Part shown: positions 1 to 64,000 of the stretch, one piece after another
Numbering within the stretch: the stretch's first letter is position 1
Layout: each line of letters begins with the position of its first letter
Source: Microbotryomycetes sp. JL201
Lineage: Eukaryota > Basidiomycota > Microbotryomycetes
Direction of reading: 5' to 3'
NCBI GenBank assembly: GCA_033819885.1
Contig: JAQYUZ010000029.1
Location: forward strand, 1-64,000
DNA: 64,000 nt
Program-made: the position numbers and the translations under genes
Notes under the pieces: generated by a model
Databases searched by the model: none
What the model was told of the DNA's origin: nothing
Seen by the model: the letters and a program-made list of their open reading frames with translations, nothing else

Positions 1-98
1 GGGGGGGGCGGGGGGTGCGCCCGGGCCGGGTCGGCGGGCGGGGGGGGGGGCGCGCCCCCCCCCCCCCCCCGCCCCCCCCCCCCCCCCCCCCGCCCAGG
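1..98. repeat. G/C homopolymer run at the window edge
   Basis: The first ~98 bases are almost only G, then almost only C, in long runs with a few interruptions. They hold no reading frame and no telomere-type unit such as TTAGGG. Normal-composition sequence begins abruptly at about base 99, inside what should be an intron of the adjoining ABP1-like gene. I read this as an assembly or sequencing artefact at a contig end rather than biology. Confidence 0.7.
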
Positions 99-148
99 AA
101 GACGGATTTAGCCCCGAATCAACCTGCGTTGATACTGGCATGCTTTAC

Positions 149-762
149 CCTTTGAGAAATTTGGCTACTGCTGCAGAGTGAGATGGGAACAAGCCCTTTT
201 TGGACTCTGGCACTCCTTCGCCGAGCTGCAGAGGCCCTTGTCAGGTTAAAGGTATATAGGTTGTCGCGCGCTGCGGGCGTAGAATGCTGACCCAGTTGAT
301 GAGGACAAACTTGGGCAGACCCGAACCTGGATCCTTGACGCGAACAAACGCCCACATGACCTTGCCATCGGCAAACTGATCTTCGAGTTCGTCCAATCCA
401 CCCGAGCCTGCTCATAACGGACGCCATGTGCGGCTGTCAGTCTCTGCAGTGAATGACGCGCAGACGATGACGTTGATTCGAGGCGGTGTGTCATTGTGGG
501 GGGGCCGATGCCGACCGTGCACGAGAGCGTGGATAGAATAGCGGGCCGAGCGGGCACGTACCAGAGTCGACCAGTTTGAGCTCGTTCGAGGATGCGCCTG
601 CGGTGACGAGCGTGTAGAGCGCATAGTCTGTCGCTGCGTCTGGATCGTCCATGTCAGCTCGGCGGTGCATCCGTGCGCGTGGTGCCAAGACGGCTTGCCT
701 TGCTGGATGACTTTGTTGTAAGGCTCGAGCAACCCGGGCTGGCTGAATGACACGGCAGCCAT
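149..762 (-). CDS. ABP1: ABP1/drebrin-like actin-binding protein, N-terminal ADF-H domain (3' end missing)
   Basis: Actin-binding protein of cortical patches, which links actin filaments to endocytic machinery. The visible part is the N-terminal ADF-homology domain. Four pieces join in phase: the start with [18 protein letters not shown] and [22 protein letters not shown] with [17 protein letters not shown]; and [12 protein letters not shown] with AVAKFLKG. The [16 protein letters not shown] signature is typical of Abp1/drebrin rather than cofilin. ATG at 762 is chosen because the longer frame begins with TTG. The first intron (640-698) has a GC donor. After base 149 a normal donor (gtaaag) opens an intron that runs into the G/C artefact, so the proline-rich and SH3 parts expected of Abp1 are not seen. 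It is divergent from the NTO1 gene, 113 bp away. Confidence 0.75.
640..698 (-). other. GC-AG intron in ABP1-like gene
   Basis: The exon ends CAGCAAG and the intron begins gcaagccg and ends gatccag, 59 nt. No GT donor gives the required phase. A CTGAC branch-like site precedes the acceptor. The joined protein reads [15 protein letters not shown], as expected for the ADF-H fold. Confidence 0.75.
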
Positions 763-875
763 GCCGTCAATCTGGTCGGACAAAGACCGGACAGCGCTCG
801 CACTCGGCGCGTCTCTTTCTCCTCGTGTTCACACGCTCGACGCGCTCAAACGCCGGCAACGCAGCCGTCAGGCAG

Positions 876-3800
876 ATGTCAATCGGCCACGGCCACGATG
901 GCGGGCACAATGCCGTGCCTGTCGTGCAATTCTCTGTCGTCGACGAGAGCGCGCTCGAGCCGCCTGCGGTCGACAACCCCGCCGCCGTCCAGTTTGGGTT
1001 CAACGATGGGTCGACGTGGCAGCAGGCTCAATCGAGTGTCGTCGGACACGCGCCGCCGATCGCTAGCACGAGCACGCACGCGCTCGGTTTGGCCAACGGT
1101 GGCACGAACAACAACGCAGAGGCAGACAACGGCGACGACGCGGCAGCGACCCGCAGGTACATTCGCTACTTGCGTAAGTCAAGTTCGAAACAAGGTTCGA
1201 GCGCGCGTGCAACACTGGGCAACGATTCGACGACCGAGGTGCTTTTTGCGCATTGGCCTCTCGACTTGCCCAGTTGCGCGTGACTCGGTTCGAACCTGAC
1301 TGACGCACTCGCAACCATACTGCAGAACCTATGGAATCGGATTTAGCAAAGCAAGTAGAGTATGACATGGACGAGCACGGTACGCGCCCTGCTTTCAGTT
1401 CAACCGTCGGCGAACTTCCATCGTCTGACTGTTTCCCCGTTTCACGCAGACAAGACTTGGCTCGACAGCATCAACAACGAACGCAAACAGACAGGCACAG
1501 CACCAGTCTCGTATGACGCTTTCGAGATCATTATTGACAAACTCGAAAAAGAATGGTTTGACCTGGTAAGCCTACGCCACCAGGTTCCATACATCTGCCA
1601 CAGCATCGAGGACCGAGAATGTTGCATCAACCTGTATTTTCCGGGTCGTCAGAGATCAACATTCGTCATTCAGAAATTCGCGAGAGGCTCGGTCCTCGAC
1701 CGCTCCGACGCGAGACAAACTAGATACACGCGTATCATTGCTGACTGTCATTCTGACGGATCCGCACGCAGCAACGTATGATTCCCAAGAAAGCAAGAGA
1801 CATGCCACTCGAAGATGGGTTCTGTGCGATTTGTGACGACGGCGAGTGCGAGAACTCGAATGCAATCGTCTTTTGCGATGGCTGCAACCTCGCTGTTCAT
1901 CAAGGCAAGCCTGCTTTGAATGCTGCGTTCGATATTGGCTTCACTGACTGCGGACAACAGACTGTTACGGCGTGCCGTATATTCCTGAAGGGCAATGGCT
2001 CTGTCGCAAGTGCACTGTCTCGCCCGACCAACCAGTGGTCAGTCAGGCAGGTTTATGCACACGCTTCGACCCAATCTGACATCTCGGTCTGTAGTCATGT
2101 GTCTTGTGCCCTAATCCGTACGGCGCCTTCAAGCAGACGACGACAGGACACTGGGCACACTTGCTTTGCGCCATCTGGATCCCCGAGACAGGCGTCGCTA
2201 ATACAGTTTACATGGAACCAATCGACGGCATCGAACACATCTCAAAGTCACGTTGGAAGCTTCAATGCAGCCTGTGTCGGCACAAGCAAGGAGGCGCCTG
2301 TATCCAATGTGCCAACCGAAACTGCTTCCTAGCATTCCATGTCACCTGCGCGAGAGAGCATGGGCTCGAGTTGAAAATGAAACCTGGTTCGGAAAGAGGC
2401 GAGCTCAAAATGTTCTGCGCAAAGCACGGTCAGTGATCGTTATCTGGGGACCCTCGCACTCGATTCATACTCATGTGAGACTGGGACGACAGGTGGCACT
2501 CCTCAAGTCCAAGAGCCTTCGCCCGATGGCAACTCCTCAGCTGCTTTGACGTCGTCTGCCCGCAAACTAAAATCGTTGAAATCGAAACAAGCTTACAAAC
2601 GGACGTACAAGGTCGGGTTGCCTGTCGTCCCTCAATATGTTTTCGAGCGCGTGTCAGATTACGTCGAGCGACTCAAGATTGCGAAGAAGTCAGAGTTCAT
2701 GAACGCGCTGTGCCGATACTGGAGTCTGAAGCGGCAGCAGCGGAGGGGGGCACCGTTGTTGAAGAGGTTGCATCTCGAGGTCAGTCGCTGTCTTCAGGCT
2801 GGTTGGCTGAAGGTTTTCCCACCAGCTGATAAATCTGCTCCATGATAGCCTTGGACGGCATCTGGCTCAACTCAACAAGCAACGGAGAAAGAAAAGGCCA
2901 AGAAACTCCAACTCATGAGACTCTTGCGCAATGATCTGGAAAGAGTTCGAATGCTCGTGGAGAGCGTTCGCAAACGTGAGAAGAAAAAGCTTTCGAAAGT
3001 CAACGTCGTCAAGCAGGTCATCGACAACTTTGTGTGGGCAAAGGAGAAACCGATGCGTGAAGTGTTGGAAAAGATTCGACAGTGAGCTGCAAGTTTGGTC
3101 CAGGACACACAATGACGCTGACGTCGAAGCACACTTCTGCGTAGCCTCGACATTCGAAATTGGTTCACAAAACCGGTTGATGCCAATGAAGTTCCAGACT
3201 ATTACGACATTGTTCAAAACCCAATGACGCTCGACCTGATGCGTCAAAAGATTGACAACCACTCTTATACTTCCGCGCAAGACTTTGTCAAAGACCTTGA
3301 CTTGATCGTCTCAAACGCAATCTTGTACAACGGCGCCGACCATCCTGTGGCAAAAACGGCTGTCAAACTCAAAGAGAGGTCTCAAGATTTCTTGAAAGAG
3401 CTGCAACAGATCGACGCAGTCGAGTCTGACGTCAACGTCTTGACGACATATTTGGGAATGGTATTGACTGAAGAGGTGGTGGAAGAGCTATTCGAGTACG
3501 AAGGTCAAGCTCTACCCGTTGGCCAACACGTCGTCAATACGTCGAGCGAGGCCAATGCAATCAGTACTGATAATGCTGCTGCTGTCAAGAAGAGGGAAGA
3601 CCAGATAGGCGGTAGTCGGGAGCAAGTTTTGCCTGCGACTGGCGAGGCGGATAAGGATAAGGACAAGGACAAGGACAAGCAAACTACGGATAAGAACAAG
3701 ATGGAGGCAAAGACGAACGTCAAGAGGACGGTAGAGCAAGCGCAACCCGACAGGCGACCGACCCGCTCGATGGTGGATGTGGCCAAGAAGGAGTCTCAGC

Positions 3801-5557
3801 TCACAAGTGCTGGAGACCGAAAACAGACCGGCAAGACGACTTCTGAAGAAAGACAAAAACGACGAGTTCCCAGCAGAAATACTGAAAGGTCCAAGCCGAC
3901 TGTCGACGAGGAGGACGTTTCGGATTCTGCAAGCTCGTCAGAGCCAGAGTTTGACAATGCGCCAGAGGTCGAAGACGTTGGAAACAGGCAGTCGTTCAAA
4001 ATGTTTAATTCAGGGTAAGCTCGTCTTCTTGCATCTTGATTCACAGTCGCGCTGAGGCGACTTGGACAAATTGTTACAGTTGGGTCTTGCCTGAAGGGGC
4101 AAGCCGACGAAGAAGTTCAGTCTTGCCAGAAAAAGCGCTGCCCGTTGAACAAGGTGGTCGCCGCAATTCGGTCGCACCGAACAGACGCAGACTCGAGAAA
4201 GCGATTGAAAATGACGACAACGACGACGAATCGGGAGCAGAGTCGGACAACGACCAATGTCAAGGTTCGTCTGTAAAGAAGCTCAAGAACGCAGAACGCC
4301 ATGACGGCAGTCAGCAGAAAGCGTCGTCGAAGACACAAGAGAGATCATTAAGAAGAAAGTCTGTTGCTGCAGAGGTCAGTGACGAAGCGAAATCGAAAGG
4401 TGCAACGTTCTCGAGCGACAAGAAGCGCAAGCGCTCGGCTGACGATGAAGACGATGCTGCGACAAAGCTTGCAAGACGTGGCGACAGACGGTATTCGAGA
4501 GGGGCCCAAGATGACAAAGCGCCAAAACAAGTCGAGGAACCAGTCAAGAAGCAGAGAGGACGTCCACCAAGAAAGTCTGAAACGACGTCGAACGAGAGCT
4601 CAGCAGCCGGTCCGTCAATGCTCGCAGATCGAGTCGAAGAAACGCCTGCGCCGGAGAGTGCAGCACAGGAGAACCGACTGCCACAAAGGTCTTTGAGGAA
4701 AAGTCGGCCTTCTTCGGCGAACGACAAGGGCAAAACTCAGTCTGCGCTTGCCCGAGAAGGTGGAACTCCGAGTGGAATTGACAAATATCCGGCATTCAAA
4801 CAAATCGAGATGTCGGAAGAAGGTGTCAAAGAGTGGGAAGTTCGGTTCGAGGAGATCGAGAAGCCAATCGTCAAAGTTACCAAGAGAAACATTGATGGTG
4901 AGCACTGGCCTACCCTCTAGCTCCTGAGACTTGATCGTGACAGAGTACTCGACGGCCGCTGATGCGTTATGTCGGCAGGTACGACTGTTTGGGCCAAGCT
5001 GACTGGCTACCCGTGGTGGCCGGCCGAGCTGATGGACGAGGACGCTGAGGACACACCTAAAACGATTTTGAAGAGCAAGCCACGTGAAGCAAAGGATATG
5101 CTGCCGGTATGCGCTTCTTGGCCGATTGGAAACGTTTTCAAAGACTAACGCCAGAAACTCCAGGTCTTGTTCTTTGACAAGAAACGTAGCGGGTGAGCTA
5201 CAAACGTACCTGAATGGGTATTTATGTTGCACACACTGACGCAATTTCATATCAATTTTGTTTTTCAAAAGAGCTTGGCTCGATCGCAGAGATTCGATGT
5301 ACTTGCTCGGTGAAGACGACGTATTTGATAATTTGATGCTCAGTCCGTATCAAGCCTACATCTACGGCTCCAGCTCCAAGAAGATCAAGCTACCTGGCAA
5401 ACCGTCGTTCGCGGCGGCCAAAGACCTGGTACGTGCCTCGGTTTTGTTTCCCTCCTGGCAAGACGCAATCAGAAACTGACTTGGCGGATCGCCTGACGTC
5501 GTTCAGCACGAGTCGTACTATCAGGCGCGAAAAGCTATCGATTCTCGTTCGGATTAG
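876..5557 (+). CDS. NTO1: NTO1/BRPF-type scaffold: PHD-zinc knuckle-PHD, bromodomain and PWWP
   Basis: Chromatin reader subunit of a NuA3/MOZ-like histone acetyltransferase complex in the nucleus. About 14 exons join in phase. Order: an EPL1-like stretch ([20 protein letters not shown]), a PHD finger ([20 protein letters not shown] then [16 protein letters not shown]), a knuckle and extended PHD ([40 protein letters not shown]), a helical LHLEPWTA region, a bromodomain ([25 protein letters not shown], with the acetyl-lysine Asn in ILYNGAD), a long charged linker, and a C-terminal PWWP domain ([15 protein letters not shown]). Yeast Nto1 lacks the last two domains, so this matches the animal BRPF layout. 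ATG 876 is preferred; an in-frame ATG at 747 would overlap the divergent ABP1 start. The intron at 1905-1960 has a GC donor. It is convergent with PUS1. Confidence 0.88.
1905..1960 (+). other. GC-AG intron within the first PHD finger of NTO1
   Basis: The exon ends CATCAAG, the intron begins gcaagcct and ends acaacag, 56 nt. Joining gives [19 protein letters not shown], the invariant PHD sequence of this family, so the donor is fixed at GC. A CTGAC branch site lies near the acceptor. Confidence 0.85.
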
Positions 5558-5692
5558 GTTTCGAGCTCGGTTTTGCGACATCCATTTCCGTTCAGTCTTG
5601 TTTCGCTTCCAACAAATCATGGACGTGCTTTTTGATTTCGGGGCTTTCTCTTTTCGTTTTGCTTGTTGCAACACAAAACAATTCAAAGGATG

Positions 5693-5715
5693 AAAAAAAA
5701 AAAAAAAAAAAAAAA
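5693..5715. repeat. A23 homopolymer between convergent genes
   Basis: Twenty-three consecutive A residues lie between the stop of NTO1 (5557) and the stop of PUS1 (5746, opposite strand). On the PUS1 strand this is a T-run just beyond the stop codon. It is probably part of the shared 3' region; its exact length may be subject to sequencing error. Confidence 0.8.
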
Positions 5716-5745
5716 GCCCAAGGAGCTCCATATTTTCGAAATTGT

Positions 5746-8195
5746 CTAACCGTCATCTGCGCCAACTTGCAAGTCTTCATCGTCGTCTTCAGGTGAACCT
5801 GTTCCTTCAACATTGTGTGCTTGAGCCACGGTGGACGAATCTCGAGTTGACGCAGAAGATGCAGCCGCCGCTCGAGTCTTTTCTGGATCTTGGCCTCGTT
5901 GGTAGATTGCAGACGCCGGAATGACTCCTTTCGGATTAAGGTACCTGTGATCAAGGAGCAGAGAACAGGTTAGCTTAGCCCATTCTAGGTAGGTGCCCAT
6001 TGTGAACAGAAAATATTGACTTGCTCGAAATCGTTGACGCCAAGGACGTCGAGGTAATTGAGCCACTTTGAAAATCTGTCGGATCGTACACGAAGCGCTC
6101 ACAAGAGTCAGACAAACAAAGGCACGAACATTAAAACATTCTCGCACAAGCTCCAAAAGTTCATTAGAAACGTACACGTTTTCCTTGTCTTCCCTGTCCC
6201 TCATCGGACCGTACAACGTTTCCATTTTAAACTCGTTGATCTTGTTCAACAAGTCTCCTTGGACGATAATTTCGTCCCTCGTGCCATCTTCTGCTTCTTT
6301 CGCAGACACTTTGCCATTTGTTTTCAGCTGAGTGTACTTTTTATTCGACTCTTGAATCCTTCGATTGTATTCCATGTATTGAGGACCAATCAGAACGAGT
6401 CCGAGAGCAGGAGCTTTTGGAATGTGGATCCGAGAAGGTCCAAATGTTTCTGCGATCAGAGAAGGAGGTGTTCCACTTCTGACGGCGAGAATCACCAGTC
6501 CAATCATCTTGCGCTGGACGACATTGAAGCAATACCTTGTAAGCATTCTTGCTAGTCGAAGGAACGTGAACGAAAGACTGACAATCTGGTGAAGCATGAA
6601 AGACTGGCCGAGAAAGCCGACAGACACATACTCTGTTCCGTTGACGACAAACGGGTCCGAAATCTAACACGAAAAGAATAGCACTGTGAGCTAGGCTGTC
6701 TGGAAGCGTACCGGCGGCGACGTGCCTCGAGCTTGCGCATTGACCTTTGCGCGCTGCGGTCTCGGAAGTCTTTGCCGACCGTAAAGTTGTAGAAATTGTG
6801 CGATCCCTCGTATGCAGCAACAAACGCTCTGGCAGCTTGAAGGAGCTCTGGCGTGATCCTCCATTTTCGTTTCTCGACCAAATCTTGAGCAAACGTTGTG
6901 CCTTCGGGCTGTCTTGACCAGAATTCCTTTGTCGCTTGTTCGGCAGCGATAGTCGCAGAAGGCAACGAGCTGGATGAGCCTGTAGGACCAGAGTCTGACG
7001 CAGAGGCGGTCGGAACCGCCGTTGGTGATTTGCTGGCTGCTGCCCGCGACTTTGACAACCAGTCTGCCATGATCGTTCCAGGTTTGGGTCCGAGCAAGAC
7101 GTGCGTCGGCATCGTGTACTCGTATTGGCGTTGGTCGCACATCGTGCGGGGGTTGAAAGCTCCTTGAACTCGAATGATGGTCCAGACCCGAATTGTGGGA
7201 GGCAGGAACGTGTTGATGTGATCTTCCAACGAGACATCTGCCGGTTTGCTCGGCGGCGCGAGAATCATTTTCAGCGACAAAACGTTGAATGCGGCGTGCA
7301 CGCCCGCGTCTGTGCGGGCGGCGCGTGACAAGCCAACCTGTATGGGATTGTTATCGAACGCCCGCCAGAAAAGTGTCAGGAGAGCAATGAGGGATCGAGA
7401 TTGCGCTCAAGATCTGATGTCAGGCTGGCTTGCCTTGCTGTGATCATCGGCGTTATCTTGGCTGACGACGCCAGCTTTGACCATTGCTTCAAAGATGGTG
7501 CCCTCGAGTGTTGGCATCCCAGGGTTGCTGTGGAAGTGTCATCAGTACTCGTACAAACGAAGGAGCTCGTTCATGGCTCACATCTGGCTGCCCTTGTACC
7601 CTGTGCCGTTGTAGCCGACGAGGACGGCGACTTTTTTCTTGGGCAGTCTTTCTTTTGAAGAAGGAGTAGAGTCGCCAGCCGCCTTGTTTGTGTTTGTGCC
7701 CTGCTGCTGCTGCTGCTGCTGCCTGGCTCCGCGTTTGTCGTACGTTCCTTTCTTGTCTCTGCCACTCCCTCTGCCTCCTGATGATCCAGCTTTGTTCTTC
7801 TTGCCGCCACTGGCAGCCTGCTTGCCATTGTGTTGCAATGCTTGTGCATGCTTGTCCTCCTGACCCTCGTCCTCGCCGACGCCGCCGCCGCGTGCTGCAC
7901 GTGTCCCAGTCTCGCCATCAGTTGGCGCGTCCAACTGTACATCGTCGTCATGATGCATTCGCACGCGCTTGGCCGGTCTGATTGGCGTAGAGTCGGCTGC
8001 CGTCGTCGTCCCATCGTCTTGCTGCACCGCATCATTGTCCACACCAGCCTCTCGCTTCAGTCTAGCACTAGACGCAGACGCAGGCGTGCCCTCAAGTGCA
8101 CGCTCAGCATCATTCGACCCGTCGTTGGTCGTCATTGTTCGTCCGAATGGAAAGACGACAGACAAAGCACGAAACCCTTGCATCCTTTGTACCAT
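5746..8195 (-). CDS. PUS1: tRNA pseudouridine synthase PUS1
   Basis: Isomerises uridines to pseudouridine in tRNA (and snRNA/mRNA) in the nucleus and probably mitochondria. The core shows VAVLVGYNGTGYKGSQ, then SRAARTDAGVHA with the catalytic Asp, CDQRQYEYTMPT, EGSHNFYNFTVGK, and SDPFVVNGTEYVSVGFLGQS leading into FMLHQIRKMIGL. About 150 low-complexity residues (acidic, glutamine and glycine/lysine stretches) precede the core. Start: ATG 8195 gives a basic MVQRMQGFRALS leader that could target mitochondria; ATG 8135 (MTTNDG) would give a nuclear form. Six introns are needed, and three have GC donors (7338-7433, 6664-6725, 5945-6024). The C-terminus is acidic. The STN1-like gene ends only 97 bp upstream on the same strand. 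Confidence 0.9.
5945..6024 (-). other. GC-AG intron in PUS1 (last intron)
   Basis: The donor is gcaagtca after TTCGA, the acceptor gatcacag, 80 nt, with a CTAAC branch site. The product reads VNDFE-YLNPKG. No GT donor in the neighbourhood keeps the frame into YLNPKGVIP. Confidence 0.7.
6664..6725 (-). other. GC-AG intron in PUS1 (middle)
   Basis: The exon ends CTCGAG, the donor is gcacgtcg and the acceptor gtgttag, 62 nt. Phase 0 is required on both sides to give MRKLE-ISDPFVVNG. The nearby GT donors are in the wrong phase. Confidence 0.65.
7338..7433 (-). other. GC-AG intron in PUS1 (before the catalytic motif)
   Basis: The exon ends AGCAAG, the donor is gcaagcca and the acceptor atacag, 96 nt. 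Joining gives DDHSK-VGLSRAARTDAG, the expected run into the catalytic loop. Confidence 0.8.
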
Positions 8196-8292
8196 CAAGT
8201 AAGCCCGCATGTTGCATTTCTCAACAACATCATTGGACCACAAACAATAACATCTACGCCGCTCGAAAGGAAAAAAAAGAAAGAAAAATAAA

Positions 8293-11200
8293 TCACCCTC
8301 GCCACCGCGGTGCAAACTCTGGCTCGACCGAATTCGTCACTGCCCGACACACCACTTTACCGTCCTCGACCAAATCGTTCAAACTTGTTCCGACCAAACT
8401 CGAAAACCTTGCAACCTGTTGCCATTGCTCGTCGACGTACAAGCTCCTTCTGATTGACCGTTCAGACATGCTCGTCGTTCGACCAGGATCATCCTCGACA
8501 GGTTTATTGTGAGTAGTATGAATCGGTTTGTGACATTGAGTATTGAGGATGTTCAACAGTCTATGAGAGAGAACCGTTGTCGTAACCAGCTCGTAAACGT
8601 CGGGTTCGAGCTCATCAGGTCGCCACTCGTCAAAATGACGTGTCGCCGCCATCGTCGACATGTCGCGATGAATGCCCTGGCGCGTTCGAACACTATCATG
8701 GCCATATCCGTCGAATCGATCATCACACTTGTCGGCACGTCGGCCTCCGCCCATTGTTCTGCGCGCCGAAACGACCGTGTCCGAAAGTCGTCCAGTATTC
8801 TGGCTGAAACCCAGAGTCGCTGCTGTCTGTACGTGGCCAAGCTCACTGCCGTCAAGGCGCACAGCAGCCGAATCGTCTTGAACGACATTCACGAATCGAC
8901 CCATCTTGTAATCCCATCGTTGCGCACACGCAACGCGTTCAGGCTCCTGCTCTTTCTGAACGCGATAATGGATATACCTGCCGGCTTTGTGATCGAAACG
9001 AACTACCGACTCTGGCGATTTGACGAGTGATGCTGGCATTCGCACAGGTTCAGTCGGCAACAGATCTGGCTCGATGAGTGGACGCGAGCTGGTAAAAGTG
9101 GTTGCGCGAGATCGACTTGGCTCGTCTGGTAGAGCAGCCTCTGATCGACCAGTCACCGTCGTCGCCATAGACACGAAACCGTCACCAGCTCGTCGTCCCA
9201 TACGAGGCCGTCTCGCGCTCAACACGATATCGCCTCTCTTGCACATTTGTTGAACAGCAAACTCGAACAGCTTGTCAACGGCCCTCGTCAGCTTGTCACC
9301 GTGAAGGAGTTGATCATCCTGCGTCGCCGTCCTTTTCTTGGTCGTCCAGAACGATGACGAGCCATTTCCAGCATCCGTCTGCTTGACCGAGCCAACGCTC
9401 GCCAATAACAATGCGCTGCCACCGAAACTACCGACCGACTTAGTCTCTACAATGTCATTGCCGTCTGCCTCCTTACGGCCACTGATCCAAACATTGTTCT
9501 TGGGACCGACACTTTGTCCCGTCGACACGCTCTGTTTTTTGGCTCGTCGTTCAAACTCATTCTTCTGAGCAAGTCTCGTCGCAAACATCATCAAGTGTTT
9601 GTCTCGTTTGAGCTCGTCCAATTTGAAAGGAACCGGGTACGACTCGATCTTGTTCTCGGTCTTGGTCAGATCAGCCGTCGACAAAGACAAGTCGAAATTC
9701 TTGTACCGGTCTTGGTCATGATAGTCGATCGGACGTTCCACCTTGTCGACAAACTCGTTACGCAAATGTTGTTTGATGTAGGCGAAAAAGTTATGACTCG
9801 TAACATCGTCAATGTCAAGTTTGGCAGGTCGACGGAACCGAACCTTTCCAATCCAAAATCGAGACCAAAACCAGGCAAGAGGATGCAACAAGTTAGTAAC
9901 AGTATCACCGGACGGACGAGCACGAGTCAGACCACAGAGCAACGCCAGAGACAAGTATCCTTACCTTGCGTCGAGCTGTCGACAAGGCTTGACTTGTCAT
10001 CGTCGACTCTGTCGCAGTCGAAGACGCTTGCGAGCTTGTCTGTTGTGCCTGAATCTCTGCCAATCGATTCCTGAGGTCAAAAGGTCGATTGTACACAGTT
10101 CGATGCAGTTCAGCAACTCGGAGATGATGGTCCGCCTCTGCCGAAAATCCTTCTTTCATGCGTTCTGATCCAATTAAACAAGAAGCTTCGTCTGTCAGCT
10201 CTGGCTCGTTCGAAATTGATGCTATTGACGGACCAATCTTGACCGCGTCGACAGAGACAGGTCGAAAGTTTTCTGCTGGTCTGACAGAACCAATGACTCT
10301 GACAAGCGTGCCCACTCTAAAGACATTTGAAAGCGGATCGTCCGTGGCTGCCATTGGTACCTTGTCGTCCTGTTTCGAAAGTTCAGGCGTTTCATTTGAA
10401 TGTGATCGGTTGAACGTATAAGTTGGAAGTGGTTGAGGGACAGTGAATGAGCTTTGGAGAACTCCTGTGCCGTCGTCAACTGAAAATTGACGTATAAGCG
10501 CCTATCGGCTTCACTATGTGGCTCGATACAGCGTCCGCATCGAGCTTTGCTCACCATAGTACCAAGACCTTCCTGTTCTTGTAGAAAAGTCTGACCCGAC
10601 GATGATGCCGACAACCATGACCGAAGACACTGGAAACTCTTTTCCGACGATCCACATGTCAACGTCTTGAACCCGGACTTGTCTGACACCTTCTCCGCAG
10701 TCCTTTTTCGTCATGGTCGTCGAGAGTGACCGAGGACGAGGCAGAATGTCTTTGATCCAGACGAGCGCAACAAATTGTTCCCTGTCGCTCATTTTTGATC
10801 TCAACGTTCGAACCGCCTCAAGGTCTGTCGACCAACTGGGTCCTTCAGTCACTTGTCGTGTCTCTTCCGTTCTGGCCTTTTTTGCTTTTGGCGTTGTCGG
10901 ATCTTTTCGGTCGTCATTGCACGACCGCTTCAAGAGACTTCTCTGCTTGTCGTCCAACAACTTTTCGACTTGCTTTCCTTTGTGTTTCCATTTTAAATCA
11001 TGTGTTTGCTCCCAGGTCGGATGGCCGTGCAACATGAATTCCGTCATCCACAGTGCACTCCATTTTACTTTGTCGTCCAGCACGTCGCAGTTTGCGCTGT
11101 CGAAACGAGCTTGCAAGCTTGGATTGATTGCCTTGAGAGGTTTGTCAGCGATTGGAGGAAGGCGGTCGAGTGTATGAGAGGGCGAGCCGGTATTGAGCTC

Positions 11201-12043
11201 ATTACGAGATGGCGGTAGTAGCGCGGAAGACTCTCGAAGCGAAGACCAAGGCGATTCAGCTGTACCGTATTCAGCAACAAGGTCGACAGTTTGCATGCTT
11301 CGAGCAGCTCGTTTCTTTTCAGGCGTGGACACCGTGGCAGTATTTGGCCGTTCTGGACAACTAACCGGCGTTGGTGTGTCGGAGCGGGGCGGCGGTGTTT
11401 GCCACGTCTCTGCAGAGTTTGTGCGACTTTGTTTCGGCGTAAGACAGACGGCTGCGACAGAATCCTGACTCAGAGAACCGGTGCCCGTAATGGTTTGACG
11501 TCGTTGCTGTGGAGGCGATTTGCTAGTCTCATTCGGGTTCGTTTGACGAGCCGGCGACATGCTTTGGAGTGACCAGTACTGCAGCTGCGTCATCGGCTTT
11601 CGGTCGTGCTTCTTTTGCTGAACGCGATCAATTTTGACTTTGTCGTTGTGGACACGACTGCTGTCCGCGGCGAAAGATGTTTGTGTTGAGCGAGCTGAGC
11701 GGGACAACCGGCGCACCGTCCCTTGTTGCTCGCTTTGTGCAGTGTTCCGAGGTGAACGTGTTCGAAAATCCATACTGAATCCGTTTCCGGGTGCCCAGGA
11801 TGTTTTGCGCGTTTGTTGTGGTGGTGATGTTTGATGACCGCTCCTCTTTGTCCGAATGAGTGCGGACTGACCGTGCACAGCTCGTTGTGACCCATGAGAT
11901 GTACTTGAGATAGTGTATAGTGATGTTGCTGGCCGCCTCAAGTCCGGGCTGACGTCTCGCAGGGCGTACGGCGTCGCGGTCAGAGGCGGCGGACGAGGCG
12001 GCGAATGAGGTGCAAGCTGCACACGTTCGCTGATGTCGGACAT
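8293..12043 (-). CDS. STN1: STN1-like OB-fold protein (probable CST telomere-capping subunit), enlarged
   Basis: Probable Stn1 of the CST complex, which binds single-stranded telomeric DNA and limits telomerase. Three exons give roughly 1,130 residues. The first ~300 residues are disordered (Ser/Thr/Pro/Arg). An OB fold follows: VDMWIVGKEFPVSSVMVVGI, then RSWYYVDDGTGVL, FRVGTLVRVIGSV. The D-D-G-T-G turn in the joined exons is the classic Stn1/RPA2 feature. A later block (DVTSHNFFAYIKQHLRNEFV, AVDKLFEFAVQQMCKRGDIV) could be the winged-helix part. The tail has two similar FDHKAGRYI / WDYKMGRFV motifs I do not recognise. The length far exceeds typical Stn1 (about 350-500 residues), so another OB-fold protein is possible. 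Confidence 0.6.
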
Positions 12044-12332
12044 GGCACTCCGTCAATCGTCCGTCGGGCGTGTGTTCGTTGGCGCCGACTATAATCCACA
12101 CGAATGACGTTCGAGAAGAGAGGCACAGCTGCAGAGCAATACAGTTGTCCACCCCGCTCATGCACGTGACATCATGCCAATCGCGTCAATCCGCCATCGC
12201 ACAAGCAAACAGAGAGCGTGTCGTGGGCGAAAGGCGAGACGAAGCGCCCGCTTCAGAAACCAGGCGCGTGTCTGTGGCGGCGAGCAATCGAACTGGAAAT
12301 TTTTCAATAACTCTATCTGTATCGATCCGTCT

Positions 12333-14650
12333 CTAATGATTCGTTGCAAGTGGTGCGAGGGTCAAACCGCCGACCTCGTCCAACGCTTCTCCTGCATAAC
12401 TCGCCACCTTTGAAAAGAAGAATGGCTTTGTAGGTTTGATCGGCACGTCGCACAATTCCAAGGTGGTTCGATGTTCAGTTGCCATTGACACCATCTCCAA
12501 TTTGTTCCTGCCAAAATCCGAGCCATAAAGTTAGTCAGGAACGGGCGTCTATCCGGGCGCAAGCAGCGATGGGAAAGGAAACGAGACGCACATTCTGCCT
12601 CTGGCAGTAGACTTTAATCGACAAGTCATCCTGAACGAGTACTTGCGGTCGCGTTCGTTTACTAGAGGGTCTTCCAGGCCCCAGAGCTCGACGAGGTTGT
12701 CGTCGTTCAAGCGCCATCGACCAAACGTCAAGCCTTTCAACCGCAAAGCAGGATTGAGGTGCCTGACAATCGTGTCTGGAGTATCGACCGTCAACAAAGA
12801 AATGACAAAACCCTGTACAACGAACAGCAAATACCGCGTACTGTCAGCGGATGGACATCAGGAGAAGGGAAGCAAGACTCGCATTGTCATAAAATCGTAA
12901 ATATCGATAGAACGTGATCAAGTGGCTTGGTGCGAACCACGACGTATTTTCACCTCGTCGGAGATATGTCACGACAGAGATGTAGCAACCGTCGAACCTC
13001 ATCCGACCGTGTTCGATCAGACATCGACGCCAGTCGTTGCCGTGCATTGAAACAATGTCGTCAATGGACTCGTGAGGTCTGATTTGGTGAGGTGGAACAT
13101 AAATGCGTTGACAAATTGCCCTGGTGAAGCGGGTCAAATGATGATCACACACAAGCAGTCGCGTCAGTCCAGGCTACGAACATGTGGACAGGCGGACCAC
13201 TCACTTCCAAATGCCGATGTCCAACGTCAGAATCCGAGCAAATCTACACGTCCTGGCAAAGCGTTCCAATGCCTCAATATCGATTTGCCATGCTCGTTTG
13301 TCGAAAGGCTCGAGATGCAAGTCTGATTCGATTTCGCGGTTCACTTCGCGCAGCGTTTTCTTTCGAGGTCCTCGTTTGCGTTGGTACTGATTGGTTGTGG
13401 GTGCGGATGACCCTGTCGATGGAACCGAAATTAATTGGTCATCGTGTGCTGCCGTTGATCGAGCTCGAGGTGGAGGCACGATGGACGAGAGGGCTACGGT
13501 CCGGAGAACTTGTACGAGGACTTCTCGAGGCAGAGCGTTAAGATAAACAGGTTTGTCCGGATCAAAGGGTATGAACGTCAAGCTGTCTAGCGCTTCTTGC
13601 ACAGACGTCGCCGCCTTGGACGCCGGTGTGGGAGATGTTGGCGGAGACGCTGACGATAATGGAGCGTCTGCTGCTACAGTGCGTCGGTCTTCTCTTCTCT
13701 CGTACGGATGCTGAGCGATCGAACGCATGAGAGAGTCAAACAAGTAACCAGTGCTTGAAGGGTGAGTCGTGTCAGCCGTCGCCTTGCCCTTGCCCATTCC
13801 TCGCTCGACGGCTTCAACGGATCTGTGCTCGTTCTCTGGCGTATAGTCGGGCGCAACTTGTATCGTGCGCTCAAATTTGAACTCTTGGTCGGCAGAGGCA
13901 CTTGCCGCAGCCGGTCCGTTCCGCGCAGTGGCCGGATCGCTGCCGGCATAAGGCTCGCTGCCACGAAGGCTCTTTGGAGCGATGCTTGCGCGATGAAACG
14001 ACCTGTCTACGTTTGGGTCCATTTTGAAGGCTCTTCTGTAGTGAGTGAGAGCTGCAGTGTTGTACCGTGAGGACAAAGGCGTCAGCTTGCAGATGTAATC
14101 AGCGAGCAGATTTGTCAGACGGTGACTGACCGTCGTTTAGTCTGCCTTCTCTCTCGTAGTTGACTGCCATTCCATACACTTCAAGTGCACTTTTCTGGCC
14201 ATTAACGGTGGTGGTCGTTCTCGCTGTCGGAAGCATGGTTTGCTGTTTGCCACCGCCGTCAGCTCGGGCTTGTTCAGCAGAGCTCGGTCCGGCCATCGTC
14301 AACCCTCGCATCTCGTCTTGCACGCTTGTGACAGACGGTGTTTGCGCTCGCCAGACTCTTTGTCGCTGGCTGTGACGTTTCTGGGCCGCTATGGCGTCAC
14401 CGTTCGTTGGTTGCTGACTCGTTGTCGTCGTCGTCGTCGTTCTCGTCCGATCACCTGCCGATGCGGCAGATGAACCGGCAGCAGACGAGTTTGTGTTTCG
14501 TTCTTTGAGCCACTGCTGCCTGAAAGCGTCCAACTCTTGCTCCAAAGCGCCCGCATCGCGAACTGCTGCGGATGGCGTCGATGGCGGCGACAAATGTGCA
14601 GGCGGCAGCTGTGCGTTGCGCGAGCTCGAGTTTGGAGACAAAGGAGCCAT
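12333..14650 (-). CDS. FBXO9/Hrt3/Pof7-type F-box protein
   Basis: Substrate adaptor of an SCF ubiquitin ligase. A TPR-like segment (SALEVYGMAVNYEREGRLND then ALTHYRRAFKMDP) precedes the F-box (PVYLNALPREVLVQVLRTVA). The family's conserved C-terminal region follows: FARTCRFARILTLDIGIWK, MRFDGCYISVVTYLRRGE, HLITFYRYLRFYDN joined to GFVISLLTVDTP, and RGRMNKLEM. Start ATG is at 14650 (MAPLSPNSSS). The final exon must be spliced to reach the TAG at 12333 and adds a KPFFFSKVASY-containing tail typical of FBXO9. One of four introns (12813-12882) has a GC donor. It is divergent from PRP5 across 181 bp, a likely bidirectional promoter. Confidence 0.82.
12813..12882 (-). other. GC-AG intron in the F-box gene
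   Basis: The exon ends GACAAT, the donor is gcgagtct and the acceptor ttgtacag, 70 nt, with a CTGAC branch site. Phase 0 is required; the result YLRFYDN-GFVISLLT matches the FBXO9 family. GT alternatives shift the frame. Confidence 0.7.
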
Positions 14651-14831
14651 TTGAAGCACGCCGCGCGGCGCCGTGCGAGGGACAAGGAAAGCGAAATTCA
14701 AACTGGCCCGAGGTAGAGACCCCGGGTCGGTTTGACGTTTGACCACATTCGATTCTCGCGGGGACAGCACGCACGCACGCGCACAGGCTCGCTTCTCGAA
14801 CGCGCTTCTGTTGCTTCTGGTCTCGCCCGCC

Positions 14832-17800
14832 ATGGCGCGGTCTCCGTCGCCCAAACGTCGTCGATACGACGAGCGCGACGCCGATCGCTCACGCCGCGAA
14901 CACCACGGCAACAGCAGCAGCAGCACAAGCACAAGAGATCACAGGCGCGACGACGACTACGCGGACGATCACAGACGCGGCGAATACGACAGGCGTCGTC
15001 GAGACGATCGACATTACACCGACGACAGGGACGCACGACATCATCCCCATTCGTCAGCTTCATCATCCTATAGGGACAGTGACAGAGACAGGGACAGGGA
15101 TAGGGACAGAGAGAGACGAGGAGGAGGAGGACGACGCGACGACGACGAGCGTGACCACCGCCGCTCGTCCTCGAGCAGGACAGCACGCGACAGCGACGAC
15201 AGGGACAGGAGGAGAGACTATGGCGACTCGCCAAGGTCAACAGAAACCGACAGGCACGAATCGGCCTCGGCAGCGCCAGCACGTCGGCGACCGACAGCCG
15301 ACCAAGTCATGACGGGCTCATCAACTCAACCCTCACGTGAAAGACCATCAGAAGCCAGAACACACGCGACATCTTCTCGGTCAGACAGTGTGACGAACGG
15401 CACACCAGCGTCGCCGATGCCCTTGGGCAGTGGCGGCGATCAAGACGAAAAGCTCAGGATTAAACGCGAAAAGCTTGCAGCATGGAAAGCTAAAAAGGCC
15501 GCAGAGGCAGCCACGTCAGCAGCTTCGACGCCACGCGCAACGTCTCCTCGTATCGAGTCGATTGCAGAACCTGCAAAGTCAGGTCAGTACCTCAAAAATG
15601 AAAAGAGGATGTCACGTCCATCGCTGACACGCTCGCCAATTTATAAACAGCCATGTCCGTCAAAGGTGCTGCGACACCTTCGCTTGCTGACCCAGCAGCG
15701 GCGGCGGCAGCAGCAGCAGCAGCCATCTCGTCCCGTCTCGTCGGCTCAAACAACAAAACTGTCCCATCAGCGACAACGGGCACCGCTGGGTTCAAGTCTG
15801 CTCCACTCTCAGCAACCACAAAAAACCTCCCTTCATCTTTACCAGCCAAACCTAGCTTCTCGTTCAACTCGACCGCGACGTCGACAACGAACACAACTCG
15901 AGCAGGTTCAAATTTGAAAAACAACTCTACGAAAGCGTTTGGCGGCATGATGGGAGACGACGAAGATGACGAAGGAGGAAATCGGGAGACCAAGATTGGA
16001 ATGCTCAAATTTGACGACGAGGTCGACATGACGGTCAGGGCCGCTGCAGAGGACGAAGAGGACGAGGGTGACGACGAAGACTTGGAAGGCGGCGCTTCAT
16101 ACAAGGCGAAAGACGGAGCTAGGGACGAGAGAATGGCTGCGTTGAGAGGCGAAGAAGACGCGCCGACGTCGACGGCAATGGAAGGCGTCGTTCAAGACGT
16201 CAGCGAAGTCAAACCAGACACCGGAGCCGACGACACGCCGGCCAAATCAGGAGACAAGATGGACGTAGACGAGCCACGCCCTAATGGTGCAGACACGATT
16301 CCAGCCAGCGCGCCAAACGGAGACGAGCAAGACGAGGTGGACGAGCTCGACGCCTACATGAATCAAGTCCAAGCTGAAGTAAAGAGCGTGGACAAAGCAG
16401 ATAGAGCCAAGCTTCGTGGCAAGCAAGCTTCACAGGTCCTCGATCCGGACGCAGACGACGACGCAGACGAAGATGTCGTCGAACAGGACGATGTCGACAA
16501 GGTTGGCATGTCTGCCGCCGAGATTTTGGCACTCGCGGCCAAAAAAGTAAAGAAAGGACGCGAGCTCGCGCCCATCGACCATTCGAAGGTTGATTATGAG
16601 CCGTTTACGAAAGCATTCTACCATCCGCCTCCAGAAGTGGAGGCATTGTCTGCCGAGGAGGTCGAAGAGCTGAGAATGGAGATGGACAACATCAAGATCC
16701 GTGGAGCTGACCCGCCAAAGCCTGTCGCAAAGTGGAGCTATTGCGGACTGCCTTCGAGTTGGTGAGTCAGGCTGAGACAGGTCTGTGCGTGGTGTGAGTC
16801 TGACTGACTTTGTTTTGCCCCCCTCAGTATTGATGTCATCAAAGGCTTGAACTATGACAAGCCGACAGCAATTCAATCGCAAGCAATCCCGGCCATTATG
16901 AGCGGCCGTGACATAATCGGCGTCGCTAAAACCGGATCCGGCAAAACGATTGCGTTCTTGCTGCCCATGTTCCGACACATCAAGGACCAGCGACCGATCA
17001 GAACGATGGAGGGTCCGATTGGCTTGATCATGACGCCTACTCGCGAGCTGGCCACGCAAATTTACAAAGAGTGCAAGCCTTTCCTCAAAGCGCTCGGCCT
17101 CAGAGCAAGTCGAACGCTCTCTTGCGCTGTGATCCCGATGACATGCTGACCTGCGGCCGTCTTCCTTACAGGCTTCATGCGCATATGGCGGCATGCCACT
17201 CAAAGACAACATCGCAGATATGAAGCGAGGCTCCGAAGTCGTCGTGTGTACGCCCGGCCGCATGATCGAGTTGCTATCGACCAATTCTGGTCGAATCATC
17301 AACCTCCATCGTGTGACGTACCTCGTCCTCGATGAAGCTGACCGCATGTTTGACATGGGTTTCGAGCCTCAGGTGAATCACTCTGCCGGCTCGATCGTAT
17401 CCTCGCGCATTGCTGACTTGCAAATTTCTCCGCCGTGCAGGTCATGAAGATCATCGGACAGATCAGACCTGACCGACAGACCGTCCTGTTCTCTGCCACA
17501 TTCCCACGACAAATGGAGGCTTTGGCTCGCAAGATTCTCAAGCGACCGCTCGAGATTACTGTCGGTGGCCGATCCGTCGTCGCTGCGGAGATTGAACAAG
17601 TTGTTGAAGTCCGAGCCGAGGACACAAAGTTCAACAGGACTCTCGAACTGTTGGGCCAACTGTTCAACAACGATTCGGATGCTCGCGCTTTGATCTTTGT
17701 TGAACGCCAAGACAATGCAGACAAGTTGTTGACAGAATTGTTGCGCAAGAACTACGCTTGCATGCCTTTGCATGGTGGCATGGAGCAAGTTGATCGTGAC

Positions 17801-19283
17801 CAGACTATCAACGACTTTAAAGCGGGTATCGTGCCCGTTGTCATTGCAACGTCTGTCGCAGCTCGAGGTTTGGACGTCAAACAACTGAAACTTGTCATTC
17901 AGTACGACGCTCCGAATCACATGGAAGATTATGTTCATCGCGCCGGTCGAACTGGTCGGGCGGGAAACAAGGGTACTTCAGTCACGTTCCTCACTCCAGA
18001 CCAAGAACGTTATGCTCTCGACATTTTCAAAGCCATGCAAGCTTCTGGGGTCGTCGTTCCTGAGGACGTCAAAAAGATGGCAGAGAGCTTTGCTGAAAAA
18101 GTCAAGGCTGGCAAAGCTAGCGGTGGTTCGTCTGGGTTTGGTGGTAAAGGCTTGGAGAGGTTGGAACACGAACGCGATGCTCAGGCGAGGGCAGAACGCG
18201 CCGCTTATGGTGAACCAGGTCAAGATAAAAAGGACGAAGGCGAAGGACTGGGCAAAGGTCGAGAAGACGGGGGCGGTTCGACCAATGCTGCTGCTGCTGG
18301 AACGACTGCCGGAGGTGCTGGGTTTGACTTGGAAGATTTGCAGATTGAGATCAAACGTGGTCCTGCTCCTGACCTCAGCAAGATGAAGCAAAGCAACTCG
18401 ACAAGTAGCAGCAACGCTTCGGCCGCGGCGGACCAAACGGCGACCCAGGTGGCTTTGGAGGCGGCAAAGGCAGCAGAAGCGACTGCGATCGCAGAAGGGT
18501 CAGTTTCCACCTCAACGGTCCATGGCGGATATGTGGTTGACTATGTGTACGTCATGCAACTACAGGAAACCGGTCGGCGTTGCAAAGGCCCAAAGTCTCA
18601 TCGCCAACTTTAATGCGATGCTCAAAGCCAAAACTGCCGCAAACCGCAATCAAGAGCCTGATATGTCTACTGATGCTGCAAGGAGACGCGATCCAGACGC
18701 TACTGACTACCACGTGAGCGTCTCTTGTCTTCACTGTTCCCAACTCTCCGGAACACTGATCTTGAGCACAACAAACAGGCCATCATTTGGATCAATGATT
18801 ATCCTCAAAAAGCTCGTTGGAAAGTCACAAACAAGGAGACTATGGTTCACGTCAGTCTTGATCGTTGTTCAGGGCCAGTTCAAGTGCTGACCAAGAAAAT
18901 TCCCCGCTTCTCCTTTGTCTGGCTCAAATTTTCCACGTCCGAACCTGCAGTTTGTCGAATCAACAGGAGCTTCAATCACTAGCAAAGGCAATTATTACCC
19001 ACCGGGTAAAGAACCTGGTCCAGGCGAACTTCCAAAACTTCATTTGCTCATAGAGTCGAATGAAGAGTTTAGGGTCAGTCATCTTTACCATGTTCTCTGC
19101 TCCGATTTTTACTCCCCGTGATGTTTTCCTGATGCTAATGGGTGATGGTGTCTTGTTGTTCGGTAGGTTCAACAAGCTATTGCAGAGATCAAGAGGGCTT
19201 TGATCGAGGGAGCCACGATGGCGCTGGAGGCAGAAGCCAGACAGTCATCTGGCACGAATCCAGTCGGTCGTTACACTGTTTGA
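14832..19283 (+). CDS. PRP5: DEAD-box RNA helicase PRP5 (DDX46-type)
   Basis: Spliceosomal ATPase that helps U2 snRNP bind the branch site and checks branch-site fidelity. The N-terminus is an Arg/Ser/Asp-rich (RS-like) region, followed by an alanine run, acidic stretches and [10 protein letters not shown], which matches the Prp5 DPLD-type motif. The helicase core shows [10 protein letters not shown] (Q motif), [45 protein letters not shown] and [10 protein letters not shown]. The C-terminal domain has [20 protein letters not shown]. Eight introns are required, including a GC-AG intron (17105-17171) that splits the core just before the SCAYGG block. Start ATG 14832 ([11 protein letters not shown]) is preferred over the in-frame ATG at 14739, which lies closer to the divergent F-box gene. 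Confidence 0.92.
17105..17171 (+). other. GC-AG intron inside the PRP5 helicase core
   Basis: The exon ends CTCAGA, the donor is gcaagtcg and the acceptor cttacag, 67 nt, with a CTGAC branch site. The product reads ALGLR-ASCAYGG, as in other Prp5 proteins; using the GT two bases downstream breaks the frame. Confidence 0.8.
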
Positions 19284-19609
19284 GCATGTTGTAAAGGACA
19301 ATGTACAAAACCCCAAGGACTCGGTCCCGTGTTCTATTCTACAATAGCAGCCAAGTTGGCATTGATCCGAACCGCGAACAGACAAATTTTGCAACAAGGA
19401 AGAAATCGAAACAAGAGAGCGGAAACGAATAATGATAACGACACGATTTGGAAAAACACGAAAAAAAAAGTGGCCAGGGGGGGGGAGGGGGGGGGAGAGG
19501 CTTGTTTCTAACTCGTACAAGAACAATGAGGTCATCTGCCTAGTCAGAGTGTCCGAGATGCTGTCATTCAGGGCATGTACATCTAATGTTTACGCATAGA
19601 GAAGCGAGC
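19284..19609. other. Convergent intergenic region PRP5/MPS1 with G-tracts
   Basis: Shared 3' region between two convergent stop codons. It contains an A9 run and two G9 tracts separated by one A (about 19477-19495). I see no gene or RNA here. Confidence 0.7.
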
Positions 19610-21271
19610 TCAGAGTGACTGGGCCGCCCGCAGCTCGTTCATCAGTTTCTGCAAAACGCGTGTGCGTCAGCTTACCAATACACGGCAGTACGCGCATGAA
19701 AAGAAGACATACTTCGGCAATACTCTTGCCGTCGTCAGCCGCAAGCGGTTTGCCGGTAACCATTCTAGTCACTCGCTGTATCAATACGTTCATTGTCGCA
19801 TGGTCGATCGTGGGCAGGTCTGTTTATCAGATCCTGTAAGTCAGCTCCCAGACGACTCGCAGTCGATATTGCCGGCGTAACACTGACCATTTCTTCTGAC
19901 CTCGACGTCCTCGCTCGAGACGCGACCTTCACCTCGCAGGAATGGTGCCGCCAGCAGCTCAGGAATCGTCATTCTCTCCTTTTGATTGAACCTGAGACAA
20001 CTCTTCATAGTCTCTTTAACTTCCCTGTCGACCTTGATCTCAAACTCTTTCAAGGGTTGCCCTCGTTCGTCGACTGGACACGAAAAGTCGGCGAACTGGA
20101 TGACGTGACGAGGATTTTGAATCGTCATCATCTTGTGCGAGACGTCTCTGATGTGAGCGAAAGGTGTACGACCGTACACCATTTGATGTAGAATGCAACC
20201 GAGAGACCAAACGTCTGCAGCTCGACCGAGCTAAAGAGAAACGCAACGGAAACCACGTCAGCTCTGCTCACTTCACGACGCGTAAACTCGCTAACTCTCA
20301 CCTTCATCAAACGCTTGCCATCTCTGCCCAGTCCCGAGTCGATCAAGGCTTCCGGCGGCATGTAATTCGCAGTGCCGATTTGTTGTTCTCGACCAATGTT
20401 TGTCGTGTCGTTGGCAATCGCTTTCGAGATGCCAAAGTCGATGAGTTTCAATCGGCCTTTGACAAGCACAAAGTTGGCCGGCTTAAGATCTGTGTGCACA
20501 ACATTTTCATTGTGTAGGCAGTGGACAGCTTCCAGCATCTGACGACCGGGGCAAGGTCAGGGTCCGAAGAAGCTCGAGCAAACAAAACGAGAAAAGTTGA
20601 GACTGACCTGCTCCCAAATGTACCGGATAAAGTTCATCGAAATCGGTTTGCCGGAATGCTCGACCAACAAGTTGTTCAGATCCGTCTCTCCGACCTCCAT
20701 CACCATCAACAAAACCTTTTTCTGATCGTTGATCTCTGAATCTACAAGTCTGATGATCTGAGGGTTGCCTCTCAACTTTTCCAACAAGTGAATCTCGTTG
20801 ATGAATGACGCCCGACTCTCGGCGTCGTTTTTGGAGATGTCGACTTTTTTGATCGCAAACAAATTGTTCTTCTCGTCGAGAACACGGTACACTCGTGATG
20901 ATCCACCTTTGCCGAGAATCCCTGCCCGTGCATACGCTTTGCCATTGACCTGCGAAACGCCCGTGCTTTGTCAACAAAAGCTCGCTGTGCACAGACACAA
21001 TACATGTTTTCTCACAATGATGACACTTTGACCTTTCTTGACTGGCTTTTGGATCGGCACTTGATAGTCCATTGGCGTCTGATGCGAGTTCGGGTATCCC
21101 GGAGGCATCATGCCGCTCATGTACGATTGCTGCATTTGCTGTTGCTGTTGCTGTTGTTGTTGCAATTGATGTCCGATATAATGGTGCTGTTGGGCAGTCA
21201 TTGAAGGCGTCGCCATTGCCATGGTCATCCTCTGCTGTTGCGGTACTTGTTGATGTTGCGCTTGTTGCATG

Positions 21272-21304
<33 letters not shown>

Positions 21305-23695
21305 ATAGACCCAGGCGAAGGTTGTCTGAAATCTTTCGGATAACCGTTCATCAGCTGCGGCTCCTGCACTGGAACTTGAGGATTGGCTCTGAACGTTTCT
21401 GCCAATGGTGTCCGACCCGATATGTGCAGGGATTGCGCCTGGGGCTGTGCAACGTGTCGGGAAGAAATCAAGTTTTCTCGTTGTTCGTTTTCGTCGTGAT
21501 ACATGGCCATGGCAGACGCCGCCCTCGGTGGCAGGCTGTCTATAACACTCGGTTTCGTGTCATGCAGCGCATTCGTCGAAGAACCCAGGGAAGACGCCAC
21601 GTTGCGACCGTAAGCCGACCTGGGTGCAGATTGCTCCTGGTGCTCGTCGTGATACACGGCCAAGCTCGAAGCCGGTCTCGCCGTGATAGTCGACTCTTGA
21701 TCTCTCGAGATGGAGTTTGACCTGCTGACTTTCGACGGGCCAGCGGGGCGCATCGACGCAAATTCGTTGTCAGACGATTCCGTCCGTGCCGGATATTTTG
21801 CGGTAGAGGACGAGATTGAAGAGGACGAGGCTGTGCGCTTCGCGTACGGAACCATTTGCGGTGACAGCCTCCGCTCGTCTATAGAGGGCCGACGCGATGA
21901 CGACTCCGCTGATGAAGGTTGGACCGGATGCAGATCTAGCGAAGCTGCACTTCGTTCCGAAGATGTCGGTGAAATCTCTTTGCCCGACAAGGACGACGCA
22001 GATGAAGGCAGACGCGATGCTGGTGCCGAAGTGACCGATGGCGGTGATGGTGTCGCGCCTGAAGATGATAGATCCACGGCTGAGTTTGTCGAGCTGTACA
22101 GCATTCGTTGACGCAGTGCCGCGCTTGTCTGAGGATGCATGTGGTTTTGAGCGGATCTGTTACTGCCCAGGCTGTTGAATAGCGGTCCGCTTCGTTTGGA
22201 CCATTCTGCAGGAGAGGACGAGTCGCTGTCTGATGGTCGGCGAGAGAAAGATGACGCGGGTCGCATAGCAAGGTCGATCGACGGTTTTCGTCGCAAATGC
22301 AAGGTGCTGCCGATCGTAACGGTCGAAGCACCTCGCTCTGCGGGCTGCGCCCCGTCCAGGCGCGGCGACGATGGAGGAATGTCGGATCTTGATCGACCGT
22401 GGGAGAGCGGCGACGCAGGTGGTCGTGCAGTCGTTCTTGGCACGCTGTCTGGGGCTGCCAGACACGACAAGAGTCAGTCAATCGCGCCTTTGATGCTGTA
22501 CACTGATGGCTTACAGGTCCCTTGTTGGCTCTGATCTGCATCATTTGGCGATGCCTGCTGCTCGAGTTCTGTCGGAGGAGGCAACGGTGCCCGTTGAGCT
22601 CGTCTCGCCACCTTGCGTGGTTCCCCCGTGCCGCTACGTGCAGTTCTGGACAGCCAGTCTTTGGCTCTGACGCCGGGAGTGACGGCGTCCGTGACTGTGG
22701 ACGTGCCGGGCAAAGCGGACGAGCCGGTCACTCTGTCGTTGGACGAGAGATGGTGCAAAATCGGTCTAGAAGACACCGAACCGTCGAGCTCGGGCGACTT
22801 CAGGTACTGCGAGGTGCAAATGACGTAAGTGCTGGACCGGTCTCGATTTGCATGTGTAACTTTGAAAAGAAAGCGTACTTCTGAGTTTTTCAGAATGGTC
22901 GACTTGTACGTGTGTTCATCTGGTTCGCTGTTCAGCAAGCTCTCTGCCTCGTCGTCCGTAACATTTCGCGCCTGTTGCCGGAGCCGTCTCGAGGTTGAAG
23001 TGCCGAGGCTGGCGGCAGTCGACGTCCCTTGCGACGACCTCGTAATTCTACCGAGCTGATCTGCAGCTACATCACCTGTCGTTGTCAAGGCAGATCGGCC
23101 GTGCGATGATGAAAGCCTGCTGGCGGCGAGGGCGGCGTCCTGTTCCGCTTGTGCTGGGACCGTTCTCCGGTATTGCGACTGAGCCGATGTTGACCTTGGC
23201 CCGGCTCGTCGTGCTGCAGTGGATTGGGCTTGTGCCTCCGGTCCGAGGCTAGGAGCTCTGCTGCCATCGTGCTGCTGCTGATGCTGCTGTTGGCCGTGTG
23301 TCTGCGCCCAAGACTTGAGAACGTCGCTTTCAAACACTGGAACCTCGAGTTCTCCGCTGTCGTCGTGATCATTATCGTCATTTATGGAGGAGGCGGCCGT
23401 AGCCGCACTCAAGGTCGAGTGCAAGCTCGACGTCGACAAGCTCGCGACGATTCGCTGCATCATGCCACCCCCAGATGTAGCAACAGATTGCTGCTGTTCC
23501 TGTCCTGCGCAATGAAACGATGACCTGGACGAGGCGCGCTTCAAGTCGGACGGCGACGACGCTCTGCCGGCAGAATATTGACGGCCATTGGCCGAGCTGC
23601 CGCCGTTGGGCGTTCTCAGCTTCTGAAACACCTTGCCAAGCAGCGTCGATCGACTCGAGCCCGACGGCGTCGAGGGTTGGCTCATCTCGCGAGAA
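19610..23695 (-). CDS. MPS1: MPS1/TTK dual-specificity spindle-checkpoint kinase
   Basis: Kinetochore kinase required for the spindle assembly checkpoint and spindle pole duplication. About 850 disordered residues (Ser, Thr, Ala, Gln-rich, with two polyglutamine tracts near 21140-21165 and 21264-21303) precede the kinase domain. The domain reads VNGKAYARAGILGKGGSS, VYRVLDEKNNLFAIKKVDIS, HCLHNENVVHTDLKPANF, KLIDFGISKAI, then IGREQQIGTANYMPPEALI and YGRTPFAHI. The HTDLKPANF catalytic loop and the TANYMPPEA segment identify the Mps1 family. The C-terminus needs two more introns, giving PFLRDLPTIDHATMNVLIQR and ending KLMNELRAAQSL at 19610. A 72-nt block near 22817-22888 with good splice sites keeps the frame whether or not it is spliced. 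Start ATG 23695 (MSQPSTPSGSS). Confidence 0.88.
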
Positions 23696-24104
23696 CGTAT
23701 TGTTGAGTGACGATCAAACGCAAGACTGCTCACGCACGCGGGCTGCCCAGCAGTGGCAGACGGTGACGTCGTACACCGTTTGTCAAAGACTGCGATATCT
23801 CGCACTCTATGCGTCCGAGGTGCGATAGCCGCGAGCCGAGACGTCAGGCGCGGCACAGGTCAGTCGCGTGCGCGCGCGTGCGTGCGGCTCCGAGGCGATC
23901 AAAACAAAACAGGCACACACCTCCTGTTTCGCATCAAATCTTCTGATGACAAGTACATCTTGTGTAATGCAATGCAAAAGGTAGTCATCTTCTCCAATGT
24001 CTATAGCGTGGGGTATCCAGAGAGATTGAGAAACTACCATTGATTAGATAAACAATAACGATAGGCGAAAAGGTGTACAGATCGTGACTTGCGACGAGGG
24101 ACAC
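23696..24104. other. Intergenic: MPS1 promoter and transporter 3' end
   Basis: About 410 bp upstream of MPS1 and downstream of the MFS gene. It holds an alternating purine-pyrimidine stretch rich in CG and TG near 23868-23886. I see no gene. Confidence 0.6.
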
Positions 24105-26480
24105 TCAATCAAAGACGTAGGCGTTCTTTGACAAGCCACGAATCTTTTTGCCGTACTTGTACAACAGGAATGGCACAGGCACGAATAGGCACGCGAGGCC
24201 ACCGAGCAGTGACGATGCGCCGGGAGTACCCAAGCGTCGGAACACTAAAAGTGAGAAGGATCGGGATGTCAGTCAACGTGACAGTACAATGAAAAGCTTG
24301 AAATGACGCACTCTGTCCGGCGAACAGCGGGAAACCTGCACCAAGTGACGAACGTGCCACCGTGTTGATCGAGAGCGCAGATGCGGCATTGAACAAATAC
24401 GTATCGATGATGTACTGTCAAAAAACCAAGAATTGTTGTCAGCTTGACTACTCGCAAACAGCAAATAGAAGTAAGCGGACTCACGTTAAAGCAAGACAAG
24501 AAGATGAACAAGACGCAACCGCCCAAGACCAAGATGGCCAAGATGGGCGACGCAACACTGATCGAAGGGTAAGATGTCCATCCGATCCAGAAGAAGCAGA
24601 CGGCAAAGATTGGAGCGGCGTAGAACAACGGTCGCAGTCGGAACTCGGGCGGGACCATCTTGCCTTGCATTGCTTTGTGTTTGCGTGAGTATTGCGGGTT
24701 GAAACTGGAACGAGGTGACGGAATCAGCAACACGCTCAATGATGCATACCCATTGTAAAACTCACTAGAAGACGTAGATGAGTACGGCGATTGCGCCGCC
24801 ACCAGTCAATGCCAAAAAGACGAGACCAGCCTCGCCAGGGTTGAAGCCGTGTTGCTGAATGAAGATGATGGGAACAGCTTCAAACAGCAAATAAACAATG
24901 CCGTAAACAAATGACACTGATCAAGGTGAGGTTCGAGTCAGTCAGCACCCCTGTCATCGCAAATTTCAGGATAGGACTCACTGTACAGCGTGATGACGAG
25001 CAACATGGGCTCTTGGACGATAATGATGAAGGGTTTGAGGACAGTGCGCTTCAAAACGTCCGAAACGGTCTCGCGACCGGCTGTCGTTTCGAGTTGTGCG
25101 TGCCACCTGTCGTCGCCAGTCTCCTTGCGCAAGCGCTTGGCCTCTTTGTACAAGATGTACGGAACGTACGTCTCGGGCAGCAAGAACAAGATCAAGAAAA
25201 AGCAGATGCCAGCAAAGACTGGTTGCGCGCGACTTTGAATCAGCAACACCTTCCAGCAGCGAGAGCTTGTACCATGTGCACTCACTGGTCAAGATCCAGA
25301 AGATCCAGCGCCACGAGACGCCTGCAAATTCGAGGTAACCAGAGATGATGGGCGCAATGGCCGGACCGGCGAACGGCATGAGCGCAAAAATGGCCAAAGC
25401 ATCGCCACGACGATCAGCGTCCCACAAGTCGGCAATGACACCTCCAGAGCTGCACGATACGAAGGGCTTGTCATGAGTTTTCTTGAACGCCAAAAAGGCC
25501 GAGAGAATCCCGCTATGGAACTCACTTGGTCAAAGGCGCGGCAGCGAAGGTTCCGCCGAGGAAACGGAAGACGATGATCGAGCCAATATTTTTAGCTGCT
25601 CGCAAGGAAGCAGTCAGTTTCGTACAGAAAGAAGGTGAAATGTACACATTGATAACTCACACAAGGCAGCGCCAACTTGGAAACCAAGGTAAGGCAACCA
25701 CGAAACCAAGAAGACAAGTCGGCGACCGTATCGCTCAGAGAGAGGACCCCACAAAAGAGGTCCAAGGCAGTATCCTGCGACAAAGATTGAGATGAGGAGG
25801 ATGCCGACTTCCTGCGACACGTTGAAATGTGCGATAATTGACGGGATCAAATTGGAAGGCGCAGATGAGGCGAATCTGTAGCGCAGAGAGGGCAAGAAGA
25901 AGGCACATGTCAGTACGACCTGGAGCATATGGGATTCGTTGCATCTAGTCGTGGCAATGCATGCAGGTGATGCGCGGCCCGAGGATGCAAATTTGGCTAC
26001 TCGATTCGTGCGGGGCCGGTACGCGTGGGCCGCGCAACTAAATTAAACTGGCGCAACTTACGTAGCGTTGAGGACGAGCAGGCCCGCCAAGCCTGTCAAG
26101 AACCACCTGTATGCAACAGACCATGTATGCGGGTTCAAGTGCTCGCGACCCTTGATTGTGACCAAGTACGGGTCTTCTGGTTGTTGTTGTTGCGGTGTCG
26201 GCGCAGGCTTTTCGGACTTTTCGCCGCCGGCCGCCTCGACGTCACGTTCGGCCAAGGTCGAGTGCGAGCTGCTGCCTTCATGTTCCTCCTCGTGCCCTTC
26301 TTCCTCTGGGACGACGTCTACTGCTCGTGATATCGGCTTTGTGATCGGTTCACTGCCTTGCATCGTTGGCTGCGAGGCGCCATTGCGTTGTTGCGAGGTG
26401 ACGCTGCTCGAGCGGTGGCGTTCGAGCCGGTGTGCAGAGTCACGCGAGTGCTGTCGAGCGATACTTTCGCCCTCAAACAT
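24105..26480 (-). CDS. MFS transporter, DHA1 drug/polyamine:H+ antiporter type
   Basis: Plasma-membrane exporter with 12 predicted helices. After a ~120-residue hydrophilic N-terminus comes ASSAPSNLIPSIIAHF, then motif A between helices 2 and 3 (GPLSERYGRRLVF), SGGVIADLWDADRRGDALAI, APIISGYLEFAGVSWRWIFW, a charged central loop with LPETYVPYILYKEAKRLRKE, and C-terminal helices ending KKIRGLSKNAYVFD. The GPLSERYGRR and SWRWIFW motifs fit the fungal Tpo1/Flr1/benomyl-resistance group; the substrate cannot be told from sequence. About nine short introns, all with GT donors, were joined in phase. ATG 26480 begins MFEGESIARQ. It is divergent from the IF-3 gene across about 770 bp. Confidence 0.85.
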
Positions 26481-27251
26481 GATTCCGTAACAGTCTTTAA
26501 GACGGGTCGGTAGAGATGAGAGAGAGAAAAGGTTGTGCGGCAGTCGCAGTGCTTTTCCTTTTTGTTGTGGAGGCCATGCGCATCGCTCGGCGCTTTCGGC
26601 TCCGAAGTGTCGCGCCGCGCATGCGCTTATCCGCTTTATCGGAGAGACCAGTCAGCACGAGCTACTACTTGATGCACAAAGAATGCTCAAGTGAGCTCAA
26701 AAACAGATGGCTGCAAAATTGCAGCCAGCATGTATCTCTGCACCTGAGGCTGGTGGACTTCCGCTGCTTCGTATGCCCGAAAATGTCACAAGTTATGTCG
26801 AAAATGTAGCAATGAGCCAGTCTCATCGCCGCTTGCGCTGGTGTCCTTGGGCATGTGTTCGGATCATCTGCATCGGAAATCCTCTGGGTTCCGATTGAAT
26901 CCCGGTGCGACAAGGCCCGGCTGAAAAATTGACGTAAGTCGGGCTGACTTTCGCTTTCAGTCTCGTGTTCTCGGCTGTGTTAAGATGAGAAGCAGACCGA
27001 ATTTGCGCAACCTGTCGGGAATTTTTCGGGGACTTGTGCAACAATCGCTTCGTACTTTTGTGATAAGTTTGCAGCATCGGTGGCACGCAAATGGCATGCG
27101 TTTGCAGCCTTGACGGTACAATCAGGCCAACGCTGTGGGGGTGGTCGATGTTGAACACACTCGTGTCTGTTGATACGCTGTCGCCTCATGTTGCAAAATG
27201 TGGCGTGTACGAGATGAGGTCCAGCAAGTGATCACTGAAGCTTCCTGCGTC
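26481..27251. other. Divergent intergenic region, transporter/IF-3
   Basis: About 770 bp that must hold both promoters. Two TTATC (GATAA on the other strand) words occur close together near 26625-26640, possible GATA-factor sites but weak evidence. No coding frame here resembles a known protein. Confidence 0.5.
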
Positions 27252-27947
27252 ATGTTTCGCACAACGGCCGCACAAGCTGTCAAGTCAGTCAAGACCGTTC
27301 AGCTCAAATCTGTCTGTGCATGTTTTGCACGCACGCCGCTCGCTCGCCATGCTTCATCGTCCGCGGTGGCTTGGGCGCCAGCGCCGTCCACCTCATCCGG
27401 CACCCGCCGACCTCTCAAACGAGACACGGCGATCAAAGACGAACAAATTCCATACCAGCAAGTCGTTCTAGTCGATCCAGAAACGTCAGGCTTGATGGCG
27501 CCAGCTTCGTTGAGGTCAATCCTTGCTGCTCTGGATCGCACTAGGTTTTCAATCTTGCTGGTCGACGGTCAACATGATCCACCAATATGTAAAATCTTGG
27601 ACAAGAAGCAGCAATACGAGCAACAAAGGGCAAAGGACAAGGCAAAGAAACAAGCGGCGAACGCGCCAGGCGCAACGGGATCAGGTCAGGCAAAGGAAGT
27701 ACAATTGACGTGGTCTACAACGTTGCACGATTTGGGTCACAAACTGAACAAGGCCAAAGACATGTTGGCGAAAGGATCGCGCGTCACCGTCATCATCAAA
27801 GACAAGAAAGGCGCAGAACGACCAACACAGCAAGCCAAGACTCAGCTGTTTGCCAATGTTGAACAAACTTTGCAAGATCATGGACAGCTCAAGAAGCGGC
27901 CCGAGTATAAAGGCGGACAATGCATGATGGAGTTTGGGCCAAAGTAA
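27252..27947 (+). CDS. Mitochondrial translation initiation factor IF-3
   Basis: Binds the small mitochondrial ribosomal subunit and promotes initiator tRNA selection. Intronless, 231 residues from ATG 27252. The first ~50 residues are basic and hydroxylated without acidic residues (MFRTTAAQAVKSVKTVQLKS), a mitochondrial presequence. IF-3N: DTAIKDEQIPYQQVVLVDPE, then PPICKILDKKQQYEQQRAKD. IF-3C: KEVQLTWSTTLHDLGHKLNK, AKDMLAKGSRVTVIIKDKKG, then FANVEQTL. An in-frame ATG at 27198 adds 18 residues with acidic character, less suited to a presequence, so I prefer 27252. It is convergent with the RRM-MLLE gene, 143 bp apart. Confidence 0.88.
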   Translation: MFRTTAAQAVKSVKTVQLKSVCACFARTPLARHASSSAVAWAPAPSTSSGTRRPLKRDTAIKDEQIPYQQVVLVDPETSGLMAPASLRSILAALDRTRFSILLVDGQHDPPICKILDKKQQYEQQRAKDKAKKQAANAPGATGSGQAKEVQLTWSTTLHDLGHKLNKAKDMLAKGSRVTVIIKDKKGAERPTQQAKTQLFANVEQTLQDHGQLKKRPEYKGGQCMMEFGPK

Positions 27948-28090
27948 CGACCAAGAAAGAGTAGAAGCTGCAATGCAAATCTAGCACGCGGGCGAAACTG
28001 TTTCATTAACGAGTAAAAGCAAATCGGGAACAGCAAAAACGAATTTGAACGGAGAGGCTGAGCGCATTCGTATTTGTTTCGTGACCTGGA

Positions 28091-30531
28091 TCAGACCTTG
28101 CGAGCGACGTCATGCACCTTTGCTTCGAACAAGTCTGGCATGTTCGCCAGCTGAGCGAGTGCGTCCAGGTCTTCATAGTCAAGAAGCCAGATCGTGATGC
28201 GCGGCTGCGAGCGAACCCAAGTTACCAATGCGCATCCTCGTATAGCTGTACGGAAAGACTCACCGCTCCCTTGGCCACCAGCATCTTAATTTTTGGATAA
28301 ATGCGTTCACCGAGTTTTTGTTTGCACTCCTGAGCATCCAAGTCTCTGATGCCGTTCATAAAGTCGGTCGTATCTTTGCGATTGTCTTCGGGAACGGGGT
28401 CCAAGCCGAGACGCCGCAAAGTCAGCTCGTCAGCCATGATTTGCTTCGCTGGAAGTGATGCGAGTTCTTTGATCGACCTAATCTTCGCATTGATCGCTTT
28501 CAGCTGGAGCGGTCGGTCAGGCGAAGTGGACGGCGTTGTCGCAGGCGTGCCGCGCTTTTGTGAGGGGGACCACTCGTTTTGCTTGATGTCTGGAGATGTT
28601 TCCGGCGAGCCGGATACCTGAACCGGGCTAGTATTCGTCGGAGCCCAGAATGGTGGCGCCGCAGGATTCAAAGCGGCATCAGGGGACGAGTTGGGCGAAT
28701 ACGAGCTAAAGACCCCATCTGGTGCTACAGGACTGATGTCACCTGCCTTGACTTGAATCTCTCTCGTTCCAATTGACGACCAGCCGTGCGAATGAAGCTT
28801 ACGGACATTCTCATTTGCATTGTCTTCGGCGACGGTGGTATGTGTCGGCGCGTCCCCGCTTTTGGCAGGTGATGTATATCCGATGTCTTTTTCGTCTTGA
28901 GACGAATAGCCCCATCCTCCTCGTTTCGGCTCCATCTTGTCTTGCGGTTGGGAAGGCGTCAATCCCTTTCGAGCCCGTGTCTCGTTTTCTGGAGACTCGT
29001 CTCCAGAGAGTTGTACGATCCACCCGTTTGCCGCACCATTCGAAGTCTTGAAAAGCTGATCAGGCTCTGCGGCTTGACCAGCTACTTCATACGAAGTGCT
29101 TTCCCCTTTGTTCCAGCCGGGGGCCGCAAAATTTTCAGCCATCGACGTTGCGGGCGAGAAGCTGCCCCAGCCGGCGATCGTCTTTGCCTTGGATTTTGAC
29201 GCTTCTTCTTCGCCCGTTGCCAGTGTGGTATCAACCTCAGCCTGCAAAGTCGATTCGCCGTTGGGCGGACTCCAGCTTTCGGCGACACTCGTGTCACGAA
29301 CAGAAAGGTCGGATGTCTCATTTTCGACCTTGACAGAGTTCATCATGTTCGCTAGGTCCTCTGTCCCCCATCCCGCTTCCATTGCGTGTTTCGGCTTCAC
29401 TGGCTCGCGATCGGTCACTACACTTGTCGACGCGGTCCACTGCGCCACAGGATCCGTGCGAGAGGACAGATTGAAGCTCTCCTCTGCTCTAGAGCTGTCC
29501 TGGGCGTTCTGATGAGTTTGAAGTGCGTACTCGCTCAAGACCGAAGCGCGCTCTCCAACTTGGACACGCGAGGTTGCGTAACGATTTTGCGAACCGAGGA
29601 GATGCGGAGGTCTCGCGTGAGGCACGCGAAATGAAGGAGCCGCACCTGGATGAAGTGCGGCTCGAGTGGAGTAACCAGATTGCCTGTCGATGCAGACCGA
29701 GATTGTCTGACCTCCGAACTCGGAGCAGTGCAGGTCAAGTTCAGCGTCCCTGGCGTCTGTTTCATGGTAGAAAGTGACTGAGGCGCTTTGTCCAAACTTG
29801 ATGATGTTGCCTTGGACCATTTTCAGAGCGACACGTTGAACAGGCCCAAACTTGCGGCACAAGGTGAAGATCGCGCCTGGGGTGGCGTCTTCGGGCAGGG
29901 ATGAGAGCAAACGAGTTCGAGCGCGCGGTCGAGGATCATCTTGGTCAGCCGAGATTGTCAGTTGCAACATGTGGTCGGAATGAGGAAGTCTTTGGCCGTT
30001 TGCAATGGCGTAGGCTTTCTCGGCTGTACATGAGACGAATGATTATCAATGCAGCTAGAGCTCCCAGAGAGTGACCGAGCTTGCCATTGAACAGAGTATC
30101 AAATTCAACTGTGCCTTGCACGAATTCTTCCGGCGTGTTTCGGTCGATACGTACTCTGTTTAAGGCGACACATGGGTCAGTCACGTGATCGACAGGTCAT
30201 GCTCAGCGACATCGGTAATAGGGGCTTGAGTCAGCCGTGCAGACCCGTGTGCGGATTTCTGGCTTGATTGCCTACATCTGCCGAGCCAAGCTTGATTCGC
30301 GGTGTTTGATGACCGTCGTCGGTGGCACGGGCCACTGCACATACGCCGACAGCACGCGCGCGCACAACGGAGGACGGCTTACCTAAGCTTGAGACATTCT
30401 TTCAGACATTTCACGACATCTCTCTCCGTAGCAGTAGCTGGGAGATGTTTAATGTACAGTTTCGGGTCGGGCAGCACGGATCGCGAATCGTTCGAAATGG
30501 CAGCAGACGCCATCGCAGCCGGAGACGACAT
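28091..30531 (-). CDS. RNA-binding protein with two N-terminal RRMs and a C-terminal MLLE (PABC) domain
   Basis: Joined from four exons. RRM1: KLYIKHLPATATERDVVKCL then NTPEEFVQGTVEFDTLFNAE. RRM2: TRLLSSLPEDATPGAIFTLC, RKFGPVQRVALKMVQGN. A ~370-residue Ser/Pro/Gly/Trp-containing linker follows, with repeated GWG and WSP words. The last ~70 residues form an MLLE domain: QECKQKLGERIYPKIKMLVA, then after a last intron PRITIWLLDYEDLDALAQLA and FEAKVHDVARKV, matching the poly(A)-binding-protein C-terminal fold that binds PAM2 peptides. It has fewer RRMs than Pab1 (four) or Ustilago Rrm4 (three); an Rrm4-like role in mRNA transport is inference. The intron at 30024-30084 has a GC donor. The first ATG is at 30531; the upstream frame opens with TTG. 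Confidence 0.75.
30024..30084 (-). other. GC-AG intron in the RRM-MLLE gene
   Basis: The exon ends TTCAATG, the donor is gcaagctc and the acceptor tgtacag, 61 nt. The product reads DTLFN-AEKAYAIANGQ, finishing RRM1 in frame. Confidence 0.8.
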
Positions 30532-31333
30532 GGATATAGGCTCGTTCAACTTCACGTTGAACTTCAAGCTCTCGGAAGGGTGACAAGATGGCGCAAGAGG
30601 CGTGAATGAGCCGAAAGACTCTTACGACGAGGGGCCCGTGCGTCTTGTGTTTTCGTACTGCTGCTATAAATATCCGCATTGACTAGTGTAACAGGATATT
30701 TTGCTGTCATTAACATTGTGTGTGATTGATTTTGTAATTATAAACCTGGGTCCAAGCGGAAAGGGCCCTGGTGATTGACAGGCGTGTCCGTTGATGTCGC
30801 AGCAACCATCACAAATCAGTCAACGTCTTTTGAGTACTAGTGCAATCGTACTGAGCCACTTGTCAGCGTCGATGAGCCAATCATGCGGTCGACCAGTGGA
30901 AACCCTAATTTACGCTCAAATTCAATAGGCAAACTCGCTTGGTCAGATGCGCTTGTCTGGAATGCATCGAAAGAGAGAATATGCAAGGAGGCGCTGGGCG
31001 CTGCAATACAAGATGTCAACCTTTCTCGGGTTCTGGCGACACTGGTTGAATCTTGTAGAGCAATCAGTCTCGAGTGTGAGAACGCGACAAAACGAGATGG
31101 AAAGGACACGATTGCCAATGGGGAGCCTAGAAAAAAATGAATTGCGCAAATCAAAGTAGAGAAGCTACACGATGAATCCAAGAATTTGGCATGAAGCCAA
31201 AGAAACGAAAAGAAGCAGCTACAGGGTTTTGAAACGAGATTATCTTTTGTCTGTTTTTCTTGTGTATGGGCACGGCCGAGCGAGCGAGGCAAGTTCCGAG
31301 ATCAGATTGAGAGCAGAAAGATCTGAGGGCCGA
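30532..31333. other. Intergenic: RRM-MLLE promoter and secreted-protein 3' region
   Basis: About 800 bp. An open frame of about 150 codons on the minus strand (30837-31292) starts only with TTG, resembles nothing and is rejected. The region is relatively A+T-rich around 30660-30740. I see nothing else. Confidence 0.5.
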
Positions 31334-33648
31334 TCAGAAGAAGTTCAACAGGTTGCCGAGGAGCAACGACTTTGGCCACCAGATCGGGCACCAGAAGCCT
31401 GAAGGCAGCGACCAGTTAATGTTGGGCGCCCACCACCTGCACAGCTTGGGTTGCCACTGCTTCGGGGGCGTCCAGTTCTTGCTAGGAAGGCCCCAGCCTA
31501 CACGAACACACGAAGATGGTCAGCCTCGAGGATACGGGAGTCGAAATCGAGGACAGGGCTATGCCCGCAGCCCGACGCTCACCTTTGACAGGGTGCCAGC
31601 CAAAGTTAACGCCATACCACTTCCAGCCGCTGGGGCACCAATCCGGCTTCGTGTTGCCTTCGTGGTCAAAGTCCCATCCGTCGTTACCGCTGCCGTTGCA
31701 GTTCCAGCCAGGTTGAGGCCAGTTGATCGGGTGGAAGTTGAACTTGATCTTCCAGAGCGAGGGCAACTTGAACCAAATCGGGCAGCGCCACGTTGAAGGA
31801 GGGCACCACCAAGAGGCCTTGGAGTAGTCGCAATCGATAGGTTGCCAGTCGTCATTGCAGACCCAGCCCTTGGGTGGGAGCCAGCCGTGGTTCTTGCCGA
31901 ACCACTTCCAGCCAATGTTGCCCCACGGGCAGCCGTTGCCTTGGTCATCATGATCGTGACCGTCCTCGCCGGATCCATCGCAGTCCCAGTCAGGGTCCGG
32001 GTGATCACCGCCGTTGTTGTTGTCGCCACCGTCATTGCCGCAAGTCTTGTCAAGGTATGAGCACCATGAAGGGTCAAGCTGCTTCCAGAACGATGGGACC
32101 TTCCACCATGAAGGATATTGCCAGAACGAACCAGGAACTTTCGTGTGGAAAAAAAAAATCGTGTCAGGGCCAGGAACTCAAATGCTCAAAGGAGCCAATG
32201 CAGGCACTCACCCCACCATGTGGCCTTGGCGCACTCGACATCAGTCCAACCTTGAGGCGGCGCCCACTCAGGGTAAGGAATGTTCCAGCTCTCCTCAGGT
32301 TGCCATCCGTATTTGGAACCGAAGAACTTCCATTTGCCATTCGAGTCGAACAAGTTGTCGCCAGAGTAGGGGCAAGGCTTGCAGTCATAGTCGAGATCCC
32401 AACCGTCTTTACCATCGCCGCACGACTGCCAGTCCTTGGCAGGGCAACTAGTGGTATCTGGCTTGCCACACTTGTCGTCGAGGTACGAGCACCATGACGG
32501 ATCAAGCGTCTTCCAGAACGAGGGAACGACCCACCACGAAGGGTACTTCCAGAACGAGCCGGGAACTGTTAGTCGGGAAGACACGATCAGTTAACCGTCC
32601 GTTCGCGTCGCATCGAGGCAGATTCAGGAGCTCACCCCACCAGGTAGCCTTTGCGCACTCCTTGTCGTCCCAGCCTTGCGGTGGCTTCCAGTCATCATAT
32701 GGAATGTTCCAGCTCTCCTCAGGTTGCCATCCGTACTTGGAACCAAAGAACTTCCATTTGCCGTTCGAGTCGAACAAGTTGTCACCGGAGTAGGGGCAAG
32801 GCTTGCAGTCGTAGTCGACATCCCAACCGTCCTTTCCATCTCCGCACGATTGCCAGTCCTTGGGAGGAGCGTGGCACGAAGGTTGAGATTGACTGGGCTT
32901 GGGAGGCTGCGACGTAGTCGTCGGAGGCTGCTGAGTAGTCGTCGTCGTCGGAGGCTTGACAGGCGGCCACCACGAAGGAGGGTTCCAGTTGATCGGACAT
33001 TTCTTCCATGAGATTGAGACGGACCACCATGTGAACAGGTTGCACTTGTTCAAGAACTCCCAAGGCAGTTCTTGATCATCGTTGCACCAGTAGTTCTTTG
33101 GCGGGCCCCAGCCTGTTGGGCACAATACGTGTCAGTTGCTTTGAGCTGCATGCACGGAGAGGCGACGCTGGTCTGGATTATCGGCCCATGGAGAGTCGGC
33201 AGCCGAACTCACCCTTGTCCTGACCGAACCATTTCCATCCGGCAGGGTAGTGACCAGGAAGCGTGTTGCCATTGCAGTCGTAGCTGTCGAGTAGCCCCAA
33301 CAAGGTAAGCGCACGATCTTTAGGCTCATTCTTTGAACATCAGGAGGGGACTGACTCGTAACCATCGAGACCCGAGCCGGAGCACTTCCAGTAGCACGAG
33401 GGCTTTTTGTTCTGGCAGAATTTGTCAAAGGTACCTCCGAGGATACCGTTGAGCAAGCACAAAGTGCGGGGATCGTTCTTGTGGACGGAAGCGTCAACGG
33501 AGCGAGCAGCCAACGAACTGTGAACCGGGTTGACATTGCCCGGCGAGCGAACGACGCGGTGATGAGCTCGCTCGGAGTGGCTAGCTTCTGCCAGAGAAGC
33601 CGAGCCGACCAGCAAAAGCGACGCCGCGGGAAAGAGCGTGAGACGCAT
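31334..33648 (-). CDS. Secreted tryptophan-rich protein with five DGxDxD modules (family unknown)
   Basis: I do not recognise the family. Six exons give about 640 residues. The N-terminus MRLTLFPAASLLLVGSASLA is a clear signal peptide. After HRVVRSP and a Cys-containing stretch come five divergent modules. Each opens with a small Cys/Gly/Asp loop: CSGSGLDGYDYD, CGDGKDGWDVDYDC, CGDGKDGWDLDYDC, CDGSGEDGHDHDD, CNGSGNDGWDFDH. Then come GWKWFG or GKWKFFG, GW.PP..W and a Trp/Pro-rich stretch such as ATWW, PSWW or CPIWW. A Thr/Pro/Gln linker (PPTTTTTQQPPTTTSQPPKP) separates modules 1 and 2. Modules 2 and 3 are near-identical copies. Roughly one residue in ten is Trp and cysteines are paired per module, suggesting a disulphide-bonded wall or extracellular protein. 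Codon use leans to C-ending and AAG codons and the leader is CT-rich, hinting at strong expression. There is no membrane segment after the signal peptide. Confidence 0.8.
32014..32861 (-). repeat. 424-bp tandem duplication inside the secreted-protein gene
   Basis: The sequence from CCAGTCCTT at 32853-32861 recurs at 32429-32437, and similarity continues through the coding exon, the intron position and the start of the next exon (VPGSFWKYPSWW / VPGSFWQYPSWW). The two coding copies differ at only a few residues, for example DGWDVDYDC/DGWDLDYDC and PYDDWKPP/PYPEWAPP, while the intron between them has diverged and carries a T-run. The spacing is constant at 424 bp. Confidence 0.85.
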
Positions 33649-34740
33649 TGTCGGGATGGGCGATCACAAGAGTCGGGAAGAATAAGAGCGACCGACGACC
33701 TCGTAAGAGAGGCTTGTGATGCGAGTGAAAAGGAGTGTGTGTTGCGTCTGAAGGAATGTGATTGGTGATGGAAGGGTAAAGTCGGCGAGGCCGAACAATG
33801 AGAGTTGAGGAAAGAAAAGAGAAGAGGTGGTGGAGCGAGCCAGCCAGGGAACATGGGAAAAGTGGGGACCTGTCTCGGTTCCCCTGACATTCTTTTGCAT
33901 TTCAACGTGCCGAGGAGGCTAGAAGCGCCCTTTGCTCTAAAGCCAGGGGTCCTACAAGGGTTCGTCGCGCTTCTCTCGGGAGTGGCGTCGGCAGCCACGT
34001 GAGGGGGATCGCTCTCCTGTCTCAGCTGACGTGTCTCAGATCTCTAGCTTGAAGGACATGACGACGGCTGGTACCATCTACAGACCTAGTGTGGCAACTG
34101 GTGTCGAGAAGCATGGTGTGAGTTTGTCATCGATGTGCTAGTACTCAGCAAGTCTTGTCTTTGCTGCCGTCTGTGACCTCGAAAATGGCGACGAAAACGT
34201 CTGGCACCATCACGACGCAGCGTCTAGTCTGCGCCGGGCCTTTTATGCGGCCCGGGGATTAGTGTGTACAGCGGCGAACGAATGCTTTGACTGCGTTGTG
34301 AAGGCTCGACATTGATATCACTACTTTCGTCGGGGCTTTTTTCTCACATTATCTTTCTTCTCTTTTCCATGATCGCGACGGTGACCCCCACTAGCCAGTC
34401 TCGACTTGCTCGCCCTTCCGCCACCGCCCAATGGGGACGTGTCATATAGCAATCTTCTTGTCATGTCGATCGCTCGCTACCTGTGCTCTGGCTGGCGTTA
34501 ATTTAGGGCCGTTAGCTTGGCGGGACCCGCCCATGCTGTCTCACTTTTTCACCCCTGGCTCGCACTGGACTCTTTCGTAATACTTGTATGGACCAGCGAG
34601 GCCCATGTATGCAGACGTGCGAGTCTGCCTTGAGCATGCTGCAAGGTCAACTTTTTTTTTGCCCTTGTGTGATGCCCCAGAATGTTACAACAAGAAATCG
34701 GCGTAGCAAGCTGCATACACACGCGCGCGCATGCGACAAG
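33649..34740. other. Long upstream region of the secreted-protein gene
   Basis: About 1.1 kb between the secreted-protein start and the end of the TLDc gene. The ~150 bp next to the ATG are CT-rich on the coding strand, as in strongly expressed fungal genes. A perfect 7-bp inverted repeat (CCGGGCC, 8-nt loop, GGCCCGG) lies at 34234-34255 and a CCAAT word near 34428. No gene or tRNA is seen. Confidence 0.55.
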
Positions 34741-36432
34741 TCACGAAATGATCGACCAGCATTCAAACATCATGACTTGAAATCTACTCTCCTCTACTCC
34801 CGTACCGCTGACCGTCCACCTTTGTCTCGGAGTCAAAGGCTCGTTGTCGAAAGCCGGACAAGTTGTCGTAAAACCGTTTTCAAACACTCCGTCAATCCAC
34901 AAACCATGTTTGCCGTCACCACCTCCAAATGAGAGATAAGACGATTCGGTCAAAGTGAAATAGTCGTTTTTGCCAGTCCATTTAAACGCCTTGACGGACG
35001 ATCCAACCCTGAAATCGGTGACAGAAAAGGGCGTAGCTTTCCAAAGAAAGCTGCTCATCGTCGGCATGTCAGTTAACGCATACTCAAACTCTGCAATAGC
35101 GCCCCAAACTTACCACGAGCCGTCACCGTAATAATGTTGAGAGTCTCGCAGCGGCTCGTTGCTGTACGCTCCAAAGACTGCGCCTTTGTGATCTTTGACA
35201 ACAACGACAATTCCACCTGACCCATTTCTCGAAGCCTGTCGCATTCGCTCGTATAATGTACCGATTGACGTACCGTGCTGGTCGAGCGAGTAGACGAGGT
35301 TCCATTTGTGGCAAATCCTGGACCTCGGAGGCAGAGAAGGACGAATCTGTTTGGTTGCTCGAGGGATCAGTGCCGATACAAGACAGGTCTGGTTGAATCG
35401 ACTTGCGCTCTCTGCAACATCCTCGTCGAGCGCCCGCTGTACACCTGGCCTAACGCCCAGAAGTTGAATCGATTGCACGGCGTCGGGCGAGCTTCGCACC
35501 TCGTGCTTGGACTCTTCGCTCACAGAGAATGATTGCGAACGTTGTGCTGGCCCGAGCCCGTTTGCGTGCCTCTCGAACTTGTCTTTCAGAGACGACCACG
35601 ATGACGACAGCAGTGGCGGCAGCGTATGCGACTGCTGCGGACGATGCGTAAGGAAATGTTGCTGATGTTGCTCAGCTGACGAATCGTGTGCGACGGCATC
35701 CGTCAGTGCAGAATGAAAGTCTCCCCATTCCGAGCTATTTGATCGTTCGTGGCGGTTCGCTCTTGGCAGCTTGTCCATGGATGCTCTTCTGATCCTGCGA
35801 AAGGTATCTTGAGCAGAATGTTGTCCACTTCCGGGGGAGGTGGCAGGATGAAACGGGTCCAACTGTGGTCTTGTGGCGCTCGAGCTGCTGGCTGTGCCTG
35901 GCGGCGACGAAGCCAGCGCGTCCATCAAGCCCGACAGGCGCCTCGGCGGCGAGAAAGAAGAGTGTCCGGTTGCAGAAGTCTGTCTCGTTCTGAGAGACGA
36001 CCGCCTGCGCGTGATCGGTCTCGCGCCTGACGGCTCGACGGGTTCGGTTGACAGCTGCTGACCCGACCACGCCTCTGACGGAGACGGTGGCTCTGCTTGT
36101 TGAAACGGGTCTCTGGTCAAATCATTCCACACTCGGTCGTTCCTCTGGTTTTGCGCGTCCACAACGTGCCGCAGCGGCGGCGAGTTGATCGACTGTGCAG
36201 CCTGGTCTCGCTCGTTGCCTATCGTTCCGAGCAGCTCGTTGAGAGGGTCCTGACCTCTCTGAACGTGTTGGAGCGGCAGCTGAGCCGGTGTCTGTTGTGC
36301 AAGGCTTTCATTCGTGCTCGTCGCCGCTGACGTCGTCGTCGTCGACGAACGAAAGATCTTTGGACTCGCGCTGCGGTCAGCCGACAGCAATGGATCTAGG
36401 TCAGACAGATCTATGCCGTGGCTAGGCGCCAT
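34741..36432 (-). CDS. OXR1: TLDc-domain oxidation-resistance protein (OXR1-like)
   Basis: TLDc proteins protect against oxidative damage and in yeast regulate V-ATPase assembly. Two exons, about 540 residues. The first ~330 residues are disordered (Ser/Pro/Arg/Gln). The TLDc domain follows: ICHKWNLVYSLDQHGTSIGT, IVVVVKDHKGAVFGAYSNEP, then after an intron (GDGSW-FLWKATPF) KWTGKNDYFTLTESSYLSFG, GGDGKHGLWIDG and CPAFDNEPL. The usual last strand (like FEVVGLEVW) appears as SRFQVMMFECWSI but is separated from FDNEPL by about 16 unusual residues, so a small unrecognised intron or a lineage-specific insertion sits there. ATG 36432 (MAPSHGIDLSDLDP). Confidence 0.8.
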
Positions 36433-36683
36433 TGCTGGTGAGGCTTACGCCAACGAACGCCTTCCAAGGGACCCCGCTTGGGCGAACAGGGGGTTTCTTT
36501 TTTTGGATCATAGGTGTGCAATTGAAGCGCTGGTCTTTCTACTCGTCATGTTACCTGTTCTGTAGCAAGTGCAGTCATCTGAACCGATTGCTGTGTACCT
36601 GACTGCGAATTCAACTTGAATTTTGTCGACGCGCTTGACCCGTTGTCTCGTCCATTGCTTGCCACTTTACCCTCGCGTCGAAC

Positions 36684-38998
36684 ATGACCAAGAAGCAAAA
36701 AGTCAAGCATGATTCGAGTGCGGAATCCATGCTCGATGCGCCAGCGCCTGCGCCTGCACCTGCACCGTCGTCGTCGCTGAGCGCGTTTTTGCTCGGCTCT
36801 GGCGCCAATCTGAGCGACGACATCTTTGCAAACTCGGTCAGCATGCCTGTTTTAGCCTGGTTCAATCCATCGTGCCGCTTGCTGACTCGAGACTGTGCTC
36901 ACGGCCGTCGACAGAAAGGGCCGTCGAAAGCGTTCGAGCCATCAAACGAGCCCACCATAGTTGCACCCAGCAAGCCTCTGAGGTCATCAACTCAGCCGAA
37001 ACAGCATTCAGAGGATACTACGACCGCCGAGGAAGAGGAAAGTGAGGCGGAACAAGACGACGAGGATGAGGACGAGGACGAGGACGAGGACGACGTTGAA
37101 CAGGCGTATGCTGCAAAGCTTGCCGCTCAACGCTTACAAGATGCAAGAGTAACGGGCAAACGCAAGGCTAGCTCAAGCGAAGATGAGCAACAAGACGAAG
37201 ATGAACTTGAAGGCGACGACGAAGACGACGACGAAGAATCCGGAGGCGATGACGACGACGACGACGACGACGACGAAGAGCCAGAAGAAGAGATGCTCGA
37301 AATTGAAAAGTTGATGCAGGCGTCCATCGTCGCAAAGCAATCGACAAAGAAACCACAAACGAAAACGCAGCAAAAGGCAGAGAGCAAAAAGAAAAAGGCT
37401 GTCGAAAAGAAGAAAGCGCACGCAGACGAGACACCAGAGGAACGAGACGCTCGCACCTTGTTCATCGGCAACGTGCCAGTGGCATGCTCGACCAATCGCG
37501 TACGCAGCCCTGTCCCTAACCTCCCACTAGCTTTGTATACTGACCTGTCCCGCCACCACAGCCGCTCAAGAAAAAGTTGATTCGTCACCTGCTCACAGCT
37601 CCTCACGTCATCGCAGCGCTTCCCGACGACTGTCCAGCACTCAAGTGCGATGCGATTCGATTCCGTTCGATCGCATTTGCCTCCAAGGTATTTGGTCGCA
37701 AACCTGTGCAGATCGACCCAGAGACGGGCGAGCAAGTCGATGACGAGAATCACGCTCGCAAAAGAGCTCGTGCCTGGCGCAACGATGATGACGAAGACCT
37801 TCAGGGCTCAGGTCATGGTGGACGTCAATTGCTTAAAGGCAAAACGTTGACCGACTCTCAGAAACGCAAAGTCGCTTTCATCAAGGGCGACTTGAACGAA
37901 AACAAGGCGGCTTGCAACGCTTATCTCGTCCTTGACAACTTGCCAGACTCATACACTGCCTTGACAATGGACCAAATCCTTGACGTGCTCGTCAAGACAA
38001 CGAGCGGCTCGACGTTCGAGGGCAAGACTTTGCGAGGCGACCGAGTCCGACCGAAGTCTGCCGCCGCAAAGTTCGCGGCGGCACAAACGACGGCTAAACC
38101 TGACGCCAATGTTCAGATTGAAGATGCCAACGCAGGTCCTCTGTATTCTGTCCCTCCGGCCGAGGCACGTCGTACTGTATTTGTCGGCGGTCTCGACTTT
38201 GCCGAGCAAGAGGAGAACGTACGTGCGGCAGTCGAGGCTGTGCTTGTGCGCGAGAGAGGCTCGTCCGAGCAATCGAGCCCGTGGGTCGAGAACGTGCGCA
38301 TCATTCGAGACGCCAGTAGCGGTCTCGGCAAGGGTTTTGGATACGTCTTGTTGAAGGTGAATAGTCTCGGAAGGGGGTGCCGTCCAAAACTGACGAGAGC
38401 CATTTCGTGCGTTTAAAAGGACGACAGTTGTGTTGATGAACTATTGGCTCTCCCGGACGGCAAAAAATTGAAGGTTTCGAAACGCAAAGTACGACTTGAG
38501 CGATGCAAAACTCAGGTCGCCGCCGCGCGGGCAAAGGCTGCCGCCGCATCGCGGCAAACAAAAGGTTTGCCAGGTCAAGCCGTTGGTGCGACCAAGAAAT
38601 CAAGCAAGCCGGCTGCTCCGCCTGCCGTCTTGTCGGCTACGCCTAGCAAACGTCAACAACCTGTTTCCATCCAGAACAGAGATCCGTCCATCAGAACGTC
38701 AAGATTCAGTTCAATTCCGAATGACGCCGCTCAGAAAAAGGCAGAGCAATTGGCTTCTTTGTCAAAGGAGCAACGCAAGGCTGTCAAGTCGACAGACGCC
38801 GAACGATTGGCTCGACGCGCTCAAAAGAAGCAAGCCAAGGTTCTGAAAGAACGACACGAGCGCAAGATGGCGAACGCCGAGCAGAAAGGTGGCGCGAACG
38901 CAGTTCTGGGCAGACAGTCGAGGCGGGAAAAGAGGGACAAGCAAGAAAAGAAGCGCGTTGCCAAGGGCAACAAGACTGGCAAGCGAGCCAAGTTTTGA
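36684..38998 (+). CDS. NOP12: Nucleolar RNA-binding protein NOP12 (RBM34-type)
   Basis: Nucleolar protein of large-subunit rRNA maturation. Four exons, about 690 residues. The N-terminus has an Ala-Pro run and strongly acidic blocks (Asp/Glu repeats at about 37040-37290), then Lys-rich coiled stretches. RRM1: DARTLFIGNVPVACSTNR joined to PLKKKLIRHLL, with a long insert containing DAIRFRSIAFASK. RRM2: RRTVFVGGLDFAEQEENVRA, VENVRIIRDASSGLGKGFGY. The tail is Lys/Arg-rich with KKQAKVLKERHERKMANAEQ. The last intron separates GFGYVLLK from DDSCVDELLALPDGKKL. The spaced two-RRM layout with the AFASK motif is characteristic. It is convergent with the siderophore transporter, 101 bp apart. Confidence 0.85.
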
Positions 38999-39099
38999 CC
39001 ATTTTGCATGGTTTCAATTTTTGTTTGCAATTGCAAACAAAAAGCAGATCTATGACATTATTTGTCCCTTTTGTTTCCCAGTTCGTCCAATACATCCGT

Positions 39100-41267
39100 C
39101 TATTGAGTTGTCTTGCCGACTTGCTCTTCTCTTTGAGCTTGACCCTTGGTCAACTTGTTCAACTCTTCATCGTTCAAGCTTTGATCGTCCGTCAACTTGA
39201 CAGACTGAAGCCCGAACGCCAAAAACAATCCAACGGCTGCGATGGCCGTTCCGGTGATACACATGATTCGTTGAGCCTCGTCTTGAGCTCGAGCGACGGC
39301 CATTCGTTCAGGTGTGCCATAAGGAAACTTTGAAATGAACCCGATCGGATTGGCAAAGGCTTGAGCGGCTAGGGTATCATTGTTCATGTATTGTTGAATC
39401 TTTTCAGGCACAGTGTTGGTCCAGATTCCTTGAGAAGCGATCCGAACCCCAGGTAGGACAAATCAGCTCTGTTATTTCTGGTTGAACGTTGACGAATAGT
39501 CTGAGCGCACCTCCTGCAATAGCGGACCCGACTCCTCCTGCCAAATAGTACACCGTCAAGTATCCTGCCGTAATAGCTCCGAGGTCTGAGCCCGAATTTT
39601 TGTGACGAGCACGACAGTGGTTCAGTTCACATCCACTTCGCGTAACTAACAACGCTACTCACGCTCGTGCTTGACGACGGACTGAATGCTCGCTTGCAGA
39701 GGGAAACCAATGCAGCCGACCGCGACACCTCGGACTACTTGTACCATGGCGAGTTCGCCTTGACTGTTTGTGGACTCGCGATATCTGATCATCAAACCGA
39801 ACGCAAGAACCTCGAGCACGAATCCGACAATGATGATGGGTTTCAGATACCGGATGTACCTGTGAGTAAGTAGCAACACGAGTCAGGTCCCGCCGCTCGA
39901 CGAACGGAAGAGGCCAAGAAAATATCACCTGACGAGGATGCCATTGGCTGCTGCGACGAGCGTGCCCGAGAAAGAGGCAATACTCGTGATTCGTTGTGCA
40001 GACAATGTCGTCTGGTTCGCCGCGACTTGTAGGAACGTCAACAAATAACCTCCAACGACGCCACCGGCCGCCGGGTGAATCACGGCGATCAGCATGCAAA
40101 TGATGACGGTCCGGTTCTTCATCAACGCAAAGGGGATGAGAGGGTGACGAGCACCAAAGCGTTCCCACAAAACGAAACCGATGCAGCAGAGACCGCCTAC
40201 GACGAGCAGGGCGATACAATGCGCGTCTGACCATTTCGATCCTTTGCCGTTGGCGATGGTGATTGTTACGAGAACCATTCCGGCACCGGCGACGAACAAT
40301 AACAAGCCGACGAGGTCCAGTTGCCAAAAGACGCTGACGACTTTTTGCTTCAACGTCAAACGAGATCGTTCGGTCGAGGCGGTAGGAGCGACGACGGCGA
40401 GTTTGGTAGACGAAGATTTACGCATGCCGATGCCAAGTGTGAGCATGATTGGAGTAGCGAGCGCTGGGGTCAAAATGCAAAACATGCCAATACCCCATCG
40501 CCACATTGAACCGTTTTCTTGACGAGCTCCGAGTAGCGATTGCGTAATGTTGCCGCTCACCCAAACGTTGATCGTGCCTGGAATGCTTGGGAAAATTGAC
40601 CAAAACAGTCGGTTGCGCAGACTTGAAATGTCGCCAATGATGATGTTTTGAAGCAGGAACAAGCCCGTGATTCCGACGACGTTGATCGAAGCTCCTGCCG
40701 CATAGGCGTACACGGATTGTGCAGATGCGACGACGACGTAGCCGAGCGCGTACAAAAACAAGCAGACCGAGTACGCTTCGAGACGTCCCCAGACGTCGGC
40801 CATGCCGGCGATCGGTGGTTGACTGACTGCTTGCATGACTGATTTCAGTGTAGAGATCGTCGCCAGAGTCGAATGTGCGGCAAAGGATACACTTGTCGCC
40901 GTCGTCAAGTACGATCTGTTTGTGTATTGGTCTGCCAACGGCGTCAGTCGACTTTTGATTCCCGCTCGGTCGCTCGCGCGACCCAATCAGATTAGATCAA
41001 CGCACCGAGGCTCATCACGTACGCGAGTAGCGCAAACCCGCCGTACAACAGCACGCGGTACTTGAGAGACATTCTTGCATTCAGCTGCTCCATCTGCAAC
41101 ACTCCTCGACTCTTTTCAGATACAACGGCGCCGCCGGGAGCGGCTTTGGCGTCGCGGGCGGCCATTGCATCGAGCTGCGTGCTTGATGAACGGGACGAGC
41201 TTGTCAAGTCACCCTTTTCTTCTCGATCAGCGTCATTGCTAGAGTGCTTGACTATAGGCGTCGCCAT
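39100..41267 (-). CDS. Siderophore-iron transporter, MFS SIT/ARN family
   Basis: Proton-coupled uptake of ferric siderophores, with 14 predicted membrane segments. Five exons, about 625 residues. N-terminal cytosolic ~75 residues, then YVMSL joined to DQYTNRSYLTTATSVSFAAH, GMADVWGRLEAYSVCLFLYA (motif A), WRWGIGMFCILTPALATPIM, SVFWQLDLVGLLLFVAGAGM, HPLIPFALMKNRTVII and the SIT-family C-terminal IGFISKFPYGTPERMAVARA. The DQYTNRSYLT and LFWSIFPSIPGTIN stretches are typical of fungal SIT1/MirB transporters. Such genes are usually repressed by a GATA factor when iron is replete; GATA words upstream are present but not convincing. All four introns have GT donors. Confidence 0.88.
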
Positions 41268-41571
41268 GCTTTTCCTGTATAGCGTTCCGATATGAAGGGA
41301 GGAAGGGATCCAACCTGATCTGATTATTTGCCCGCTCGCGCAGTGGCGAGCAAGTAAAAGCCTCGCGCGCGCGGCACGGAATGCGCGGTTTGTGCTTGCG
41401 CTTGCCTATTCAGAACCCCCTTTACGTGTTTCGGGTGCGTGCGGGTGCCCGCAGGGCGCAGAGCTCAATGTGGCGCTAGTGGCGCCTTTGTGACGCCAAG
41501 CCGCTGCGAACCGCGCAAACCGCGCACGAAAAACCCAAGGGCAGAGATAGGAGGAAAGTCGGTGCATGCCA

Positions 41572-43048
41572 TTACACTGACCATAAACACACCTTGCCAT
41601 CTTCGCCACCCGTCACTACTCTGCCACTCTGCAATGTCGATCGGCCATTGTCAGCTTTCCTCGACTTCGCACGCGGCAGGTCTTTCGAAAAGCTTAAACG
41701 CGAAAAGGCCGCGCTGCGCGATTAATTTCACGTGACTTTGATTACTTACTGCATTGTCAATTTCGATGCACCTGACGATATCAGAGTGCGCCAGAGACAA
41801 TCCGGACGCCGTGCTCGGCAGCACACGCTCCATGATCCACTTCTCGGGGTCGCACAGGTTCATGATGGCGACGTCGCCTCTGTGAATTCGTATGACGTCG
41901 GCTAAGTAGTTCAGCACTTGACATCTGCAGGAGCTTACGCCTGCGTTCCTGCCGCGATACAGACGCCGCCAAGGTGTGCGTTCCAATGTGCGCCAATCAG
42001 ATAGTCGGTCCGCCAAGGCTCGAGGGCTACATCTCTAACATCATCAAAGTCGCGCACTAGCGACGACTGCGAAGCGAAGCGTTCAGCACCAATACCTTAT
42101 GGGATATGTGACAAAATGCACTTGCATCGTCAACGTCCCAAAATTGCATCGTTTCCGTTGTGGTTGCGCACCAAGCGCCTTTCTGGTCTGTTTCTCTCTC
42201 CGCACCTCGTAAAGCCATCCAACCGGCTGATGATATACTGACTCCTACTTGAGACGTGCTCAAGACGGCGTCGTCCTCGTCTGTTATTCTGACGTCGTAG
42301 GTATTGAGCAGGCCGTCGACGGAAGCCGAAAGCAGGACGTGCGACAGATTTGCTGATGGATTGAATTGGACGCAAGTGATGTCGTCCGAATGAGCTTCTG
42401 TATATGTGTGAGCAATTTTCGTTGTCCGCAAATCCCTGTCAATGGTCGTGATGAGAGATGCGTCGACGCAATGATATCGCCGCCACTGCTGTCCCTCACC
42501 AGAAATCGATTGTGGCTTCATAGTTGTGCAGCTCTGCTCCTGCAGCCAAACAGGCTCCATCACTGCTCTGCGATGCAGTCAAGTAACCTGCGCCTGTCTT
42601 GTCTGTTTTGGTGAACGGGTGTCAACGAGCCTGTCAACTTGAAATGGCTTTGAAGAAAATCGCAAAGGAATGCACTTTTGAGCCGGATAGCCTCCTTCGA
42701 CGTGTCTCTCATGTCCCAGCCGACGACTGTGCCGTCCTTTGCCGTCACAAACACTACATTTCCGCCGTTGGCATTCGAGCCGGCAACGACATTCGACACG
42801 CCACGCTGCGTCGACCGCAACCTGGCGCTACCGCTCAGGTCGGGCGCAAACAGTCTGACAGAATCGTCAGAGCCTGCAAACACGTATCCGTCGCGGTCGA
42901 GACGGGCGCAATAGAGAACATAAGGTTGCTGGACGCCTTGCTGTAGCTCAGTCGCCGACAGGAACGACGTCGACGTCGACAATCGTGTTTGAGTACAATC
43001 CGCCCTGGCAACGAGGTCCGGCGGCGGAGGTCTGAGCTTGACGGACAT
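41572..43048 (-). CDS. WD-repeat protein, WDR89 type
   Basis: Seven-bladed beta-propeller scaffold of unknown precise role. Six exons joined in phase. Blades visible: DGYVFAGSDDSVRLFAPDL, NVVFVTAKDGTVVGWDMRD, YLTASQSSDGACLAAGAEL, IDFWRDLRTTKIAHTYTEAH, SDDITCVQFNPSANLSHVLL, SVDGLLNTYDV, then TQAGDVAIMNLCDPEKW and HSDIVRCIEIDNA. The last exon gives SGRVVTGGEDGKVCLWSV and a TAA at 41572, matching the WDR89 C-terminus and placing the stop well beyond the apparent end of the preceding frame. ATG 43048 (MSVKLRPPPP). It lies 163 bp beyond the end of the Zn2Cys6 gene on the same strand. Confidence 0.82.
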
Positions 43049-43211
43049 TAGTGTGACGGCGAGGGGCCAAAGCGCAAAAGTTGTCTAGCCCAGCCAACAA
43101 TTCACCACACGACAGAATTTACAAAGCTCCGTCTAGGCATTGAAATCAGGTTGCAAGATTGCCTGCATACCGGTGCGATTGCAAAGCATGTCTGTACTCG
43201 TGTGCAAGCGT

Positions 43212-46008
43212 CTACTCGATCGGCATTTGCGCAATCTCGTTGAACCACGCTGCCCATTGATCGGCATCGAGGTCAGGGAACAGGCTTGACCAGTATGCGG
43301 CGTCGACTGATGGCGTAATGTCATTGAGTGCGAGCGGGACCGGTGCAATTGCCTCATGCGGTGGCGCACTCGCACTCGACCGAGCTGTCAATACGTCGTC
43401 AACTGCCGTCGGAGCCGCGCGTAAGTCCGCTAGATTCTGCTCCGAGCGAGCATCAGATCAAAGTTTATCTACAACATCTAGCACGCAGGCTCACCTCGGG
43501 GTTAAGCGCGGGATCGCGGTCAACAACCGCCTCTTCGAACGTTGGATGTAAACTCTTGATGACGAGTTTGTAAAAGCGCTCAACGTATGCAGGCGCGATC
43601 GTCTCTGACCCTTGCTTGGCCTCTCGACAGGCATCGTGGATGTGGTTGAGCCAGGACAGCACAAGCTGCTGCTGCTCGCCGGTGAGGTAAGGGAAAAGCT
43701 GGCAAGGTTACCGACCACGTTCAGCCGGACATACCATCATGGAATCAACTAGCCTCACCTGAGCAAGAAATTCTGCCAGCTTAAACAAACCGACGGCAAA
43801 GGTGTCTTGAATGAATCGCATATGACCGACTCGAGCCAGTTGTTCGGCGCACTTGACGTACGCAGCTACCGCAGACAAGTAATCAACGACTACGAATTTG
43901 TCGTCAAGCCCGCGCTTGAGCAACAAAGCCTTGAGTAGACGACATCGACCTCGCAAGACGGCGAACCGACAATAATTTTCGCCAGGCGTGTCGGGCTGAC
44001 ACTCGTCAGGGACTCGCTTCATGACTCTTCGCTGCAGTGTGTCCAGCTCTGATTTTGCTAGGGAGTACAGGAGCGAAACACTTTCGTCCGAGTGGGCTTG
44101 CTCGAGGTCATCGCATACGCTGAACATCCGAGACAACCTGCGGTAACGCGCGTCAGTCGGAATCACTGAAGCAAGCCTTGCGGTCCCGCTCACGTCATAT
44201 TGTAGCTTAAAAGCTCGTCACCAACCACACCGTAAGGCCTCGTCTCGTCGATCCAAGGGTCAATCACAAGGCCTCTCGTTGTAGTCCTTGCAGCATGCAT
44301 GCCGTTACCGTCTTGACCATAGCTGATAGTAGCTTGTCAGAATATTCGCGTTGCAAAAAACGATGCTTCAACTTACCTAAGTCGGTATCTACGCGCAAGA
44401 CGTCATTAGCGTGCATTTACGTTAATCCAATGAAATGACTGACGTGTGATCGAATGCAATTAGATTCCGCCATGTTCGCTCTCTGTTGAGTACGAGTCGC
44501 GCTGCTGTATCGTCTGCGGGCAATTGGCCGCTTCGCCGCTCGTTTAAAACCAAAGCTTGAGCCAATCTCATAGCGTAGCCAACCTTGAAGAAAGCGGTTG
44601 GATCATCTGATTCCTGTCCCACAGAATGCGAGAATGTCAATAGGGTTGCTTTTGGGCGGAACGCTGATCTTTGATGCACCTTCCAGAACACAAGCACGCA
44701 GATAGCTTGCAAGAATCCAATGTCACCGACGCCACGAACAAATCCCTGTCCGATGATCTCATTCGTGTGGTCGAGCAACTTTGGAAACATGCTCGGCTGC
44801 AACAAGAAGTCTGTTGAGCCATAATGTGCTTGAGTTTGACAAGTCTCGGCTCACCAAGAAGTATTTCGATGACGCAGTCATAATTGCAGAGAACAACGGA
44901 GTCGACGAACTGCGAAGAAAGGTGATGGTGTGGACTGCAAACGGAACGTTCAATAGGTCCGTTCAAGCTATTTGGCGGGATCAACGGACGTTTTGGGTCA
45001 AACAGCTTGATGAATGGATTGAGGTATCGCATGAACCTGAAACGATTCATGAGCGTCGTAAAATGTGGCAGTCCAAAGACCAATCACGCACTCGTCCAGC
45101 AAAATCTCAGCGTCTCGAATGCCCAATGAACCTGTTTCCGGTCTGTCTAAGTCACCGTACGCTTGTATCTCCAGCATCGCTCCTCACCTATCTCAACAGG
45201 ACACTTGTCGAAGAATACATTGCCCATTTCGCCGACGCGTTTCGCTTCCGCCGGAGACTTTGCTTCTTTTGCCTTGAGCAACAGAGGCAGTGAGTGTCCG
45301 TCGACGTACGTCGATGTGGCGGGCGTCATAATGTTCATCCTGCCAAATTTGATGCTGCTGAATCCGCTCATATCTCCAGCAGAGCTGGCAAAACGGAGGT
45401 TGAGCGTCTGAGTCAGAAATTGGAGAGGCGTCGCTCACGGAAATGCGGGTCGAGATGGCCCAGCTTCGGGCTTCGGTCGCTCATCGGTTTGACTAGCATT
45501 CCCGTTCGAATCGCGCGAAGGCCAGGTCGAGCTCGAGGTGCTAGCAAGGCGAGACGACGTTGGTGGCAACTCCGGTTGTAATCTTCGGACCGCGCTCACG
45601 GATGAATTTCCTTCTTGGTAGGCCGTCTCTGAGGTAGATATTCACACTCCAAATCTGTCACACACATGCGACATTAATGAACGAGGCAATTCAGCGCGAG
45701 AGCAGAATGTGCTCACTGAGCCTTGTGCAGCGTTTGCAGCGGCTAGGAGCAAGGAAATGATCTAGCACTGGTAAGCACTTGACCTGTAAACGGAGTCGAT
45801 TTAGGTTCGTTGCATGTGGCCGTGGGGAAGAGGAGCGGACGGGGTCCGTGCGCTCACTTTGATGCGTCGACATCCAGTGCAGCTGCAGTCGATCACAGCG
45901 TGTCAGCACAGCCATGCAAACGGATGTGTTGAGCTGTGCCTGCTCTCGATGCGACGCTCACGCTATCTTTGTTGCCTGCTGCGGCTGCTGTGCCGTACCA
46001 TCTGCCAT
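43212..46008 (-). CDS. Zn2Cys6 transcription factor with fungal-specific TF domain
   Basis: DNA-binding regulator, target unknown. About 14 exons, by far the most split gene in the window. The zinc cluster is spread over exons 2-4: CTGCRRIK joined to VKCLPVLDHFLAPSRCKRCT, then RLNLECEYLPQRR, giving spacing C-x2-C-x6-C-x12-C-x2-C-x6-C. Exon 2 (45858-45882) is only 25 nt. The TF domain shows RYLNPFIKLFDPKLHTITFL, STPLFSAIMTASSKYFL, VGYAMRLAQALVLNERR, RERTWRNLIAFDHTYRLSYG, RGLVIDPWIDETRPYGVVGD. A 12-nt exon (44377-44388) encodes part of YRLS. The C-terminus ends QWAAWFNEIAQMPIE. Start ATG 46008 (MADGTAQQPQQ). It sits upstream of, and in the same orientation as, WDR89 and the siderophore transporter, but a regulatory link is only a guess. 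Confidence 0.78.
44377..44388 (-). other. 12-nt micro-exon in the Zn2Cys6 gene
   Basis: The sequence ATACCGACTTAG is flanked by a 55-nt intron (gtcagt...gcgtag) and a 54-nt intron (gtaagt...ctatcag), each with a CTGAC/CTAAT-like branch site. Inclusion gives FDHTYRLSYGQDG, the same length as the usual FxxDRSLSLQYGR motif of fungal TF domains; skipping keeps the frame but drops four residues. Confidence 0.6.
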
Positions 46009-46212
46009 GGAGAAGTGTGACAGATTGAAAATGCCTCGGGATTGTGCTCGAGCTCTCTCAATTCAACCCTTGGACCGGAGATGGAGGAATTCAAGCATTT
46101 GTACGCGGTGGGATGATGTTGAACGAGACGGTCTCAGACAAAGCCTGCATATGCATCATACAAAGTAAATTCGATGACGAGGCTCAAGTCCAATTCGACT
46201 GCAACTATCTGC

Positions 46213-48521
46213 TTAGAAATCGAGATCGATATCGATATCGACTTTGGCCGCCACCATTTCCTCAAACTTGCTACCTTTTGAACGAGCATTGTCTGCCGCC
46301 GCGACATCGGCTTGGGCGAGCTCTGCGTTTTTCTTTGTCGGGGACCCTGGGTTTGGTCCCGGAGTGCCATTTCTGGAAGAGTCGCGCGAGTCCCTGGGCA
46401 AACGATGTAAGCAAATGCTTTCTTCGGACGCGTCAATCGCACCTGTCGTATTTGAGACGCGTCAAAGTCTTGACTCGAGCGCTCGGATCAATCTGCACTT
46501 CCGTGTCACCACGGGCTAAAGCCGCTTCTTGTCGCCGGCGTTCCTGTTGAGCGACGGCCTCAGCTCTCTGAATTTCTGTCCGATTCGACAGCCTGTTGCG
46601 CTCGTTGACACGCCGCATTCGGTCTTGTTCACTCTCAGCACCAGCAGCACCACTAGCGTTCTGAGGTGCGTCGAGTTTGGCGAGTTCGGCGTTGACAGCG
46701 GCAAGCATCTCTTGGTTTCCTGACGAAACGGCAAAATCACGCTGAACGAGAAGACGAGCTTTTCCTGCAGCACCAGTGACGCGTGGACCTTTTTTGGCCA
46801 GCTCTGCGGCAATATCGGCCTGAAACTTGCGAAGTCAGCGTGACGATTGCGCCGAAAGCATAGCCTGATCAGCCGTGCCTCTGTTCTGATGTATTCCTTA
46901 TGCTCGGCAATTTTGGTTTTGAGCTTGTTCGCCTCTTTGACGGACGGTAGATCCATTCCCGCCGACTTCAACTCTGCTGTTAATCTGTCAAACTCGCGCT
47001 TCGTCGAGCAATACGGCGTCAACGTGCAGAACCCAGACCGAGGCGCTCAAGAAACTCACATCGGAGAATGGTGAGTCAGACACAAATTCCATCTTGAACA
47101 CGCGCGAGCTGCCAGCAATGCTCAGCTCGAGCTGTTTGGTTGTTGTCCGTCCTTCGAGCTTGTACGGCTTGTCCGGATAATCTTTGACGCCTGTAAAGAG
47201 ACGATGAGCTAAAATACGCCGAGAATTGGCCATGCGCAGCGCACTTTGAACCTGGCACAGTCGATACACCTTGGCTCCAGTTTGAGGATCCACCCCGAGC
47301 AAACATCGGACCCAGGCGCCTTGGTTCGAGGTTGTCAGCGACATTCAAACGGACCGAAATTTCGCTCACCTCTGACCCAGTCTTCAAACCAGGGCGCCAG
47401 GAAAAAGTCGGCCAGTTTGGCACGAGTCACGAAGCAGTCGCGCAACTGTGAAGAATTAACGACCTCGACCGGCTTGCTCTTTGATTTCCGCTCTTTTTGC
47501 TTCTTCCGGCGCTCGTCCCCTGACTCGTCAGAGTACGCCTCTTCCTCGGAAGAGTAGCCAGCCTTGCGATCTGCTTCGTCATCGTCCTCGTCATCCTCGT
47601 CCCCTTCTCTCGCTCTCCTGTCCATGCGCTGGGCTTTTTGCTGTCTCTTTTCGCGCAACTGTCGCAGCGAATCCGATTTCGACTTGGTTGCTCCCGTCGT
47701 CGTTCGGTTCCTGCCTCCCTTGCGACGCGAGTCTTCCTCGTCTGATGAGCCGCCGCCTGCTTCACGCCTCTCTTTCATCCTGACCATCTCTTTCAGAGCT
47801 TTCCTAGAATTCCATTCGGAGATCTGTTCTGCGCGTTCACCGAGTATGGCTTCACGGTCAAGCTCGGGCAAGCTCTGGATGCTGTTGCGTTACGCGATGG
47901 GGTGCAGAGTGTCAGCGACACCTTGTGTGCAAGCAAGCGGTCCTAGAATGAGCTCAACTGGTCCCTGTCAGCCTTATCCTTGTATATGTTCTCGAGAGGA
48001 TACAATCTCGTTGGGTCCGCCTCGTCGTCCTCGGCCATTTCTCCTTGCGCACTGTCGCCGTCATCGTCTTCAAATCGACGAGCCGTTCTTCTCCTGCCGC
48101 TGCCTGCTCGTATGCCCCCTTCGCCCTCGTCGTCGTCATCCTCCGAGTCGTCGTCGTCGCTCCTTGAACCGCGTCGTTTCTTCCTCGTCTTGCGAGACGG
48201 TTCATCATCAGAATCTGCAGACATGTCCATGTCGGAGCCTGCAGAGTCACTGTGGAGGCACAGCGAATCAGCAATGATGGAGGCCAAGCAATACACCGTG
48301 CGCAACGAGTATCCGGGCACACATGCGCCAAAATGAGCTAGAGCGAGCGCCTATCGCGCCGGAAAGTGCACTTTCTGACTACGAACGCAGTGATAAACGT
48401 ACTCTGATGCTGCAGCTCGCTTGCGCTTCGACTGTGGCTGGCGGGACTTTGACTTGCGCCTGGTCGTGTCTCTGCCTTCGGCCAAACCAAGCAGCTCGTC
48501 GTCCAAGTCGAGATCAGACAT
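46213..48521 (-). CDS. RTF1: RTF1, Plus3-domain subunit of the Paf1 complex
   Basis: Transcription elongation factor; its histone-modification domain stimulates H2B ubiquitination and its Plus3 domain binds Spt5. Eight exons, about 560 residues. MSDLDLDDELLGLAEGR at the start, then acidic Ser/Asp/Glu blocks, RLYPLENIYKDKADRDHIQS, LPELDREAILGERAEQISEW, and a second acidic/Lys region. Plus3: LRDCFVTRAKLADFFLAPWF, EDWVRGAWVRCLLGV, VKDYPDKPYKLEGRTTTKQL. The C-terminal part is a coiled coil (RMRRVNERNRLSNRTEIQRA) ending VDIDIDLDF. The intron at 46820-46878 needs a GC donor. The upstream region is shared with the divergent perilipin-like gene about 1 kb away. Confidence 0.88.
46820..46878 (-). other. 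GC-AG intron in RTF1
   Basis: The exon ends ACAGAG, the donor is gcacggct and the acceptor gtttcag, 59 nt, with a CTGAC site 16 nt before the acceptor. The product reads EYIRTE-ADIAAELAKKGP. The only GT in the stretch would leave an implausible 25-nt intron. The donor is weaker than the GCAAG type, so confidence is moderate. Confidence 0.6.
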
Positions 48522-49553
48522 TCTCGTGATCAAGTTGCGCGTTGCTAGCGGCTTTGAGCGGAAGCTAATGGCAGACGCGGGCGGTATATATTCGGCCCAA
48601 GATCGGCCCAAGCTCCAACTTAGGGGGCTCGTTGCAAACGTACTGTGCCATGACAATATTCCGATGAAGATACGATCCCCATCTTTCAATGCTCGAAGCT
48701 CACTGCTCAATCTAACGTCTGCCCACCCGCGCCCGAACACACGTGACTATCAAGGTCTGTCATGCTGTGCTCAAATTTTTTGGGCATCACAATGAAATGT
48801 TCCACTCCATACCCCTGCTAGTAATGTACATTGTGTCTATTTGTGTGAGACGGGGCGGCGTGTGTCGTTTCGACGCCACTGTGGCTTGGTGCCATAGGGC
48901 CCGCTCGCCCACTTTACGAACTTGTCCTTCTGGAACTTTCGAAGCCCAACAATTCGACGGCCTTACGGTTCTCGAGCCGGACACGGCAATGGCCCGGACT
49001 TTCTCACCGTGAGAACATATGCCGGTGGATGTGAAATCAAGCTCCACCGAGTGGCGGGGATTCTGCGCGTTCAAAAATATTTGAGAGCAAATATGCAACA
49101 AGGTAGGGATACCGTGCGTGTTATTGCACACCTTGAAATATTGAAAGACCTTGGCCCGTCTCACATTGCCCCATTGCGGCGAGTGTGCGCATGCGTGTTT
49201 GACATGCAATGCAGCGGCGTTGAACGAGATTTTCTGCATCATCTCGCCTCGCGACGTGCTCTTGTTGCTCTGCGAGTTTGCAGATTTCAGCTGCGAAAGT
49301 GACGCGTTGGGGCACGCGCGAAAGTGGCGGCTTTCACGCGCAAGTTTGAACGCGTCAGGAATAAAAACGAGGTCCGTCCATCCTCGCGAAAGCTTTCTTT
49401 CTCACCTCTTCATCACGCGCATCCTGTAAGCCTTGGAACAGTAGACACGGTCTGTGGTATGTGCTGGCTGCTGACTGAAACATGCTTGCCTCTGCGGTGT
49501 TTCGTTCCCTTTGTTCTTATCGTCGCACGTTCCTGTTCACTGTACGGCAGCCA
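48522..49553. other. Divergent intergenic region, RTF1/perilipin
   Basis: About 1 kb holding two promoters. It contains a TATATA at about 48586 on the RTF1 side, and on the perilipin side two ACGCGT words (49302-49307 and 49350-49355), the Mlu-box motif bound by MBF-type cell-cycle factors. No tRNA or credible open frame is present. Confidence 0.5.
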
Positions 49554-50831
49554 ATGTCTGCTTCTGTCCAAGCCAGTGTCAGCTCCGCTGCCGACAAGCT
49601 CGCTCACGAGCATGCGTACCAGCGTGTAAGTCTTCTGTGCATTCGCCTTCTTGTCAACTGCGGGCAGCGCCTCGTCGGCATCGACGGCGCTGCGCACTCG
49701 TCAAAGCTCTCGGAACTCTCTCGGCAGCTGTGATGCCTATCATGGATGTCTTCACGATATAGCATATGATCCTTGCATGACGAGCAACGCTCACCTTTTC
49801 GTCCTTCTATTCTCCGCCACAGGCTTGCAACTATCCGGTCGTCAAGGATACGATTGCCCAAGCAAATTCAATCATCCATTCCAATACTTATTCTGGCGCC
49901 TTGTTTGACCGCGCAACACAATTATCTGCACAAATCTTGAACGCGCTCGAGCCTTTGCAGAAACGCTTGCCGGTCGAAACTTTTGATTCATACGCCAACT
50001 CGACTTTGGACTTTGTCGAGCGCAACTTTCCTCAGGTCAAGTCGGAGACGGGCGATTTGATCAAACAGGCTCGCAAGCCGGCAGACGACGCTGCTGGCCT
50101 CGCCAAAGCCTACGCCGATGGCATCCAATCCGTGAGTCGCTTCTCGACGCCGCTATCGCTGCCCGCTCAACATGGCTGACCCTGTCATTCGCAGCGCCTT
50201 GCACCTGTTACCAACGAGCTTTCGTCTCGCATCGCACAAGGGCAGGAAACACTGCACGCGCTGCAAGATCGTCTCCACGCCACCATTGCCTCTTGTACGT
50301 TCCTTCCTTCGCTGTGCAGTCTTGAATTGTCAGAAATGACGAATTCGTCACGCAGTGCCCCGCGACAAGGCGTCGGCCCAAGATACTCTCAATTCGGTCC
50401 TCAAAGAGGTCGAGTCGTTATCAGCCTACCTGACTAAGAACGCGAAAGAGATTGTGCGTCTCCTACGGACCATGTTCATAAAAGTATTTGAGACTCACCA
50501 ATGTTTCTGTTACTAGCCTTCCGCTGCTCAGGCTCGAGCTCAGCCCCTGATTGATGGCATCTCGGAGGCGACAGCTCACATCCGCGCCGAGATCACGAAG
50601 TCGGATGTACCGATCAAAACAAAGGTGGCCAATATTCTGGAATACTCTCAAAAACAGATCACGCCTCTGCTCAGTTCCATCAAGTCTGTCGTCTCGCAGA
50701 AGAAGGCGGCGGTAGAAGAGCAAGCCGCACCTGTCGTCGACGATGCATCGGAGAAGGTGGAGCAGGCAAAGGAGCAGACTGCCAAGACGGGCAAGAAGGC
50801 CAAGGCTCAAGCACCAAAAGCTCAGGCATAG
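49554..50831 (+). CDS. Perilipin-like lipid-droplet protein (fungal MPL1/CAP20 type)
   Basis: Fungal perilipins coat lipid droplets. Five exons, about 320 residues. After MSASVQASVSSAADKLAHEH comes the perilipin/CAP20-like block: NYPVVKDTIAQANSIIHSNT, ILNALEPLQKRLP, STLDFVERNFPQVKSETGDL, then amphipathic helical repeats (LAPVTNELSSRIAQGQETLH, ASAQDTLNSVLKEVESLSAY), and KTKVANILEYSQKQITPLLS. The C-terminus is Lys/Ala/Glu-rich (KEQTAKTGKKAKAQAPKAQA). It has no transmembrane segment. An in-frame ATG at 49482 would add 24 basic, hydrophobic residues. The family call rests on overall pattern rather than a diagnostic motif; another amphipathic coat protein is possible. Confidence 0.6.
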
Positions 50832-51025
50832 AGCATTGCTCGTTGTAGTGACACCCAATACCCTCTTGCTTTCTTTGAATAGATTTTTCGTCTCGCTGGG
50901 CTTTCGTAGTTTATAGATATGGGTCGTTTTAGTTTTCCTGGGCCCGCACGATGTCACACTGCTTTGGGTTCTCTGTAATGCAAAAGGATCTTCTTTTCAC
51001 CGCTTCAGAACATTCCTCGCACGAC

Positions 51026-52249
51026 TTATGCACCGGCAGCTGCTGCAGCCTGCTCATCTCGAGCGTCCTGTTCCTCGAGTTCGGCCATGAGCTTTTGTCT
51101 TTCCCGAGCTCGCAACTGCGCCAAGATCGAGTCTTCGTCTGGGTTATTCACGAGCATCTGAGAAACGTGACACGCGCTTGTCAGTTCATAGCAGACTGGA
51201 CTTGTGGCGCGCCGAGACTCACTTCTGCAGGGATTGAGGGCATGGGCGCCGATTCTGGCGAGGGTGAAATTCGACCTTGCCCGCTTGCGTTTGCTTGCTG
51301 ATGGTTTGCGACGGCGGCGGGCGGTTTTCCGGCAGCCCAAACTGCTTCTAATCCCGTCCAATTACTGTTTCGTATCCGTTCCTCGTCCGAAACGGCTTTC
51401 AAAACTTTGACTGCCGAGCTCAGCGTGCTAAACTTTACGCTCGCTCTGCCTTTCGGAATCTTGTCTGCAGCGAGCACAACGTCAATGTCGATTCTTTGAG
51501 GCTCGACGAGCTGTCGTATCCGTGATTCGAGGTCAGACTTGTCGCGAACTGAGGACGTCTTTGTCCACCTCAGTTTCAATGTCGTATCCAGCGGACCAAG
51601 CTCGATCACGTCGTCTGAACCGCTGCCATCGTGACTTGCTGCCCCAGCTGCTTCTCGTTTCCTCCTCGCTTCTTCCTTGAGTTCGTCAATCTTGTCGTTC
51701 CTGAACTTGTCCGACATGGCTGATCCGTTCGTTGATTTTAACCTAGCTTGTTCCCTTAATCTTCGACCTTCTTCTTTCAACCTTTCCAGCTCTGTGCCCT
51801 GCTCCCGCTGTTCTTGTCTCTTTCTCTTCCATTCTCTCTCACTCTGCTCCAACTCTTCTTGCATCGCCTTGCGTTTAGAGTCCAACGCCGCAAACCTTTG
51901 CTTGTGAGCCAACCGAGCTTGTCGAAGTTTGTCAAATGTTGAGCGTTGGATCGGGTCGAGCAGGATTTGAGAAGCTTGGTTCAGTTCGTGAAACTTTGCC
52001 GCTGCCTCGGGATTGTTTGGGTTCTGCATCATTTAAGTTCAATGTCAGCCTTGTCGAGAGCCAAGCCGGGCACGTGACACCCTTCCGAATGAAGATACAC
52101 GGCATCGGCAGGGGCTGACTGACCCTATCTGGATGGACTTTGAGGGATTTCTTGCGGTAGGCGGTGCGTATTTGATCGAGCGTGGCATCGTCGGTGACTT
52201 CAAGCAACGCGTAATAGTCGACATCGTCGTCCATGCCCGCGCTCGCCAT
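51026..52249 (-). CDS. J-domain splicing cofactor, DNAJC17/Cwf23 type
   Basis: Hsp40-type protein associated with the spliceosome in yeasts and animals. Three exons, about 360 residues. The N-terminal J domain shows DYYALLEVTDDATLDQIRTA and KVHPDR, so the HPD motif is intact; after the first intron come NPNNPEAAAKFHELNQASQI and RSTFDKLRQ. A long charged coiled coil follows (REWKRKRQEQREQGTELERL). The C-terminal part (TLKLRWTKTSSVRDKSDLES, GRASVKFSTLSSAVKVLKAV) is an atypical RRM, the DNAJC17/Cwf23 hallmark. Start ATG 52249 (MASAGMDDDVDYY); an inner ATG at 52234 is equally usable. It is divergent from MAM33 across only 140 bp. Confidence 0.85.
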
Positions 52250-52389
52250 TGTGACAGACTCGTCGGAGCGTAAGTGAACAATGCCGAGGTCCCACGCCGT
52301 CCAGATCAGCCGGGAGGGAAGGGTCGACAAGACGCTAGAAGGACAAGACTCGGCGGCCGTTCGCGCTTGTCTTTCAACCGTCGATTACC

Positions 52390-53701
52390 ATGTCAGCACG
52401 CACACTTGTCGCACGCACGCTCGCTCGCACGGCTCCAAGGTACTTCTTCGCCAGTGCTGCAGCTGTCAGACCCGTCGGCGTATCGTCGCTCGTCGTGCAG
52501 CGAGCTCGGACACTCACGAGCTCGGCCGTCAGATTCGAGACGAGTCAGTCCCCTCGCTTGCACAGCGATGCGCAGGCAGCAGACAAGGGAGAACTGACAA
52601 GTCAATGTTGCAGCACCGTTGTCGAGCAAGCTGCAAGAAGAAATCACGTTCGAAGCCGAGAACGCTCAGGACGGCGAACCTGCTTTCCTGCGCGAGTTTA
52701 AGCAAAACAGCGTCTGGGCAGTCAGTCGCTTCCTTTTTCAGACGATATTGTATCCGAAAAAGGCACTGAAGCTGCTTCGCACACGCACAGATTCTGGATG
52801 AACCTGGCGCGGACGAAGTCACTTTGACTCGCAACTACGGCAATGAGAGGTACGTACACGAAGTCTACTTTCGATAAATGCACTGTCTCGTAATTACTGA
52901 ACCCTGATTCCTGATACTGCTGTCAGCATTCGCCTGATCTTTTCCATCTCTGATCTGGACGCCGAGCCAGAGGCCGATGAGGCTTTCATCGAAGATGAGA
53001 ATGCGGCGGCAGACGCCGGTTCGGGCGGCGTCGGTGAAGAGGCTGCTGTTGGACCTTCAGACGAATCTTTCCCCGTCGAGACGAGCATCACTATCACGAA
53101 GCAAGGCGTCCAAGGCGCATTGTCGATCGACGCGGTGGCGCAAGGTGACGGTCGCAACCTTTGCTCACCGCGTGAATATGAAACTGACGTTTATATCTGA
53201 TTGCACAGATGGCATGTTCACCATCAACAATGTCTCGTTTTACAATGATGCAGATTTGGCAACCGGCATGTCGTCCGAAGACGACTGGAAGCGACAAGGC
53301 CTGTACATGGGCCCAGCTGTCAGTTTGGATGTTTTGCTATCTTTGCGACGCCAAATAGCACGCTGACATGCCGATGCTTTCGGGTTTCTATCTAGTTCGA
53401 CAACCTTGACGAGGGCGTGCAAAGCGAGTTTGAAAACTTTTTGGAAGAGCGAGGTATCGATTCGAGCTTGGCGCTCTTCATTCCCGATTTGGCAGAGTAC
53501 AAGTGGGTCGATGCTGCAATTGCGCGCGTATCGAACCGAACACTGACTCCGGTTTCTGGCGATTGCACAGAGAGCAAAAGTAAGATGTCTCGTCTGATTT
53601 CAGAGTGTAGATTGATCGATCTGGAACCCTCTAACTATTGTTTTTCTGACAGAGAGTATGTTTCGTGGCTGAAGTCGGTCAACAAGTTTGTCGAGGCTTG
53701 A
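52390..53701 (+). CDS. MAM33: MAM33/p32 mitochondrial matrix acidic protein
   Basis: Trimeric doughnut-shaped acidic protein of the mitochondrial matrix, linked to mitoribosome assembly. Eight exons. Presequence: MSARTLVARTLARTAPRYFF, Arg-rich without acids. Body: LQEEITFEAENAQ, then DEVTLTRNYGNESIRLIFSI, a long acidic loop (DLDAEPEADEAFIEDENAAA), ETSITITKQGVQGALSIDAV, DGMFTINNVSFYNDADLATG. End: LDEGVQSEFENFLEERGIDS, LALFIPDLAEYKEQKEYVSW, LKSVNKFVEA. The residues EQK come from a 9-nt exon (53571-53579). It lies about 535 bp upstream of ribosomal P0 on the same strand. Confidence 0.88.
53571..53579 (+). other. 9-nt micro-exon in MAM33
   Basis: AGAGCAAAA is flanked by gattgcacag and gtaagatg. 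The introns on either side have an ACTGACT and a CTAAC branch-like site. Inclusion gives AEYK-EQK-EYVSWLK, matching the spacing in yeast Mam33 (SEFKENNEYISWL); skipping would lose three residues but keep frame. Confidence 0.7.
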
Positions 53702-54236
53702 TTCAGCGGTTCTGTAGGGCCTGCAAGTCTGGGCTTCTGAAGGTTGTAATGTGATCAATGAGACCGCATCACTTTTTAACGAGCTGTAGCTGAAATCAAG
53801 CTCGTTCACCAATTCCGACCTCGCTGCTAGGATCGACGACTGCTCGTGTAAGAGAATTCTGTTCATATGCTTTTCGATATGTTCTCTATGAGCTGGTTCT
53901 GACTTCAAATCCTAGTGCTGACCATTTGAGCGAGAAGCCCCTGTCTGCGCCCGGGATTTGAAAAGTTGGTCGCGACTCGTTTCTGTTCGTTTATCACCAC
54001 TCCCGCCTTTGGTGAGTCTCTGAGCCGCTCTTGAGTGAATAGAAGTGCCGCTGCACCCACTGTCTATACACTCCAACGGCTGGATCATCGTGCAGCGCGA
54101 ACCAGGTAGAGCTGACCGTCTGGCTCGTCTTCTTTCTGCACAGCAACGTCTTTAAATTCTTTGAGGCCTCTGGTTAGAGCCTAAGGGTAGACTTGCACAC
54201 CAATCTTTACAACTTTTCCTCTCACACTTCGCAACA
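53702..54236. other. Upstream region of ribosomal P0
   Basis: About 535 bp between the MAM33 stop and the P0 start. The 40 bases before the ATG are CT-rich (cttttcctctcacacttcg), as in ribosomal protein leaders. No RNA gene recognised. Confidence 0.55.
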
Positions 54237-55320
54237 ATGGGCCGCACAAAGGACGACAAGTTGGCGTACTTCGCCAAGCTCAAGGATTACATTGAGACGT
54301 ATCGTGAGTAGATAATACTACTCTTTGAAACGATGTCGCCCTGATGCTTCAGTGCTGATCACTGTCATGAACTCTCAGCTTCGATCTTGATCGTCAACGT
54401 CGACAATGTCGGCTCGAACCAGATGCACCAAATTCGCCAAGCTCTCCGTGGCAAGGGTGTCATTTTGATGGGCAAGAACACGATGGTTCGCCGTGCCATT
54501 CGCCTCATCATCGCCGAGAACCCGGCTCTCGAGCGCTTGTTGCCCCAGGTCAAGGGCAACATCGGCTTCGTGTTCACGTCCGAGGACCTCAAGTCTGTTC
54601 GCGACATCATTGTCGCCAACAAGGTCGCCGCTCCGGCCAAGGCTGGTGCTTACGCGCCCAACGACGTCTACGTCCCCGCCGGCAACACTGGTATGGAGCC
54701 TGGCAAGACTTCTTTCTTCCAGGCCTTGAACATCCCTACCAAGATTGCTCGTGGTACGATCGAAATCGTGTCCGACATTCACTTGGTCGAGGCCGGTTCG
54801 CGCGTCGGCTCGTCCGAGGCGACTTTGCTCAACATGTTGAACATTTCCCCGTTCACGTACGGTATGAAGATTATTCAGATCTACGACAATGGCAACTTGT
54901 TCAGCGAGTCTGTCTTGGACATTGAGGAGAGTGCCTTGATCGGCCAGTTCATGTCTGGTGTCAAGACGATCGCCGCCATCTCTTTGGCTCTCAACTACCC
55001 CACGCTGGCTTCGGTCGCTCACTCGTTGGTCAACTCTTACAAGAACTTGTTGGCTGTCTCGCTCGCCACCGACTACACGTTCGAGGGCGCCGAGAAGGCC
55101 AAGGCTTACCTCGAGAACCCCGAGGCGTTCGCTGTCGCTGCCGCGCCTGCCGCCGCTGCTGGTGGTGACGCTCCCGCCGCCAAGGCTGAGGAGAAGGAGG
55201 AGGAGAAGGAAGAGTCTGATGACGACATGGGGTGAGTTGATATCGCTCGAGCTTGTCTCTGAAACCGACCGAGCGCTGACCGAAACTGTTCGATTCAATA
55301 GCTTTGGCTTGTTCGACTAA
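54237..55320 (+). CDS. RPP0: 60S acidic ribosomal protein P0
   Basis: Base of the ribosomal stalk, which binds 25S rRNA and carries P1/P2 dimers. Three exons, about 312 residues. [20 protein letters not shown] then [99 protein letters not shown]; Ala-rich hinge and acidic tail [16 protein letters not shown]. The last exon (55302-55320) is 19 nt and supplies FGLFD. Codon choice is strongly biased to C-ending codons and AAG, unlike most neighbours, as expected of very high expression. Confidence 0.97.
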
Positions 55321-56162
55321 ATGTCGGTGCGCCTCCAATCGCACAAAAATGTCTTTCTGGGTAGGGTACTTTTGTGTACCGTAGAAAAGCTTCAGTTGGA
55401 CCTGCTCAGACCTTCTGGCTTGCGCACGTTCGCGAATGCTTTGATGAAATGCTCATGATTGCTACTTTTCCCACCATATTGTGTCTCTACAACGTTCTGA
55501 AGTCGAATCTTTGAGTCGAAGTCGAAATGACTTTTGAGGTGCATCAGTGATTGGCTACTCCTCTTGCCCCTCCGAAGCATGATTATCATCAACCCTGTCA
55601 CATTCCATGAGAGCTCTCTGCGCTTGGCTAGACTGTTGGCGAGACTCGGTGCATACGGAGCAGCCCGGGTGAATTGGACGTCACGGACTCTCTGAAGGGG
55701 TGGGTCGGTCACATATTCGGCAACGCGAAAGATGATCTGCAATGCAAGGGGTCGACCCGACCTTGTGGTTCCCACTGTTGGCCGTGTATGCATCCTGTAA
55801 CTGACGCGCACGACACCTGTTAGCTACAAGCTCAGTGACGAGATCGCCCCCCTATTTTGCGCCACAAATAGAATTGGAAAGTACGAAGGGAAACGGCGTG
55901 GGCGTGCGCAGGCAGGCAGGCGACTCTCGAACCATAATACAACACGCAACGCCCACACGCCCGCTGACCTTGCGCACTCGAATTGTGTGGTGAGCCTGAA
56001 GTGATCTGATTGGGTGCATGTGACTGTATGGCTGACGACGAGGACGCGTGCGACCGTTCTGCGGGGTGTTTCAGCGAGAGCCACCGTATCGACAGCGACC
56101 TGTAACGCACGCGACAGGGTCGAGTCTCAGCTGGGAGCGAGGCTGCGTGTGACGTTGGCAGT
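55321..56162. other. Intergenic region, P0/membrane protein
   Basis: About 840 bp. A minus-strand frame of ~130 codons (55392-55811) has no ATG at its open end and no recognisable feature. The promoter of the membrane-protein gene must lie here. Nothing else identified. Confidence 0.5.
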
Positions 56163-58742
56163 ATGGGCGAGAGCGTGTGCCCGAGGCCGCCAGACGCGCA
56201 CCGGCGTCAGCATCGAATGGGCCGGCCCGCGCCCGTCGCGTCCACCTCTCGCGTCACGCTCGACTCGATCGACTTATCGATAGACAATGTCGCACCTTGC
56301 ACATGTTTTAGACGGCGCTCGCGGCATGTCGAGAGCGCCAAAACGACGTGGTGGCGTGCAGCGACGACGGCGGCCGTGTGCGTCTTGACGGCGACAACAC
56401 CCACGAAAGCCTCGGCGCGCGCCGTACCAACAGCCGCACAGGCACAAGTTCATTTGGATTGGCTTGATGGACCGCTCGGAGCGACCGCCGCAGCGACTGG
56501 GCCCGCGTACGCTCTCAAAGATCCTGATCGGGCGAGGCCCCAGCGCCGCCGCCGCCGACGGGACAACGACGCCGGTCTCGTCACACCACCAACACCGACG
56601 CCACGCAAGCGCAGAGACGTGCTCGATAAATACGAGTACATTAGCGGAGAATGGGTCATCAATCACGAGTGGACATTGCTCGGCAGAACAGGACATGCGC
56701 CTACCGCAACCCCGCGCACCATCCCAGAGTCCGCGGACGATGAGGATGACATGGCCATGGGCGAGGCAAACGTCGAACCGACTCGCACCTTGACAACGTC
56801 GACAAGACTCTCGTCTGCAGCAACGCGCACCTTGTCACCATCATCGTCCCTTGTGACACCGAAACCTTCCGTCAACACCGATTTTGAGAAGCACGCGTCG
56901 CCGAAAATAGCAGCGGCTGCCACTTCGTCTTCGTTCTCGATTCCGGACGGATGGGCCGCTACACCACGCGAGACTGGATTCTATGCCGTGCCTATCATTG
57001 TCGCCATGAGCGTTCTCGTCGCAGTCATGGTCATCGGTACAGTGTTTGGCTCAGTCTTGTGGCGAAGGCACGAGCGTAATAAACGCAAGAGGCGACGGGC
57101 ACGTAGAAAGGCACAGCAGGCGGGGCTTGTCGACGGAACTCTCGTAGACGAGAAGGAGGTCGGAGATGGAAGCGGAGGAGCAGGAGACTCGGCGGGCAGG
57201 GTCGCCAAGTTCGTCAACGCCGTCGGCATCAGGCGCAAGAAAAGGCACGCCAGAAAGAGTTCAGACGCGGTCGTGTCGGCAGCAGACGGAACAGAAGCGA
57301 CACTCGCAGAAGCTACAGCCACTGCTTTGGAGCGTACTGCGACTCGTGGCTCGACAAGCTCGGGTCGTCGTACCGCAGGTCAAGTGCGCGCGGCTATCGT
57401 CGCGGGCAGCGCTCGCATTCGTCGGCGCCGACGCAACAGACTCGGTATGAGGACTTCGGACCACCCCGGCTCCGATAGCAGTGACGACGATGCAGATTCC
57501 ATGACGGAGGCTCTGACGCAATCAGACTCGGCTCGGCGACCAGATACTTTGACCTCGCGGCTGCATTCGCGATTGAGTGCCCCACTTGGACGTACGAATA
57601 GCTCATCATCAGAGCGCGTCTCGCCGACCGTCTATTCCCGGGACTTGGATCGGACAGTGACTCAGTCGACAGCCGACTCTGCCGACCGATTGTCGCGCAC
57701 GTCTTCACGCACTTCCCATCTCACACTCGATTCGATCTCTCGTGTTGTTGGCTTGGGCCAGCCCGCCGACGACGGAAATGTCTTGCCGCTGCACAGGCCC
57801 GTCACGCCGACGGCACCAGGTTCGACATTTGGCTCGACCGTTCCCGACGCACAATTACCGGCTCTTGGTCCACCTGCGTACAGACCCAGCAGTTCAACTT
57901 TGCAAACTCCTTCGCGGTTCTCTGTCTCACGCGTGCCCGTGCCTCGAGTGGCTGTCACGGACACTGATGCCGACGCTCGAGGCAATGCGAACGAGGAAGA
58001 GTGGCACTGGCCTGGAGAGAAGGGCCGCAACGTTGCGACAAGCTCGTCAGCTGTCGCATCTTCGTCATCGAATGCGATGCTGCCGCTACCACACATTGAA
58101 TCTGCTTCTGTCGAAGACGAGGACGACGAACCCCCAGAGGATCGAGCACTGTTCTCTGCTCATTTGGCGACGGATGACAAGTCTGTGCTCGCTCGGATTC
58201 GACAGCAAGCTGAGGTTGTCTCTGCTGCGTCAACTTCGTCAGCTCGGCGTGACGATAACAACGAAGACGATGATATTGGACCGCCTTCGGTCTTGGGTTT
58301 GGCATCTGCTCCTCCTGCCGAATTGGATCCATTCTTGGATGCTGACGGTTTGGACGTGGACGAAGATGGGTTCGAGAGGTTCCCTGGCGCTTCGAGTTCG
58401 GTTTCGGCTAGGATTCAAATTCCCGAACCTTCCGCTCCGCCATCGCTCGTGGACGCTGATTCAGACGCTCAGCAAAGGACGACGTCGACCTTCTTGTTGC
58501 CTGCTCCACCTAGACCTGTCAACCAGTCTGTTGACTACATGACTCGTTCAAGCGCGCCTTCATTGTCCTCGTCGTCATTGTCGCCATTGGCGTCGTCCTC
58601 AAACAGGATTTTGCATCGCACCTCAGCCCTACCTCTGCACGTCGAAGAAAATGATCTTCGTCAAGTGGAAGAGCGCGGCGTTTTGCCAGAGTACGAACCG
58701 AACCGGCGCCAGCAAATCACACAGGCGGAGGACATGGTTTAG
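56163..58742 (+). CDS. Intronless single-pass membrane protein of unknown function (859 aa)
   Basis: No family recognised. A hydrophobic stretch at about residues 64-86 (AATTAAVCVLTATTPTKASA) may be a signal sequence or anchor. A Ser/Thr/Pro-rich presumably external region follows with the motif KYEYISGEWVINHEWTLLGR. A clear transmembrane helix lies at about residues 276-300 (VPIIVAMSVLVAVMVIGTVF), followed by a strongly basic stop-transfer run (RRHERNKRKRRRARRKAQQ). The ~540-residue cytosolic tail is disordered, rich in Ser, Asp and Pro. Type I topology is likely. The start is uncertain: ATG 56163 or 56217 (MGRPAPVAS) leaves the hydrophobic stretch rather far from the N-terminus. The absence of introns contrasts with the neighbours. 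A surface sensor or scaffold is conceivable but not shown. Confidence 0.65.
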   Translation: MGESVCPRPPDAHRRQHRMGRPAPVASTSRVTLDSIDLSIDNVAPCTCFRRRSRHVESAKTTWWRAATTAAVCVLTATTPTKASARAVPTAAQAQVHLDWLDGPLGATAAATGPAYALKDPDRARPQRRRRRRDNDAGLVTPPTPTPRKRRDVLDKYEYISGEWVINHEWTLLGRTGHAPTATPRTIPESADDEDDMAMGEANVEPTRTLTTSTRLSSAATRTLSPSSSLVTPKPSVNTDFEKHASPKIAAAATSSSFSIPDGWAATPRETGFYAVPIIVAMSVLVAVMVIGTVFGSVLWRRHERNKRKRRRARRKAQQAGLVDGTLVDEKEVGDGSGGAGDSAGRVAKFVNAVGIRRKKRHARKSSDAVVSAADGTEATLAEATATALERTATRGSTSSGRRTAGQVRAAIVAGSARIRRRRRNRLGMRTSDHPGSDSSDDDADSMTEALTQSDSARRPDTLTSRLHSRLSAPLGRTNSSSSERVSPTVYSRDLDRTVTQSTADSADRLSRTSSRTSHLTLDSISRVVGLGQPADDGNVLPLHRPVTPTAPGSTFGSTVPDAQLPALGPPAYRPSSSTLQTPSRFSVSRVPVPRVAVTDTDADARGNANEEEWHWPGEKGRNVATSSSAVASSSSNAMLPLPHIESASVEDEDDEPPEDRALFSAHLATDDKSVLARIRQQAEVVSAASTSSARRDDNNEDDDIGPPSVLGLASAPPAELDPFLDADGLDVDEDGFERFPGASSSVSARIQIPEPSAPPSLVDADSDAQQRTTSTFLLPAPPRPVNQSVDYMTRSSAPSLSSSSLSPLASSSNRILHRTSALPLHVEENDLRQVEERGVLPEYEPNRRQQITQAEDMV

Positions 58743-58893
58743 GTTCTCGTCATCTGATTCGCATAGTTTTTTGTAGCAGTCTTCTCCCAAATGCATTTTC
58801 GTAATCCTGGTATGGCATTTTAGCGTAAATTTGTTGTTGATGATATGGAACAGAAGACTTGGATTCGTTCTCCTGGACCTTGGCGAGGACCGA

Positions 58894-60594
58894 TTATTCC
58901 CACTCTACGACCGTGTCAAAGAATTGTTTTGCGATTCGATCTTGAGCTTGCTCTCCCGTTTCCCCTGTTTCATTGTTGTCTCCGATCGCTCTGACGACCT
59001 GATCAAGTTTGTGAACGTTTCTGTCAGCTGGCGATTGCTTGCAAGTTCAAGACGAACAAAAGGTTTCGACTGACAAAAAAGTGGTGACCCATCAGATCTT
59101 GAGGTTCAAAAGCTTTTCCAGCTTTGCCTGGTTTTTCAAATCATTTGATCAAACGAGCATGTCAGAATTGATTGCTTCTGGGCGGGAATGAAATCGGGGG
59201 TTTGGGAGAATGTATGAGCTGACCGTATACTTTGGCGCCTGCTTCCCTCGCGATGATCGTACCAGCGCAAACGTCCCAGCTGTTTGTAAGTAGCGAACGT
59301 TGTAGTCAGTTTCGTCAAAGACCAAACGAGATTGGTGAACCCAGACTTGCGACCAGCAACCGATTTCCCAGTACAAGTCCAAAGAACCACTGGCGACGTA
59401 GCTGTAATTGAGCGCAGCGGACCTGATCATTGCAAAAAGAGGGAGCGTTACTGTATCAGCCTGATTGTTTGACACTGCAAGCCAGACCGGACCAAGGTGG
59501 CAAAAGTTTTGATTGCACTGACCCGATCGACCGGAGAGCGTGAGCCATCACACCGCCTTTGACTTCTTGACCGTCCGCAGTTAGCTTTTTAAAAGTGTCA
59601 CCTTTGCCGTCGATAGCTCTTTTTGATCTGTCCGAGCCCCATTCGACGGCGATGACGGCGTCAGATAACGAGTCGAGCGGCAAGGGTTCGTTCGGGTGTG
59701 ACAACGGCAAACGAATGTGTTGATTCAAAAACGCGCCTTTTCCCTGGCGCGCAGAATATAGCTTTTCGAGGAAAGGATTGTAAATGACGCTGACCAAAGG
59801 ATCTCGTAAGTAAAAAGCCAGTGCGCGTGAGTGTACGTGCTCGTCACTGACCCAATTGTTGGGATTTGTTGGTAGGTGAAGCCGATCGAAACGGCGACGT
59901 GGTCAAACTGGTGCACAAAGTTTGTCGTGCCTGCACAAAGCCGATTAGTTCGCAAAACTCGCGCCCTTGTACGAGAGCGCGCTGACCATCTTTCGGAGTG
60001 GCAGAAAACAGTAATGTCAGGCAGATGGCTCGTTTTATCATGTCTGAAGCAAGCACTGACCAATCGGATCCACAATCCAAGTTGGTTCGTCGGTCAACTC
60101 GACCTTTTCGCCTGCCGCGTACGACTCTTCACCAATGAATTTGTGATCGGGATACTTGGATCTGATCTCTGACAAGATGAAGCGTTCAACAGCTTGATCC
60201 GTTTCTGTAACCACTGTCGAATCGAACAACAGTCAGCGCCAAAGTTCATACCGCGCGCGTCGAGGAATCGAAAGCAGCCAATTGTCGGTACAGAGTATAA
60301 TTGAACGCTGTTGCAGAGCTGGCAGGCCTGGCCAGTGTACCCTTTGTACGTGTATCGTTCAACTCGGCTCAACTCTGTCGTTTGTCTGGCCATGTAGGTC
60401 AAGCCACCTTCGGTAATGGACCTCCGATGACTTTGACATGCGTCCTGGTCAGACTCACAATCGACGCTATTCTTCTTTGTGCCGTCAGCCGCGTGCGAGT
60501 TGCGATTCGAGCTCGCGTCGCGAATCATTCGTCCAGCACGTCGCGCAAGCTCGATCGCAAACTCGAGCGCATCATCAAAGTCTTGATCTTGCAT
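58894..60594 (-). CDS. Inositol-1-monophosphatase
   Basis: Mg-dependent hydrolysis of inositol monophosphate to free inositol. Nine exons; the alignment was followed residue by residue. MQDQDFDDALEFAIELARRA, KKNSVDLVTETDQAVERF, GEESYAAG (metal-binding Glu), WIVDPIDGTTNFVHQFDHVA (catalytic DPIDGT), SIGFTYQQIPTIGVIYNPFL, GVMAHALRSIGSAALNYSYV, EIGCWSWDVCAGTIIAREAG (third metal-binding Asp), KAFEPQDLMGHHFFVVRAIG and a TAA at 58894 after TVVEWE. The second Asp of DPIDGT needs a 3-nt exon (59987-59989), and the join in GCWSWD needs a GC donor. The first intron is unusually long (about 245 nt). The first ATG is 60594; the longer frame begins TTG. All metal ligands are present once spliced. Confidence 0.9.
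59280..59350 (-). other. GC-AG intron in the inositol monophosphatase gene
   Basis: The exon ends GGTTGCTGGTC, the donor is gcaagtct and the acceptor acaaacag, 71 nt, with a CTGAC branch site. The product EIGCWS-WDVCAGTI is the conserved third metal site. The GT upstream (gttgctgg) puts the next exon out of frame. Confidence 0.8.
59987..59989 (-). other. 3-nt micro-exon carrying the catalytic Asp codon of inositol monophosphatase
   Basis: On the coding strand, GATCCGATTG is followed by a 71-nt intron (gtcagt...ccgaaag, with CTGAC), then ATG, then a 56-nt intron (gtcagc...tttgtgcag, with ACTAAT), then GCACGACAAAC. G + ATG + GC reads GAT GGC, giving DPIDGTTNF. No one- or two-exon path I tried restores this motif. 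Skipping leaves the frame intact but gives DPIGTTNF. Confidence 0.75.
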
Positions 60595-60867
60595 CGTCCA
60601 AGCAAAGCACAATGCAGTTCGGGCTCTCGGTCACAGCGGGTTCCGACAGAACTCGTCTCTCATTCCATTCCAGACTGAGAACACGTGATTGCAACCTTCA
60701 ATTCCAAGAGTAGATTCAATGTATGAATGATCCAATGTCAACCAAGATTAGACAAGAAAGAAGAAAGTGTGAAAGTGAGCAAAGTAATTTGAAATGTTGG
60801 AGAGATCGAAACAGACAGCGGCGGGTATGTGAGACACTACGTACAAACGCAAGGCGATATGGGCACG

Positions 60868-63800
60868 TCAAGCCAGCATAGGCGACGGCATCGGCGAGGG
60901 GATCAACCTGAGAGCTTGCACAGGAGCACGAGGGCTGTCAAACTCCCATGAGTGACGCAATTTGTTGAACGTTGCCCTGAAAGTAGAGTGGGCACCTTTC
61001 TCCATGACGAGCGTGACGACGGTCGGGTACTGCTTCTTTAGGTCGGCAGACGAGATACCCCGTTCGACCAGACCAGAGGGACCGCCGAGCATGGGCGAGG
61101 ACATGGGCGAGCTCGTCGACTGCGTCGCAACTTCGACACGAAACTTGACAGTCTTCAAAGGACCACTCGATGTACCGTTAGATTCTGGCGTGACCACATG
61201 GTTTTTCAGCTTCCCGCGCTCTGATCGCGATCCAGACCCAAGGTTCGCTCACCCCTAAGCTCGTATACTCGGCACTTGAGGACAGTCATACCATCAACGC
61301 TCTGGACAGTCACGTTGACGCCCATCGAGCTGAGCAAGCGCAGACACTCTTGTCTCGAGGCCGAAATCGACTCGGTCGACATAAGCGTATACGTCTATGC
61401 GCGATACATTCAGCTATGCGCTTGGAGAGTGGCAGGAGAGGGTGCACTCACGAGGGCCGATTTCCAATTGAACAGACCTGCGAACCAGCTGTGCTTCTGA
61501 GACGACGAGTCTGCGCCATAGCTTGTTGGCGGGTTCGTCGAGAAAGAGACTGCGGCTTGAAAGCAATCTCACGGTCAGCTTGGGTCCTTGCCAACGTTAA
61601 CAAAGCGACTATGCTTACGTTTCTTGCGCTTGGTTGGGTTGCCAATCTTGTGTCCGCCACGCAGGGCTGTCGGCGAATCGGGTGCCTCGACCATCTCAAA
61701 TCCAAAGTCTGCTCCGGCATTTTGAATAGCAAGTCCTAGCACAGCGCGCTCGCGACCTGCTTTGGCGGCTTGCGGACCTGGACGAGGCGCGACTGGCGGC
61801 GGTACACGCATTTGTCTAGCCTGCGATGGGGCCGAATTCTCCTTGTCATAAGAGCCATACTCGTGGCTATAACCGCTCGCACGGCTCTGCGGTCTGTTAA
61901 TTGACGATGAAGCGGGTTCACGACTCGATCCCCGGACCGTCATTCGGGGCCGCGAAATGGGCGGAGCCACTGACGCGATCGGGGCAGAAAACGGTCTGTT
62001 TTGCGTCGGAGACGCCGTGCCTGATCTAAACACGTCCGCGTCTGCCAACGATGGGGTTGCAAACGGCGAATACACGACAGACCCACGTCCCCGCGTCGAG
62101 CCATCGCCAGTCACATCTGACTGGTCGTCTTCAGCGTCCTCAAATTGCTCCGTGGCCTCAAACAATGGCGAAACTGCCGTCGACGGGGGCGCTGACGACG
62201 TGCTGATGACACTGTCGCGAACGCTGCCGCCTGCGCCGAGGAAGCTTGAACCATTGAAGCCAATGACGGGGCTGCCCATCGGGCTCGGTGGCAACGAGTT
62301 GCGCAGCGAGATGGTCTGAAGCTGGCCCACAATATCGTGGAAGAATTGTTGCATAGCCGCGTCGCCAGTCTGGGGAATCTGAATGGGCAAGACGGGTGGC
62401 GCGGATGGATCGTAGCTCGGAGTCGGTGAGGAAGCAGCGGCGTACGATATGCGAGGCGAAACGTTGTCGAACGCCGCAATAGCTGCAGGAGACGGAGACG
62501 GAGGTGCACTTGACCACTCGTTGGCAATGGGCAGGACGGGAGGCGGCACAGCCAACGCAGCAGCGTCCGGCGTTGCCTCCTGCAACTGAATCTGCGGAAC
62601 GCGCGACGCCGTTGACGAATTTGGCGTCGCTGTTGGCCTGGCAGGCGGTCGACGGTCGCTCACCGGGGCCTGTGGCAGAGGGCGTGGTCCTCTGGGCGAG
62701 CCTGAGGCGGGAGTCGTGACGGCTGGTGTTGCAGCAGCGTTTGCCGGAACCGACTTTCGCTCTACAGCTGGCGGCGTGTCCTTGCTCTTTGTGCTGGCTT
62801 GACTCTGGACCGAGTCTGCCGTCACAGGCTTTGGGCGGTCCACACGAGGCGTTACAGCGGGTGCGGCCGTCTTTGCCTCCCGTTGGCGCTTCTCAGCCCG
62901 CCGATTAGACGCTCGCACTTCTTCTTCGTCCATGTTGAAGTGTTCCAGACTGCGCGTCCTGTACTTGTTCAGCAGGCAGTAGAACACCTTTTCCCAGGTT
63001 TTTCTGTGGGAGACTTGCATCAGTCGTCGACAGCTCAGGCGCTGCGTGTCACGTACTCTTCAGACAAGAGCGCGTCAATGATGTCCTCCTCTGCAGCTCC
63101 GTGCCAGAGCGTGCGCAAGTTGCTGAGGATGTCGGGGTCAACGTCTCTCCGCGAAGACACGGGGTGGTCGATTTGGTCGATCGGTGGAGGGACGAAAGGC
63201 GGAGCGCCATAGATCGAGCGCGGCGGCTTGCGAGTAACCCATGGATGCTTTTGGATTTCATCCATCTGGCAGGCAGGCGAGAGCGTATCAGTACGATCGC
63301 GCATTGGCTATCATTTGGCACTCACAGAGATGCGCTTCTCTGGGTCAACCTCGAGCATGCGACGGATCAAGTCCTTGGCATCTGTCGGCAGCTCTTGTGG
63401 CATACTGAACTTGCCCACCTTGACTTTTGCCAGCAGGTTTCGGATGTTTTCGTCGTCGAATGGCAACCTGCCCGTGAGCAGGGCAAACAAGATGATGCCG
63501 CACGACCAAATGTCCGACGAAGAACCATGGTAATTGAGGCCCTGTGAAAGACATGCTGAGCATATCCAGGCCATCGACAAATATCAAAGGAGCTTACGGC
63601 AACAATCTCTGGACTGGCATAGTGCGGACTGCCGCAACTTGTTTCAAGCAGCTTGCCCCCGCGTTCGAGCGCTGCCATGCCGAAGTCTGCAATCTTGATA
63701 TTCTTCTCGCCGTCCAGTAGCAGGTTTTCGGGCTTGAGATCGCGGTGGCAAATATTGAATCTGTGGCAGTAGTCAACGCCAGAGATGATTTGCTGAAAGT

Positions 63801-63987
63801 AATGCAGTGCCTCGTCGGCGTGCAGTCGACCGCGAGACACGAGATAGTCAAACAGTTCGCCGCCTTCTGCATACTCCATGACGAGATACAAGTCGTTTCC
63901 TGTTTCCCACACGTCGAGCAGGCGCAACACGTTCGGGTGCTCGATTAGTTTCATGATGACAATCTCGCGTTCGATGCCCAGCAACAT
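60868..63987 (-). CDS. Nim1/Gin4/Hsl1-family protein kinase (5' end beyond the window)
   Basis: Septin- or bud-neck-associated morphogenesis kinase acting upstream of Wee1. The window begins at exon start 63987, within the kinase N-lobe ([20 protein letters not shown]). Then [107 protein letters not shown]-like segment follows ([20 protein letters not shown]), then [21 protein letters not shown] ~450-residue disordered Pro/Ser region leads to [36 protein letters not shown] and a KA1-like end ([20 protein letters not shown]). The ATP-binding loop and start codon lie outside. Assignment between Gin4 and Hsl1 is open. Confidence 0.85.
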
Positions 63988-64000
63988 CTGTCCATGTCAC

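Follow-up and report, generated by a model that had tools for sequence, protein, structure and literature searches.

A 3-nt exon that very probably supplies a catalytic aspartate in a basidiomycete inositol monophosphatase gene

The window analyzed here, a 64,000-nt stretch of DNA from Microbotryomycetes sp. JL201 (contig JAQYUZ010000029.1), harbors a complete inositol monophosphatase gene on the minus strand (60594-58894). Its nine coding exons (136, 153, 3, 79, 267, 72, 56, 53, and 105 nt) form a frame of 307 codons uninterrupted by a stop and encode a product of 307 aa. Exon 1 (60459-60594) has its ATG start at 60594 and ends with ...KKNSVD in a phase that fits exon 2, and the junction created by removal of intron 1 (60214-60458; 245 nt; GTGAGT...CGACAG), NSVD|LVTETD, agrees with the family alignment. 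Exon 2 (60061-60213) holds the GEES motif and the first Asp of the signature DPIDGT, and ends with ...TWIVDPI plus a single G. Downstream of the region that separates it from exon 4 (59852-59930), which starts with GC + ACG... (TTNFVHQFDHVAVSIGF), lie intron 4 (59790-59851; 62 nt), exon 5 (59523-59789), intron 5 (59423-59522; 100 nt), exon 6 (59351-59422), intron 6 (59280-59350; 71 nt), a GC-AG intron (GCAAGT...ACAG) placed manually by means of the WSWDVCAG frame, exon 7 (59224-59279), which encodes WDVCAG with an Asp that aligns with human Asp220, intron 7 (59128-59223; 96 nt), exon 8 (59075-59127), intron 8 (58999-59074; 76 nt), and exon 9 (58894-58998), which runs to the stop codon; all of these features are on the minus strand.

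The 307-aa product matches the Pfam profile PF00459 at 256.0 bits (cut-off, 27) and is thereby a member of this family, and in PDB a partial build of 256 aa hit chains that bear the name inositol monophosphatase 1, with ~190 bits. The motifs of inositol monophosphatases are GEE, DPxDGT, G[ST]AA, and WDxA (PMC2080633). Their counterparts in the rebuilt protein are GEES, DPIDGT, GSAA, and WDVC, the last of which has a C at the final position of WDxA, and DPIDGT is present only when the 3-nt exon is included. Outside this microexon the reading frame is intact, and the other metal ligands are present in GEES, DPI, and WD (for the ligand roles, see PMC4954947).

The signature DPIDGT is split as ATTG|ATG|GCACG. 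Exon 2 ends with ...GTG GAT CCG ATT G and exon 4 starts with GC ACG ACA AAC, and their direct joining gives DPIGTTN, from which the second Asp is missing. Between them, as the original prediction had placed it, lies a CAT on the plus strand (59987-59989), that is, an ATG on the coding minus strand, which as an exon would complete the Asp codon (G|AT) and start the Gly codon (G|GC). Its 3 nt are far below the limit of 30 nt that defines a microexon among spliced internal exons. It is flanked by two complete introns, each with a donor, a branch-like site, and an acceptor, the AAG acceptor of the first being the weak element. Intron 2 (59990-60060, minus strand; 71 nt; GTCAGT...GAAAG) contains a CTGAC branch-like site at 60016-60020, the A of which (60017) lies 28 nt from the intron end and is followed by no AG before the acceptor used, and intron 3 (59931-59986, minus strand; 56 nt; GTCAGC...GTGCAG) contains a CTAAT at 59944-59948, the A of which (59945) lies 15 nt from the end. 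A competing acceptor on the same strand that the original prediction passed over, TCAG|CGCG (59982-59983), ends at 59982, 8 nt downstream of the AAAG acceptor, and opens an in-frame read-through from 59981 to 59931.

All combinations of up to two introns (GT-AG or GC-AG, each of at least 35 nt) were enumerated over 60213-59852, and the resulting 5788 combinations were searched for the pattern DP[IVLT][DE][GS][TS] with no stop. A single combination restores the signature, namely the ATG exon between the 71-nt and 56-nt introns, and none of the 64,261 single junctions over the same interval, with any dinucleotides allowed, gives DPxD[GS][TS]; the claim that DPIDGT can be rebuilt only by way of the ATG exon is thus borne out. 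The sequence anatomy, this single solution, and the intact frame of the remaining gene are seen directly. Nineteen combinations retain DP followed by one to four residues and TNFVHQ..., 16 of which additionally cut away part of exon 2; the other three give DPIDGT by way of the ATG exon, DPIARTT by way of a 3-nt CGC exon, and DPIGTT by way of a single intron of 130 nt. The CGC exon and the single-intron models were ruled out, the Asp being lost in them. The predicted spliced sequence is GATTGATGGCACG with the microexon, GATTGGCACG when it is skipped, and GATTGCGCGCTC... when the 59982 acceptor is used. Skipping keeps the frame and removes only the second metal-binding Asp, as had been foreseen, and retention of either intron 2 or intron 3 leads to a stop codon.

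The splice signals were compared with those of 20 other introns from five genes in the window, which were assigned by hand and exclude the two tested introns (phosphatase gene, four; P0, two; NTO1/BRPF-like gene, six; PUS1-like gene, six; DnaJ-domain gene, two). The splice junctions of this reference set rest on general family sequences, and the gene identities alone were checked against PDB and Pfam. Ribosomal protein P0 is encoded at 54237-55320, and its closest PDB chains are 8c3a, 6uz7, 7olc, and 3j16, which are fungal ribosomes; in PDB, the PUS1-like gene matched tRNA pseudouridine synthase 1 (112 bits) and the NTO1/BRPF-like gene matched Peregrin/NTO1 (145 and 123 bits), and the DnaJ-domain gene gave a DnaJ match of 42 bits. 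Pfam yielded no more than a sub-threshold PHD match for the NTO1-like piece and no match for the two PUS1-like pieces. No tRNA genes were found in the window.

Nineteen of the 20 reference introns are 54-100 nt long and the remaining one is 245 nt (median, 69.5). The tested introns, at 71 and 56 nt, lie inside the 54-100 range, and skipping of the microexon requires an intron of 130 nt. Intron 1 of the phosphatase gene (60458-60214) measures 245 nt against this median of 69.5, and no coding sequence is required from it. When scored with a donor matrix built from the reference introns, whose own donors range from 5.88 to 11.0 bits, the donor of intron 2 reaches 8.09 bits and that of intron 3 reaches 9.26 bits, values attained by 1.2% and 0.5%, respectively, of 7730 GT sites. 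The reference acceptors comprise 15 CAG, five TAG, and no AAG, and the AAAG acceptor of intron 2 is therefore atypical. In a crude scan of acceptor types behind a strong donor and CTGAC, in which introns are not separated from background, the share of AAG was 0.19 of 58 versus 0.20 of 217. The earlier description of the acceptors as good applies to the TGCAG of the 56-nt intron, but does not extend to the acceptor of the 71-nt intron, since its GAAAG end is unlike those of all 20 reference introns.

Seven of the 20 reference introns start with the uncommon local 5′ splice site GTCAGT, and GTCAG is common to both tested introns. GC donors occur in five of 22 hand-assigned introns, comprising the reference set and phosphatase introns 7 and 8 without the two tested introns: 59350-59280 (-), 7433-7338 (-), 6725-6664 (-), 6024-5945 (-), and 1905-1960 (+). 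GC donors average 1.009% in fungi (PMC7072748). A crude scan for branch sites behind GC donors showed no excess (GCAAG[TC], 13 of 133 versus 0.102 at all positions), so the high share of GC donors is unproven. A blastn search with both tested introns against the window returned, besides the introns themselves, only matches of at most 18 bases, and lends no support to a recent duplication as the source of the two introns.

A chance origin of the microexon pattern is unlikely. The 130-nt stretch was put through 20,000 dinucleotide shuffles that left six bases fixed at each end. AG-A[TC]G-GT flanked on both sides by 45 nt or more was found in 37 of them, and none of the 20,000 additionally had a second donor scoring 8 bits or more together with CT[AG]A[CT], and no further AG, before each acceptor. 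This 7-mer occurs 22 times on both strands of the window, which corresponds to ~0.02 expected occurrences per 130 nt.

The Mg-II of human inositol monophosphatase is bound by Asp90, Asp93, and Asp220 (PMC4954947), and DPXDGT is counted among the metal and substrate elements (PMC2080633). Judging from the sequence, the microexon very probably supplies the equivalent of human Asp93, an Mg-II ligand. The PF00459 score of 256.0 bits with the microexon falls to 242.4 when it is skipped, and the 17-aa insert that results from the 59982 acceptor lowers the score to 229. A search of genome contigs for relatives of the gene gave six loci, all of which are bacterial, and no relatives were found in viral contigs, either by the relative search or with one exact 35-mer from the gene. 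The residues were then compared across 52 prokaryotic loci, consisting of these six bacterial-contig matches, 16 further matches, and the best 30 of a longer list. The second Asp is present in 42 of the 52, all of which also carry the first Asp; part of these 42 come from a different superfamily branch, that of the DPLDGTKEF type, and two of them (L006 and L012) look like one gene. In the other 10 loci, which are apparently five genes each present twice as identical segments, the second Asp is replaced by Ser (six) or Asn (four) and the first Asp is Asn in every case; they may therefore be regarded as degenerate paralogues rather than as single losses. Five of the loci (L001-L005, matching from 3001 on) are bacterial relatives with NPL[SN]G instead of DPxDG, in which both metal-binding Asp residues are lost, and such relatives are probably catalytically degenerate paralogues. 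The Asp-less loci indicate that the family is able to lose these metal-binding residues.

Taken as a whole, the locus very likely encodes a normal, active phosphatase, in which the second-Asp and Gly codons are completed by a constitutive 3-nt exon between two short U2-type introns. The otherwise intact frame argues for an active enzyme. We infer that the exon is actually spliced into the mRNA, and that under intron definition each of the two introns would be recognized across itself, introns 2 and 3 being excised one after another. Such consecutive excision would not require recognition of the 3-nt exon, because both introns are normal in size and signals, with the exception of one acceptor. 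As to the order, prior removal of the 71-nt intron would give GATTGATG|GTCAGC, in which the second donor is kept, and prior removal of the 56-nt intron would turn the ATG into the 5′ edge of a normal-sized exon. In a survey of 42 eukaryotes, retained introns far exceed cassette exons in the surveyed fungi, the ratio being 37-fold for fungi and protists, and its authors take intron definition to apply in ascomycetes, basidiomycetes, and zygomycetes as well (PMC2397502); likewise, consecutive excision under intron definition has been described for fungal twin introns (PMC6616335). A constitutive microexon is the best reading because the introns could be excised singly without exon recognition and because of this literature on fungal intron definition. 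The view that so small an exon would challenge exon-definition models is not upheld, since short fungal introns are paired and recognized across the intron (PMC2397502, PMC6616335).

The original prediction also raised a splice switch between active and dead enzyme. A regulated switch of this kind, in which the microexon would be included or skipped, or the 59982 acceptor used, according to condition, so that either active or in-frame dead enzyme is made and the dead form perhaps serves as a dominant-negative dimer partner, appears very unlikely. Skipping and the 59982 acceptor both preserve the frame and ruin only the motif, the weak AAAG acceptor next to a CAG is a possible point of competition, and a regulated 20-nt microexon has been reported in Trichoderma Xlr2 (PMC11121469). 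However, skipping calls for the 130-nt intron, which exceeds 19 of the 20 reference introns; the cassette-exon fraction averages 3% in fungi and protists (PMC2397502); and a 51-nt read-through would, on a rough estimate, be open in frame by chance in about one of seven cases. A splice switch is thus conceivable but unsupported, and we consider it improbable. The same low expectation attaches to a three-way in-frame decision, in which the AAAG acceptor would lead to active enzyme, skipping to an Asp-less protein, and the CAG 8 nt downstream to a 17-aa insert; if it were true, splicing could tune inositol recycling via catalytically dead dimer partners, because all three products are translatable.

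Two further readings dispense with the microexon altogether. The Asp codon may have been lost at the edge of exon 2, by mutation or assembly error, with AGATGGT being coincidental and the true intron spanning 60060-59931 (130 nt). A 3-base loss beside the donor would yield exactly this exon edge, GTCAGT...GTGCAG is a valid intron, and the AAAG acceptor that the microexon needs is atypical; but this scenario demands a rare coding loss together with a chance match of the kind found in 37 of 20,000 shuffles, the remaining frame exhibits no decay, and the intron would again be longer than 19 of the 20 reference introns, all of which makes it highly improbable. Alternatively, a single 79-nt intron (60060-59982) would retain the 51 nt that follow the 59982 acceptor, and the protein would carry the in-frame 17-aa insert ARSRTRARVLRTNRLCA in place of the Asp. 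Its CAG acceptor is of the common type, its length is typical, and its frame is open into exon 4, and this model is one that a gene finder could well output; nevertheless, it ruins the signature, forfeits 27 bits against Pfam, and gives no account of the strong donor and the branch-like site within the insert, and it is to be regarded as extremely improbable.

Tiny exons are rare but smaller ones are known, and the case stands out in that a catalytic residue would rest on three bases. The constitutive microexon would be a clear example, at the sequence level, of an exon of 3 nt giving a catalytic residue to a housekeeping enzyme whose gene has many short introns. Gene models made automatically might well predict a dead enzyme, with either the insert or no Asp, and such genes may for this reason be miscounted as non-catalytic. 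Since 130 nt hold both introns and the exon between them, with splice sites 3 nt apart, the locus would also be a compact test system; the microexon fits intron definition and bears on how the spliceosome handles sites at such a distance.

Exons of exactly this size, 3 nt, are known from homothorax and Ncam, both of which are animal genes. Neither of these exons is known to supply a catalytic residue. The micro-exon of Drosophila homothorax is alternatively spliced (PMC7392893), and the second example is from mouse (PMC8042270). An open-literature search for inositol monophosphatase together with microexon gave, among the matches listed, a Schistosoma expression study as the sole joint match (PMC3166049). 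The notion that 3 nt is the lower limit of exon size does not hold, because plants and Fusarium have documented exons of 1 nt (PMC4674806, PMC8831610, PMC12940212). The 1-nt exon of Arabidopsis APC11, which lies in a 422-nt intervening sequence, was shown experimentally (PMC4674806), and 1-nt exons are described for plant APC11 and VPS55 (PMC8831610); as in the present gene, a conserved protein needs the ultra-small exon, and theirs were overlooked by annotation, but they belong to plant genes and have an experimental basis. Among fungi, the P450 genes of Phanerochaete chrysosporium resemble the present gene in that an intron-rich fungus carries microexons beside small introns, although their shortest exon is 6 bp (PMC1184071) as opposed to 3 nt here. 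Stwintrons share with introns 2 and 3 the adjoining short introns and the consecutive reactions under intron definition (PMC6616335); however, in a stwintron one intron breaks the splicing signal of another and no coding base lies between them, and a stwintron is rejected here because a zero-base junction would give DPIGTT, whereas the motif requires three coding bases between the introns. A close parallel is found in the CYP621A P450 genes of Fusarium, for which a 1-nt exon is reported in 20 orthologues, with RNA reads from two species (PMC12940212). That exon is frame-essential, whereas the present one, known from the sequence of one gene, is 3 nt long and could be skipped in frame; in both fungi, however, an ultra-small exon lies in a conserved motif between two short introns, motif and phase demand the exon, and the combined intron would be about twice the usual length.
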